This document shows positions 1 to 64,000 of a stretch of DNA of 64,000 nt, piece after piece (the first letter of the stretch is position 1; every line of letters starts with the position of its first letter). Both the position numbers and the translations under genes were made by a program. The DNA is taken from the NCBI GenBank assembly GCA_947034895.1, contig OX344761.1, forward strand, positions 33,864,863 to 33,928,862, given 5' to 3'. The notes beneath the pieces are model-generated. The model saw only the letters and a program-made list of their open reading frames with translations. It was not told where the DNA came from and made no database searches. The stretch comes from Rhytidiadelphus loreus (lineage: Eukaryota; Streptophyta; Bryopsida; Hypnales; Hylocomiaceae).

Positions 1-438
1 CCAGTTGCAGATATCGATTGCATTGTTTTTACAAATCCTTTTATTGTCATGTGGTTCCTGCCCGTGTGTGTTTCAAATCTGAGGTCTTTGAAAACCTATT
101 TTTTCATGATTGTGTTCGGTGGCGTTGATCCAGTCTGGTAGAGTTTAGGACTTGTGGGACTTTGGGGGGGTTCGGTCAATTACTTCAGTGAGTATGCATG
201 TGAATGCTAGAGTCACTGATTTGGGGTGATACTTTTCCCAACTGCCTCTGAAACGTCAATAACCGAACTGATTGTACGGTCACAACGGTATTGTACTGTC
301 TTGCAATTTGCTTGAGACCTAAGTTAGTAGCTCTTAACCACATTGGCAGTAATCTGACGCTATGAAGGAGTATCCTGACAATATTTGGTGTGTAGGCACA
401 TATTTCTGGTGTTGGGAATGTGTGAGAAACCGTGGAAT
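1..438. other. 3' flank of the MPS1 gene, no gene seen
   Basis: No open frame with a plausible splice context is visible on either strand. The segment lies just downstream of the MPS1 stop codon, so it probably holds the 3' UTR and polyadenylation region of that minus-strand gene. Confidence 0.4.
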
Positions 439-3206
439 CTATTGCTGTGTTCCTGGCACTGCAGAAGAAGCAGAGGCAAGCAAATGAACTAGAGCTTTCT
501 GCCAGATGTCTTGTGTATCTAATTCTGCTGAGCTTTCAAGTTGCTTTAGCAACTTGTCAGTGATGCTGTCAAGCGTAATCATGAATTGTGATGTCCAGAC
601 CGTAGGTCTTCCTTCGAGTGTGGTTCTGCAGTGAAAGTGGCATGTGACCCATTCTTCTAGAATATCTGGCAAGTCAATTCATACCTCAGGGTCACAATTG
701 AAGTCTCAATGAAGAATTTGTAATGTATTGGTTACCAAGCGTAGTAAGCAATAGCCAAATGTAAATATAGTACCTTGGTTGAAGTTGTTTTCTTCCTTCC
801 AGGACATCAAGTATTCGCCTACAAGTGTTTCAACCAGCTGAAACCTGCGTTGGTCGATTTTGGAAGTTAATTAATTTTCTTCATGCGACAGAATTTTTCA
901 TAGAAACGATGCAGGTGCTCAGGGGTGTACTTCTACGAAACTGAGGTTGAAGAGAGAACGCAGAAGTCTCACTATTTGTCCTACGCAGACGAAGGCTCCT
1001 AAGATGCATGGGTTTGATCTTACACAAAGAATAGGTTTTCGTAAATCTGAGAGAACCCCTCGTCAAACGGGTCCATACACTGGAGTCTCTCCAGCACCAT
1101 GGCTATCTGTTGTGATACGGTGAGAAGCATTCGATGCCCTAAGTATGCGCATTCCGAAAGTCCCAGCATGACGACAAGAATCCTTTGATTGTCGTCTAAT
1201 TCACTTTCTTCTGAAAAATCTGCAATGACAACATTACTGTCAGTGACCTCGATAATGTATGTACACGCCACGGAGAATTTTCAGGAGTGTTCAGGAGTGT
1301 CTATCAAACTACCTTGGTCAGGTGTGAAGTTGAGCAACTTCCTAACCAGATCCAACACCAGTTTCGCTACAAGGTTGTCGACAAGTAAACGCTTCTCCTC
1401 GTTTCCTTCAAGTAACATAGGTATTGTATCTGTATGGTAAAAATCCGGATCATTGTAAGTGGTTTGGATAATCCAAGAACCCAAGACAGTCACAAGTCTT
1501 CTCCATACTGCTTGTCGAATGTTAGTTGATCCGTTGATTTTTACTGTATCTCGGAACCATAGCTGAGAATAGTAGGGACTTCACAGAATCATATATTATA
1601 ATAAGCCAAATTTGGCAGGGGATCGTAGACAAGGTTGACCTTTAATGAAGTCCACAGCGTGGTGGAAGTAAGCCTCAGCGTATCTCCCTTTCATGTGAAG
1701 CTGACAATGAACAATTCGATTGCTAGTCATGAAAGGGACGGAATGTACATATTGCACGAGAAATTATGCGTTCCTTCTCGTTATGCCAAGAATTCGCCCC
1801 CTTTACGAATAAAAAAGCATCCTCAAATATTGCAGCAAAACATCTTCTGGAACAGCACTCACCGGTTTTATCTGGCAGCTCAGGTCAATTACAAAATCAA
1901 CCACCATAGCCAGATACTCTTGTACTTCATCTGCATGTTTTTTCCACCTAGCCCGTCAATTCCTAGCTTAGATCCCATGCAAGTCTCTTTTGCGTATAGT
2001 TTGCTTCAGACTATTCATGTTTCGAAATGCCACAAGTCATTACCAGAATTGTCCTCCGTCCTTTGCAGCTTCAATGTCCTCAAAAGTCTTACTGCTCCCA
2101 ACAATCCCACATCAGAACAAATTGGAATGAGTAAGCTCGGTTGGAGTGGTCATGTCATGGTGACCCTTTAGTTCTTTGCAGATTCAACTGGAAATTGAGC
2201 TTTAGATCAACTTGGAAATCACCATTTCTCAAAAATATTTGAACCGAGCCCTGCGTGACGTAATCATGATAGGTGATTCGATCCTCATTTTCTTTACTAG
2301 AACGCAACTCGTTGTCTGTAGACTTGAAAATGTGGCACTTGCATGGTGCAAGCAACGGGAGACTATCCAGCACGATTGCACCTGCCATTCATCACATCCA
2401 TCTATTTCAGATATGTATTCGACGGAATTAATGAGACCATAGAACAGCACTTCCTTGGAAAATTAAAAAATGAAGGCAAGTCGAGGACTGAACGACTGGA
2501 CCTCGTAACTCCTCCAGCTGCTCTGTCACCACAGAACATTTCTCTTCAAACACTTTGGCCTGCAATGTGAGGGCACAATCACGAATGGATCATTACCTTG
2601 CACATTCACGAAAGGTTATTTACATTGCACAGTCACCAAAGGCTAATCACATTGCAGAGTCACCATATCAAGGCTAATTGAATTCCAGTCATCAAACTAA
2701 GGCTAATCGCACTGCACAGTCACCATAGGCTAAATTACATTGCAGGGTCACCAAAGGCTAATTGCATTTGAGCGGTCAACAAAGTCTCACTATATTGCAG
2801 TGTCACCAAAGCCTATGTACTTTGGTCGCTGCAATACTACTCCACCAGATCCCAAGAAGAAAGTGATTTCGATTGGAAACGCCAAAAGCGATGCCGAATT
2901 CGGCATATATAAAAATTCGTGCATTTCACGTAGTCAAGAAGCTCAGTGAGCATTCAGGAAATAATTTAACACATTAATCTATAATTCCTGAGTTGATTAA
3001 CGAAATGTTCGCAAAAGAATAGCAGAAGCAAAATAAGCATAAAATACGAATCGGAACAATTCTTTCACAGCATGGTTAAATTATACCTTTTTCCGCCACT
3101 GATTCTCCTCTGCTCCACTCTGCGAGCGATGAGACGTCCTCCACATCGCAAGCGCCACCGCCAGCTTCAGATTCATCGAATCATCTCCTTCCTTAACGCT
3201 CCCCAT
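439..3206 (-). CDS. MPS1: MULTIPOLAR SPINDLE 1 / PRD2 homologue, complete ten-exon gene
   Basis: Ten exons can be chained with GT-AG introns and matching phases: 3087-3206, 2502-2559, 2223-2381, 2044-2091, 1863-1930, 1640-1700, 1313-1549, 1026-1219, 774-837, 439-665 (read high to low). They give 411 codons plus a TAG stop, close to the roughly 390 residues of the Arabidopsis protein. The N-terminus (NLKLAVALAMWR, then WRKK and a short coiled coil), a Cys motif (APCKCHIF), and C-terminal blocks (LTVSQQIAMV, MDPFDEGF, EEWVTCHFH) match my recollection of the plant MPS1/PRD2 family. Known role: in Arabidopsis it is an accessory factor for SPO11-dependent meiotic double-strand breaks and for bipolar meiotic spindles; it acts in the nucleus of meiocytes. 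The start at 3206 is the only ATG before the conserved helix with no upstream coding exon. Intron 1 holds a minisatellite. The small-exon boundaries are inferred from phase and splice sites; a cDNA could shift one or two of them. Confidence 0.85.
2570..2815. repeat. Degenerate minisatellite in intron 1 of MPS1
   Basis: About nine imperfect units of 27-31 bp share the core CAGTCACCAAAGGCTAAT. They lie wholly between exons 1 and 2 of the minus-strand MPS1 gene. Units differ at several positions, so the array is old. Confidence 0.7.
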
Positions 3207-3280
3207 CTCTACTAAGCAAGGCACAATTGATCTGAAACGCGAAGAGCAGGAGTTCCTCGGAGAGGCCAGCAGAAGAAGAC

Positions 3281-3342
3281 GAAGGTGATACTTGGATGAT
3301 AAAATAACGACGAATGTGAGACGTTGTCCGATCATCGTTACT
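3281..3342 (+). repeat. 62-bp segment shared by the MPS1 and NdhS 5' regions, copy 1
   Basis: This segment is roughly 80% identical to 4318-4378, with a perfect shared stretch GACGAATGTGAGAC-like core and the motif GATCATCGTT. It lies 75-136 bases upstream of the MPS1 ATG. Confidence 0.65.
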
Positions 3343-4017
3343 AGTGCGGGGTGAGGGTGACGGACGTTGAAATATAATTCTTGTTTTCACCATACAAAAA
3401 TTTTGTTTTTTGAAAAAATAATTTCCCTGAAATTTAGGCATTTATTTCCAAAATTATTTTCCACCAAACCCACCCTACAACTCCAATAGTGTATCTCATT
3501 CCCTTTACCATTTAAGGACCAAGAGGCTAAAATCAAGCTTCACATTCACTTAGGAGTTTGTCATGAAGCCAAATGACCTTTAGGAATGAGATTTTTATTT
3601 TACTCACAATTGAGCCTCTAAAGTGTTGAGTTTTACCTAACAATTTGTTTCTAAACCGAATAGAGGGGCTAGCTTACTCTAAATCAAGCGGAAAGACAAG
3701 AAGGTCAAATAAATAAATACTCTAGACATATTTTGATTCTTTCTTGTACAATGAGGATTTGTTTTCTACAAAAGTCCAAATAGACAAAATTGTATTAAAC
3801 TACTTTGGGAATGTTTTGAAAATATATATTTGGAACTTTGACTGCATAAATTAAAAGATTATAGTGTTTGACATAAGAAACAAAAGTGGAACAAAATTTG
3901 TCCTTGTCAAGTTGTACCCTTTGCATCAATTTTATTTCTATAATTCCCTCTTTATCTTGAATAGCCCTATCTATATCTTAAATGATGTTGTTTGTTTTGT
4001 TTGTTACAATGAGATCT

Positions 4018-4095
4018 CCTAGACCATGCGTCATCTAGTCACATTCTTGGTACTATCCTAGACCATGTATCATCTAGTCACATTCTTGGTACTAT
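4018..4095. repeat. 39-bp direct tandem duplication
   Basis: Two adjacent copies begin CCTAGACCATG and end in CTTGGTACTAT, with about two base differences. It is a recent local duplication in non-coding DNA. Confidence 0.85.
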
Positions 4096-4317
4096 CGGAA
4101 AACTCTCTGTAAGGAGGTGTGCATGGGCTTTGTTTCATGGCATTTGGATCATTGAGATAGAAAATATATTGAATTTCAAAGTTTTTATGAATCATCTTTT
4201 ATTTTATTTTATCATATTGCACCAACGGCACACTAGTACAACATGAAAATATAACAATTTGATCTGTCAGCAACTTTGCTAAATAGCAAAAGTGGCAATT
4301 TATTTGGGTGTCCAACT

Positions 4318-4378
4318 GAAGAAGATTTTTGGATGAGAAAAAGACGACGAATGTGAGACACCATCTGATCATCGTTCT
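4318..4378 (+). repeat. 62-bp segment shared by the MPS1 and NdhS 5' regions, copy 2
   Basis: Partner of 3281-3342 in the same orientation on the plus strand. It sits about 175 bases upstream of the NdhS ATG. Confidence 0.65.
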
Positions 4379-4550
4379 GAGGCTGGTCGAATCCCCGTGA
4401 TGACTTGACAGCAACATGAGTCTGACGAGAGTCATCCCTCCGGATGAACGAAACATCCCTCTGTGGCGGTAGTTTATTGCCGTGAAGCTATCCAAACCAG
4501 AAGCTGGCGATGGCGGTTTGGAGCTTGCAGCAGCAGCAGCAGCTACGGCG

Positions 4551-5285
4551 ATGACAGTCATGGCATCCTTGACGAGCCTTTCCATTTCGCCTCTGCGTCT
4601 CGGCGAGTCTTCCTTCTTCTCCACCAATTTCCTCACACGATCGAAGAGCACCATCAATTCTTGTCCCACAACCGGTCGCGTAACAATTCGAGCAGAAGGC
4701 TTCGACTTGTGGCACATTCTCGGTGGCCGGGGTTTGCAAGGCGGTGAGGACGGACTCCGCCAAGAGAAAACCGAGAAGCTCTTCCTGGACGCGAAGAACA
4801 GCCTCCCCGTGGAGCGCAAGCAGACGGGTCCCGTGGAGGGCAATGTGGACGCCTTGAAAGCTCTCCCGGGCACATTCGACAAGGAGCTCGGGGGATTGAC
4901 AGGGGGGTTTCCTGGAGGGGAGAAAGGTTTGGTGCAATTCTTGGTGGCGAATCCACCTCCGGTGAAATATTCCCAGGAGATGCAGATGCTGAGGGACAGC
5001 GTGGCCACGCCGGTGAAGGCGAAGAAGATTGCACCGCCGTTGCTGATGCCGGGGATGACGGTGATTGTGAAGTCGCCGAGGAATCCGTATCATGAATTTT
5101 CAGGTATTGTGCAGAGGGTGACCGATGGGAAAGCAGGGGTGCTGTTCGAGGGAGGGAATTGGGATAAGTTAGTGTCATTTAGGTTGACGGAGCTAGAGAG
5201 GACGTCGAAAGGGCCGCCGATGAATAATCCGAAGTCGGCTATTTTGGAAAGAATGGCGGTGCCGGAAGGGAACTCTGCGAGTTGA
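4551..5285 (+). CDS. NdhS: NDH complex subunit S, chloroplast precursor (NdhS/CRR31)
   Basis: A single exon of 244 codons. In known plants NdhS is nuclear-encoded and forms part of the ferredoxin-binding site of the chloroplast NDH complex, which drives cyclic electron flow around photosystem I at the thylakoid. Visible marks: a Ser/Thr-rich N-terminus typical of a transit peptide, a plausible processing site near VTIRAEG, then [24 protein letters not shown], and an SH3-like C-terminal domain with [23 protein letters not shown] and LFEGGNWD. These blocks match the family closely. ATG at 4551 is the first in frame; the second ATG at 4560 (ATGGC context) is an equally good start. The frame stays open upstream to 4482 with no ATG. 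The coding region is clearly more GC-rich than its flanks. The gene is intact. Confidence 0.93.
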
Positions 5286-6597
5286 TCATTCTTTGATTTT
5301 TTTTTGTGTATTATTTAATAATGGCGAAGAGCGCGTCAATTTGTTTCGCAATTGCGTGTGCTTCGGTGCAGGAGATCTGAAAGTGATCGAGTGTGGGACT
5401 GTTTTTCATGTCGTCTTACTGAGTTGCTCGAGAGAGTATCGTTCTAGAATCTCGCTACTTTTCTGCTGCTTCTTTGATGCAGCTTTTACTCTATCATCTG
5501 ATCAGTCCTGTGGAGCTTAATTCAAGATTCGATGGCGAATTCTAAAACATGGATAGGTCTAGGTGTTCCTCAATTCTGAAAGTGCAGCTGACAGCAGTTG
5601 TCGAATCATCAGGTGTATTTGGTATTGCATTAGATCTCTGTTTTAATTGCTTGATTGGTCGGCCAGACGGTACGATTTTTAAACATTGTCGTCTTGTTCT
5701 AGCAATTGCTTTACAAATCAGCTGATACTTTGTGGCACGTTAATTGCCGCCTTTGAACAGTACACGGGGTTCAATACGATCATAGGTTAACAGTGTGTAA
5801 ATTAGAGGGACAGAGCCTGCCATTTCAAACATTGACAACTCAGATGGCCTCTGCTTATGCTTGACACGGTACTCGACTTGTTCTTCGGGAATATACATTG
5901 TTGCAGCGCTTCACATCACAAATATTATTCCTCACTACATGACCCAGTGGAATTTACAGCACAAAGACCAGAAATCGAAGTGACACGGCCTAGCTACATG
6001 CAGCGCTACTTCTACCGAAATCGCTGGTAGAAAACGTCGCCAGATATCTAGATCAAATGCAGGTTTTAATGTGCCCTAAATGTTTGGACGTGAGAACAGC
6101 ACCGGCAGATGGGAGTAGAAGTGTAGTACAAGTGACGATGAAGTACTATAGCAAACCTGCGTACTACTGTTCCGCATCTGGGTGGAACACCCAAAATGGA
6201 AGTAGTACACATGTAGAGCTCGAGCACTTACAAGCTCTAACTTGTTCGAAAAACGAAAGAGCATGCCCATCTCTGTAGATACACCCAATTGTCGCTAAGC
6301 CTCTGTTCAAAAATACGCTGAAACGATCCGAAGAACAAGACTGATGCAGCATTCAACACTTCTACATAAGGGATACAGTTCTAACTACATAATTTACAAA
6401 CTTAGCCAAGAATTCTTGGTCGTACCAAAAACTGATCATTGAACAAGCACACTTGTTGAAAAACGAAGTCAAGTGGCAGATAGAGTGCGAGATAAAAAGA
6501 AAAAAGAAAAAAGAACCTCGATACACGCATAAGAATGAAGCCGGCGTAAGAATGAATTCAAGCATAAGGAAGAATACATAACGCCATAACTGGGCAG
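5286..6597. other. Convergent intergenic region between NdhS and the TLC gene
   Basis: It should hold the 3' UTRs of both neighbours. Short open frames here have no homology I recognise, no splice partners and no start context, so I call no gene. Confidence 0.45.
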
Positions 6598-8769
6598 TTA
6601 GGCAGCCTTTCGTGCCTTTGGCTTGGATAGCTTGTAAGCTACCATTCGTGCTATCTTATAGAACCACAATAAACTAACCACTTGGATTCCAACGGCTCCT
6701 ACCTGTAATAGAGGGTACAAAATACGTTGGTCTTCAGTTAGAAGTTCATTCGACCGGTGCTAGACATCAAGAGAATGCGATGTAAAAAATATTATAGAGA
6801 GGAAAAAGATGATTGCATTGGAGGTAGGAAATACGAACCTTAACGGCGAAGGGGCTGGTGGGTGATACCACACACAGGTACACAACTACTGGCCCAAAAA
6901 ATATCCTAGCAACGGTGAAAACTAGGGCGAAAAGAACCTGCACAGAAGTCAAATATTACAAGAGTAAGTAACTAATGACACATTGAGGGGAGCACAAGCT
7001 AGGCCAAACTAATGTCAGTCTTAGATGGGCATATAAATTAAGATGCAACGTTAGTAGTTCGTATGAGCCAGTTTACACTTTTTCAAACAAGAAAAACGTT
7101 GAGAGAAAGCAATAGCCATTTGGAACCCACGGGACAAGATATTAAGACATTGAAAATAAAGAAGCTAGAGTAGGCTAAATGGTTATGTCTGTTTGATGGG
7201 CTGATGGTATTCGGAGCACTACACTTAGACAAAACCACTCACAAAAAGTGTTGCTACGTAAGCATCCATATCATTTATCTTCCAAAGTATAAAGCCCTTC
7301 AAGACAACTCTCCAACTTCTGCCCAATCACAATGCTAGATTTCTTTAAAATAAATTGTCTCTAAAACAATGTAAATCCACCCTAATGTTGCAAAGAAATC
7401 TAGGACAACGAGGTGCAGCGGAATATGGACAATGAGGCATTGCACATAGACAGGGAGCAGATTGGGAGAGATTGTTCACATCATTAGCAAGACTTAGCGA
7501 TGAATCTTTAAGATTCAGTTCCTTGAGAAGCTCCCGACCGTGCATGAAGGGATTCGACACCTCCATCAACACCAAACATGCCACCAGCTCTGTCCCACTC
7601 TGTTCAGTAAAATTGAACAGCCAACATTTGTTAAGGGCATACGGCAGTTAGAAGCTAAGAGACACGAGACATCCAACACGAAAGAAGCTCGAACGAGGCA
7701 ACTCAAATGGAAACAATCAGAAATCGCAGCTGAGGAGAGAGGACGTACAATTTCACGCACGTATCCAAACACCAATCCCATAAGAGTGAGTATATGGTGT
7801 ATTAAAAACTCCATGTTGAATGGAAGCTCCACAGCACAGCAAATGGTGTCGTAAATGAAGTAAGCGAGACTAACTGTTATAGCCAGCATCTGTGACATTC
7901 AAATAAGATCACATTTAGCAATTGGCACCATCAACAATTACAGAGCTTGAGATACCAAAATTGCATTAAAAAATATCTGAAATATACATTGCAGAACTAA
8001 ACCTTCTACATCAAAAATCTCATAGGTATAATCCTGTACCAGCATCAATACTTCAAAGAACATCCTTCTAAGCTCACTACACATTGCAAATGCGAAGGAT
8101 GCAAATGCACCATACAAGTACCATCCAAAGATGTCGATGTCACGATGCAAAAAAAACATCCTTGTTCATTGTCCGAGAGTATTCCTGAGGCAGTATAAGC
8201 TACAGTGAACCAGGAAACTTAAGTACAAATAATTCTCACATTGCAACTACTGCTCACAGTCTGACCTTAACCTTCCGTAACAAAACTTTCAGAAACAGAA
8301 ACCAGTACCAGCATCAAAAGTACAGAGGCCATACTAAGCATCCATCTAAGAGATACCTGACAGCACATTGCAACGCAAATGTAGACTACAAGTACTATCA
8401 AAATTCCTCAATGCCGAGGTTCAAAGAATTATTCCATTAACTCCCGACGCTTGAACAGTCAAATGTGGACCAGGAGAACCAACCCTCACAATGCGACCAC
8501 ACTCTCTGCCCTAGAGCGTTACGAAATTTGACCTGCGGGTAGGTGGACGCAGCGCCGACGCCGTCCAGAGGGCGAGACCAATTGGCCACCGAAATGCTAC
8601 AGAAATACAAGGACACAAATACGTGAATGAGCGAGACGCAGCGGTTGCAGAAATCCTTGGAGCGGCCGGAAAACGCCAGGCGCGTGAGGACGTATACGAA
8701 CCCCCAGGCTGCAGTCATGGCCGACAATGTCGTCGGCCCGAGCTCCAACTCTTTCGATGGGACTGCCAT
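6598..8769 (-). CDS. TLC-domain multipass membrane protein (TMEM136/TLCD5-like)
   Basis: Five exons join with intact phase: 8533-8769, 7761-7889, 7480-7599, 6839-6937, 6598-6702, giving 229 residues, the usual size for this plant family. TLC (TRAM-LAG1-CLN8) proteins are multipass membrane proteins of the endomembrane system linked to lipid sensing or synthesis; the exact role of this subfamily is unknown. Marks: a hydrophobic first helix, WSRPL before exon 2, then SLAYFIYD, the paired histidines of FLIHHILT, SGTELVACL, NPFMHGRELLKE, FTVARIFFGP and a final helix ending LLWFYKIARM with a basic tail. The order and spacing match plant homologues I remember. The exon 2 donor could also be 7749 (GTACGT), adding four residues. 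ATG at 8769 is the first in frame; the frame extends upstream without another ATG. Intron 1 is about 640 bases and contains a chance open frame. Confidence 0.88.
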
Positions 8770-9116
8770 TGTTAGCTCGCGCACGCACCCGTCGCTCTTC
8801 CGGGAGGTTGGTTAAGCTGCCGCACCAACACTATAGTCCGTCCCTGATGAAAAAACTTACAGCTACAAGGGACAAGCTACAAGCTTAAAACTCGAAGCTC
8901 CAAGCTCCAAGCCTCGTCGTCTTCGCCATTGGACCCCACTCGTGTGGTCTCGGACTTAGGGTGGTACTTAGAAAAACAAGTACGGCAGAATCACGGGCGA
9001 AGGAGCTCTGTCACGGTCAGAGGATAGATCTCCTCAGAAGTAACGAACGCGGCGACCTAAAAGAGTCCGACGGAGAATCCCTCTGAATCCTTCCACTGAG
9101 TACTACAGTATGTAAC
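8770..9116. promoter_or_regulatory. Promoter and 5' UTR region of the TLC gene
   Basis: This interval lies directly upstream of the minus-strand TLC gene and ends at a MITE. I cannot point to a convincing TATA box. It contains an AAGCT-rich stretch (about 8872-8910) made of short repeated units. Confidence 0.35.
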
Positions 9117-9513
9117 GAGCATCCCCACTCACCAATGACTTCCCTATCCCTATCCAAATGAGTTTCATCCCGATAGGGGAGAAAACGCCCCACCAACATT
9201 CCCTATCCCTAAAAATTTAGGAAGGGGGTTGAATTCCCCAAATGGGATGATGGACAGGGAACTCAAATCGAGTAATCCCTAAACCACTTTTCACCTTTTC
9301 AACATGAGTTGTGCTTCATTGATTCGTGGGAGTACTATTCATTTAGCCTTGTTACTATTTCTATAGTTCCCTGTTGACTTCCTCCTACCTCTATTTAGCA
9401 ATAAGTTGAAAATTTAGGGAAGAACTAGTGGAAGCTTGCCTTCCCTATCTCCATTTGTGCTCTCCTTCATCCCAACAAAGATAGGGATAGGGAAGACACT
9501 AGTGGGGATGCTC
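9117..9513. mobile_element. 397-bp MITE with GAGCATCCCC terminal inverted repeats
   Basis: The left end (GAGCATCCCCACT, then CTTCCCTATCCCTAT) and the right end are inverted copies over about 33 bases. TAA trinucleotides flank it at 9113-9115 and 9514-9516, with one extra base on the left. The three-base TAA duplication and GAGCAT-type termini suggest a PIF/Harbinger-derived MITE. It has no coding capacity and lies close to the TLC promoter. Confidence 0.8.
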
Positions 9514-9637
9514 TAAGACCTTCAATGAGTGTTCCTGGGTTTTTGTAAGGAAATGATTCGCATGGTACTCTAAAGGATGATTTCCACATTGACTAGTTTC
9601 AAGGTTAAGGTAATGACACCTAATTGCATTCAAATAA

Positions 9638-10182
9638 GGGGCACTTCACACTATGGCCGTCCATGTTGAGAGACCGTAAGATTGAGTGGACAAACATTAT
9701 TGAGACACTAGTAGAAATGAGCAATAAAATATAAGAATTGGAGCCTTCGGCCGGCCATAGTGTGAAGCCTCCGAAGGCCAAGGCCAAAGTCCAAAACCTT
9801 GGCAATGAACTCCCTCGGCCTTTCGATTTGGATGGCCATAATGCATGTGAAGTTTTGCAAAGGCCAAGCCCAAAGTTCAAACCCATATTAATTTTAACAG
9901 TTGAGATCTTGTTAGTTTTTTATTTTTTATGACAAAAATTTGACGGCCTCTCGACTATAATTTGGATCTCCACTTCTAGCTAATCCAAACTTCCTTTGAA
10001 AGTCCGTTGCAATGTAGGCAATTTGTTGCCATGTAGGTTGTTGGAGGGCAATGGCCTTTGGACTCTACCTTTTAGTGTGAAGGGTTGAGAAGCTAAACTT
10101 TTGGTTTCTTGAAATATGATTGATAGAAACCCCGAGAGAAACCCACATCCTCTCGACCTTTGGCCATAATGTGAAGTGTCCC
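9638..10182. mobile_element. 545-bp MITE with GGGGCACTTCACACTATGG termini
   Basis: The left terminus and the right terminus (CCATAATGTGAAGTGTCCC) are inverted copies over about 24 bases with a few mismatches. A further inner copy of the same terminus occurs near 9750-9775. I cannot define a clean target duplication. No coding capacity. Confidence 0.7.
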
Positions 10183-12150
10183 TACTATTAATTGCCTAAT
10201 GTTTTGTTAGATGTTGAAATTAAGTCAAAAGAGTATTTTGAGATTCTCTCCTTATGCATTTTTTGAAGTCCATATGAACTGACAAACTATAAAAATTTCA
10301 AAGTGTGCAAAATAGGTGTACCCAAAAGTAACCCTAGGCTCTCATGAATAGAGATTGTACTTAACATGAATCATGTGAATAGAGATTGTACAATTTCTTT
10401 GATAACTACATCTAAAATCAACCAAATATTAAGCTTTTGAGCATATTTTTTGTTAATTCAAATTTGACATCTTATAACTTTTCACGTTCGCAGACTTTGT
10501 GTAGCTCGCTTTGCAATAGTCATTATGTAATTAAAAATTGAGAGCTTTTTGCCACTCAATAATGATTGTTAAGCAAATTCATCCAATTTAAAGATAAAAC
10601 GCACCTAATTGTGACTTGTTTCTAAAATTAATCCCTCCAAAAGTTTATTGTCTATTACAATGTACAACTTCTATTCACAATTTTGGATACACCTATTTTT
10701 ACCACTTTGAAATTCATAATTGGTTCATTTGTCTTTCCAAAACAACATTTGAGATTGGCATTTTTCAATTCTATAACTAAATTCTTAACAATTTAGTATT
10801 TTGAATCAATCATTTTCTACTTCTTTCTACTTACTATTTTTTTCAAACATGGATATGAAGTTTTAAAAAAATAAAATTTAAATGTATTTTCAACTTATTT
10901 CTTCAACATATTATGAAGAATTGCAAGTTGTATGATCTACACATTTTTGGAGTAAAATGTTTGGAAGATGAAATCAAACCATTTGAGAAGAGTAGAAAAT
11001 ACTTATTTTTGAAACTCAAGCATCATGGTCTTGCAATCTACATCCACTATTTTTATTTTTATTTCAAAAAATATTGAAAATTGAGCTAAATAAAAAACTT
11101 TAAAGTTTATTTTTGAATAGAGATTCCATAACTACTTGCAAACTAAAATCCCTCATAACTTTCTTGTCATTAATAAAAATGGAATGATTAAAAGCTTTAC
11201 ACATATGCATAAATCTAGAAAACCAATTTCAAATTTTTGTTTATGAAAAAGGTGATTTTTTATGATTTGCCCAAACTACCCAGATTGAAAAAGAGACTAT
11301 GTATCATACAATAACTTTTTAATTGGTAGACAAAAGTTATGAAAATTGTTGGGCCTCAAAGCTACTCCTCAACCCATGTCGTGTGAAAATTTTAAAGAAA
11401 AATAAACAAAATTTTCATTTATAGTGAGCTACCCAAAATTGCTATGTTGCCCAAAAATATAGTTTGGTCCTCTAGGGGCTAACTCAAATTTGACATCTTA
11501 TTAACTTTTGATGTTCCCAGACTTCATTTAGCAATAGTCATCCATGCTCATAATTCAAAAATGAGAGTTTCTTGACATGTAATATAATGATCGTTAAGCA
11601 AATTCACTCAACTTAAAGATAATGACTTATTTCTAAAATTAATCCACCCCGTAGTTTCTTGCGTTGATCAAAATGTATAGCCTCTATTCATAAGAGCTTC
11701 TAGCTATTCTTGATTTTAAATACACCTATTTTTAACACTTTGAAAATTCATGATTCGTTCATTTAGTATTCCCCCAAAGCATGCTTTGAGAAGGTGGAAC
11801 TTCTCCTTTCGAATCCTAAAACAATCCAATGAGCAATAGTATTAATCTTAAAGTGTGTGCAATGAGGGACTAACTTACAAGCCAGAGTTTGAGAAAAACA
11901 CATGTTGAAACTCCTTAAAGCACCAAAACTTAGTCTAATGGAGTTTGGTGTTGTGTACTTTTGTACTTTTCTAAGTTAAACCTTCCTCTAACACCCACAT
12001 TGGAAGCCACAATTGAAGCATTGTCGACTTTGTAATCAACCTATGGTTGGAAATACAGTGACCTATATAGAATTCTTCGATTCTTCACAAAAAAAGTTCA
12101 TGATAATTTTATTTTTGAAGAAAAAATTGTAAGAAAATATGAAATCCTTC
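10183..12150. other. AT-rich non-coding DNA with an internal direct duplication
   Basis: No gene is visible. Two diverged direct copies, about 10457-10745 and 11487-11775, share TCAAATTTGACATCTTAT, the phrase GTTAAGCAAATTCA and TACACCTATTTTTA in the same order. They look like an old transposon fragment present twice, or one tandem duplication. Confidence 0.6.
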
Positions 12151-12151
12151 T

Positions 12152-13209
12152 AAGGTAGTATGCTCTAACAACACCCATGCTCTAAAAGTGATCACGATAC
12201 AAAGGTACATCTTGCTTTCTTCAATGTACCAACAATGTACATTTTAGGAAATGGTCGCTTTTAGTGACCACTGCGTTTCAACTTCAAAAATTTGTAACTA
12301 ATTCCTTGAAGGTTCAAAAAAAATGAAATGACTTGGGTTAGATGCCAATTCTTTTTCTTTTCCCATGAAAATTTACTAAAAATTGTTTTAAGGACTTTAG
12401 CTTCCTTGAAAAAACGTTCAGACCTTAAATGATGGCTTTAACCCTTAAGCGCTCCAACGTCCATATTCTGGACGATGAATAGAGGGCTTGGAGGCGTTGT
12501 TTAGTCCAACTAACTTCTCATTCATCCAATGTAACACTTGAACCTTAAAAAGACAACCTTCCTGAATGACCAATTTCATAAAATTGTGGTAAATGATATT
12601 TCTGTAGAAAGATATAAGCAAAAATGTGCCAAAATCTGAAAAAGGATCGAGGCGTTAAGGGGTTAAGAACAAGCCTGCCTAAAATCTATTTCTCTAAATG
12701 GTGAAATTTTTCCCATCACCATACCTAGACTATAAATTGCTTGAGTGGTCGACTATGGGTGGTTCTACCATAACTCTACTAACTTAGATGCTTTAAGGTA
12801 GTAGTGCTCTAAAAGCACCCATCTTCTTCAAACCGCCCATATTTTTAGGTGGAAAATGGAGATGGGGTGATCCTTAAATGGACCACTATAGCAATTGAAT
12901 GCATCTACAAAAAATTGTTTTTCTATTGCAAGAGCCAATCATTGTCTTTGATTTCCCCACATCTCTTTACAAGTTGCAAGTGGGATGAATTTTGGGAGAC
13001 CTATGGTCACAAATAGGTGCCTATGCCCCCGAATCTTTGAAAATTTATAAGTAATTCAAAAATGCTTGGAAAAATACAAAACCACTTGGGTTAGGTTCCA
13101 CATCCATTTTTCTTTCTCTGAAAAATGACCAAAAAATATTTCTGTCCACAGAAACCTATGAAAAAGGTGGACCGGCCCTTAAATGGTCGCTTTTAGAGCA
13201 TACTACCTT
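12152..13209. mobile_element. Composite 1.06-kb element with 17-bp perfect terminal inverted repeats
   Basis: AAGGTAGTATGCTCTAA at 12152-12168 is the exact reverse complement of 13193-13209. TA dinucleotides sit at both borders. A third, imperfect terminus begins near 12794 (AAGGTAGTAGTGCTCTAA), so the element may be two related MITEs joined. A separate TTAA-flanked MITE is nested inside at 12442-12662. No coding capacity. Confidence 0.7.
12442..12662. mobile_element. 221-bp TTAA-flanked MITE (piggyBac-like), copy 1
   Basis: The element begins CCCTTAAGCGCTCC and ends GAGGCGTTAAGGGG, and each end is bordered by TTAA. TTAA duplication with CCC-starting termini is the signature of the piggyBac superfamily. 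It is about 80% identical to the copy at 30045-30266. Confidence 0.75.
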
Positions 13210-14143
13210 ATTAACAGCAGTAATTGCATACTGACAAACATTTATGCATAAACAAAATACAGCGTCATGAACCATTTTTGTAGCCTCTGAAGACTGCCTG
13301 ATGAAGGTCAGGGAGTCATGATGTGGAGCCAGTCATGTCCAACATAAGTTTAAGTTAACTACAGTAGGAATTCAGGATTGTCATAATTTTCCAATAAATT
13401 TCCTACCAACAACAACAGCATTAACTTAGCTTACAACAGTGCTGTACAGGTATGACATACCCGTACCGCTGTAAGCTAATGTGTACGGGGGAAGTTTATG
13501 GGGGTGACTCAGCTTTTTGCCCTTCTTTTCACATGTCATGTGGTGGTTCTCCATGGTCATTTGGTTGTTGGCTAATTAAAAGCTTAGTCATTTAATTCAG
13601 GAAAAAAAAAATTGATTTTTTCTGGCATTCCGGTCATTTTCCTTGGGTTTGCAAAAGCAATTAGTTAAGAATATTAAATTAAAATAAAGTTATAATGTAG
13701 TTTGAATACGAGGTTGAACATTGATTAGTGTGTGAGATAAAGAATCATTTTAAATCATATTGTGGAAGCAAACGGGAGTATTAAAGCAAGAAAATATGGA
13801 AATAAGACTCGATAATGTGAAAACAACACCCCTCAAAACATCAAATCAACAGTCAATATGCAAATAGCACCTTAGAACATTGAAACAACATTCAAGAGCA
13901 TTGAACCAACACCTTTCAATTTCAAAAGAACACTAAGAAGCATCAAATCAGCACTCATAAACATTAAAACTTACGTGAAGAGAACACCATAACGTATCCT
14001 TGGCAAGATTTGAACCCCTTGTCCATCAGAAGGCCAAGAATTCTCACCTCATCACATTTAGATGAGGTGAGACTTGTTTTGAAGTTTGGTGTAAAAAAAA
14101 TCAAAACATCTTGGTGGCCAACATTACATACAAGATTATAAAA
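13210..14143. other. Non-coding spacer with a hairpin and a short degenerate repeat
   Basis: Around 13430-13475 lies an imperfect palindrome starting CTTACAACAGTGCTGTAC and closing CCGCTGTAAG. From about 13825 to 13975 a degenerate repeat of roughly 25-30 bases built on AACATTGAAACAACA occurs five or six times. No coding exon seen. Confidence 0.5.
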
Positions 14144-16688
14144 CTAAAATATCTTTATCATCCTCCACATAAGGTAGGCAGCTACTAAGATATTTCTTTG
14201 AAGGTGAGAATGCAAATACCTCTTATTTGTTAAATTTTGCAATAGCTCAATAGGAACAACTAATACGTGACCAAAATCCTCAAATGGCCCTTCCATAGCC
14301 ACCCTTGGTACACTTTCAAGATGCTTTGTATTCAAGCAATTTCTAAACTTTGCTTTGATCACATTATGTATGAAGAAAGCCCTTTCACAAGTAGCCATAA
14401 TAACGCATCGATATCTTGCAATATCAACTAAAATCAAAATGTTAGTGCTCCTATTTCTCTTGCAAAGTAGAATTCCATGGTACCATGGTACAAAGGTCCT
14501 TGAAGGTTTTATCATTCCCATTCACCATTCCTTGCAATTTAAAATAAAAATAAAAATCCTTCTTACATGCAACTAAATTAACAAAGGGTGGAAGAATCTT
14601 ACCTTCAACCATTGTTTGCACTCCATGATGCTTCAAAAGAAGTTCTAAATCTATCACACACCATAAAGCCAAGTCCATCCACCTTGAAGGCATATTAAAT
14701 GGATTAAGAAATTTGAAAGCAAAAATTAGATCATTGTCTTTAAAACATACCTCTAAAGCTTTGATAGTTGATTCAACATATGACTTTTGAAAAGACAAGG
14801 CATTTTTCTAATTAGCACTTATCCTATCTCATATCATATCAATTCCATGAAACTTGGCTCTTCTAATTTGATTGGACAATCTTTGAAGATATCCACTTCC
14901 AAGGCTATGGTCTAAAATGACATGATAAGGTAGGAATACCATAAATGGTTAAAATAAGCATTTCAGCCTATAAAATATGGAAAATTCATTGAGAAATTTA
15001 GCTCAATGTGTGCACAAATAAGGATGAGGAAGAATGCAACAAAAAAACCCTTCAAAAATGAATATTTTATTGAATATAAATGTGGATTTCTCATCTAGAC
15101 CCCATTCTTGTGTCATAGCTTCACCTAAAACGGTTTCCCTTGGAACTTGTTCCTAATAAAGTCTAAGCCAATCAAATTTTAGCAAATCGAATCTTTTCAA
15201 ATCAACATCAAAGCTAGCTATTGTTGGTTTTAGAACACCCTATAGTGCCATTAGGAGTGGGGGTGCCATTTATGGTATTCCTACCTTATCCAAAACATTC
15301 ATTGAAGGTATTTTGCTTTAGGTTAGTGCTATCCATAATATACAACATGTGAGTAGACTCAATTTGTGTTCTTACATTTGATCCAATACTTGTCACATCC
15401 ACAAATTTATATTGAAAGATTTTGGACAAGATGGTCAAATCATGAAGCAAATCAATAAAAAAAATACAAAATATGAATGTATTTAAAATTTCTCAATTTA
15501 CTATAAAGAAGAAATGTCCCATAATCTTTCTCCCTTGGTACATCACAAAAGTATATAATGACAAATTCCAAAGAATCATACAATGTGGATATGGTCTAAA
15601 ATCTAGACAACCACCTAATCTTATGATACCTTTTAAAAGTCTTTTGTGCATCATTCAACTTTTTTTGAATTCCATCAAAAGCACATTTTTTTCTTTCCAA
15701 ACTTCTTGAAGGAAGCAGCCAAAAGGTTAACTAAAATATCAATTTCAATGGACAAAGACTTATACTCTTGAGACTTTGCAACTTCTAAAACTACTAAGTT
15801 AGTTCTATGAGCAATGCAATGAACTAATGTGACAAATGGATTGACTTTATGAAGTCTATTTGCCACACCTAAATTTTGTCCTATCATTGTAGTTGCTCCA
15901 TCAAACCCAAATCCAATACACATTTTAATGCCCAAATCCCACTCTTCAATGAACTTCAACAAGCAATCATAGATGATTTTTATTTATTTTTACCACAAGA
16001 AATCTCAAGCAACCCCTCCAAAGCAATTATAATTATTCCCTCTTCAGCAAAGGTAGTAAAGACCATTACATGGTCTATTACAATAACATCAATAGACTAA
16101 TCTATCATCAAACCAAAAAAATTTGAATCTCTAATCCTATCCAAAATTGATTTTGGGAGACCATTAGAGATGCAAAAAATCATTTCAATATGAGGTTTTT
16201 CATCATGATACAAAGACTCAATACAACTAGCCTTATTTGCAACTAAATTTTATAAAGAGATGGATATTTGTTGAAAGGAAGTGTCTTCCTTCCCCCTAAA
16301 GATGTAGACATGAATAGAGTCAAAAGAGTGTCACCACAACATTTATTATCTTGTCGAGGGGTGCTACTACGTGAGCCTAGAAGACTATTCATTGATGTTA
16401 TAGGTGCATGTATTATAGAAATCTCTCATGATTATGTAGTATAACTATGTTATAGATACCTACATTATAGGTGTTTATGGTGTAAGCACCTTCAATGGTT
16501 GTAGGATATCTAGTTATACATATGCTCAATATTCACATACTCGCATTTCCATGCTCACACACTAGCATCACTATTAGCTTGTTTAATGTTGGTTGATTGT
16601 GAAGAAGCAACCACTTCTACTACAATTAGATTTGATTGTGTCCTTTTGAAAACATATCCCTCGTAGTTCTTTGCCCTTTTATAGACAT
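14144..16688 (-). pseudogene. Degenerate hAT-type transposase (DUF4371-like)
   Basis: Pieces of one protein lie in order on the minus strand. The N-terminus starts at an ATG at 16688. A segment near 15970-16110 reads FFGLMID then a stop, followed by EGLLEISCGKNK. At 15675-15962 are GFGFDGATTMIGQ and LVHCIAHRTNL, and at 14144-14450 a C-terminal hAT dimerisation-like block with MATCERAFF and FRNCLNTKHLESV. These match the DUF4371 / hAT C-terminal family found in many eukaryotic transposons. Stops and frameshifts separate the pieces, so it cannot be active. I could not define its terminal repeats. Confidence 0.8.
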
Positions 16689-19600
16689 CTTGTTTTTTTT
16701 ATTATGATGGTTAAAATGAAACAATAAAAAAGAAGATCTTAAAAAAAAACTTATTATACAAAAGTGTAAAAAATAACAATAATAATGAACACATCGACTC
16801 ACACAATATACAAACAATATCAATATAGAAGCACATAGCCATAGACAAAAATACAAGCAATAAAGAACAACTCACACAATATCAAAATTTCTAACTAAAC
16901 ATAAATAAGCCTTGTAACACAATTGTTTCCAACATTCACTATAAGAAGAACTGGGTGTTTTAATTGTAGTTCTACTAATAATCTTTAAGAGATTTTTAGT
17001 AAATTTTTAGTGAAAACACATGTATTTCTAATAAAATTTGATTAAATTTTTTTCTAAAAGGTTATTTATATAACCACAAGCATCTAAGTGATTTTTTGAT
17101 CCCCTATTTTTTTTTAATTAATTATATTTTCAATTTATAATTTTGAGCATTGTTTAATGATGACTATAGGTTTCTGTTGCTAAAAAATTTCAACTCAAAT
17201 AGTATATAAAATGACTTCTAAAATAGGTTGAAAAATGAACTAAAATAGCATGTTTTTCAACTCAAATATTCATAGAAAATATAGGTAGATGATTGTTACT
17301 ACGATATTTAAGGCAAAAGTTGTTTTTAGAAACTTTTTGTTCATTTTCTAGACAATATTTTCTTATATAATATAGGAGGATGAAAGTTATTTTTCAACTC
17401 TATAGTGTATCATTTTACTTCAAAATTTTATAACTAATTATTATTAACAAATAAAAATATCTATAATTTAGAACATGAAGTGATCCTATTTTTTTCTTGT
17501 AATTAAATTTTATAATATAATATAGAAGGTTCAAAATTTGGACGCATGTGATTTCTAATGGACAATCTAAATGACCTCCCCGATATAAATCAAGTTATAA
17601 AGGAAGATTAATTTTGAAGATGCAAAAATTACTTTGAATGAGTGAGAAATTAATTGGATAAAACATCATTCCAAAGCACTCAATTCATCATTTGGACTTT
17701 AGCATTCTTATGTACTTGGGATAAACCATTAAACTAGTTTATCACCGTCACTAGAAGAAACCTTTTTTTTTTGACAAGCCCGGATTTTTTGAAACAATTT
17801 TTTTTTGACATTTATGTTGACATCTAGTTGTTTTGGTTTTTTCATGATGTTCATTGGATTTTATTGTTGACACAAAAACAACTACATGTCAACATAAATG
17901 TAAAAAACAATCCGTTCTAAAAAATCAAGGCTCGTCACCTAAAACATATTTTTTTTTTATAGTACGTGGTCATCAACTATACACTGTCCATTGACCAGAT
18001 GATATGTGCATTATTTTGGTCCACAGAGACCATGGTTCTTAATTTTTTTCTTGCAATACATCCTTCTAGAGGACCACTCATATTTTCTTATATCAAAGAG
18101 TCACAAAGTGGCCCTCTTATTAGATGCATACTCAAACCATTTTAATATGACTGTTATGAATGAATATCTTGCATCAACTTTGAGCATGTCTCAAACCTCT
18201 ATATAACACCTTATTTTGTTTCTTGGAACGTTTCAGCCTTTTGTATGAGTTTGGAGTCACTTAGAATAGTTGGAATGTTAAGGCCAACCCATACAATACA
18301 ATTTTGAGCTTTTGTATGTGATTTCTTTTTTTTTAAGAACCAACCCATACCGTACGAGTTGGTGTGGATGTGCATGGCAATGTATAAAAGTCAATTTTCT
18401 TAGGTGTCTTCTACAATATTTTTTGAAACATTCTAATGCCTCTTCTAAACCATGGATGCGGCTTTTTGAGGCATCATAGTAATCCCTAGGGTTTCTTAGT
18501 GTCTCCTAAAAGATCTTACAAATCTTTAAATTAGCTTCAAGATATAGTGATAGTATATATGGAAGGCAAGATGAGAGGGACTTCAATCTTACCAACACAA
18601 TTCTTTAGGCATTATTATTAAGCTTTGTATTACACAATTAAGAAACATCTTTGAGTTCTTTGTGTTACATATTCTTGTCTTCTTAAATAGTTGTGGGTTT
18701 TATTGGGAAATTGATAAGTTGATAGGTAACACACAATCACAATTTTGGTCTTCTTGGATAGTTGTGGGGTTTAATTTTGGTCGTCTTGAATAGTCATGGG
18801 GATTATTGGGAAGTTGATAGGTAACAAACAATCACAATTTTGGTCTTCTTAGATAGTTGTGGGATTTATTGGGAAGTTGAAACACACTTTTGTTCTTGTA
18901 TTACATTGGATTATTGTGTCTTTACCAAATCCTTTCTCCAATGAGATTCTAGAATATTGAATATACTTGCCACAATAACCCGAGCAATAACCCCTAAAGT
19001 CCCCAAAGTCCCATTGGGGAACTCTTAAAGATTTAGGCATGTGCCTATAATCTAAATTTTGTTTAAGATTTTTTGAAACTTTTTTTCAAAATAAGAAAAC
19101 TGATTAGTTTTCTAGGAATATAATTTTTATTTCAATTAGTGTCTAGCAGCAAAAGTTATGCCACAATAAGTCCAAAACAATTGAGGACAAGTAGCAAAAA
19201 AACTACTTGAAATTAAAAAATAAATAAATTCTTATTTCTTATATTTTTTCTATGCGGAAATATTTGATTAATTCCATTTGGATAAGTAATGTGAAAGTTA
19301 TGAAGCTTCTTGTTTTGTGGGCAATCTTAGCAAATTCTTTGAGAAAATAATGTATTCAATCCATTTTTGAGCTCAATTTTAACAATTTTTCAAAAAATAG
19401 TTGCATGTTGTTTAGTTTGCTTTCTAGAACAGTTTCACCATTAAAATTAGTGTGTTTCAATTCCATCTTAGAGCAATCGACAGTTTAGTTTTTCCTTCTA
19501 TTTCATACCTACTTCAATTTAACAATTTTTTAAAGAATGAAAATGACATGTTTTTTTTCAATTTTTTTTTCCAAACTCTCAATTCAATTCTTCAATATAA

Positions 19601-20207
19601 TTTTTTTTTAAATCACAATCTATAGTACAAGATTTTTAAGACCAAGAACAAAAAGAAACTTGTTTTTTTCACTTTAAATGCTTATATCCTATTCTTGATA
19701 CATTCCAAACATTCTCATACTAGTCTAGTACAAGACCATATATTTGGATATGCAAAAGAAAAGAAAAAAGTTTAATTTTTGTGTTGTCTGCATTGAAAAT
19801 GGCAATTTTGAGTTGTTTCTAACAAAAAAGTGGCCATGGAACTTTAGGGGTTAAAATTGCATGTAGCATGCTTGTCTCACACTCAAACTATTTGACTTCT
19901 AATGTAATTGTCTTCCAAATAGACAAATGAAGGAGGTGAGAATGTATGACTCAAGGAAGAAAATCATTGAAAGTCATTCACTTTAAGTTGTGTTGTGTCT
20001 TTGCATGGTTAATCCTTTAGCATCTGAATTCATTTTGGGGTTGTTTGCACAAATTTGCTTAAATATATGAAGGAATATATGTTATTTACATGAATTTCAT
20101 CAAGTCGTTTAGAAAGAAAAGCTCATCTTTTCAAGATTCAAGAATTGCTTGGAACGAATGAGAAGTATTTGGATGAAACATTGGCCTAAGCCCTACTCAA
20201 GAAAGTA
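16689..20207. other. AT-rich non-coding DNA, partly shared with 54-56.7 kb
   Basis: No gene found. About 17130-17570 is clearly similar to 54350-54830 in the same orientation (shared TTTTGAGCATTGTTTAAT, AAAGTTATTTTTCAA and TTTCTAATGGACA). About 20050-20160 matches 56535-56640. Between them the two regions differ through separate insertions. A CACTA-type MITE lies at 17749-17964. Confidence 0.55.
17749..17964. mobile_element. 216-bp CACTA-type MITE, family A copy 1
   Basis: It starts CACTAGAAGAAACC and ends with TATAGTA, one base off the expected TAGTG. A perfect 3-bp duplication CGT flanks it. Inner inverted arms include GTTGACAT and CATGTCAAC. It shares the phrase CTCGTCACCTAAAA with 37598-37814, so both belong to one family. 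Confidence 0.75.
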
Positions 20208-20401
20208 CCCCTGCTTGTTTCAATATTGTTTCAAACTGTTCACAATAGAGTATTGAAAGTATACTGTGTCAAAACAACGTACAATAGTATTGCAATGGGG
20301 GGATTGCATTTGCACCTAAACAATATTGTTATGATACTGCAACAATATACTTTCAATACTCTACTGTGAATAGTTTGAAACAATACTGAAACAATGGGGG
20401 G
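20208..20401. mobile_element. 194-bp foldback element with arms of about 55 bases
   Basis: TTGTTTCAATATTGTTTC and the next 37 bases are repeated inverted at the right end with few mismatches. It would fold into a long hairpin. It lies just 3' of pathogen-related gene copy A and is absent at the matching place beside copy B. Confidence 0.8.
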
Positions 20402-20611
20402 CTTTTTCCTGATCAGTAAAGCACCCTATTCATCATTCACAATATGGATGTGGAAGCACTCAGGGTTAAGATTTCCTCATACACATTCCAGAGACTTCTT
20501 TACTTTTGAAATCGTGGTGCATCAAATTCAGGTATGCCAACCGTATATACTACTCCGTATTTCAGAAAGTACGTCTCTTCAACTGTATTATACTACACTA
20601 AACTATCATCG

Positions 20612-23049
20612 CTAAGAACGGCCGTTCATGTTTGCGTATGGACACCCTTCCACTCCTTTGAGGTACTCTCCGTAACTGTCCGATTTCGGTCCCTTCGTCA
20701 AGCCTCCGAGAAACGCTGCCGTGTCGTAGTACACTTCCAGCTCCAAGATTTTCAAATTCTCGTCCACCTGCACAGATCATGGCCTCACAGATCAATCCCA
20801 TTGTCAGAAATCAATTGGATTCAAAGTCTCGCGAAAATTTCGACGGCATTACAGGGCGAGACGGATTTCTTCAGCAATGGGGAGCCAAATTCTCGAATTC
20901 TCGATCGATAATTCAGAATTCGAGTAGAGTATCTGAATTTAGGGCTCTCTGCTGAAGAAGTTGAATTGGGGATCAATATTGCACCAAATCGAAAAGGAAA
21001 GAACGAAATGCGATCTCTAACACTCTGGCGCTCTTGAGCTTTCCACAACTTTGCGGTAAAGTACTAGATGAAATCGGAAGCAAGAGAGTTCAGTAACAAT
21101 CACTTCCATGAAAACGACCAATCAATTTGGGTTTCCGCAATTGCAACTCCTTGCCATTTCCACTGAAATGGGAAACCTAAATACAAAAATTACAAAGGGC
21201 CCAAACGACCCAGCGCTGAATGATACCCAATTTCACACACGGAATCCAAATCGGTGAAGGAATGAGCGCACTCTGACCCTCCGTCACAATTGAGCTACGC
21301 AGAACTTTGCGAAAACTTACAGAGAATTGGAAGCCGAAAAGTTCCTTCACATTCACGTCCATGAAATTGGCAAAATAATTAGAGCTTTCGCAAGAAACAA
21401 TATACCTTAGCAACCACAATCCCAATAGACTCCACCACCTCCCCAGTAGCCGCATGTCCTTTGAACCCGCCGTCCATCACCCCCCAATGCCGGTACTTCA
21501 TCACCACCACCGGCGGAGGCGAGTACACGGCCTGCACTTCCCAAGCAAAGCCTCCAGGGAACACACTCCTGAAAATCTCATGCGAAGACTCGAATGTCTC
21601 TTTCTTCGATTGGTACTTGGCCTCATCTCCTTGGAAGCTGCTCGTGGCCATCAAAGCGTTGTAGCTGCCCACTTGCAGCGTCTCCGCGGCGGAAAACTTC
21701 GGGCCACCTAAAACATCATCCAGCATTCACCCAACATAAGAACCAGTGTTCCTAACATTGGAATGCTGCAACTACAGTGCAAAGCCTTGCCATGTTCTCT
21801 GTGGAAATCGGGATACAATGAAAAGGAGAGGCGGGGGTTGTGGATGAGCTCACAACTGTGTTAAAGCTTGTGCGATTTCTAATGGGAATTTGACAATGGA
21901 ATCCAGATTTGGGGAAGCTCTCGCTCTCGGCGATTACAATTGCGCAAGAGCTTGTGCGTTTTTCAATGGAAATTTCGGCAATGGAATCGAGGGTCGGAAG
22001 GAAACTTTAGCTTACCGTTGACTGAGACGCGGAACTTCTCGTGGTCGATGGTCTTGAAGTCGGATACTCTAGTTTTGTGTGAAAGCTCCATTTCCCATGT
22101 TTTCACGAGATTTTGCACCACTTCTTCGAGAGATCCTTTGGGCCATACCTGCTTGCCAAGGTCGCTTACGTGAGTTAGATATAAATTTGACGGACTGATC
22201 ATTCGTGATTGTGTACGTATTTTGGGTTGCGTGTTGCATGCTACCACTCCAAGCTGGAGCTAGCTCACCGCTGACGGTACTCAATCTAGTGAAAGAAAAT
22301 AGCGAAACTAGATCTAGCTGTGGGTTGCGTTTTGTTGAAATGAAGCGAATGAGCGTGTGTCAGGTTGCAGCATTCTCGTGTGATCGCACTATTTTCCTCA
22401 ATCAGACTCTAGATTTGCATAAAATAGTCAAGCAAGACCAAGGCAAGTGCATCCTCCACATTGAAATACAAACGAAGCTCCACAACCAGGCTCTCGATTT
22501 GCATAAAACAGACCACCAAGGCAAGTGCATCCTTCCCATCCCCATATATTCTCCACAACCAAACTCTCACTAGACTTGGGAATTCCTTCCTTCACAGCAC
22601 AATTAGTACACACTAAATTCCACATTCAAGCTCTACATTTGCATTAACCAAGACCAAAGCAAGTTCATCCTTCGCATCCCAACAAGGACAAAACTTCACA
22701 ACCGTGCTCTAGATGTGCCGGTATCCAAACAAGACCAACGCTGCAAGTGCTTCATGATCCTTCACACCATAACGAGCATAAATCTCCACAATAAATGAAA
22801 CCAAGCTCGCTCTCCATTCACATATCAAAACAAGACCAAATCACAACCAATTCAAAGGGACTGAATTACTACCTGAGTGCGTCCCTTCTCAAACAGAGCA
22901 TTAACCATCTCGTACGTCGGAGCGCTTCCATAGCGCCACGCCGTGTGAAGCTCCCCGTCCCCGGAGAGATGGTTCCTGTAAGCATCCTCCTCGTCCTGGT
23001 TTATGTGCAGTCCATTCAGACATTGTGCAACAACCTCTGAAGTAGACAT
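20612..23049 (-). CDS. Pathogen-related protein, SnoaL/NTF2-like fold, copy A
   Basis: Four exons with consistent phase: 22873-23049, 22016-22148, 21406-21707, 20612-20767, giving 255 residues and a TAG stop. The sequence matches the plant family named after the barley pathogen-related protein: TAWRYGSAPTYEMVN, WPKGSLEEVVQNLVKTWEME, KYRHWGVMDGGFKGHA and the C-terminal LELEVYYDTAAFLGG. The fold is an NTF2/SnoaL-like alpha+beta barrel that usually binds a small ligand; the ligand and reaction are unknown. No signal peptide, so it is probably cytosolic. Members are known to be induced by pathogens in cereals; whether that holds here cannot be read from the sequence. ATG at 23049 is the natural start. 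The copy is intact and differs from copy B at about seven residues. Confidence 0.9.
22380..22800. repeat. Degenerate tandem repeat in intron 1 of pathogen-related gene A
   Basis: About five or six imperfect units of roughly 60-80 bases share CTCCACAACCA, CTCTAGATTTGCAT and AAGTGCATCCTTC. The matching intron of copy B (59050-59690) holds more units. Confidence 0.7.
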
Positions 23050-23655
23050 GGTGCTTGCTTGGAATCAACAGTCAAAATGATGAATTGCAACGTTCTCTCT
23101 GAAGTTTCTCAAGAGCGAGGTAGCCGTCTGCAGGGATGTGATCTAAGTTCGTTAACTATTTGCTTGCGAATTGATGTACAGTACTGGACTGTACATTCAA
23201 GTAGTAAGGCATGATTCGGCGTTACTTTCTGTTATGATTGAGCGATCTATCGCGCTTACCAGTTGTCTGACAGGTTTGGCATGGGCCAGTACAGGCAGGA
23301 TTCTCCAACTTTCAGTGAATGCAGCAGTGTGACACCACTTGACAGTTCCTGTACCCCCGAAAAAATCAAAACGCATGAGAGATTGGTATGAAAGCCTTGG
23401 AAACTGGGATTCTCACACAGATAAGATGTGCAGAGAGTGCAGATTAGTCGATGGATTTCGACTTGGAGAACCTCGATGGATGGACGGGGAGGGATGGAAA
23501 GCGGTGGGAGGAGACTGAGAAATTCAAGGTTAACCTCAAATCCGACGTGCCTAGCGTCGCCGTTTGTGTCCTGTTTTTTCCATCAGGCAGGGATTCTATT
23601 TTCAAAGCTCTGAGAAAGCGGAAGCTTCTGTCAGCGTTTTTAGTTTGGAACTACA

Positions 23656-24575
23656 GGAAGGCGTGCCTCGGCACCAAGTCCCCGACGTTTTTCTCAAAAC
23701 GCCGGGACCCACCTGCTGCCCGCAGCTGCAGCTGCCCAAACAAGCCATACCACCCGGGATCATACCCGCCCTCACCTCCCGGTTATCAACTCCCCGTTGC
23801 CTATTGACGCAGAGATTTGTTGCCTTCTTCAACTTGTCTTGCACACCTTGTGCTCTTCGACTTGTTGCACGTACCTCAAGTAAGTCTCTATTTTTTGTTT
23901 TCAAATGAAAACTCAAAGGATAAGCAGAGCTCAAAGTACAGGTTGCATTCATGGTTGCAAAATTTGTTGAGTTTTCATCTTGTTGAAGGTTGTTTAAGCT
24001 ACATTAGTGTTGACAGAATTTGTTATGTTTTTGGTTTTTGGTTTCTTGCAATAATGTGGTTCTTGGTTAGGATTTTAGGAAACAAGTTGTTTGATGTGGA
24101 TATTACTTTGATTCATTAGGGTTAATTAAACAAGTTTTCATTAAAAATCAATATTTATTATGATCAATGATGAATTAGGTAGGTTTCAATTGTTGCTTTA
24201 AAAGCATAGTACTTCCATAATTAGCTATTAGTTTCTTTTTCTTTTAGATTTAGGGTTTTTTAAGAAGTTGGTTCATGTTTTGGATTGTTCATGTGGTGTG
24301 AACTTAAGCTCTAGGGTTCATTGCAAGTTATGAATTTGCAATTGTTTGAGCTTGAAGTATTGTCATTCTCTACATTAAAGTGTTCAAAATTCACTAAACT
24401 TGAGGTACATGATTCTCAAAACATTGTTCTTCAAAGCATGATGAGTATTTTCATTGTTCCATAATACTTGTAACATTCGTGTGATCTTCAAGTTTCATTC
24501 AAGTATCATGGCTCTAAAGAGGAAGAAGGTTTGGAAATGAGACGAAAGCGCCAAGGAAGCAAGAAGAGTTAAAAA
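23656..24575. other. Unassigned sequence upstream of pathogen-related gene A
   Basis: A plus-strand open frame from 23451 runs across the duplication border to 23807, but the matching frame is broken in copy B and no family is recognisable. I do not call a gene. The rest is AT-rich and featureless. Confidence 0.4.
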
Positions 24576-24728
24576 CACTACAAGAAAATGGGGGTATAAA
24601 TGATTTGTCCACAATGACTGCATCAACAACAATGACTGCAAATTAGTCATTTTGTAGTCATTTTGAAGTCATTGTTGTCGGTGCAGTCATTGTGGACAAG
24701 TTATTTATACCCCCATTTTCTTAAAGTG
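24576..24728. mobile_element. 153-bp CACTA-type MITE
   Basis: It starts CACTACAAGAAAATGGGGG and ends CCCCCATTTTCTTAAAGTG, with a 3-bp AAA duplication at both sides. The interior is largely palindromic (GCAGTCATTG and CAATGACTGC). The start CACTACAAGAAAA is typical of plant CACTA-derived MITEs. Confidence 0.85.
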
Positions 24729-24730
24729 AA

Positions 24731-25633
24731 ATGAAAATGAAAATGAAAAAAATGCTAGCAAACGCCAAGGCAAGGATAGAAGAAAGTGTTGTTTCCAAAT
24801 TGAAGAGAGAAAGGGCATCCATTCCTCCTCCCATTGCTATGAGTGAGAAGGTGGAATCCTCTCCTCTTGTCAAGGCGATGGAGAATGTATTTCTTGAAGA
24901 TTTGAAAATCTTTCGTATGAAAGATCACAAGTGCTTGGTTCCAATTCTTCTTAACTCCTCCAACGTCTATGTTGCATACATCATACACGCCTTACAAGAG
25001 TACTTGGAGTTCATTACAAATGATGAGTTAGCAAAAGCAAGAGCGGATAGAGCACTCACCTATTTTGAAGGTAATTTTTTTACTTGTAATTGGATTTTTT
25101 TTAATGCATTATATGCTTTAGGGTTTGATTAATGTGGGGATTAATGCAGGGATTAATGCAATGTCCATTGTATTTGATGTAATCTTCTATGATTTAGCTC
25201 TTCTTTTTCACATGCTTTTAATGTGAATTACTTTCATTTCATTCTCAAGACTTTCTTTTCTTTTCAACATTGCATTTTGTAGATGATGATTGGGAGAGAT
25301 TCAAGTTTGAAAGAGCAGCCCATCTCACTTCTTCAAGCTAATGACTTTCACTATGCAAGAAGTTTGTGGAAGGAGGAAAATATATGGAAAGAGGATTGAA
25401 AGAATAGATGTTTGGGTAAATGGAAATTTCTACATCCTCTCAAGACCAAAGAAATGCAAGATTGATTGAAAAAGAGAGCTATGGAGGAAGAAGAGATTCA
25501 AACAATTGAAGGAGGTACAACATCATCCGCAATACAAGGCATGAATAAGGGTAAGGCTAGACCAAAGCCCAAAGGAAAAGCAAGAGGTAAAGGAAAGGAG
25601 AAGGGCAAGGCAAAAGGCAAAGCCAAAGTATAG
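24731..25633 (+). pseudogene. Unidentified coding relic with a Lys/Gly-rich tail
   Basis: A first exon ending TYFEG|GTAATT at about 25069 joins in phase to an exon near 25284 that continues DDDWERFKFERAAH. Then a frame change and stops follow, but a coherent protein continues: NDFHYARSLWKEEN, GKWKFLHPLKTKEMQD, and a tail rich in KGKARGKGKEKGKAKG up to a TAG at about 25633. Two internal stops and one shift show it is dead. I do not recognise the family; a transposon origin is a guess from the setting. Confidence 0.45.
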
Positions 25634-25754
25634 TTACTTTATATGCACATGATTATGTCCCTATTATTATATAGTGTTTTTCTTTGGCTCTATGTATTTG
25701 CATACTCTATATAATATCAAATACATTTTCTACTATAAAGTATGTCTTCTTTTT

Positions 25755-27261
25755 TTAAGTACATTTTAAATGTCTATGACAATTACGGCAAGACACTATT
25801 GTGTCTCCTTTCTTTACCATACCTCTAGTAAAACACTTATCACATACAACCTTTGGAATTTGGGGGAAAATAGTCCTCTTTCTTTTTGAAGTTGATATCA
25901 TCTTATGAGGTTGAGGTGTCATTTGAGGTTTAGATTGCCTTGCAAGTGAGTTTTTTTCTTCTTCCATTTTGTTCTTTTGTTTTGAAGTTCTACCAAGTCC
26001 CATTCTTGTATGTTGTACATTCTCTTGAATAAATGCAATACAACCTTTACTTGGGAGTGATATACAACAAGGTCTTTCAAATGTGAAAGGCTTTCTAATA
26101 AAATGCAAACACCCTTTGATGGCTTCAATCTTGTACTTCATTTCTTTTTCCCCATATTTTCCAATACTTTACTTCACTTTCAAAAGAATTGATTCCATGT
26201 CACGGATAACTTGTAATAAATCTTCACCATGTCTAGTTGTTGATGTACAATCATTCATGAAATCTTCATTGTAGGCATCTCCTACTATGGGCTCAATAGG
26301 ATATTCAACATTTGTATTGTCAAATGTAGGTTTTTCATCATCACTCAAGTGTTGCTATTATTCTTTCAATATCAACTGCAATACAAGAATGTGCTTATAT
26401 GTTGATGTAGTAGAAGCACAATCACAGAAATGAGTACGTAGGGACATCGTGTACTTAATGTTAGAAGAAGTCTCGCTTGCAATATGAAATATTATTTGAT
26501 TTACATCTATTTCTTCCAAAACATCATGAGATATACTTTGATACTTTTGAAATAGCCTCTGAGCACTTGCTAAATAGAACTTTTGACTCTACCATTTGCT
26601 AGCTCTAGTCACTACTGCCCGAGGGAATTGTAGAAGGAATTGACGGCATAAATTGGCGTAGAGAAGATGCAATATTTTTCAACCAAAAATTGTTGAAAGT
26701 GTAAAACATGAGGTCTTTCTTTACATATAAGCCTCCATAATTGCCTTCATCATGTACCCATTGGAGAAGATGGAAATGCATCCAAATAATAATGTGCCAC
26801 TAGTAGAAAATCTGAAATTTCTATCATTTTGGATGTGTTGTTTTGGACAAAATCTAACAGAAATCTGTTCAAAACAACAAATTTCTGTTAGATTTTGTCC
26901 AAAACAACGCGTCCAAAATGACAGAAATTTTAGATTTTCTACTAGTGTGCATACTTCCCAAAACTAAATTGCCATGTCAATATATCCCCTACAAAAATTA
27001 GAAGATAAAAGTTAGTCATGAAATACATGTAGATTAGATAAAACATTAGCAAAATTAGGGAAAACCACTTAAAAGGAAGAGTTTCAAATAGTAAAAGATG
27101 TATCCAAGAAGTTCCAATATTATCTTTTTAATCAATTTTGCTATGGCAAAAAATACATCATTAATCTTTTCAATGATGGGTGCAGCTTTGATGGTTCTAC
27201 CTTGCCCAATACAAGTCATCACGACATTTAAGGCTTGCGTTTTGTAGCACCATAGACACAA
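25755..27261 (-). pseudogene. Unidentified minus-strand coding relic with a small zinc-binding-like motif
   Basis: The 3' part (25755-26141) reads as a protein with CDKC and CRNCHRHLKC, a possible zinc ribbon. Upstream pieces near 26640-26760 (QWVHDEGNYGGLYVKKD) and 27055-27261 also look coding. The pieces are separated by stops, and a MITE is inserted at 26798-26947. It faces the relic at 24731-25633. Family unknown. Confidence 0.35.
26798..26947. mobile_element. 150-bp CACTA-type MITE, family B copy 1
   Basis: It starts CACTAGTAGAAAATCT and ends AGATTTTCTACTAGTG with a perfect TGC duplication on both sides. Almost the whole element is one inverted repeat (arms contain GACAAAATCTAACAGAAAT). 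It is related in termini to 32944-33136. Confidence 0.9.
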
Positions 27262-30044
27262 CTACCGGACATGCATCTAGGAAATCAAACAAAAAAACAT
27301 GCATTATTGTAGCTCTATTCTAAACCTAGAGTTAAAATTTGCCCTAAATCCAAACAAACATGAACCTGCATAAACAGTGCTCTAGCCTGACTCAGTCAGC
27401 TTGGTTACAATATCTGGATCACTTGGAGTCACAAACACTAAAAAAGAGGCTTGTACTAGCCAAGTCTTGTTGATAACCTCAACTACATCGTCATCTTTGT
27501 TCACATATACTACTTTTCGATGTCATCACAATGAACCAGAATCACTGGGAAAATTCTCTTCGATGTCATCTAGAGTAAATCTGCCATCTGTTGTATAGAT
27601 CCAAACACAGGATAGCTACTGTCCCAATCACCACACAACACTCACACTTTTGGAACAAAATTTAATTCCTATCCTATCGATTGACTGCTCAAGTTCTAGC
27701 ATCTAACTTAAAGTGGGTCACTCCATCAATGTAGGTGAATGAGGTAATACTACAGTAGAATACTTCATACTGGATCATGGTCTGTCCAGAGGTGAAGACA
27801 ATGTTGTAAAGAAATTAAAGCTAGACCTTTTGGTGGAGCATAATGTCATAATAAGGCAATTATTTGACTCCATAATTAAATGCACAGTCTCATTCTTGGA
27901 TTAGGGCTTGAACAAATCTTCATCAACAATTGAATAAAAGCAGACAATTTTGAAAAAATCCTCGTAGATTCAAACCAACCATGCCTCAAAAATATACTCC
28001 TTCAATTCTTTGGAGTCCAAAGCTGAACAAGTAGGAGTCGCTCAAGCCACCTTCTTTGCTGAGACAAATGCATTTGAAGAGGTCTTCAACATCCTGCATA
28101 CTATACTTTCGAGTCATCATTTGGAGGATAAAAAAGTGAGCGTCCAATTTGGTTGAGTAAATCAAAATTGTCCCAAGCAATGAACTGGTGACTGAGAATT
28201 TGGAAACAAAATTTACCGCAAACATCCCAAATTCATGGTAGTGATTCATCTTAACTAACCTAGATGATGGAACACCATATGTGTAACTGAACAAAATGGA
28301 ACATGTAAGGAACGAACTAGAACTTGATGGGATCAGAATTTTGTATCATTGAACAGTGACTATACATTGTGTGGTAAATGATTATAATTATGGAAATATA
28401 AATTAGATTTCAGACTCATTGCTTTTAAATTGCAATAAAATTTGTAGGACAAAACCTTTTTGCATTTTGTTTTCTGAAGGTGAATCTAAACATGACATTT
28501 GATAATCATGCCAAATTTCAAAGCAGTCAAGTCTCTATTTTATTGTGAAGAAGTATTTAAATTTTGCATGTACAACGATTGGCAAGTTTACTCTAAATGT
28601 TTATGAAACAGTGTAAAGTTACTATAAACCCCATTTAATTCTTGATTGTTAGATTCCTTCTATAGAGCATGAAGAAAGGATAAGTCTCCTCTTCTGAATT
28701 GCAATACATTGTGAATTCAAGCCAACAATTTTTTTTCCCACAAGCATAGGTCATATAATGCAGAAAGAAAAAAGGAACAAACCTTTTTGAAAGGGTTCTG
28801 TCCAGCGGTAAACAACAACCCTTGCCTATCATACAACATATTTTCAATCAATCCCAGAAATTCACAAAAACCATCAGAAGGACCAACCAAAACCTTCAAA
28901 ATTTATGTAACAGACATTCCAACTAAGTAGAAAACTCCCATCATTTTGTATTGAGTATATAAAAGCAAACGCTTTCCAAATCCACACCTTAGTCAAATAG
29001 CTAGGAATCCAGTTCAATCATGACTCATAGAATTTACAAAAATCGAAGTTCAACAACCATTTCACATCACCAAATCCTAAGCTTCTAATTTCTCCTATGA
29101 ATTCCAGCAACATAGCTCAAACTTGCAGCAATGCTAAATCCCTGCAACACGATCTATACTCATCCCAGTGATTTTGGTTCAATGTGAGCGCAGTTGAGGC
29201 TTTTATTAATTTTGAATGGCTATAATCTATCCCCTTGGGCGGTCTTGGGTTAAATCCTAAAAAGATCCAACCTCGTTGTTGGAGACCAAACTTCAAGCAC
29301 ATCGAAGACTAGATAGCTCCAACTTTTTGAATCCAACCTCATCGTTGGAGACCAAACTTCAAGCACATTGAAGACTGGATAGCTCCAACTTTTTGAATCC
29401 AACTTCTAGATCCACATTTCATGGAGTTTTGAAAACAGTCCAGTAATGCAAAATGAATATATAAAAAAATTTGAGAAGAATCCATCCAGATTTAGAGAGG
29501 AGCATTGCACTTGCTAGAAAAATTTGATGGAGCTATTAGAGAGCCACCAGAGAGCCATTGGAGGGAGTAGGCCAGAGAGAGCTATTGGAGGGCGCATGCT
29601 GGAGGGAGACGCCGGAGGGAACATGTTGGAGGGGGAGATGGAGGCAAGAAGGGTGAAGTCCGGAGGAAGGGAGGTCGGAGATGGAGGGAGGCAGGGAGGT
29701 GGAGGACAAAGTAATAGGGCGTGGCCCCCTCATCCATCCATCCACATTCAAGGCAATGAGGGGGTCAATTCACCCTTGCCAAAATCCTCTGGTATCCAAA
29801 GCGTTTGAAAGATTGGCGCTTTGCAGTAAAATAGCATCGTTGACAAGTGCTAATAATGACTCGAAATCACTTCTGCTAATCTTCGTTGAGCTTATCGATA
29901 GAAAAATGGACATGGTTGTAAGCCAAATCATAAATGAGTCAAATCATCATAATCAAATCCTAAATGAAACAAATCATCATAATCAAGTGATGTAGGTTGA
30001 GGAATTCATTGTAGGGCAAGGCAACATCACATCTAAATCCTTAA
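27262..30044. other. AT-rich non-coding DNA with a 66-bp duplication and a GA-rich patch
   Basis: No gene recognised. At about 29264-29400 a 66-bp unit (CCAACCTCGTTGTTGGAGAC) occurs twice in tandem. At 29521-29710 a purine-rich patch repeats TTGGAGGGA-like words; its open frame is a by-product of the repeats. Short minus-strand open frames near 27990-28300 show no family. Confidence 0.45.
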
Positions 30045-30266
30045 CCCTTAAGCGCTTCAACATCCATATTCTAGACAATGAACAAAGGGCTTCGAGGGGC
30101 TATCCTGTCCGCCTAACTTTTCATTCATCCAATGTAACACTTGAATCTTGAAAAGACAACCTTCATTAATCATAAATTTCATGAAATTGTGGTAAATTAT
30201 ATTTTTGTAGAACAATATAAGCAAAAATGTCCCAAAAATTAGAAAAAAGATCAAGGCGTTAAGGGG
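30045..30266. mobile_element. 222-bp TTAA-flanked MITE (piggyBac-like), copy 2
   Basis: TTAA precedes CCCTTAAGCGCTTC and follows AAGGCGTTAAGGGG. The sequence is collinear with 12442-12662 over its full length. Confidence 0.75.
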
Positions 30267-32943
30267 TTAAACTATGCTCCTACCCCCAAGTCCAATTGTG
30301 GAAAATTTGGCAATGTCTTTTACATTATTTCTAAAAACAATAAAAAGTGGTTAGCCACACCAATTTTACTATAGCAAAAAATCTATAATTAGCATAAAAT
30401 TATCTCATTGACCAGTATTGATCGGATAAGCATATTCAAATTTTCTTAAAAATTGAAACTCGTTGGAAAAAGACATTGCAAAATTTTTATAATTTTTTTC
30501 CATAAAGATTTCTATGCATGGATGATATGTACAAAGGTATGTTGATTTCAATGGATATCTCAACATCAACATATGAATGTCTTTACGTATCATCAAACTA
30601 GTGATAAAATAATGACATCCAATTAACCCTTAAAGGACTGAGGGTGTTTTTAGGCCCCAAACTACTTCAAAGTACTTAAGCCCAAAGCAAGGCTAAAATC
30701 TTCATCTTTGTTTGTTCGTCTTTCTTTGTCATATCTTCATCTTTCTTTGTCATAAACAATAGTCATTGATCGCTTGTTTTCTATTAGTGTTCATTAACAA
30801 ATCCAACCATATATAGGATTCTTTAGTTAACTTGTTAGAGGACACCCTCCTAAAATTTTAGAATAAGAAACCTCACCAATTGTGAGATCTTGTGGCTTGG
30901 ATCTCAAATGGTGAAAAAGAAGTATTTTCAACTCTTCCCAAATGGTTAGATTTCATCTTTCAAAAAATTTATACAAAAATGTGTAGATCCTACGTATTAC
31001 ACCCTATAATACATTGAAGACATAAGTTGGATATATATAAAGATGAAAGTTGTGAGGAGTTTTAGTTTGTAGTTGTTTTTGTTTTTCATTATCCTTTTGT
31101 ATATTAAATACAAATACATATATCCAACACATGCAAGTAAAAATCTAACATACTTCAATAATGTTAGTCTTTACCTTAGACCATTTCTTACATTCTTGTC
31201 TTCAATTTTCAATCAATTTCTAAGTTGGGTATAAATAATCTAAATTTTTTATTGAAGTCCAAATTACAATTACTAAATATTTTTAGCTTTCAAACAAATG
31301 AAAATCATGAATTTTCATATATATGTATATGGAAGGTCACTTAGTGTATCTATGTCGTGACCTAGAAATATGATTTTTATTACTTAGAGTAGAATTAGGG
31401 ACAATAGATCCAATCTTAGCTAAATTTTTCGATTCTTTGGGAAAGAATTAGAAAAATTACTAGGATTATGGATTAGCCAAATGTAGGGTAGCTTAGTAGA
31501 ATAAAATGGTTAAGGAGGAAAACTAAATTTTTCATCCTAACCGGAAACTGGAATTACGAATAGTGGTTCATAAGCATTTTGGTGATACCAAAACCGGAAA
31601 AGGGTTATGCCCAGATCCCAGATTGTAAGTAAAACTAAGGGAGGAGAACCTTGTCATCAACGAATCAAAGGAGGACGAGTCTCGTGAGAATTCAAACCAG
31701 GAGGATAGCATTTCGAGGTTAAGATCTGGATCAGGTGAAGAAACCGGAACCGGAAACTAGCTCAAAACCGGATGTTATCTCTCCCACGTGATTTAAGGGA
31801 AAGGATAAGGCTCAGACTCCATTGAAGGATAAGGTACCAGTGGAAGTCAACCCTTAGTCAGTAGGAAGAAGCTAGCTAGAAAGGGGCAGCCGAATTAGGG
31901 GAAGCACCTCAAAAGTGGCTTAGGAAGAAGAAGACTAGTTGTTTTCAGAAGTAGATTAGTTGCTTTTAGGAAAAAGAAGTAGAAGATTTGTAGGAGCAGA
32001 TTTAGGAGTTAGTGGAAACTTAAGTTTTGGGTAGGTAGAAAGCAGCTTTCAAGTCACTTTCCGGTCAGATGAACCTGGTCAACTAGATCCGGATTTTTAG
32101 GATCTGAGATCCGTTTTTGTAGAAATGGCTGGCTATTAGGAAGTTAACTAGGAGGCAGATAAGGAGAATGACACGTGTCATTCCCTTGGGTTTTTACTTT
32201 TGATTCCTTTGGGTGGTAAAGGTCCCTTAGGTTGTAGACTATTTAGAATTCAAATTTTTAGTTGTTGGTGTGCATTTTCGGATCTTGCTTTCCTAGCATC
32301 GTACAATACAAGTCAGAACTTTCTAATTCACCTTGTGTGTCTGAGCGTACTTGGATGGCATATTATGTCATTGTATGTTCATTTGGATTGCAGGAATAGG
32401 TAGAGGGGAAGTGTATCCGGATATTGGGTTTATCCGGATTCTAGGAGTTTAAGTGAGTTCATGTGTGATGGCGGTTTCCTGATCCCAGTGGCGTGATCGA
32501 TTCAGATTCCATTAGTTGAATACAGTCCCAGTAGGCTAGAGTTGCAACCGTTGAATTACCAGAACTCTCTAGTTTAATGCTTGATAGGTTCTTTGGTTAA
32601 CCGGAAACTGAAGAGGATGTGATATTCCTCCATTTTATCTGTCCCGGATTCTACTCAGATCTTAGACTAACCCAATAGGTTGTCGTTGTAGTATTTTTTA
32701 GGTTGTTAGCTGGGTTTTCTTGCGTGACTTGCTGATTTTGAATCTTCTGGGTTAGCTGTGAAGGAGAGCCAGTTAAGTAATATACATGTGTGTATTGTTG
32801 TTGGTTTATTTAAAAGTGGCACTCTTGACACTATAAAATGCAGAGGGTAGATAATCAACTTCCTTCCTTAAGCACAATACGCAGATCCCTTTTAATCCAG
32901 AGGTTAAACTCGAATCCGGTTATATTGACAGGAAGTCTGGAAA
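30267..32943. other. Non-coding region, second half rich in CCGG words
   Basis: No coding exon is visible. From about 31540 to 33400 the words ACCGGAAAC and ATCCGGAT recur at least fourteen times, unusual for this AT-rich window. The segment near 33300-33380 (CTCTGTGGGAACGA) resembles the end of some plant LTRs, but I find no paired repeat, so an LTR-retrotransposon fragment is only possible. Confidence 0.35.
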
Positions 32944-33136
32944 CACTAGTAGAAAACGCAGGAATTTTGACAGAATTCTCTTGATTTGGTCGCGTTGTCC
33001 CGGTCACTGTTTTGTTGATTTCAACAGAAATTTGTTAATTTTCAACAGTTTTCTATTGAAATCAACAAAACAATGACCAGGACAACGAGACCGAGTCAAC
33101 AAAATTTTGTCAAAATTCTTGCGTTTTCTACTAGTG
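32944..33136. mobile_element. 193-bp CACTA-type MITE, family B copy 2
   Basis: It starts CACTAGTAGAAAACGCA and ends TGCGTTTTCTACTAGTG, with AAA duplicated on both sides. Long inner arms (GTTGATTTCAACAGAAA and its complement) make it a near-complete foldback. Confidence 0.9.
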
Positions 33137-35776
33137 AAATTGGATTAGCTACCCGAGTTCTAGTTTTGGTCTTCAGTATAAGTAGACAGTAGATAGCAAG
33201 AGGGGAAGTTAGGAAATAGCTTAGAATCAGATCTAGAATTGATCCGGATAGGTTAGCTTAGTTTCCCGACTAGATTTGGGTAGGTTTTGCTTGGGGTTGT
33301 TGTGGTAATCCTTACACGTATTTCCGGTTATTAAGAATCAGTGACAAATCTCTGTGGGAACGATAAACGAGTCACTTTAGGGCCTTTTCCGGTCTTAGAG
33401 AAGCATTTCAACTTTCCTATGCTACGACAATCTATAATAATGACTATAGTTTTTTATAACATCACACTCATTAAAATGGGAACTTTCCAATGAAATGGGA
33501 GTTTCTAAACACACAAAGAACCATAAGGCCAAGAAAATTTGTTATCGATAAATACAAAATAAACAATCCAACAACACAAAATGCACATATACAGTTGTAG
33601 AATTCCAAAATACTATGAAATAAATAGCTATTTATAGAAAAAATAATTGAATATACTCGTTTTAGATGTATACACTATGAAATGCAAGCTTGTAGAAGCA
33701 CTATAAACCATAAATTGTTGCATTCCTGGTAGTGAAGTACATGTTGGGAGACTGTACTAGAGGCATCACTACCATTGTAAGTCAATTGCTTGGAAAATTG
33801 GAGCCCATGGTGTTAGAAGTAAAAAGTTGATGGCTAGTTCTAGCTGCGGCCTAATTCAAGAACTTGCCATTGACTTCATTCTTTGATGCCATGACTTCAT
33901 CACCTTAAGTCCTTACTTATAATGGTGTAGATGTTTTGAGCCCCTTCTCCCAACAACATGTACTTCACTAGCAAGATTGCAACAATTTATGGTTTCCTTT
34001 GCTACTTACAATCTAAGTATGGTATTCTACTACAAAATAGCATAGCATCAAGAATCCAAAGTTCTATATTATTCAATAACATTTGAGTGATGTTGATATT
34101 TTAGTCTCTATCTTTATTCTAATGGAGCGAGAGATCTACTCCATGATCATAAATCTACCTACTACAAGTACAACCTATTTTTCAACATCTCCATTGCCTT
34201 AAATAATTATGGTCCTCAATTGTATCCGTTACTACTCGCGGATCTTTTACACAATCTCCTACAATTGCTTCTTCAAGGACCTCCCCTACCAAGCGTCCTA
34301 TATATGGATGGTGACTAGAATGATGGTGAGCTTGTCCTTCATATGTCTTGCATTGGCGTTTGGCAACCCCTAGTGAATTGCATCAAGGCCAAGGAGGTAG
34401 TAGGACCTTAGATTCCTAGGCCACTCTTCTAAATTGGTATTTGCAAGCAACAATTCTAGGGAACTATTGGTGATGATGGCAACAGACTTAGACACTCTAT
34501 CATTAATTGTATTGCCCTGCAAAAACAAATAAAATCAAAAATTTGCAATATATCCTGATCATTAGACAAAGGTTCCTCAAAGACAAATTAGATTGCTAAA
34601 TAAAAGAATGATAAACCCCATACTTCAAGAATGGCCACCGCACCCTTTTTTCATTGTAGAGCCTCCTTTGCATCTTGGGATTCATTCCAACGTGATTTCA
34701 AGGTGAGGTGGATTGCGGATGACATTTAAGAGGAAATGGGGAGCTTGTAGAATTTGGTCGCTTTTGTCCATTCAGAAGACTATCGATACATTGTCATTGA
34801 CAAACATTATAGAGAAATCCATTGTAGATTGCATGATGACCATGGAATAATGATGTGCTCCAACCTACTTTGTCATATGGCAAATTGTCCATAGTTAGAG
34901 AAGGAATTGGCAAAGACAACACACTTGTTATCACACTCAATCCAAGGACCATAGTAGCATGCAAAGCTTGAGGACAAATAGAGGTTGGCAATTTAGACAA
35001 TCACCAATCTAGGCAATCTCCTAGTCTACTGTCCATTCTTTTACTATACTGAATAAATATGCACATACTATTGTCAACTTAGAATACAAATGAATTGCAA
35101 TAGAACTAAAGAGAAGCCAATATCCTATAGCACCTATGAATTTCCTTCATTAGCAAGCAGATATGAACAAAAAAATAATGTTTCAAGTTTGAACTCCTTG
35201 TATTGCACTTTACTTGATTTTTTTAATCTCATTATATAATGCCTAGGATTATTCTCTCTCCACTCAAGGAAAAGAATATTGGAGATCTTGGCAACTCTCT
35301 AGAGCTTTCTAAACTTTGTTTTGTTTTGAACTTGCATGAGGTGGAGGTGCCCTATACTATCGTCTCTTCAAAAAGAATACAATTCCCAGGGCCTTTCTAA
35401 GTGCAATCTCCAAATCCAAAGAAGAAGATGATCTATCTGGATCCCATCTCTTGCTTTGTATCCCTCATATGACTATAGATTGAAGAGAACCATGTGCATT
35501 CACAGTATTGTTCATGAAGTGCTTTGCCGGATACGTGTTGAAAATAATTGTATTATTTTTCAAGAAGATGGAATCCCTCAACTTGTATAATTTCTCTAAG
35601 GGTTTTAGAAAAAGGTCTTTGTTTATTTCCTTCACCCTATTGTTCTCTAGCTTCCCATATTTTTTTTTGCACTTGAGAACATTACATTGCTCTTGTTTGA
35701 AGAAATTCGACGGGGATTCTTAAATCTTGAAACAAGTACTAGGAACATCTAAGGCCATGAACCTTTTTATAGAGCT
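33137..35776. other. Non-coding region with one foldback
   Basis: A foldback of about 283 bases lies at 33708-33990. Elsewhere only short, unrelated open frames are seen. Confidence 0.4.
33708..33990. repeat. Foldback with arms of about 40 bases
   Basis: GTAGTGAAGTACATGTTGGG near 33731 and its complement near 33945-33970, with outer arms TAAATTGTTGC and GCAACAATTTA, form an inverted repeat. It is probably a small MITE. Confidence 0.65.
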
Positions 35777-37597
35777 TTAGACTGAGGCGTTTGTGACAAA
35801 GGTTAACTCATGGAGGAAAGTCTTGTAGTAGGGTTGAAAATAGATTCTCAGGATTTCAATGGTGACATGTTCTAAATTAGGAATGACTTCATTAGGTTTG
35901 GTGTATTGTTTTTGTTTTAAATGATACTTCAAATCTTCAAACACACATAAAACCCCATTGAGATTCAAGATGATGTTGAATCATTTTCTAGTCACCCAAA
36001 ATGTGAATGGGGAGAGAACTCAGCCCTTCGCCTCACCTACTCAGATATTCATGCCTCACTACTATCCTATTCATGATTTATATTGAAATGTGCGGACAAT
36101 CAAAGCAATGCACTGTCCACTACATTGTGGTTACGAAAAAAAGTTGGAGAAAAAATCTCTATCTGCAACATCAAAGAATTTGAAAGGGAAAAAATTGTTA
36201 GGAGTGAACACCATCACGAATGTACAAATTAAATGTAAGGTAGAGAACTCATAGGATCCATTGCCACATGAGCTGATGAAGGAACAATTGTATCTGCCAA
36301 TGTCTTTGATGGAGGAATGTGGATCTCTAGGAGAATGCCATCAAAAATGTCATTTCCAACCTTTGGAACATCATCCGCGTTTGTCTCCACTTCAAACAGT
36401 GTTAGACATGTAGCATCTAAATTCACTCAAGAATCATCATGTGGAGATAATGACTCAATGCAAATATGCTAAGGACTAGATACATGAGCATACTCAAGAG
36501 CAACATTTTTTATGCTAAGTGAATCTACAATTGTGGCAATTACACAAGAAGTGTTTTATAAAGAAAAAATTATTTCTATATTTCAGTCAATTTTTTTTTA
36601 CATAATGTACATGTCAAATGTCTTTGTCCATCTAGTTACATTTATGTATGCAATGCATTTTCAACGAATGGACAAAAATATGGGAAGCACATTCAACTTG
36701 AGTCAAGTTGAAACTTGGGAAAGAAGGAAGTCACTAGGAACAACTTAGCCAGTTCTCAGTAATGAGGTCCAGGAACTACTTAGTTTAAATTTTCAAACTC
36801 TTTTTGAGTTTACTCCATTGCTACATTGTCATTTTCTGGGGTGGAGTCTAGTGTCCATGTAGCAGAAGTTTTTTTCAACATTGCAACCATCGATCTAGGA
36901 CAAATTCAGTAAAACTTATTGTGCTTGCCTTGCATTGTTTGTTGATCCATGTGGCTAATTTTCGAGGAACATTTGTTGGGAGGGAGAAGGAGAGATCATC
37001 TGAATGGGTTGCAAGATCACCCCTACATTTAGAAAACCGACTTGACTAAGGTCTCCATATAGCTCTTCATCTCAACCTTGTCCTCTTGTTGGGCTCTCTT
37101 ACTATCTTTTTTGTCCTTTAGACTTCAATAGCATCCAGAGTAGCATCTTCATCTCCAATTCTTCTTCTTGCTTTAAATATTTGTCTCTAGTCTTCTTATG
37201 AAGAACGCGCTTGGAGGAAGTTGGAGTGAAGATCTGTTGCTCTTTGACTCATGTCGACAACCTATGCAATCCGTTGGCTTTGGGAGGGTCAGACAAATCA
37301 ATAGGATTTCCTAATGTATTCAGAAACATAGTATTCATGGGATCCTATCATGGCATCTCCTCTCCCCCCTTAGCTAGATCTGTGGTAGTCTCTTCTTTGG
37401 CTTCGTCCTTTGAGACTTCTTTTGCCCTCTCTTTCCCTTTCCTACAATTGGATGTTCCCTTGCCAAAAGTGGATGTTTCCTTCATCTCCTTTTGAAGATG
37501 CACACTCTCGTCAACAAAGTAGCTAGTGTTGAGGAAATTGTCCTTCTCTAAATTCTCCGATTACACCACCAAATTCTTAAATTTATTGTGGTCCTTA

Positions 37598-37814
37598 CAC
37601 TACAAGCTTGTATCTTAGGTGACAAACCCAAATTTTTTAAACAAATTTTAGGTGACATCCAATGCAACAATCCATGTTTTTATGTCAACAAAAATGTCCA
37701 ATGTAATATTTATGTTGACATAAAAATATGTGTTGTTGCATCGAATGTCACCTAAAATCTATTTAAAAGATTTTGGGCTCATCACCTAAAAATTAACGAG
37801 GGTTTCTTATAGTG
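37598..37814. mobile_element. 217-bp CACTA-type MITE, family A copy 2
   Basis: It starts CACTACAAGCTTGTATC and ends GGTTTCTTATAGTG; flanks are TTA and TTG. Inner arms (TATGTCAACA and TGTTGACATA) and the phrase CTCATCACCTAAAA tie it to 17749-17964. Confidence 0.75.
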
Positions 37815-39153
37815 TTGTGAAAAGCAATGGTAAAATGGTTCATTCCCATCATCCATTTTCATAAGACATCAACAACATTTCAATATGTGAATGAATGTTC
37901 AAGTCAAATCGACTTGAACGTCATCAAAAGACAACAAAATATGATGCCATTAAACTAACACAAACAACACTAATGCTTAATTCGAATTGACATGAATCGC
38001 AAAGATCTCACAAATCCTAGACATGTTGCATTTCAAGTCAAATTGACTTGAATTAAATTGACAAAGAACTCTGATGCTTATCCACAGAACACAAATGTTT
38101 TTTCCTCCTCTGAAAACCTGGGCAAAAATCGAGAAAACATCCCTTCTTATGTCACAAAAGAGCTCCAATATAATGATATTTCGAATTTTGTGGCATACAT
38201 CTTGTACTCCAACTCGTTGTACAAGTTGACTTCCTAATTTTGTAATCTTTGGTGCTTCAAACTTCCTTGGAATGGTTTTGGGTTTAATCTTTGCCCCCTT
38301 CTTGATCAAGAAGATCAATGGCACTTTTGTTTTCATGCAAGTGGAACTCGTAGTGAGATCCTCCAATTGTTTGATAATTTTTGGGACGTACTCCAAGTAG
38401 TGCATCACATATGTTGCACCAAAGATCCCATCCCTTATATGAGCCCTTAGGTCCTCGTTGACGTCTTGGTCTCTAAAAATCCATAGCCACACTTCAAAAT
38501 TAGTGACATTAGGATCTATCTTTGCCCCTAGCTTCTCTAGGAAATCAATAAAGTATGGGGCATCTTGTGCAATCGTCTCCTTGTTGATGACTCCCTTGAT
38601 ATTTCAAAAGTCAATCACTGCCAGCTTTAGGAATCCTTCACGTTGTCATCCCATGCATTGCCTGTCCAAGGTGATAGCTTGTCCAGCCTTTTGGAGTCCT
38701 AAGGATTCCAAAATGTCCTTGCTTTCAACGTCATGTACTTGCCTTTGCTCTTGAAGAAGACTTTGAAGAATTCTATGGCATAAGGCAATAATTCCCAACA
38801 CATTTTGTTCTTGTTTGTTGGTTTCTTGACTTGTAAGAAAAACTATTCTTTTGGTGTCATGAGAAGGAGCATTCTTGTGGCCTTTGTAATTTGGTACTTC
38901 TTCTTGAATTCCTTTCACTAATCCTTGCAATAGTTGCCTTCGTTGTCAAAGGATTTCATATTGTGCTTCTTGTTATAGAGGTACTTCACAATGACTTGTT
39001 TCCTCTCATTATGCTTAGCCACCCCTTTGTGCTATAGCAGTCAACAACGGCTCTTGCGACCTTCTTCATGTATACTTTGGGATGAGTGTACTTCTTGTTC
39101 AACGTTCAATTTAACAGGTGCTACGCCAACTTCTTTAGTTTGGATTTAGACAT

Positions 39154-39283
39154 TTCTATAAGAAACAAGAGTTTTTTTATGTCTAAGTGGATATATTTTG
39201 GGTGCCATCAAATCTAACAACTCGTCCACTTAGACATCAATTGTTATATTAAACATCACCTAAAATATGGTTTTTTTATAGTG
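39154..39283. mobile_element. Degenerate 130-bp CACTA-type MITE
   Basis: Left end TTCTATAAGAAAC (expected CACTATAAGAAAC), right end GGTTTTTTTATAGTG, inner arms GTCTAAGTGGA and TCCACTTAGAC. The left terminus is mutated and the target duplication is imperfect. Confidence 0.6.
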
Positions 39284-40997
39284 TATATTGCCCAACTACT
39301 TGAAAAACTCATAGGTGATGGCATTGTCCTTCTCTTGATTCTATATTTTTGTATCCTTGAAAGGTAGTAAGGATTCGGGATTGATTAGCAATCCCTACAA
39401 TTGGTTGGATATAACCTCAACGCTCTACAGATTGAAGGCTTCATTTGAGGCAGTGACGATTTTGATCTCATATGTTGTGGATGCTAATATCCGCCTCCTT
39501 CTTATCTAATAAGTTCTGGGACTTCTTGACGTCTATCATTGAGAATCGTAGTTTCATGGCATCTATAAAATCTTACAAGCATATTATTGAAACAATCCAT
39601 TAGACTTGTGCCATTTCAAGCCATTTCAATTTGAACCAATTAATATGAAAATTGATTTAGAATTGTCAGATTTCTTGAATGTGAAAAAGGTCAATTTGCA
39701 TTTAAGTCGACTCAAATTGAATGAGGAGACTCACCGTCCATATCTTCTATGTTGCCTGATTCTTGGCTAGCACAACTTTTCTCATCTCAATTGGTTCCTT
39801 AGGAGGAGGAGGCCTTCCAAGATTGTTCCAAACATTGAGTATGTTCATTGCCTACGTCAATTGATAGTTTTGGAAATGGTTGACCATGCTTTTGTATGTT
39901 GATATCATTCTTATAATTTAGTTGTCTAAATTCTAGGCTACAAAATAATCCACTCCTTGAACTTCTCAAACTTTTTCTCAACCCTAGCTAATGTATTCAT
40001 TTGTTAATTTTGATTATGTGCCTCAACATTGTGCTGTCCATTGACCATCTAAAATTTTACAAAATGAATATCCTTGAAATCTTCAAGCCACATCAACTAA
40101 TTTACGAGCACTGTACATAATGTCATTTACTTGTTGGAGTTGGGCATCTCCAAAAAAAAATTGAAGGATTTGATGATTCCCTTCTTATAGAGATTTATGA
40201 TGTTCAAGTTCTTCATAGGGGTCTCCAATTGCTCGATTGGGATTGTAAATTTTTCATAATTTCAAACAAGTACAAGCCAATGCAGGTGGTTTAGTAGTCC
40301 TTGTATATCTTTTTAGACCCACCATAATTAAACTCCCCCTAATTGGATGCGACATCTTTAGAAAGTTTTGTAAGAATTGACACCATGTTGTCTTCCTCAA
40401 TGGTTTTAGCGGTGCCTTCGGCAACGGCCTTCTCCTTAATTAGTCCTCGTACCTCCAAGTGGACTTGTGGATGTAGAACCCCTAGCATTGACTAGGGTCA
40501 TCTTTTTCTTCATTTGACTCTTCTTGGTCAATGTGGTCTCTATGACAAGAAACCCGTTACTCCCATCTAGTTGTACTCCTTTGTTACGGACAAGGACTCT
40601 ATGCTCTTGGCCTTTGCTTTGTTCTTTATCTTTAGGTTATCAAAGGCTTTGGGCATGTTGTTGATTCTTGACACTAAAGTTTTAGGCAAAAGGGGTCCTC
40701 TGCCCTTGTTTTGTTACCTCTTCTCTTCAGTGTGAAGTACTAGATTTTTTCAGAATTCATTGAAGCTTGTATTTTCTAGACTTTGATAGATGCTTGAGAT
40801 TGAGAATACAAAGTTTTTGGAGTTGACAATATAAGGGAATACATATTTTGCGCTCTAGTCGGGATGTATAGTTTTGTACGAGATGATAATGATTCTTTCT
40901 AGACTCATATTTACTTCAATTACTAATTCATGAAGAGACATTAAAAGGATGGCCATGCAATTCTTGCACTTCGTACATGGTGAAGCTTAGATTCTTG

Positions 40998-41007
40998 GAC
41001 ATAGGGG
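40998..41007 (+). other. Target-site duplication, left copy, of the 12.85-kb MULE
   Basis: GACATAGGGG occurs here and again at 53861-53870. The match extends three more bases leftward (TTG), which I assign to the right terminal repeat by alignment. Ten bases is within the usual 9-11 bp of MULEs. Confidence 0.85.
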
Positions 41008-41060
41008 CAGGGTTGCTATTTTGTGAGCCTGTGAGCCTGCGAGCGTGAGTGTGTGAGCCT
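41008..41060 (+). repeat. Left terminal inverted repeat of the MULE
   Basis: It starts CAGGGTTGCTATTTTGTGAG, followed by repeated GAGCCTG and GAGCGTGAG words. About 11 of the first 16 bases and all of TTGTGAGCCTG match the right end in inverse orientation. Confidence 0.8.
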
Positions 41061-41503
41061 ATGAGTATGTTAAGATATATTTTTGAGAGTTTAAAGTTGA
41101 TGAAGTACCCATGACCGTGGACTTAAGAATAATGACGTGACCTCAGAATATTAGGCAGGAAAGGGGAATGGTCACGAAAATTGTGTTTCTTAATGAGTTT
41201 AGGTCATGCTTAGTGAAAGTCATTTTGAATTCTGTTGTCACAAATTCCGTTTATTATAAATCATATTTACATTGAATTTTTAAATCCCTGAATTTTTTTA
41301 TGAGAAAAACAACCTTTCATTTCAGTAACACTAGAAAATAATAGATAAGATTGTGACCGAAAATCCACTAATTTTGCGAACTAGATTACCCTTCAAATAC
41401 AATAATGAAGGGTACATAGAATGTCGATAACTAAGGCTTAGAAAACATTGTATTTTAGATGATAAAATGAAAGGCATATAGTGTAATGCAACCCCAAAAC
41501 AAA

Positions 41504-44500
41504 TCAAGTAGAAGATGTTGACATAGACTCAGAGTGACCAGTACTATCAAACGATGATGTCTCATTGTCTGATCCTAAGGCTATCACATCTACAAACTGC
41601 AAGACGCGTGGATCTACTACACTAGAATTTCTCCTCACACGCGGATTTGATTGACATGCAAATGTTGAAGCTAAAGCCTTTGCATAGGATGGCAGCACAA
41701 ATGACTTCTCCGGGCTTGGGAAAAAACCAGGTAGAGTGAAGAAAGGACGAAGACCGGCCTCTTTAGAAATCATGCTGCAATCCCAAAAAAAAATTTAAAT
41801 GATATGCAAATGAACAAAGTAATGTTAAACAAAATGGACAGAAATAGAACTAAACTTAGAAAAAAAAATTAGTTCTGGATAGACTTACTTACTGAATCGG
41901 GATTTCTTCACGATGTGTGGAACTTCAACTTCCAATGCATCTTCATCATCAGAATGTAATACCACCGTTGCAGTAGAGGTGGGAACACTTGAATGGATCC
42001 GAATCATTGGGGCCAAAATGGCATGGAAGATGGCTTGGTCCTCCTCAAGTGCAACGATGTGCCTACTCAGAATCCTGCAAGCGTGGATGGAGGCACCTAA
42101 TTGCATCAACCATATGACAACAACAAAGTCAGTAAACAATACTTAAAGGATCTAAGCAGAATTGGTAAAAGGATTAGCAAAAAATAGATAGTCAAGGGAT
42201 CTCATATTACCAATAGAAGCAGTGCAGTCCAAGACAACATCATTTGGTAATGAGCATGCTTCAATCAACATTTGTAGAAAGCGAGGATCCTTTTCTCGCG
42301 CCCCTCTCCAAGGCTTGGAGTTGTTGTCCATAGTCAAAGTTTCAACCTTTGTAAAATTCTGTAGTACATCGTCGCGTGCTACATCCACACCAAGTTTCTT
42401 CAAGGTCGGACATGGCTGGAATTTGAACTTAGAAGGGGCAGCCCCTGGGAAGTTCCTCACCAACAAAGCAATTCCAAATCGTTGGGTCTGCACAAATAAA
42501 TTCAATGAAGAACAATGTAGACATTAGATCTATGTAAATTGGAAAAAAATACAGAACCTTCATTTAAAAAAATAAAAACTAAAACAGAGGCATGCATACA
42601 ATTCCAGAGATATATGAACAGACGTCGGATTTCATTACCGTTGCAAGGATTCGAATAAACTAAACAAGTATCATCAGAAGATGCGTGGAGTCAATAAGGA
42701 AATGGAAAAAGAATATACCGTTCTTGAGGGTGAAACCGGTGAGGCCAAATGTAGCCAGTTCATTCCCCACCAATCCTTCATCTTTTCAAAAGAATATGTA
42801 GTACTGTACTTCAGAATAGTGGCTTTTGTAACAGCTCTCAGGGGATAGATAATGATAAGACCTCCGTCATCATGGAGGTGGCCATCAGCAAACTCAAACA
42901 ATGACTCCAACCAAATGGGGGAGTCCATGTTCCACTTGGGAATGCTTGTGGAAGGCACCGACAAATCAGGGACAGGCAAACCCTCTGGCATGTCAGCAAG
43001 AATAAGGTCAACGCGCGGTTTATCACTCTTCACTCCTTTAAAAAAGCGATGCTTCTCCCCTTTATGCTGCAACAAATGGACGGATGTTAGTAAAATAAAA
43101 AATGACCTTAAAAAGAGTATATATAAAGGTAATTTGAAGTAGATTAGGGAAAGTGCTAACCTTATCAATAAAGTTTAGGATGTCGTGATACACTTGGGGT
43201 AGTGGATCAGCCAACACCTGTGTAAGAGAAAAATTGAGAATGAACTCATTGATGGAAATTTCTGAGTCATTTAAAAATCCCACAGCTCCAGGTCCATGCA
43301 CCATACCACCATCACTTAGTGAGACATAATCAGCATCACGCTTGGTTCCTCGTGAAACAGATTGTTGGTGTTGGGAGCCCTCGTCTTTAGTAGAAGAGGG
43401 CGGAATTTGTTGCTTCCCCTTCTTGCCTTTTGTCTGCTTAGCTGTAGACGCCTCTCCAGTCTCTGCAAGTTTAGAAGCCTTCTTAGCCATCCTCTCCTTC
43501 GCCTTCTCCACTGCCTCTGCATTCTTCAATGCTATCTTCTTGTCAGCTTCCTCTCTCTTCTTCATAGCCCGAACTTTTGCATCTTCATCAAGTCCTGCGA
43601 ACTCGTCAATGTCTTCTACCACCTCATGAGAATGAATAGATTGTTTCAGGTACTCCTCTGATGGTGGCGTGAACTCCGGTGGGCAATCCAAATACCAAGC
43701 GCCCGACTTCAGATGTACACTCGTCCACCATTTTAGCTGTGAGGTAGAGAACATACAATGCTCGGACGAGACATCCAACCACGTTCCAAGAAAAGGAGGC
43801 AGATCTCGCTTCGAAATGGCTCCTTTTGGAAGAAGCTCGTATCTGAAGTACCTATAGGAACAAATTATGTCAATTCAAGGAAAATAAAGTTTGTATTTGA
43901 AATGAAATACAATCGTGAAGAAGTTCTACAAATAATTGAAAATAAGCATACCGGTAGAGCACACGTTTCACAACTAGATCGTTGTCCTTGTGTTTTTTGA
44001 AGTCATCAGACTTCCTAAAAACGTCTTGCCCCTTAAAATTGTGCAGGAATGCTTTGTCCCAAACTCGAATTCTCCATCCTTCAATGTAATCTCCAAAACT
44101 CTCAGGCTCCTTTGGAGATTCCATAGACAATGCCAACTGGTCCTTCTTGACAATATCATCAAACATTTCTAACCCAACATCTTCAATCTGTAAATTACAA
44201 GGACTTCAAATATCAATCAATTCCACATTTCCAAAAATCATCCACTGAAGCAAATAGCAGAAGGAGATAAAGAAATTAGAGTACAGTGAGAAACACGTAC
44301 CCCTACATACCAACAAGCCTTAGTCAAGAAGGACTTTAACTCATTCTCTCCGACCGGCTTAAGGGGAAACCTTCTTGCCTCTCGTGTTTGAACTGAAGAA
44401 TTCCACCACCGCAACCACTTGACCTTGTGTTCACTCTTCACGTTGCAAGTGGCTATCATCTGTAACTTGTCCAGAGTCATTTCTGGTGTTATATTCGAAC

Positions 44501-47500
44501 TCCAATGGCGCTCGATCTAGAAGAAAAATAATAATCATATTAGAACAATTCATCAAGTAGAAGAACCAACTGAAATGAAGAAGGGCTTTGATAATATCAT
44601 CGTACCTCTCTCAGCCACTCCGTCCCTAGATTGGGATTTGCGACAGCTGTCAACTTCCCCAATTTCTGGGTCAGTTTTGTGGTTTGCTCTTTAGTACCCA
44701 ATCTCATTGCAGCCAGGATTCCTTCCTCGGATTGATCCTCACCCGTAGTGACTTCCTTGTATTTCCTAACTGCCACATCCGCTGCAGCTGCAATCTCGTA
44801 CTGCACAATGTCGTAGAAATTAGTAGTGTAATTTCAATAAAGGAAGGGACACTAAAACACCATACATTGATTGAAAGATGAGTATTACCCGATAAATAAA
44901 TGAAGTGAAAACCTCCAGAGACATTGTGTACCAACTCTTCCTTGTATTCTGTTGGCACTGAGTCATCTCGGAGTCACTCAAATGCTCGGCAAACTTATCC
45001 AAAGGGAGGACACCGTACTTCTATACATGATAAAGCGTGTGCACAAGGCTGGTCTTAATAAACGAATTCTCCGTTTGCCTGAATAAAAAAAAGGTGATTA
45101 GTAGAAGGCAACAAGTGATGTGAATGAAGGATATACAAAAAAAGAAGTCAAGATAGAAAGACATACTTGTTTATATCATGCATAGCATGCATGACCTGCC
45201 CGATTTTGCCCTTGGTCTCTAGGATTATGGAATCCACGGAAACGTGCCACTCTCTATCACGAGCATGGTGCTTGGAAATGTATGAGGACCAAGCAAGAAG
45301 CCTGTGATTACCGTCACAAACGAAAAATTTGGAGCCTTCATAATTGCTCAGGCCGGGCGTTGCCTGTAAGTTGGCATTGAATTCATCATTCTCAGCATTC
45401 CATATAGGTCCCCATAAATCCTTGTCAGTATCAGAAACCTCCTCCGTCTCTCCCTGCTCATTCGTGACAGACACATAGAAAACACTAGATCCATCTCTGT
45501 ATCCGTGGATGAATTCTTGCTCAAGTCTGGTTAGGTCACAATGAAGTGCTGGACGGACCATTGGCATCTGGACAAGTCTACACAAGGGAATTCTCAAATG
45601 AGATATCAAATGAGGTTTTAGTCTCAATGACGCTATAGAGGCAACATAGTTAACTTTCTGGGATCTTCTGAATGCATCCTCGGACGTAAAGTCCAGATTA
45701 GAATTATCCATATCATCATCAGTTATGTTATCCTCCTCAACGCAATCCACCCTAGCGGCATCCACATTGGGGCTCGCAGGAGGCGGAAGTTGGTTAGTAT
45801 CCTCCATAATTTCCTGGAACATTATCAAGCATGAAATTGGAATTAAATTCCAGTCATCAGGATATGAGAGAATTTTCAATCCAGACATCCCCTATCACCT
45901 AAATCCAATCCCAGCCTTGCTTCCCCTCGGCCCCTACGAGATCCCTGAGTCCCACCTACATTCAGTTAGACAGCCCCTGAACATTCACTCCCCGCCCTGT
46001 CCTCACTTCCCCTCGGCCCATAAGGGATCCCCGAAGCCCACACACAATCAGACAGACAGCCCCCGATCATTCACTCCCCGCCCCGTCGTCACTTCCCCTC
46101 GGCCCATACGGGATCCCCGAAGCCCACCCACATTTAGTCAGACAGCCCCCGATCATTCACTCCCCGCCCCGTCCTCACTTCCCCTCGGCCCATAAGGGAT
46201 CCCCGAAGCCCACGCACAATTAGACAGACAGCGCCCGAACATTCACTCCCCGCCCCGTCCTCACTTCCCCTCGGCCCATACGGGATCCCCGAAGCCCACC
46301 CACAGTCAGTCAGACAGCCCTCGATCATTCACTCCCCGCCCCGTCCTCACTTCCCCTCGGCCCATACGGGATCCCCGAAGCCCACGCACAATTAGACAGA
46401 CAGCCCCCGATCATTCACTCCCCGCCCCGTCCTCACTTCCCCTCAGCCCATACGGGATCCCCGAAGCCCACCCACAGTCAGTCAGACAGCCCCCGATCAT
46501 TCACTCCCCGCCCCGTCCTCACTTCCCCACGGTCCATAAGGCATCCCCGAAGCCCACGCACAGTCAGTCAGATAGCCCCCAGCGTTCACTCCCCGCCCCG
46601 TCCTCACTTCCCCTCGGCCCATACGGGATCCCCGAAGCCCACACACAATCAGACAGACAGCCCCCGATCATTCACTCCCCGCCCCGTCCTCACTTCCCCT
46701 CAGCCCATACGGGATCCCCGAAGCCCACCCACAGTCAGTCAGACAACCCCCGATCATTCACTCCCCGCCCCGTCCTCACTTCCCCTCGGCCCATACGGGA
46801 TCCCCGAAGCCCACGCACAATTAGACAGACAGCCCCTGATCATTCACTCCCCGCCCCGTCCTCACTTCCCCTCAGCCCATAAGGCATCCCCGAAGCCCAC
46901 GCACAGTCAGTCAGATAGCCCCCAGCGTTCACTCCCCGCCCCGTCCTCACGTCCCCTCGGCCCATAAGGGATCCCCGAAGCCCACGCACAATCAGTCAGA
47001 CAACCCCCGATCATTCACTCCCCGCCCCATCATCACTTCTCCTCGGCCCATAAGGCATCCCCTTGGCCCACCCACAGTCAGTCAGATAGCCCCCAACGTT
47101 CACTCCCCGCCCTGTCTTCACTTCCCCTCGGCCCATACGGGATCCCCGAAGCCCACGCACAATCAGACAGACAACCTCCGAACATTCACTCCCCGCCCCG
47201 TCCTCACTTCCCCTCGGCCCATAAGGGATCCCCGAAGCCCACGCACAATCAGACAGACAGACCCCGATCATTCACTCCCTGCCCCATCCTCACTTCCCCT
47301 CGGCCCATACGGGATCCCCGAAGCCCACCCACATTCAGTCAGACAGCCTTCAAACGTTCAATGCACACCCAAAGCATCCCTCCTACGGCCTAGACGCAAG
47401 AGAATTTTGAATGGTTAAAGAAGAGAGGATTCGAAATGCTTACGGAGGTGTTTGCCAGTTCGGTCTGAGGGTTGATATTTGCATCACCAACGACCGGAGT

Positions 47501-48564
47501 ACTCCTCCCATGTCCTTCACTTTCTTGCTCTTCCGCTGCCGCACTTCTTGTAGCTGGCCTTCTCCCCATGGCCTTCTTCCGCTGGAAAGGGAACAACGTC
47601 ACGACCTACAATCAATTTCTGTATTCTAAGGGAGGGGGGTTTGCAGGTCGGGTGGCAGCAATCAAAACCTAATGCAAGAAAGAGAAATCGCAATTCGGTT
47701 TAGGTAGTAGAAAGAACGGGGAAGGAAGGTGAAGCGGGAAGGCGGAAGGGGAGGCAAAGAGGGCGGAGAATCGGGGAGGGGGAAGGCAGAAGGGGAGGCA
47801 GAGAGGGAAGAGAAGCGAGGAGCACGAGGAGGTGGACGCCTGGGAAGCAGGGAGGTAGAGGGGGCGGAGAACGGGGAAGCAGGGAGGCATATAGGGCGGG
47901 GAAGCGGGAAGGGGGAAGGGGGAAGGGGGAATCGGGTAGGGGGAAGGGGGAAGGGGATGGGGGAAGGGAGAAGCGGGAAGGGGGAAGGGGGAAGGGGGAA
48001 GCAAGAAGGGGGAAGATGAGAAAGAGAGGGGACCAAGAATTCATTTATTCATATAATGTATAGTTCACTTAGTAGATAATTTACAGCAGTCAAGCTCTCT
48101 ACAGAATCCTCTGGAGCACATGAAATGAAAAGCTAAATTATGCACGGCAGAGTGTTCTACAAATGTTTCTATCAGTTTATTATCCAACAATATTTTATAA
48201 ATATGGTACACTGCTATATTGCGAAACTACCTTCACTCCGACCGCAGTTCAAGTATCTTACCTCACACTCACTTGCACTCGTCATGGACGTCATTCGGAG
48301 CTTGCAAACATTGAACTCAGGAATCCGAATACATGGTAACTTAACGGCCGTTCTTTGCATTTCTTGATCAATACTATTATGATCGTTGACATTTTGAGAG
48401 ACGGATTCACTTCGTGCAGGCGTACTTCTTACTACAATTTGCTTGTATCTACTCCTAGACCTTCTCAACTCCTTTGGCGAGGAGTACAACAGTTTCCCTC
48501 TCTTCCTCCTCTTCCTAAAACTACGACATGATCCACTTTCGGCTATACATATTGCAGCCTGCAT
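41504..48564 (-). CDS. ParB-like plus N6/N4 DNA-methyltransferase-like fusion protein of the MULE
   Basis: Exons chain with perfect phase: 48262-48564 (tentative), 47444-47581, 45167-45813, 44889-45078, 44606-44800, 44301-44516, 43952-44187, 43161-43851, 42719-43066, 42211-42487, 41889-42096, 41504-41774. Without the first exon the start is ATG 47569 and the protein has 1134 codons; numbers below use that start. Residues 125-257 resemble the ParB/sulfiredoxin domain, with FVCDGNHRLLAW (DGNHR at 209-213). Residues 600-690 are a Lys/Glu-rich coiled coil with nuclear-signal-like runs. Residues 768-1010 resemble a beta-class methyltransferase: DLILADMPEG stands where DPPY is expected, then DDGGLIIIYP, then VVLDCTASIGAS followed by RHIVALEED, the SAM-binding strand and acidic residue. 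DPPY to DMPE makes catalysis doubtful. Codon 277 is an in-frame TAG (45021-45023). Domain calls are from motifs only. A role in marking or recognising element DNA is inference. Confidence 0.7.
45021..45023 (-). other. In-frame TAG in the ParB/methyltransferase-like gene
   Basis: In exon 44889-45078 the frame that matches both neighbouring exons reads LYHV, TAG, KYGVLPLDKF. Both sides look coding. Either the copy carries a nonsense mutation or the exon is spliced differently (donor within CAG|GTCATG, acceptor TATAG|AAG keeps frame). Confidence 0.7.
45905..47360. repeat. GC-rich 86-bp tandem array, about 17 copies, inside an intron
   Basis: CTTCCCCTCGGCCC recurs at 46006, 46092, 46178, 46264, 46350, 46436 and so on to 47294, mostly exactly 86 apart (a few 85). 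Units carry ATCCCCGAAGCCCAC and CATTCACTCCCCGCCC. Two versions of one stretch, CAATTAGACAGACAG and CAGTCAGTCAGACAG, tend to alternate, which suggests a 172-bp dimer. By the gene model the array lies in the intron between exons 47444-47581 and 45167-45813. Confidence 0.92.
47690..48045 (+). repeat. Polypurine low-complexity tract
   Basis: The plus strand is almost only G and A, built from GGGAAGCGGGAAGGGGGAAG-type words; the minus strand is polypyrimidine. It falls in the tentative first intron of the ParB/methyltransferase-like gene. Long open frames on both strands arise from the composition, not from coding. Confidence 0.85.
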
Positions 48565-49468
48565 GAGACTAACTTAATAGATCTAAAACGGTGTAACGTC
48601 CGTGACCTGAATGTATGCAGTGCTGCGAGTGTATATTCTAATGTGAGGTTCATGTGAACTCAAAAGAACAACCCCTTCTGTATTCACTACATTTTTAGAG
48701 AATACAACCGGTTTCACTTATAGGATTCCTAAATGTACTAAGTGTTATCAATTATGTATCAAAGATTGCTTCAGAAATCATCCTAAACCCTACCTTTTGA
48801 TTTCTGACCGATCATCGTCAGCAAGTTCTCTGAAATGAAACCATTACTCCGGTCCTTATATATCCCGATGAATCAATGTCGACTGCCAATGCCATCACAT
48901 GTATATTTTCTAGTGGATCCACTTAAATTTGTTAACTGCAGAATCTGTTTGCATATCGTATCTTTTGGCTTCCTACAGGAGAATTGTCCGTATATTTTCT
49001 CAAATAATTATGGATATGGCATGCAGTCTAATAATGAAATGAGTACTATACATTATTTTAATCATTAATTAGATCTAATGGATACCCTCACTCATCAAAT
49101 GACCGAAATTAATTTGTGATATTTACCCAATCATAATATGATCCGACTCTTCAAATCCATTGCCAGTTGATCGTATTTTGTTTTAAGTTCATTTATGACT
49201 TCCGTAGCATGAACAATGTTTTGTTCACAGAATCCATTTGAAAATTACCTCTCAAAGACGGTTTTAGGTTTAATATTGTGGGGGCCACTGACAACCATTC
49301 ATTGTCATTACTTGTGGACACTACATGCCTTGAAATTTATATCCGTTCTCCAATCGAACGGATCCGTATAAGTTGCACAAACACACCTCTCATTGTCTCT
49401 CAGTCTCATAGGTTCGACGAGTTATAGTCATAGTATTGAACTTGATATACATAGTGAACAAGGTGTCC
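48565..49468. promoter_or_regulatory. Divergent promoter region of the two MULE genes
   Basis: About 900 bases separate the tentative minus-strand ATG (48564) from the transposase ATG (49469). No coding exon is seen. Both genes probably start from here. If the minus-strand gene starts at 47569 instead, the intergenic region is about 1.9 kb and includes the polypurine tract. Confidence 0.5.
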
Positions 49469-52400
49469 ATGGCTTCCATTCGAGCAAATGGGCATGAAAT
49501 TCCACTTGTTCTTCCTATTGGGGTAGACGGGTATGCTACATTGCCTTCGCACCTTCTGTACGTCCGATTCGGTTTTATGCAGTCTAGTATATATGTCAAA
49601 GAAGAGGTCATGTCCGATTCTGGACACCTTAAGGAGTACGTCCACATCTTAAAGTTAGAACATGAGACTGGTTCTGTCTGGCACCTCCGTGAAGGCCGCT
49701 ATAGAGCCTACGACTTGTCCACTCCCCTGATGGGTGTTTCCACTGAGATTTTACCTCGCCAATCCGACCACTCTACAGTGGATATGCCAATCCCTCGGCA
49801 GGGAATCCGGTCTTCTCAGGATTTAGACCATGTCACAGTTGCATGTACTCCAGTAGTCCTTTGCCGTGTAAAACAAGAAGTTCTTGGCCCTATCATAGAT
49901 ATATCGAGTGAGTCTGAAGGAGAGTCCCCTAGTCAGCCAACTCTTCAAGTCGAGTCTCGGAGTGAAGATCTTGACAATGTCCAGGAGATGTCTTCAGATA
50001 TGTATCACACACCATCTGGAAATCTTGATCTTCCAATTCATCCTCGCCCCCCAACGTATCCAAATAGTATAGGAACGATTAGCATAGTTAGATGCCTAAA
50101 GAATCTTGCATCAGTTCCGGGGTCTAGGAATGAAGTTGTTGCATTAGACTTCGATTCAGTAATCCACCACAAAGTGCAGTATCTTCCAGCAGATTTTGAT
50201 GGAGACGTAGTATTCGAATTACCGGCGCTTCAAGCTTCGTCTTCATCATGTAGCGGTGGGAATCTACAAGGCATGGATAAACGATACGATGGTCATGCTT
50301 GGTGTCGAACCATGACATCCAATATCCACAACCAAGAGAGGCTAAAGTTCAGAAAGTCCTCTTGTGCGGGACATCTGGTATGTACTAATCCTGAGTGTCA
50401 GTATTTGAAGCGGTTCTCCAAAAGAAACGAGTCACAGTGGTGTGGATATACTAGTGCTCCATTCCAAGTTGGTGTTTATCCCCCGAAGGATTCAAGTCTT
50501 CTTTGCAAGATCTGTAAACATCCCCCAACTTGTGTTAGTCTGTGTGACGCTAGAATATATTATGTTTTCAGCGATACCGCGTTAATGACTAGAGCATGCA
50601 TCCATTTAGGGAATCACAAGCATCCTATAGCAACAGGAGTTTGTAGACAGTCTTTAGACACTATTTCCGGTCTTATCGCGAATGAGGTTGCAAAAACACC
50701 TACTGCCACTAACTCTACTATTGCCCTAGCAGCTAGTAAGCAATTTCTAGACAGACAGTTGATACACAGTGGTGATGGGCCTAAGGATATGTTGCGAGGA
50801 AAATTATTAAAGGATGTCATGGACAAGTTCCAGAGACTAAGTTCTCCTAACATCCGTAATATCATTACTTCTTTTCGTAGCACTGGCAACGGGGGGATTA
50901 TTGACAGTATTATGAATATGAAGCGGAATTTGAAGTTTGACTACATTCATGACAGTGTCTTCCCTGGACAAGGGAAAGAAAAGGTGTATCTTTTTAAGAT
51001 GTTGGTGGAAGGTCCTGGTAGTGGAGTCGACTTGGTGAAACAAATGCAATCTGGTGGAGATCTAGAGAACGCATGGATTATGTTTGACCATGTCAAACGT
51101 GTTAAGAATTGGACCACTATGGCTTGCCATGTCTATGACACCGGTTGCAGGAAGGTCATGACAATTGCCGTTTGTGACATGCAATCCAAAGACACTGAGG
51201 TGCAAGTCATTATGTGGAGGTCCTTGAACGAGGTCATGAGACGCAATGGCGTGCCAAATCCAAACTTCAAGGGCTTTATGGTTGATAGTGCCCAAGCGAA
51301 TTGGAATGCAGTTCGCATTGTATATGGTACGGGGGATTCTAAAATAGAGATGGTGAACCGTGAACGTACATGTCTCCTACATTGGAGTACCTCGTTGCAT
51401 CGCCATACTCAAAAACTAATCAAGCCAGACATGCAATTCCAACACAATCGTCTTTGCAAGCAGTACAAAGATTCAAAGACTATGGAGGAAGCTGAGACAC
51501 GATACTTGGCGATCCGCTCTTGGTGGCTATCATCTGGAGCAGCCTCAGAAGATTCTCTGCGCGAACTAGAGTTGTGGCTTGCATTTTGGCACTTCCGATA
51601 TCGCCAATGGGGCGGGTTCATGCAAATGGTACTTCATTGGAAATCCTTTCTCTATCTTTGTATGTGTTTCTTGTAGATCCTTCAGTATCTTATAGTTTCA
51701 TTTCTGTAGAACTACTTGCATATCATTTTAATTATTTTCCGTCCCCCCAAAGGGCTAGTATATACTTCAAACAGATCTCTGTTGACTACTGGGAGTGGGG
51801 GCCTTACCTCTCGGTGCCGATGGGAACCTGGACCTCTTACTCGATAGATCAAAATCGCAGTGGTTTACAAAGATGAGGTGTGTAGTAGGATTATTTTTCT
51901 TTCGCATGTTTTTATTTAAAAGCTAATTACTCATTTGGTTTTCTTCTAGGGATTGAGTCTCGATGAAATGGCAGACATGCCATCATGTAACTTATCGGAA
52001 ACAGTTCACAACAAGTGGTTGCAACAATCTGGTAATCGCGGTAATGATTTGTTTGCCGCCACTTGTGATGATTGCATTCGAGCCTTCATGCAAATGACCA
52101 ATTATCGAGCATTCTTGAATGGTACAACATCAAGGTCCGGGCCATCAAAATCAGAGTTGAAGTTAAAAGGCGCTAGACGAAGTGGTGATCCAAAGAAGAT
52201 TGCGGAGGCCCTGAATGACCTGCCTGGACAAGATGGTCTTGGAACACGTATTCCACATTTGGAAGGTGAAGAAGTATTTGGTAGCAACAAACATAAGCTT
52301 GACTTACCTATCGGGTCAAATGGTGACTCTCATCGACCGGACAAGGTCAACTTCTCTCAACCACGAGTGCAGATCCGCTCTACATGTACGTCCATAGTGG

Positions 52401-53356
52401 TTTCTAATGAACCTAGTCTAGTAGTTGACTTGTTGCATGTACCTCATGTCTCCACTGCAATGGAGAGTGACTGTGACACATCACAGTGGCACATTGCAAG
52501 ATTATCTCATAAATCGAGTTGTAAATGTCACGCTCAACAGCGAGGGACAAACATTCGTTGCACTGCCAAAATTGCGAAGGGATCTAAAGGTACTCCAGCC
52601 CCAACGTATCGTGGTCGCAAGAAGCAATATGGTGGAAACAAGGAGATCATGACCGACTTCTGGTTTTGTCCAGATGACATTGACCGATGTGTAAGAAGCT
52701 CCAAACGTCCTTGGGTAATTGATTGGCTCCAAGTTCCAGACATATGGCCAGTGCTCAATGACACTAGTTTGACTCGTCAAGAAACCCTACTATTGCAAGA
52801 AGCTGGCTTTCTACTCCAAGAACGCCCACCTATGTCACCTCGACGGTTGTTTACGATGTCTAATGTGTTCAAGGCAAACTTTTACAATGAAGCTAGCCCG
52901 GTGAATGCGGACACATATCCAACATCTCGAAAAAACAAGACCATTCGACGTATTGCAAATGCTCCGACTACAGAGCATCGCAATAAATGGGAAAGTGCTG
53001 CTAATGTCAAAGGATTGATTTTGGGAGTTACTATGCTCCCCTTACCCGGACTTGGAGCCATTATCACCCTTCAAACTGGAACAGAGCCCACAAAAAAGGT
53101 TTATCGAATTACACTTGGCATGTATTCTGAGTGCACTTGTCCTGATTTTGTAGACATGGCCGTCTCCGCAATTGGTGGCCGGCACCAATATGTGAGTTGC
53201 AAACATCTTTACTATTTATTTCGTTACTTCTGCAAAATGAATCAGATAGATGACAAGTTCATCCATTCTCCAAGTTTTAGCTTCAATGAGGTCAAGTTGC
53301 TTCTCATTAGGGCTGGTATCATCAAGGTTACAAGCGACAGTCATGAACACGCTTAG
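49469..53356 (+). CDS. MULE-type transposase with GCM/FLYWCH-like region and SWIM zinc finger
   Basis: Exon 1 (49469-51628) gives 720 codons and ends at ATG|GTACTT. The last exon (51950-53356) gives 468 codons and a TAG. A short exon near 51776-51895 is needed between them, but no frame passes cleanly, so a frameshift or a missed splice site is likely there. N-terminal half: a Cys/His-rich region with KFRKSSCAGHLVCTNPEC and CKICKHPPTC, and HLGNHKHPI, like GCM/FLYWCH DNA-binding domains. Core: DTGCRKVMTIAVCD (Asp 557) and FKGFMVDSAQANW (Asp 606), with EEAETRY near Glu 673 as candidate DDE residues. C-terminus: SECTCPDF and SCKHLYYLF form CxC-x19-CxH, a SWIM finger, typical of MULE transposases. 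It would act in the nucleus on the element ends. ATG 49469 is the first in frame. Confidence 0.8.
51629..51949 (+). other. Intron-exon-intron region of the transposase gene, unresolved
   Basis: After the exon 1 donor, one frame reads VDYWEWGPYL near 51782 and another reads GADGNLDLLLDRSKSQWFTKM near 51825-51890. The second ends in phase 2 at a good donor (ATGAG|GTGTGT), but the next exon starts in phase 0 (CTAG|GGATTG). The shift may be a real frameshift. Confidence 0.55.
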
Positions 53357-53860
53357 AAGTGCAATAGTACTTTATTGATTGGCATTTCAGATTTGAAGAT
53401 TGTAGACTACAATCTGAGATATAGCTTCAGAATTATCACTTGTTATTTGGGCCAATACTGTTATTTGCAAATGTATTGAATACAGACCATTTTTTGTCTG
53501 AATTCCAATTTTCATATACTTCAGTTTTTTTGTCTTTAAAATCTATGCTCTATTATATTAAGAAATTCAAAAAATCAAAGAATTTAAAAAATCCTGAGCC
53601 CTATACCACGCTTTTAAGTCTCGAGCAAAGCGTCCGTGGTCGTCACTACTTTGTAACAAGCCCACGGTAATGGGTCCACGGTAATAAGCACCCTAAATCC
53701 TAAAATAGTCACAACACTGGAAATTGAAAAAACATTGTCTCTTTTTAGAAGAAACTGGTCTCTTTAAAAAAAATTTATATATACATGAATTCCATGCTCA
53801 CAGAACCCAAGCTCACCGCTCGTAGGCTCGTGCTCGCAGGCTCACAATCTAGCACCGTTG
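53357..53860. other. 3' subterminal region and right terminal inverted repeat of the MULE
   Basis: It contains CCCACGGTAATGGGTCCACGGT (near 53661-53682), an inverted partner of the left subterminal ACCGTGGAC. The last 60 bases form the right terminal repeat, ending CACAATCTAGCACCGTTG. Confidence 0.7.
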
Positions 53861-53870
53861 GACATAGGGG
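53861..53870 (+). other. Target-site duplication, right copy, of the MULE
   Basis: GACATAGGGG, identical to 40998-41007. It joins directly to the coding relic that continues rightward. Confidence 0.85.
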
Positions 53871-54986
53871 TGAAGATGATATTCTAGCACTCCACTTGCT
53901 CTAGTTTCTTCCAAATCCAGCTAGCACTCTTTGAGCACAAGCTTATTGCCAATTTTTGTAGGGTTCTCATCTTGGATATTGAACTACTCAAAATAAACTC
54001 AAAGTTAGTATGAAAGCCAAGAAGGACCAAAACAAATTCTAAACATATGGTTGCGTTCCTTTTTACATGTAGTACAATGTTTTATAGTTAATGTAATTTC
54101 TTATTGGAGACTATTCATATTTTTAAAATTAATTTTACAAAAGCATTCACATTTTACACATCCTTTTAGACATTGTCGTTTCCTCGAAATAATTTTTTTT
54201 ACATAAGATACATTTCTTTTGATATTGAAACTTTTTTTGGATAATTTGTAAAGTATCTAAATTCACAATCATGTATTATCTCGGGGGATGCACTTAGTTC
54301 TACTACAACAAACCACGTGCGAACAAGAATTTTTTAATAAACTATAATTTCAACCTAAAATTTTGAGCATTGTTTAATAATAACTATAGGTTTCTATTGC
54401 CAAAAATTTCAACTCAAATAAAAAAAATGAAATGATTTCTAGAAGAGGTTGAAAATGAACTAAAATGGCATACTTTTCAACTCAAATAATTATAGAGAAC
54501 ACATTTAGATGACCATTGAATCAATATTCAACTCAAAATTAGCTTTCAATAGAGAATTATTTTTAGAAATTTTTTGTTCATTTTTTAGAGAAATTTTTCT
54601 TATATAATATAGGGGTATGAAAGTTATTTTTCAATTCTATAGTGTATATTTTTACTTCAAAAATTTGTAACTAATTATTATTAACAAATGAAAATATCAA
54701 TAATTCAGAAAATAAACTTTTAAAGTGGAAAAATCTATTCTTATTTTATTTACTTATTTTTATTTAAAATTCAAAAAGTATATAGTGGGTCCAAATTTTT
54801 GTCCGCACATGGTTTCTAATGGACACTCTAAGTGAAACCCCAAGTGTATAATTCATTCATGTATATATTTAAAGTACTTTAAATTCATCTAAATGAATCA
54901 TGTACCAAATACTAAATCCCATGGTTCATTGAAGATGATTTTTTTAGTGGAAGGAAAAAAGGGCTACAATTGGATCATTCACTTAA
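53871..54986. other. Continuation of the interrupted relic, then AT-rich DNA shared with 17 kb
   Basis: The first 150 bases continue the minus-strand relic split by the MULE. From about 54350 to 54830 the sequence resembles 17130-17570. No gene. Confidence 0.5.
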
Positions 54987-55946
54987 CCCCTCAAGGCCCC
55001 AGGCCTTTTTGGATTTAAAAACATCATAGCTTTTGAAGTTCTATAAATCTAAATGTCACTAAATCATACAGATTTTAACCGTACAATCTTGTAGTGCACA
55101 TGTTGAAGATGTCATGGATCAAATTTGAAGTCATTTGACCGTGTAGATTGAAATATTATAATGTTTTAGTGTTGAAAAAGGATGCTGAAATTTATCTAAA
55201 AACACATTTGGAGGTGAAATTTGAATTCTAAACCTTCTCAAATGGAATAAATTTAAACTACAAAGTGCTTGAAAATCACCATACAAATACATTGGTGAAA
55301 GAAAATATCATTCAATTGACTCATTGTGTCTACAAAATGGCTTTGAAATGTCAAGAAAAGTTGCCAAAAATTACACCCAAGGCTGAACCTCCTTCTACTA
55401 AAATGCCTCTCAGTCACTCATTATTTCTCGGATTGATATGAAATTTTATTGACACAAACTAGACCAGTATGTGCAACTTTTCCAAAAAGAATAATTGAAA
55501 ATGGACATTGTATGAAGAAGAAATAGGCCGCCAAAGTTCACTATAATGAAAAACTATTAGGGTTTTGAACTTTGAATTGCTCCCAAACATTCAAAACAAC
55601 CTAGATTGATATGAAAATTTTACCACTAGAACTAGACTTCAAGGAAAACATAATACAACAAATTTTATTGAAAAAAAACTCTGTATGAAGGAGATACAAG
55701 CCCCCAAAGTTGCATCCATCAAGTGCAGTTTTGTGAACTCAAATTATACTTGCGAACTTCGATTGGATTTCAAGAAACTAATACATCTTGAATTGATCTG
55801 AAAATTTTACCACATAAACTAGAAAAGTATGCACAACTTCTCCAACAAGTTTTATTGAATTTGAACATTAGATGCAAAAGTGACATTACTTTGAATTGGA
55901 CTCAAACTATGTGAGGCTGCTTTTGAGCCCCTTGGGCGTTGAGGGG
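54987..55946. mobile_element. 960-bp TTAA-flanked non-autonomous element (piggyBac-like)
   Basis: It starts CCCCTCAAGGCCCCAGG and ends CCCCTTGGGCGTTGAGGGG, bordered on both sides by TTAA. The termini resemble those of the shorter TTAA-flanked MITEs at 12442 and 30045. The interior is AT-rich without an open frame. It interrupts DNA otherwise related to the 17-20 kb region. Confidence 0.7.
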
Positions 55947-56780
55947 TTAAGGTTTAAAAATAGTAGAAGGCAATGGTCACAAGTACTAATGAGTTGTTCA
56001 ATGCTTGTTTATGGAGCACTTTATACGTTCAATGTAAATACCCCTAAGAATTGGTACTAATGAAAAACTTTGTAGCATTCCAACAAAAGGAATGATAGCA
56101 AGCATAATTGTCATTGAATTAAACCAACAGGCCGAGGCACTCAAATATGAATGAGTGTCCTCCACATTGGTGTCATTATTTGTGCATGATGGCACACTCT
56201 AAGTAGTTTGTCTCATCACGACTCTAAGTGCTTTGTTCCATCATGGATGGCACACACTCAGTGGTTTGTTCTATCATGAATGGCATAGCGGAGCATGGAA
56301 TGCTTGATATCACTTTGAAGTGGGCATAGTCATGATTGGCCACTATTTATCATAATGGAAATTTTCAAATGGAAGGCCTCATTGTAGTTCTATTTTCCCT
56401 CTAATCAACTACCTAATATCACATGAACTTCTATATTAATTGCATCTACTCAATACAATTTCAAATTTTACTTGTTAATTACTTGAACATTTAGAATTCA
56501 TGTGGAAACTTTTCCTCCTTCAACATAAAATTTTTAAGTTTGCTTAAAAAAATGGAAGAATATATTATTTATATGAATTTCATCAAGATGTTTAGAAAGA
56601 AAATCTCATCTTTTCAGGATTCAAGATTTGATGAATCATTGGTGTAAAACACTCCATTCATCATCCAAAATACGGATGTTGGGACACCTAGGGGTGCCCA
56701 TGAGATTGCTAAACATTTGAGAGCCGACTTACTTTGAAATCTTGGTGGCATTAAAATTTTAACTCACATTCTGATCATTA
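55947..56780. other. Non-coding flank of pathogen-related gene B
   Basis: From about 56535 to 56640 it matches 20050-20160, so it belongs to the diverged outer part of the duplication. Otherwise nothing is seen. Confidence 0.45.
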
Positions 56781-56898
56781 GGTACGCCAACCGTATATAC
56801 TACTCCGTATTTCAGAAAGTACGTCTCTTCAACTGTATTATCCTATATAGGTCTAATACTATATTATACTCTACTCTACTATACTGTACTGTACTGAA

Positions 56899-59897
56899 CT
56901 AAGAACGGCCGACCATGTTTGCGTATGGACACCCTTCCACTCCTTTGAGGTACGCTCGGTAACTGTCCGATTTCGGTCCCTTCGTCAAGCCTCCGAGAAA
57001 CGCTGCCGTGTCGTAGTACACTTCCAGCTCCAAGATTTTCAAATTCTCGTCCACCTGCACAGATCATGGCCTCACAGATCAATCCCATTGTCAGAAATCA
57101 ATTGGATTCAAAGTCTCGCGAAAAATTCGACGGCATTTATTAGAGGGCGAGAAGGATTTCTTCAGCAATGGGGAGCCAAATTCTCGAATTCTCGATCGAT
57201 AATTCAGAATTCGAGTAGAGTATCTGATGTTGGGAAGAATTTACGGCTCACTGCTGAAGAAGTTGAATTGGGGATCAATATTGCACCAAATCGAAAAGGA
57301 AAGAGCGAAGTGCGATCTCTGACACTCAGACACTCTGGCGCTCTTGAGCTTTGCACAACTTTGCGGTCAAGTCCTAGATGAAATCGGAAGCAAGAGAGTT
57401 CAGTAACAATCACTTCCATGAAAACGACCAATCAATTTGGGTTTCCGCAATTGCAACTCCTTGCCATTTCCACTGAAATGGGAAATCTAGGTACAAAAAT
57501 TACAAACGGTACATACGACCGAGCGCTGAATGATACCCAATTTTACAAATGGAATCAAAGTCGGTGAGGGAGTGAGCGCGCTCTGACTCTCTGTCCCTAT
57601 TGAACTTGGCAGAACTTGGCAGAACTTGGCGGTAACTTATATGACATCAGAAGCAAAAGAGTTCCTTATCTTTCAAGTCAATGAAAACAACGAATCAATT
57701 TGAATTTCCGCAATTGCCATTTTCACTGAAATGGGAAATTTAAGTACAAAAATTACAAAAGCGCTGAATGATACCCAATTTCACACACGGAATCCAAATC
57801 GGTGAAGGAATGAACGCACTCTGACCCTCCGTCACTGTCGAGCTACGCAGAACTTTGCGAAAACTTACAGAGAATTGGAAGCCGAAAAGTTCCTTAACAT
57901 TCACGTCCATGAAATTGGCAAAATAATTAGAGCTTTCGCAAGAAACAATATACCTTAGCAACCACAATCCCAATAGACTCCACCACCTCCCCAGTAGCCG
58001 CATGTCCTTTGAACCCGCCGTCCATCACCCCCCAATGCCGATACTTCATCACCACCACCGGCGGAGGCGAGTACACGGCCTGCACCTCCCAAGCAAAGCC
58101 TCCAGGGAACACACTCCTGAAAATCTCATGCGAAGACTCGAACGTCTCTTTCTTCGATTGGTACTTGGCCTCATCTCCTTGGAAGCTGCTCGTGGCCATC
58201 AAAGCGTTGTAGCTGCCCACTTGCAACGTCTCCGCGGCGGAAAACTTCGGGCCACCTAAAACATCATCCAGCATTCACACGACATAAGAACCAGTGTTCC
58301 TAACATTGGAGTGCTACAATTACAGTGCAAAGCCTTGCCATGTTCTCTGCGGAAATCGGGATACAATGAAAAGGAGAGGCGGGGGTTGTGGATGAGCTCA
58401 CAACTGTGTTAAAGCTTGTGCGATTTCTAATGGGAATTTGACAATGGAATCCAGATTTGGGGAAGCTCTCGCTCTCGGCGTTAGCAATTGCGCAAGAGCT
58501 TGTGCATTTTTCAATGGAAATTTCGGCAATGGAATCGAGGGTCGGAAGGGAGCTTTAGCTTACCGTTGACTGAGATGCGGAACTTCTCGTGGTCGATGGT
58601 CTTGAAGTCGGATACTCTGGTTTTGTGTGAAAGCTCCATTTCCCATGTTTTCACGAGATTTTGCACCACTTCTTCGAGAGATCCTTTGGGCCATACCTGC
58701 TTGCCAAGGTCGCTTACGTGAGTTAGATATAAATTTGACGGACTGATCATTCGTGATTGTGTACGTATTTTGGGTTGTGCGTTGCATGCGACCACTCCAA
58801 TCTGGAGCTAGCTCCCCGCTGACGGTACTCAATCTAGTGAAAGAAAATAGCGAAACCAGATCTAGCTGTGGGTTGTGTTTTGTTGAAATGAAGCGAATGA
58901 GCGTGTGTCAGGTTACAGCTAAGGAAACTGGAGGCGGGTGTCAGGTTGCAGCATTCTCGTTGAGATTAATTCTGGGAGGTAATGCAAATCGATTTCCAAA
59001 GCCAGGACTGGGACCCCGCAAAAAGGAGTGGGGCTTCACGACGCAAATCGCACTATTTCCCTCAATCAGACTCTAGATTTGCATAAAATAGTCAAACAAG
59101 ACCAAGGCAAGTGCATCCTTCACAGTGAAATACAAACGAAACTCCACAACCAGGCTCTCGATTTGCATAAAACACACCACCAAAGCAAGTGCATCCTTCC
59201 CATCCCCATATATTCTCCACAACCAAACTCTCACTAGACTTGCATAAAATTGTAAACAAGACCAAGCCACATGTCCGCCTCCTTCACATGTACTAGCTGA
59301 ATAATTCCACAACCAGACTCTAGATTAGCATTAACCAAGACCAAGTCAAGTCCATCCTTGGCACCCCAAACCGCACGAAACTCCACGACCAAGCTCTCGA
59401 TTTGCATATCAGAAGGAAAGACCAAGGGAAGTCCATCCTTCACAGCACAATTAGTACACACTAAATTCCACATCCAAGCTCTACATTTGCATAATACAAG
59501 ACCAAACTAAGTCAGCCTTCGCATCCCAACAAGTACAGAATTTCACAACCAAGCTCCAGATGTGCCGATATATCCAAACATGACCAACGCTGCAAGTGCA
59601 TCATGATCCTTCACACCATAACAAGCATAAATCTCCACAATAAATGAAACCAAGCTCGCTCTCCATTCAGATATCAAACAAGACCAAATTACAACCAATT
59701 CAAAGGGACTGAATTACTACCTGAGTGCGTCCCTTCTCAAAAAGAGCATTAACCATCTCGTACGTCGGAGCGCTTCCATGGCGCCACGCCGTGTGAAGCT
59801 CCCCGTCCCCGGAGAGATGGTTCCTGTAAGCATCCTCCTCGTCCTGGTTTACGTGCAGTCCATTCAGACGTTGTGCAACAACCTCTGAAGTAGACAT
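56899..59897 (-). CDS. Pathogen-related protein, SnoaL/NTF2-like fold, copy B
   Basis: Same four-exon structure as copy A with identical exon lengths: 59721-59897, 58564-58696, 57954-58255, 56899-57054; 255 residues, TAG stop. Differences from copy A are few: C10R, I16V, Y40H, one V/I change in the FRVSVNG block (residue 100), G-E to R-A in the SYGEYLKG block, and N to V three residues before the end. Exon 3 is unchanged in protein. The reading frame and all splice sites are intact, so both genes are probably functional. The ligand is unknown, as for copy A. A frame-preserving pattern of change suggests purifying selection, but recent origin could explain it too. Confidence 0.9.
57430..57845. 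repeat. Local direct duplication in intron 3 of pathogen-related gene B
   Basis: AATCAATTTG, TTTCCGCAATTG and GCGCTGAATGATACCC occur twice about 262 bases apart. Copy A has only one. Between them GAACTTGGCA is repeated three times (about 57603-57630). Confidence 0.8.
59050..59690. repeat. Degenerate tandem repeat in intron 1 of pathogen-related gene B
   Basis: Same unit as at 22380-22800 (CTCCACAACCAAGCTCT, GATTTGCATAAAA, AAGTGCATCCTTC) but with about two to three more units, the extra ones near 59240-59460. Confidence 0.7.
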
Positions 59898-60541
59898 GAT
59901 GGTGCTTGCTTGGAATCAATGTTCAGTCAAAATGATGAATTGAAACGTTCTCAAGAGCGAGGTAGCCTTCTGCAGGGATGAGATCTAAGTTCGTTAATTA
60001 ACTATCTGCTTGCGAATTGAAGTACAGTACTGGACTGTGCATATATTCAAGTAGTAAGTTATGAATCGGCGTTACTTTCTGTTATGTTCGAGCAATCTAT
60101 CGCGCTTACCTAGTTGTCTGACACGTTTGGCATGGGCCAGTACAGGCAGGATTCTCCAACTTTCAGCTAACGCAGCAGTGCATGTGACACCACTTGACAG
60201 TTACTGTACCCCCCCCCCCAAAAAAAAAGAAAAAAATCAAAACGCATGAGAGATTGGTATGAAAGCCTTGGAAACTGGGATTCTCACACAGATAAGATGT
60301 GTAGAGAGTGCAGATTAGTCGATGGATTTCGACTTGGAGAAGCTCGATGGATCGATGGGGAGGGATGGAAAGCGGTGCCTGGGAGGGGACTGAGAAAATC
60401 AAGGTGAACCTCAAATCCGTCAGGTAAGTAACGTGCAGAGCTTCGCCGTTCGTGTCCTGTTTTTTTCCATCAGGCAGGGATTCTATTTTCAACTTAGCTC
60501 GGAAGCTTCTGTCAGCGTTTTTAGTTTGGAACCACAGGAAG

Positions 60542-61047
60542 CCGCTTGCGTGCATGGGCCGAAGTTAAAACTCAAGCTTAACTTAGTTGCGGACGGATCA
60601 CGTCAGATACTTATGAGGCCAGAGGAAAAATCCTCTGTGACAAGACATGTTTCAACTTGCACTAATTTAAAAATCATATGACTTTGGTAAATGACTGCGG
60701 TGTCACATGCATTGTTAGGACAAAAGTCAGTTTAGTCAAATCCCATAATCATTAGATTTTTGGAGGAGCACCTGCAATTTTGGTTTTTTTTGACAGTTTC
60801 CTTGGAAGTCATTCATTAGGCACTTTCAATTCAATCCTTGTCGGACGTCGTCCTTTCTTAGTGAACTTCTAATAAAGAGTCCTTGCTTGGTAGTAGGTAC
60901 TAGGGGAATGTAGATTTTGGAGCTCATTAGACAAAGTCAATTATGGTCGGCGAAGAATTTAGATTTAGGATATTTGTTTTCGCAAGTTTTTTCATTTCTT
61001 CGTGTACATATAAGAATTGCTTTAGGAGCATGCACAAAAATTACAAA
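60542..61047. other. Unassigned sequence upstream of pathogen-related gene B
   Basis: Similarity to copy A has ended. No coding exon or repeat is apparent. Confidence 0.4.
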
Positions 61048-61383
61048 CATTAGAAGAAATATCAGCCCTCCAGAGGGCTGCTCCAGAGTGACAAGCCAAG
61101 CTATTTCAGAGCTCGACCTGTCATTCTAGAACTGTCCCGCAGTGAGCAGTCAGCCAAGCTAACTGCTCGCCAAAACATTAAGTAATCACCATTTAAAAAT
61201 AAAAATTTAAGATTAAATTTTTTTTTAATTATTTGTAAATTTCGGTTCCTGCGCCACTATTGCTGCAAGTATAGCTGGGCGGAAATAGGAAAAAAACGAA
61301 TTTTTGAGCAAAAAAAAGTAAATTTCAGGGTACCTTGGAAGGTTGTGGAGCAGCCCTCTGGAGGCCTGAAATTTTCTCTAATG
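61048..61383. mobile_element. 336-bp MITE with CCTCCAGAGGGCTGCTCCA arms
   Basis: The 19-bp word CCTCCAGAGGGCTGCTCCA near 61067 has an exact inverted partner near 61345. Outer bases (CATTAGAAGAAAT and ATTTTCTCTAATG) extend the arms to about 37 bases with mismatches. No clear target duplication. Confidence 0.75.
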
Positions 61384-62422
61384 GGACCAAGTGATTGGCC
61401 ACTGTAGTGATGTCATTGAAGAGTAGGGGAGGAATGTTTTTTCAACGTATGGAGATGTTCTTCATCCATTTGGTGCACCTTCCCTTGAAAACATTCATAA
61501 TCGATACAAGGGATGTAATAGGGGATGACATTGTGTTTCTAGGATTTAAGCAATTACAATCCTTATTGGAGGAATGAAGCATTTACATTGATAAATGTAA
61601 GATGTATGTTTAACATGGATGAAATTATGGTGATTATTCATCTTAATCCACCCTTGCATATTGCTCTTAATCTAAAAAAATCCATTGGTTTCTATTCCTA
61701 TGAATTTGAACTTGAAACAACTTGATTTGGATCACATTATTTTTTTGGTTGCAACTATTTCTTTTTTTTATTTCATATTTTTTTGGAGGGGGGGAGTGCA
61801 AAAATCCAATTGTAAAGTTCACACCTCAAAATATGAACAAGAGTGAAACAAGAAGGAAAAGAAAAGCCCCATGCAAAAGCACAAAGTTCATACCATGTGA
61901 GATTGTGAGTAGAGGGTGATTGCAAGAAAGACCAATCCTATTTCGCATCACAATTGAAGCGACAAAGTCACCATTTGGCTATAACTTTCAGAAAATGAAG
62001 CTGATGGACTTGAATTTTTTTATTGAAGATGGCTAACTTAGAAAGCACAAGATTCATTATTTTTCAAGAAATTTTGAAAATAATTTTAATTAAATGTCAA
62101 TTTAGCTAATTTGTTCCACTTTGAGGTTTAGGATTTTTTAGTATTGTGGAGTACTAAAAAATTATGATGTTCACTTTGAATTTTTTTTTTAAAACCTCAT
62201 TGGTTTCTATTCTTAGGAATTTGAACTTGCTACAACTTGATTTGGGTTACATTATTTTTTTGGTTGCAACTATTTTTTTGTATTTCATTTATTTGGGGGA
62301 GTGCAAAAATCCAATTGTAAATTTCACACCTTGAAATCTCAACAAGAGTGAAATAAGAAGGAAAAAGAAAGCCCCCCCTTCCAAAAAAAGCACAAGGTTC
62401 ATACCATGTGAGATTGTGAGTG
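61384..62422. repeat. Diverged direct duplication, about 240 bases, offset near 520
   Basis: About 61680-61918 and 62195-62422 share ATTGGTTTCTATTC, TTTTTTTGGTTGCAACTA, GTGCAAAAATCCAATTGTAA and CATACCATGTGAGATTGTGA in the same order. Non-coding. Confidence 0.75.
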
Positions 62423-64000
62423 GAATGTATATCCACGTGTATACGGTATGTAAGAGCATCCTCAATCCTAATGGTATACCACCCCTTCAAAATTAATGTA
62501 TTTTCAACTTTTGAATGGTATATAATTTGAACTTGAAATTTGTATCATTGGTAGCATTAGATGAGATTGGGGGGGCTAGAGGGCCGTTTTCAGGCCTATT
62601 CCTAGCTTTGTTCCCCCCGGTCTCATCAAACGCCGGTGTCAGATTTTTTTTTTTCAAACCAAAAAAAATTAAAAATTAAAATCCTTAAAAATAAAAACAA
62701 AGTTAAATTTTATTTTTTTATTTTTTTCAAAAAAGGTGACCTGGCAGTTGCCTGGCCAAGTCAATGTAGCTTGCAAACGGCGGGTTTCGGTGGATTTTCA
62801 GATGGGAACTCGCAGCCCTCCAAAGTAGCAAAAAAACATGTAATACAAATCCAAAGCACTTTGAGTAGAGAGAAGAAAATTCAAATTTAGACATTGGACA
62901 ACTGCTTCAAAAACAAGGTGGAGATCTTGATAAATCACAGTAACCAAAGTAAAAATTTGGTCATTGACACTCCAAATGTGCCCAAATGTGCCCAAATGTG
63001 CCCAAATTCAAAGAAGGCTCCGGAGGCGTTTTTAGGGTTGAAAATCCGGTTCACTGATCAACCTGTAGGTTACAACCAGCAGTGTAATTCTCTCACCCTC
63101 TGCTTTTACTTCTGCATCAACCAACTTGTCAATGCCGGTTTTCTTCTTCCTACTTCTTCCTACTTGCCGCGTTTGTTGAATTCTTGACAACACATTCGAC
63201 AACTCCTCCATCCAATTCTGACCCCTCTTCGATTCGATTCCCATTCGACCTCCTCACTCGATCTGCAAAACTCGATCCAACCGCAAAACTCTAACCCAGT
63301 TGGAAAAAGTTATGCCTCCCTCCCTTTTCAGTAGATTCACCTGGTGTCAACAATCAATAGTCCACTTGCCAATAATTTCAATCTGCAAGTTATCAATTCA
63401 GTTGGTACTTCTTTTTTCCCTGAATCTTAGTTGCTTTTCGGAATAACTGCGCGCAAAAGAAAAAGTGAGAGCTTGGAAATTCCGTTCGTGGCAACTAACT
63501 GATCGATGAAGCTTTGCAAAGCAAAAGCTAGCTGCACAGACTATCGATCGGAGACGTGCAAAACCTGAATTCAAAGCTGCTGGTTTTTTATTTGTACCAG
63601 CAACTGGGTCTGTCTGTCGTTGAATCCTGACGCCATCATTCATCGTCTGACAAAGTAGCGAAAGTTGCAAAGCCATGGGACTAGTTACCGGTATATATCT
63701 GTGAATGATGTGCTGCTGCTGCGACAAATTCTAAGGTACTGTAATTCTTCTTTTTCCATTTTACGAAAGTCAGCAGGAAGACTCCGTCCACTCGTAAGAG
63801 AATGAGAAATATTCTTCAATTTCTTGTACTAGTGGAAGAAGAAGAAGGAAAAAAAAGCTGAGCGACGTCTGGCGTTAACGACGTCCACTCACTGACGGCA
63901 GGCAAGAGTCGATCGGATGGATGACTTCATTGTTCATGTGTAGAAACCCAAAAAATGGCATCTATTGGAGCATTTTGGCGACTATCTTGATCATGGGGAC
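62423..64000. other. Unassigned right end of the window
   Basis: It includes a CCAAATGTGCC unit repeated three times near 62973-63006 and an A/T homopolymer-rich stretch (62640-62740). No protein family recognised except the weak candidate exon listed separately. Confidence 0.4.
63097..63244 (-). CDS. Weak candidate first exon of an unidentified gene
   Basis: ATG at 63244 opens 49 codons (MGIESKRGQNWMEELSNVL, then RSRKKKTGIDKL) and ends at a possible donor GAGG|GTGAGAG in phase 1. The charge pattern looks protein-like. I find no second exon to the left, so this may be chance. Confidence 0.2.

Follow-up and report, generated by a model that had tools for sequence, protein, structure and literature searches.

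A Mutator-like element of Rhytidiadelphus loreus with a divergent gene for a ParB-fold and DNA-methyltransferase-fold protein

In a stretch of 64,000 nucleotides of the Rhytidiadelphus loreus genome (contig OX344761.1, positions 33,864,863 to 33,928,862; hereafter the window), a transposase gene shares its element with a second spliced gene, which raises the question of what kind of transposon this is and what the second gene may do for it. The features of the locus are given in Table 1.

The element and its two genes

The first-pass annotation described the locus as a complete 12.85-kb Mutator-like element (MULE). Using the left end (301 bp) as query we obtained 43 match rows from 40 scored of 284 first-look candidates; 23 of these rows begin exactly at base 9, which is position 41008 of the window, and 7 at base 8. 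The genome search for other copies that had been recommended yielded, among 10 other loci compared, five copies sharing both ends with the window, carrying both genes and flanked by exact 9-10-bp duplications of their own. Counting the window, the duplication measures 10 bp in five of the six full copies and 9 bp in one, always exact, and the ends are alike with small differences among them. At C3:7.67M, C4:50.7M and C4:45.9M much of the element is matched, interrupted by inserts or leaving the examined stretch; for C5:794k and C1:11.28M the match covers 0.7-1.2 kb of the left end only, within the stretch examined. The terminal inverted repeats are imperfect, their arms pairing at 41014-41036 and 53832-53854 (23 nt, 87%), with a second pairing at 41030-41058 and 53818-53846 (29 nt, 79%). 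The left terminus contains short repeats resembling GTGAGCCT, and comparable repeats are present in the right terminus. Imperfect repeats and a 9-10-bp duplication are in agreement with a MULE, for which the accessible part of PMC6446971 gives 8-11 bp.

The transposase reading frame of the window is open (two exons, 1188 aa). A three-exon model with a middle exon near 51753-51877 was discarded: the join tried gave stops, no fitting frame was found and the variation in this stretch is that of an intron. The best fold match, with modest scores, is ISCth4, an IS256-family transposase, indicating an RNase-H-like DDE enzyme related to that family, as in MULEs. The Pfam MULE/Mutator transposase profile did not match the window protein, and Transposase_mut matched in 2 of 51 relatives (best E 0.034). 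The exact duplications together with the modest fold match bear out the MULE identity proposed earlier, and the window element is almost certainly one copy of a large Mutator-like lineage carrying two divergent genes. This lineage is old, since its subfamilies have diverged, and recently mobile, since near-identical copies exist.

The second gene is large, spliced and divergent from the transposase, as first described, with 11 exons on the minus strand from 47569 to 41507 (1134 codons). The in-frame stop in exon 3 of the window copy is missing from the five other copies aligned there. Because of this stop the second gene of the window is not intact, so that completeness holds for the element, with its ends and duplication, and not for a working second gene. 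In all six copies read through, the window copy among them, the gene is broken. Comparison of the window with a 93%-identical copy shows purifying selection on both genes, with a dN/dS of 0.22 for the second gene; among the closest copies the transposase dN/dS is 1.8-5.2, based on few changes.

Table 1. Features of the element and its flanks (window positions)
Feature	Position	Strand	Remarks
Whole MULE	41008..53860	.	12,853 bp; ends shared with other copies
Target-site duplication, left copy	40998..41007	.	GACATAGGGG
Target-site duplication, right copy	53861..53870	.	GACATAGGGG
Left terminal inverted repeat region	41008..41058	+	GTGAGCCT-like 8-bp repeats
Right terminal inverted repeat region	53818..53860	-	
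Second gene, exon 1	47444..47569	-	start codon; open with ATG and donor in 5/7 matched copies
Tandem array in intron 1	45920..47348	.	86-bp unit x 16.7
Second gene, exon 2	45167..45813	-	ParB/sulfiredoxin-fold domain, invariant DGNH motif
Second gene, exon 3	44889..45078	-	in-frame stop in window copy, 45021-45023
Second gene, exon 4	44606..44800	-	
Second gene, exon 5	44301..44516	-	
Second gene, exon 6	43952..44187	-	
Second gene, exon 7	43161..43851	-	
Second gene, exon 8	42719..43066	-	region of methyltransferase motif IV, with D-x-x-E replacing DPPY
Second gene, exon 9	42211..42487	-	SAM-binding motif I of methyltransferase (DCTAS.G)
Second gene, exon 10	41889..42096	-	remainder of methyltransferase motif I region
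Second gene, exon 11	41507..41774	-	C-terminus, stop just below; also matched in L029, L030
Intergenic region between divergent genes	47570..49468	.	GGGGAAG-rich repeat inside
Transposase, exon 1	49469..51628	+	N-terminal ubiquitin/RBD-like part, zinc-binding-like region, DDE domain
Transposase, intron	51629..51949	+	GT...AG
Transposase, exon 2	51950..53356	+	SWIM-like CxC...CxH zinc finger near C-terminus (by eye)

Joint inheritance of the two genes

Searches with the ParB exon and the transposase gave 1389 and 1337 first-look candidates, of which 150 each were scored. A divergent transposase lies within 40 kb of 83 of the 109 ParB-exon matches and within 12 kb of 78 (random mean 0.145). Conversely, a divergent second gene accompanies 83 of the 96 transposase matches, the other 13 being without one in the compared sets, and eight additional pairs were found with ParB identities of 50-54%. 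Both genes are inherited together in the R. loreus genome and remain neighbours at different loci, the check proposed in the first-pass annotation. Neither of the situations it had named as contrary was seen, namely transposase copies that never carry the second gene, or a second gene that is a single-copy host locus: the gene forms a large family. The chance nesting of a host gene in the element is ruled out by pairing at scores of loci. The relatives P0038 and P0119 of the transposase and the ParB exon are located on contigs of equal length (9903), a hint of pairing elsewhere that may be due to chance and was given no weight.

The stops and frameshifts of close copies, as well as the tendency of MULEs to acquire host gene fragments (described in the accessible part of PMC6446971), would fit a passenger gene that was captured from the host or a foreign source and does nothing for the element. 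We disfavour this explanation as very unlikely, given that the gene is kept across subfamilies to about 50% identity, that its dN/dS indicates constraint and that its copy number is far too high for a fresh capture.

Domains of the second protein

In the protein encoded by the second gene, a domain of ParB fold is fused to one with the fold of beta-class DNA methyltransferases. Fold comparison assigns exon 2 to the ParB N-terminal domain (ParB/sulfiredoxin superfamily), in support of the ParB-like domain first noted. Among 83 ParB-exon sequences D167, G168, N169 and H170 are invariant and R171 is present in 90% or more, and we take DGNH(R) to be the active-site motif with the conserved arginine of the superfamily. 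No Pfam ParB profile matched the window exon or any of the 83 sequences (E up to 1); the weak Pfam matches of these family members fall in 18 families and include DUF1015 in six members (best 0.002), DndB in one and DUF6551 in one, all three presumably relatives of ParB. Scanning viral contigs and prokaryote genomes by pattern, with the ParB exon as query, turned up no relatives. The full-length second protein as query matched none of 7991 scored candidates, most likely an effect of length, since exon 2 alone retrieved 336 proteins.

The methyltransferase part displays the permuted beta-class order, with motif IV preceding motif I, and is collinear with phage methylases; this collinearity and the PF01555 matches uphold the methyltransferase-like assignment. 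Motif I, which binds SAM, is largely preserved, and both PF01555 (at motif I) and CcrM profiles match, with scores under curated cut-offs and coverage mainly of motif I. The catalytic [DNS]PP[YFW] is missing: D-x-x-E-[GN] occupies motif IV in 12 of 12 loci and aligns beneath the DPPY of two phage enzymes. The region L045, taken from the wrong side of its ParB match, does not count as a negative. Without DPPY, base methylation by the second protein may not occur. Domain order, motif I and the profile matches would be consistent with an active N6-adenine or N4-cytosine DNA methyltransferase marking element DNA, as proposed for the Dam-like enzymes of DIRS elements, although the replaced motif in every locus and the low, motif I-centred scores make such activity unlikely. 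The DNA-marking role suggested earlier stays plausible, weakened in its simplest form by the D-x-x-E.

A fusion of ParB/Srx and adenine-methylase-type domains is known from prokaryotic ParB-methylases and polyvalent proteins, domains of this kind being frequent in mobile elements according to the accessible part of PMC5512222; the gene described here differs in being eukaryotic, in its 11 exons and 1134 codons and in its diverged motif IV. Mobile elements encoding DNA-modification enzymes also include DIRS elements with Dam-like or Dnmt3 enzymes (PMC5890265) and fungal transposons with TET/JBP (PMC12730594), although element classes and enzymes are different and the word ParB occurs in neither paper. 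Our literature search (titles and abstract openings of the papers listed) found none on a MULE with a ParB domain or a DNA methyltransferase.

The intron 1 array and the possible role of the second protein

A tandem array occupies the intron 1 position in all 14 elements examined, with a unit that differs between subfamilies; its recognition as a conserved part of the element is new in the present analysis and was not in the earlier description. Palindromes resembling parS, noticed post hoc, occur in many of the array repeats; in the window array TCGGNNCCGA is absent and TCGG-N14-CCGA recurs in its stead, 11 times. A passive minisatellite that happens to sit in an intron would be another reading of the array. 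Nothing points to self-recognition by the second protein more strongly than this conserved array, and we give about an even chance to the protein being a self-recognition factor or anti-silencing module of the element. The ParB part would load on the element's own array, with its parS-like palindromes, and then spread or stay bound, after which the methyltransferase-fold part would modify or shield element DNA, such that host silencing would be blocked or the transposase would locate its own copies.

The best fit appears to be VANC of the VANDAL MULEs of Arabidopsis, an anti-silencing protein encoded by an extra spliced gene with tandem arrays in its intron (PMC5735166), whose function would have been reached here by unrelated domains. 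The likeness comprises a MULE with an extra spliced gene, fast-turnover arrays in an intron of that gene and an accessory protein diverging faster than the transposase (PMC5735166); here the ParB exon shows about 74% against about 90% for the DDE part, and about 52% against 77%, figures that depend partly on the domains compared. VANC has DUF1985/DUF287, whereas the second protein has ParB and methyltransferase folds, and exons 2-11 of C4:697k, scanned as two pieces, gave no match to DUF1985/DUF287 at E up to 5. Anti-silencing has been demonstrated for VANC; for the second protein it is a putative role.

A transposition cofactor of the kind suggested for mudrB is a possible though doubtful alternative. 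Its ParB-like part would nick or bend DNA, or would assemble a synaptic complex at the ends together with the transposase, and silencing would not be involved. MuDR and other two-ORF MULEs resemble the present element in their two genes and 9-10-bp duplication and possibly in their SWIM-type transposase (here by eye), and mudrB is apparently required for integration, as stated in the accessible part of PMC6446971. Extra domains named there are PMD, OTU, SET, FAR1 and zinc fingers, in contrast to ParB and methyltransferase here, neither word appearing in the main text of that paper. The cofactor role also draws on the nicking activity of a bacterial ParB-methylase, Bce_0392 of B. cereus (accessible part of PMC5512222), on the genome-wide pairing with the transposase and on the short repeats of both termini as candidate binding sites, but by itself it leaves the array at the intron 1 position unexplained.

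Returning to self-recognition, a more specific version, which we regard as tentative, is a plasmid-style ParB/parS system in a eukaryotic transposon, in which a ParB-fold clamp, loaded at the parS-like array within its own gene, would carry a methyltransferase-fold module along the element and mark copies as self, the D-x-x-E of that module being a novel conserved motif of the active site, ParB and array co-diverging into subfamily pairs.

Transposons that answer host silencing are few, VANDALs being the best-known case among MULEs, and this family seems to reach a VANDAL-like layout using components familiar mainly from the conflicts of bacteria and phages. The finding raises the question of what effect a methyltransferase fold bearing D-x-x-E instead of DPPY has on DNA, and the many natural ParB/array variant pairs within one genome make transposon self-recognition testable by pair swapping.

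Boundaries and copies of the element

The contig from which the 64-kb window comes is 94 Mb long and belongs to an assembly of 407 Mb; the Mutator-like element (MULE) within the window is flanked on both sides by GACATAGGGG. Searching the same genome with the 301-bp left end gave 43 match rows (40 scored of 284 candidates), 23 of which begin exactly at element base 1 and 7 one base earlier. Ten of the places matching the left end were fetched for comparison with the window element. Five of them have both ends, both genes and their own exact target duplications (ACTAGTGTTG, CGTACAAAAA, CCACCATAA, CTGTCAACAG and ATTACAATGG), one of these full copies, C2:64M, being rearranged internally; three hold large parts of the element, with inserts or ending at the edge of the fetched stretch, and two show the left end alone within the stretch fetched.

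Features of the element and of its surroundings (window positions)
Feature	Position	Strand	Description
Element	41008-53860		MULE
Left terminus	41015-41073		short GTGAGCCT-like 8-bp repeats
ParB exon	45167-45813	-	exon 2 of the second gene
7-bp repeat	47870-48020		GGGGAAG, in the region shared between both genes
Transposase	49469-53356		span compared for dN/dS
Transposase exon 1	49469-51628		contains the DDE part
Right terminus	53818-53860		units containing GGCTC, similar to the left-terminus 8-bp repeats
Open reading frame	4473-5285	+	NdhS-like chloroplast NDH subunit by eye

The terminal short repeats are possible sites for the transposase or a cofactor, and the 7-bp repeat has a counterpart in the copy C4:542k. 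The C2:1.4M copy (fetched regions L015 and L016) is 97.7% identical to the window in its left part and 95.0% in its right part, with a dS of about 0.11 in the transposase and 0.03 in the second gene, values suggesting that this copy arose by recombination between two subfamilies. By eye, the open reading frame outside the element looks like a chloroplast NdhS, which would suggest that the genome is that of a land plant.

Second gene and methyltransferase domain

The second gene comprises 1134 codons over 11 exons, with GT-AG introns. This model is supported by a reading frame maintained across copies, by introns less identical than exons in 8 of 9 cases against C3:7.67M (exons 94.0%; introns 81.8-92.0%, one at 97.4%), by dN/dS values of 0.22 against that copy and 0.30-0.56 against four closer ones, and by matches to two related elements, L030 exon by exon (68-90% identity) and L029 in single exons (42-64%, with one match spanning introns at 36%). 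Exon 1 is open from the ATG through the donor in 5 of 7 matched copies, and in the window as well. In each of the six copies read through, this gene is interrupted by one or more stops or frameshifts; the window gene has one stop, in exon 3, and many ParB exons elsewhere in the genome have none.

Three second-gene members matched the PF01555 profile (E 2.8e-4, 2.8e-5 and 1.1e-4, the scores falling short of the curated cut-off each time), and the CcrM profile matched the methyltransferase domain with an E of 1.5e-4. Using tblastn (E up to 0.1), the methyltransferase part matched 8 of 50,697 phage records, CR3 and CR8 twice each, the annotation being DNA methylase or methyltransferase in seven and absent from the eighth; the longest match reached 88% coverage at E 1e-2. 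In the alignment with a phage enzyme VDLILADMPEG lies opposite VDMVLTDPPYG, and the motif I (SAM-binding) regions of the second protein and the phage enzymes are collinear. Motif IV, the catalytic DPPY of beta-class enzymes, takes the form D-x-x-E-[GN] at 12 of 12 loci (window, L029, L030, L036-L044) and lacks the aromatic residue found in standard enzymes. Since the glutamate is conserved while adjacent residues vary, the motif reads as being under constraint rather than decaying. Where motif I was read, D-C-T and G are conserved, with the exception of L042, which has N for D.

Association with the transposase

Genome searches scored 150 of 1389 candidate matches for the ParB exon and 150 of 1337 for the DDE part, and pairing was measured by the nearest transposase match for each ParB match. 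The first set held the best 109 of 150 ParB and the best 96 of 150 transposase matches, the latter at 81% or more (one further at 83% went to the second set). The nearest transposase was divergent within 12 kb for at least 78 ParB matches and at 12-40 kb for 5; the other 26 of 109 had neither, one of them having a non-divergent neighbour within 12 kb. These pairs used 83 of the 96 transposase matches, leaving 13 unused. With 200 random placements, the number of pairs within 12 kb averaged 0.145 and never exceeded 2. The second set (41 ParB and 54 transposase matches) yielded at least 8 divergent pairs, 7 of them separated by no more than 12 kb and the eighth by 28.6 kb, plus one in the other orientation, 24 kb apart. 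The first-pass check, whether both genes stay neighbours across loci, thus comes out positive in this genome, with at least 83 plus 8 divergent pairs, counted as lower bounds within each set of scored candidates.

Nine transposase matches share an identical score and open frames of 770-771 codons, which probably reflects a recent burst in a sister transposase subfamily. The dN/dS of the window transposase was 2.1 against C4:542k, 1.8 against C4:975k and 5.2 against C4:697k, values between close copies that rest on few changes; decay alone is not expected to push dN/dS above 1. Relatives of both genes, mostly unnamed, occur in a public protein collection, 336 for the ParB exon and 50 for the transposase. 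The lineage therefore probably extends beyond this genome.

Intron 1 array and proposed role

Intron 1 of the window gene contains 16.7 copies of an 86-bp unit (1.4 kb), and no further array of 200 bp or more occurs anywhere in the window. All nine copies with intron 1 in hand, window included, have an array of about 2-26 units of 86 or about 96/172 bp. Five of five diverged elements chosen for this check likewise have an array (units of 85, 150, 150, 320 and 127 bp), which lies between ParB exon and transposase and presumably in intron 1. The array is thus found in 14 of 14 elements, which are not mutually independent, and by eye the units of separate subfamilies have little in common past TCGG-like cores.

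Sorting the units into seven families, TCGGNNCCGA, a motif picked post hoc after inspecting the arrays, is present in four, a number that the best 4-nt-arm pattern, all considered, attained in 1 of 1000 shuffles. Its counts (array/rest of the stretch), which cover the window, three copies and regions L031-L035, were 7/1 in C3:7.67M, 5/0 in C4:45.9M, 3/1 in C2:64M, 3/1 in L031, 3/0 in L034 and 14/1 in L035. L032 and L033 had zero, but their arrays contain CTCTCG-N4-CGAGAG, once in L032 and three times in L033; the window array also had zero, with TCGG-N14-CCGA 11 times and 0 elsewhere in the window.

MULEs with extra genes (PMC6446971 and PMC12730594), bacterial ParB-methylase fusions (PMC5512222) and retrotransposons with DNA methyltransferases (PMC5890265) are already known; the titles and abstract openings among the matches listed in our literature search included no MULE with a ParB domain or a DNA methyltransferase. 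For VANDAL21, PMC5735166 describes VANC motifs often within fast-turnover tandem repeats, VANC and VANB introns included, and VANC as more diverged than the transposase VANA. The element studied here is similar in having an array at the accessory gene's intron, with units changing between subfamilies, and an accessory protein that outpaces the transposase in divergence (ParB exon against DDE part, about 74% vs 90% and about 52% vs 77% identity, different domains being compared). Plasmid ParB proteins load at parS sites, which in the F plasmid are tandem repeats. From these likenesses, self-DNA recognition appears the most likely role of the second protein, with an even chance of being correct. 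The protein would recognise the element's own DNA, which may then be marked or shielded, this latter step being less certain because of the divergence of motif IV.
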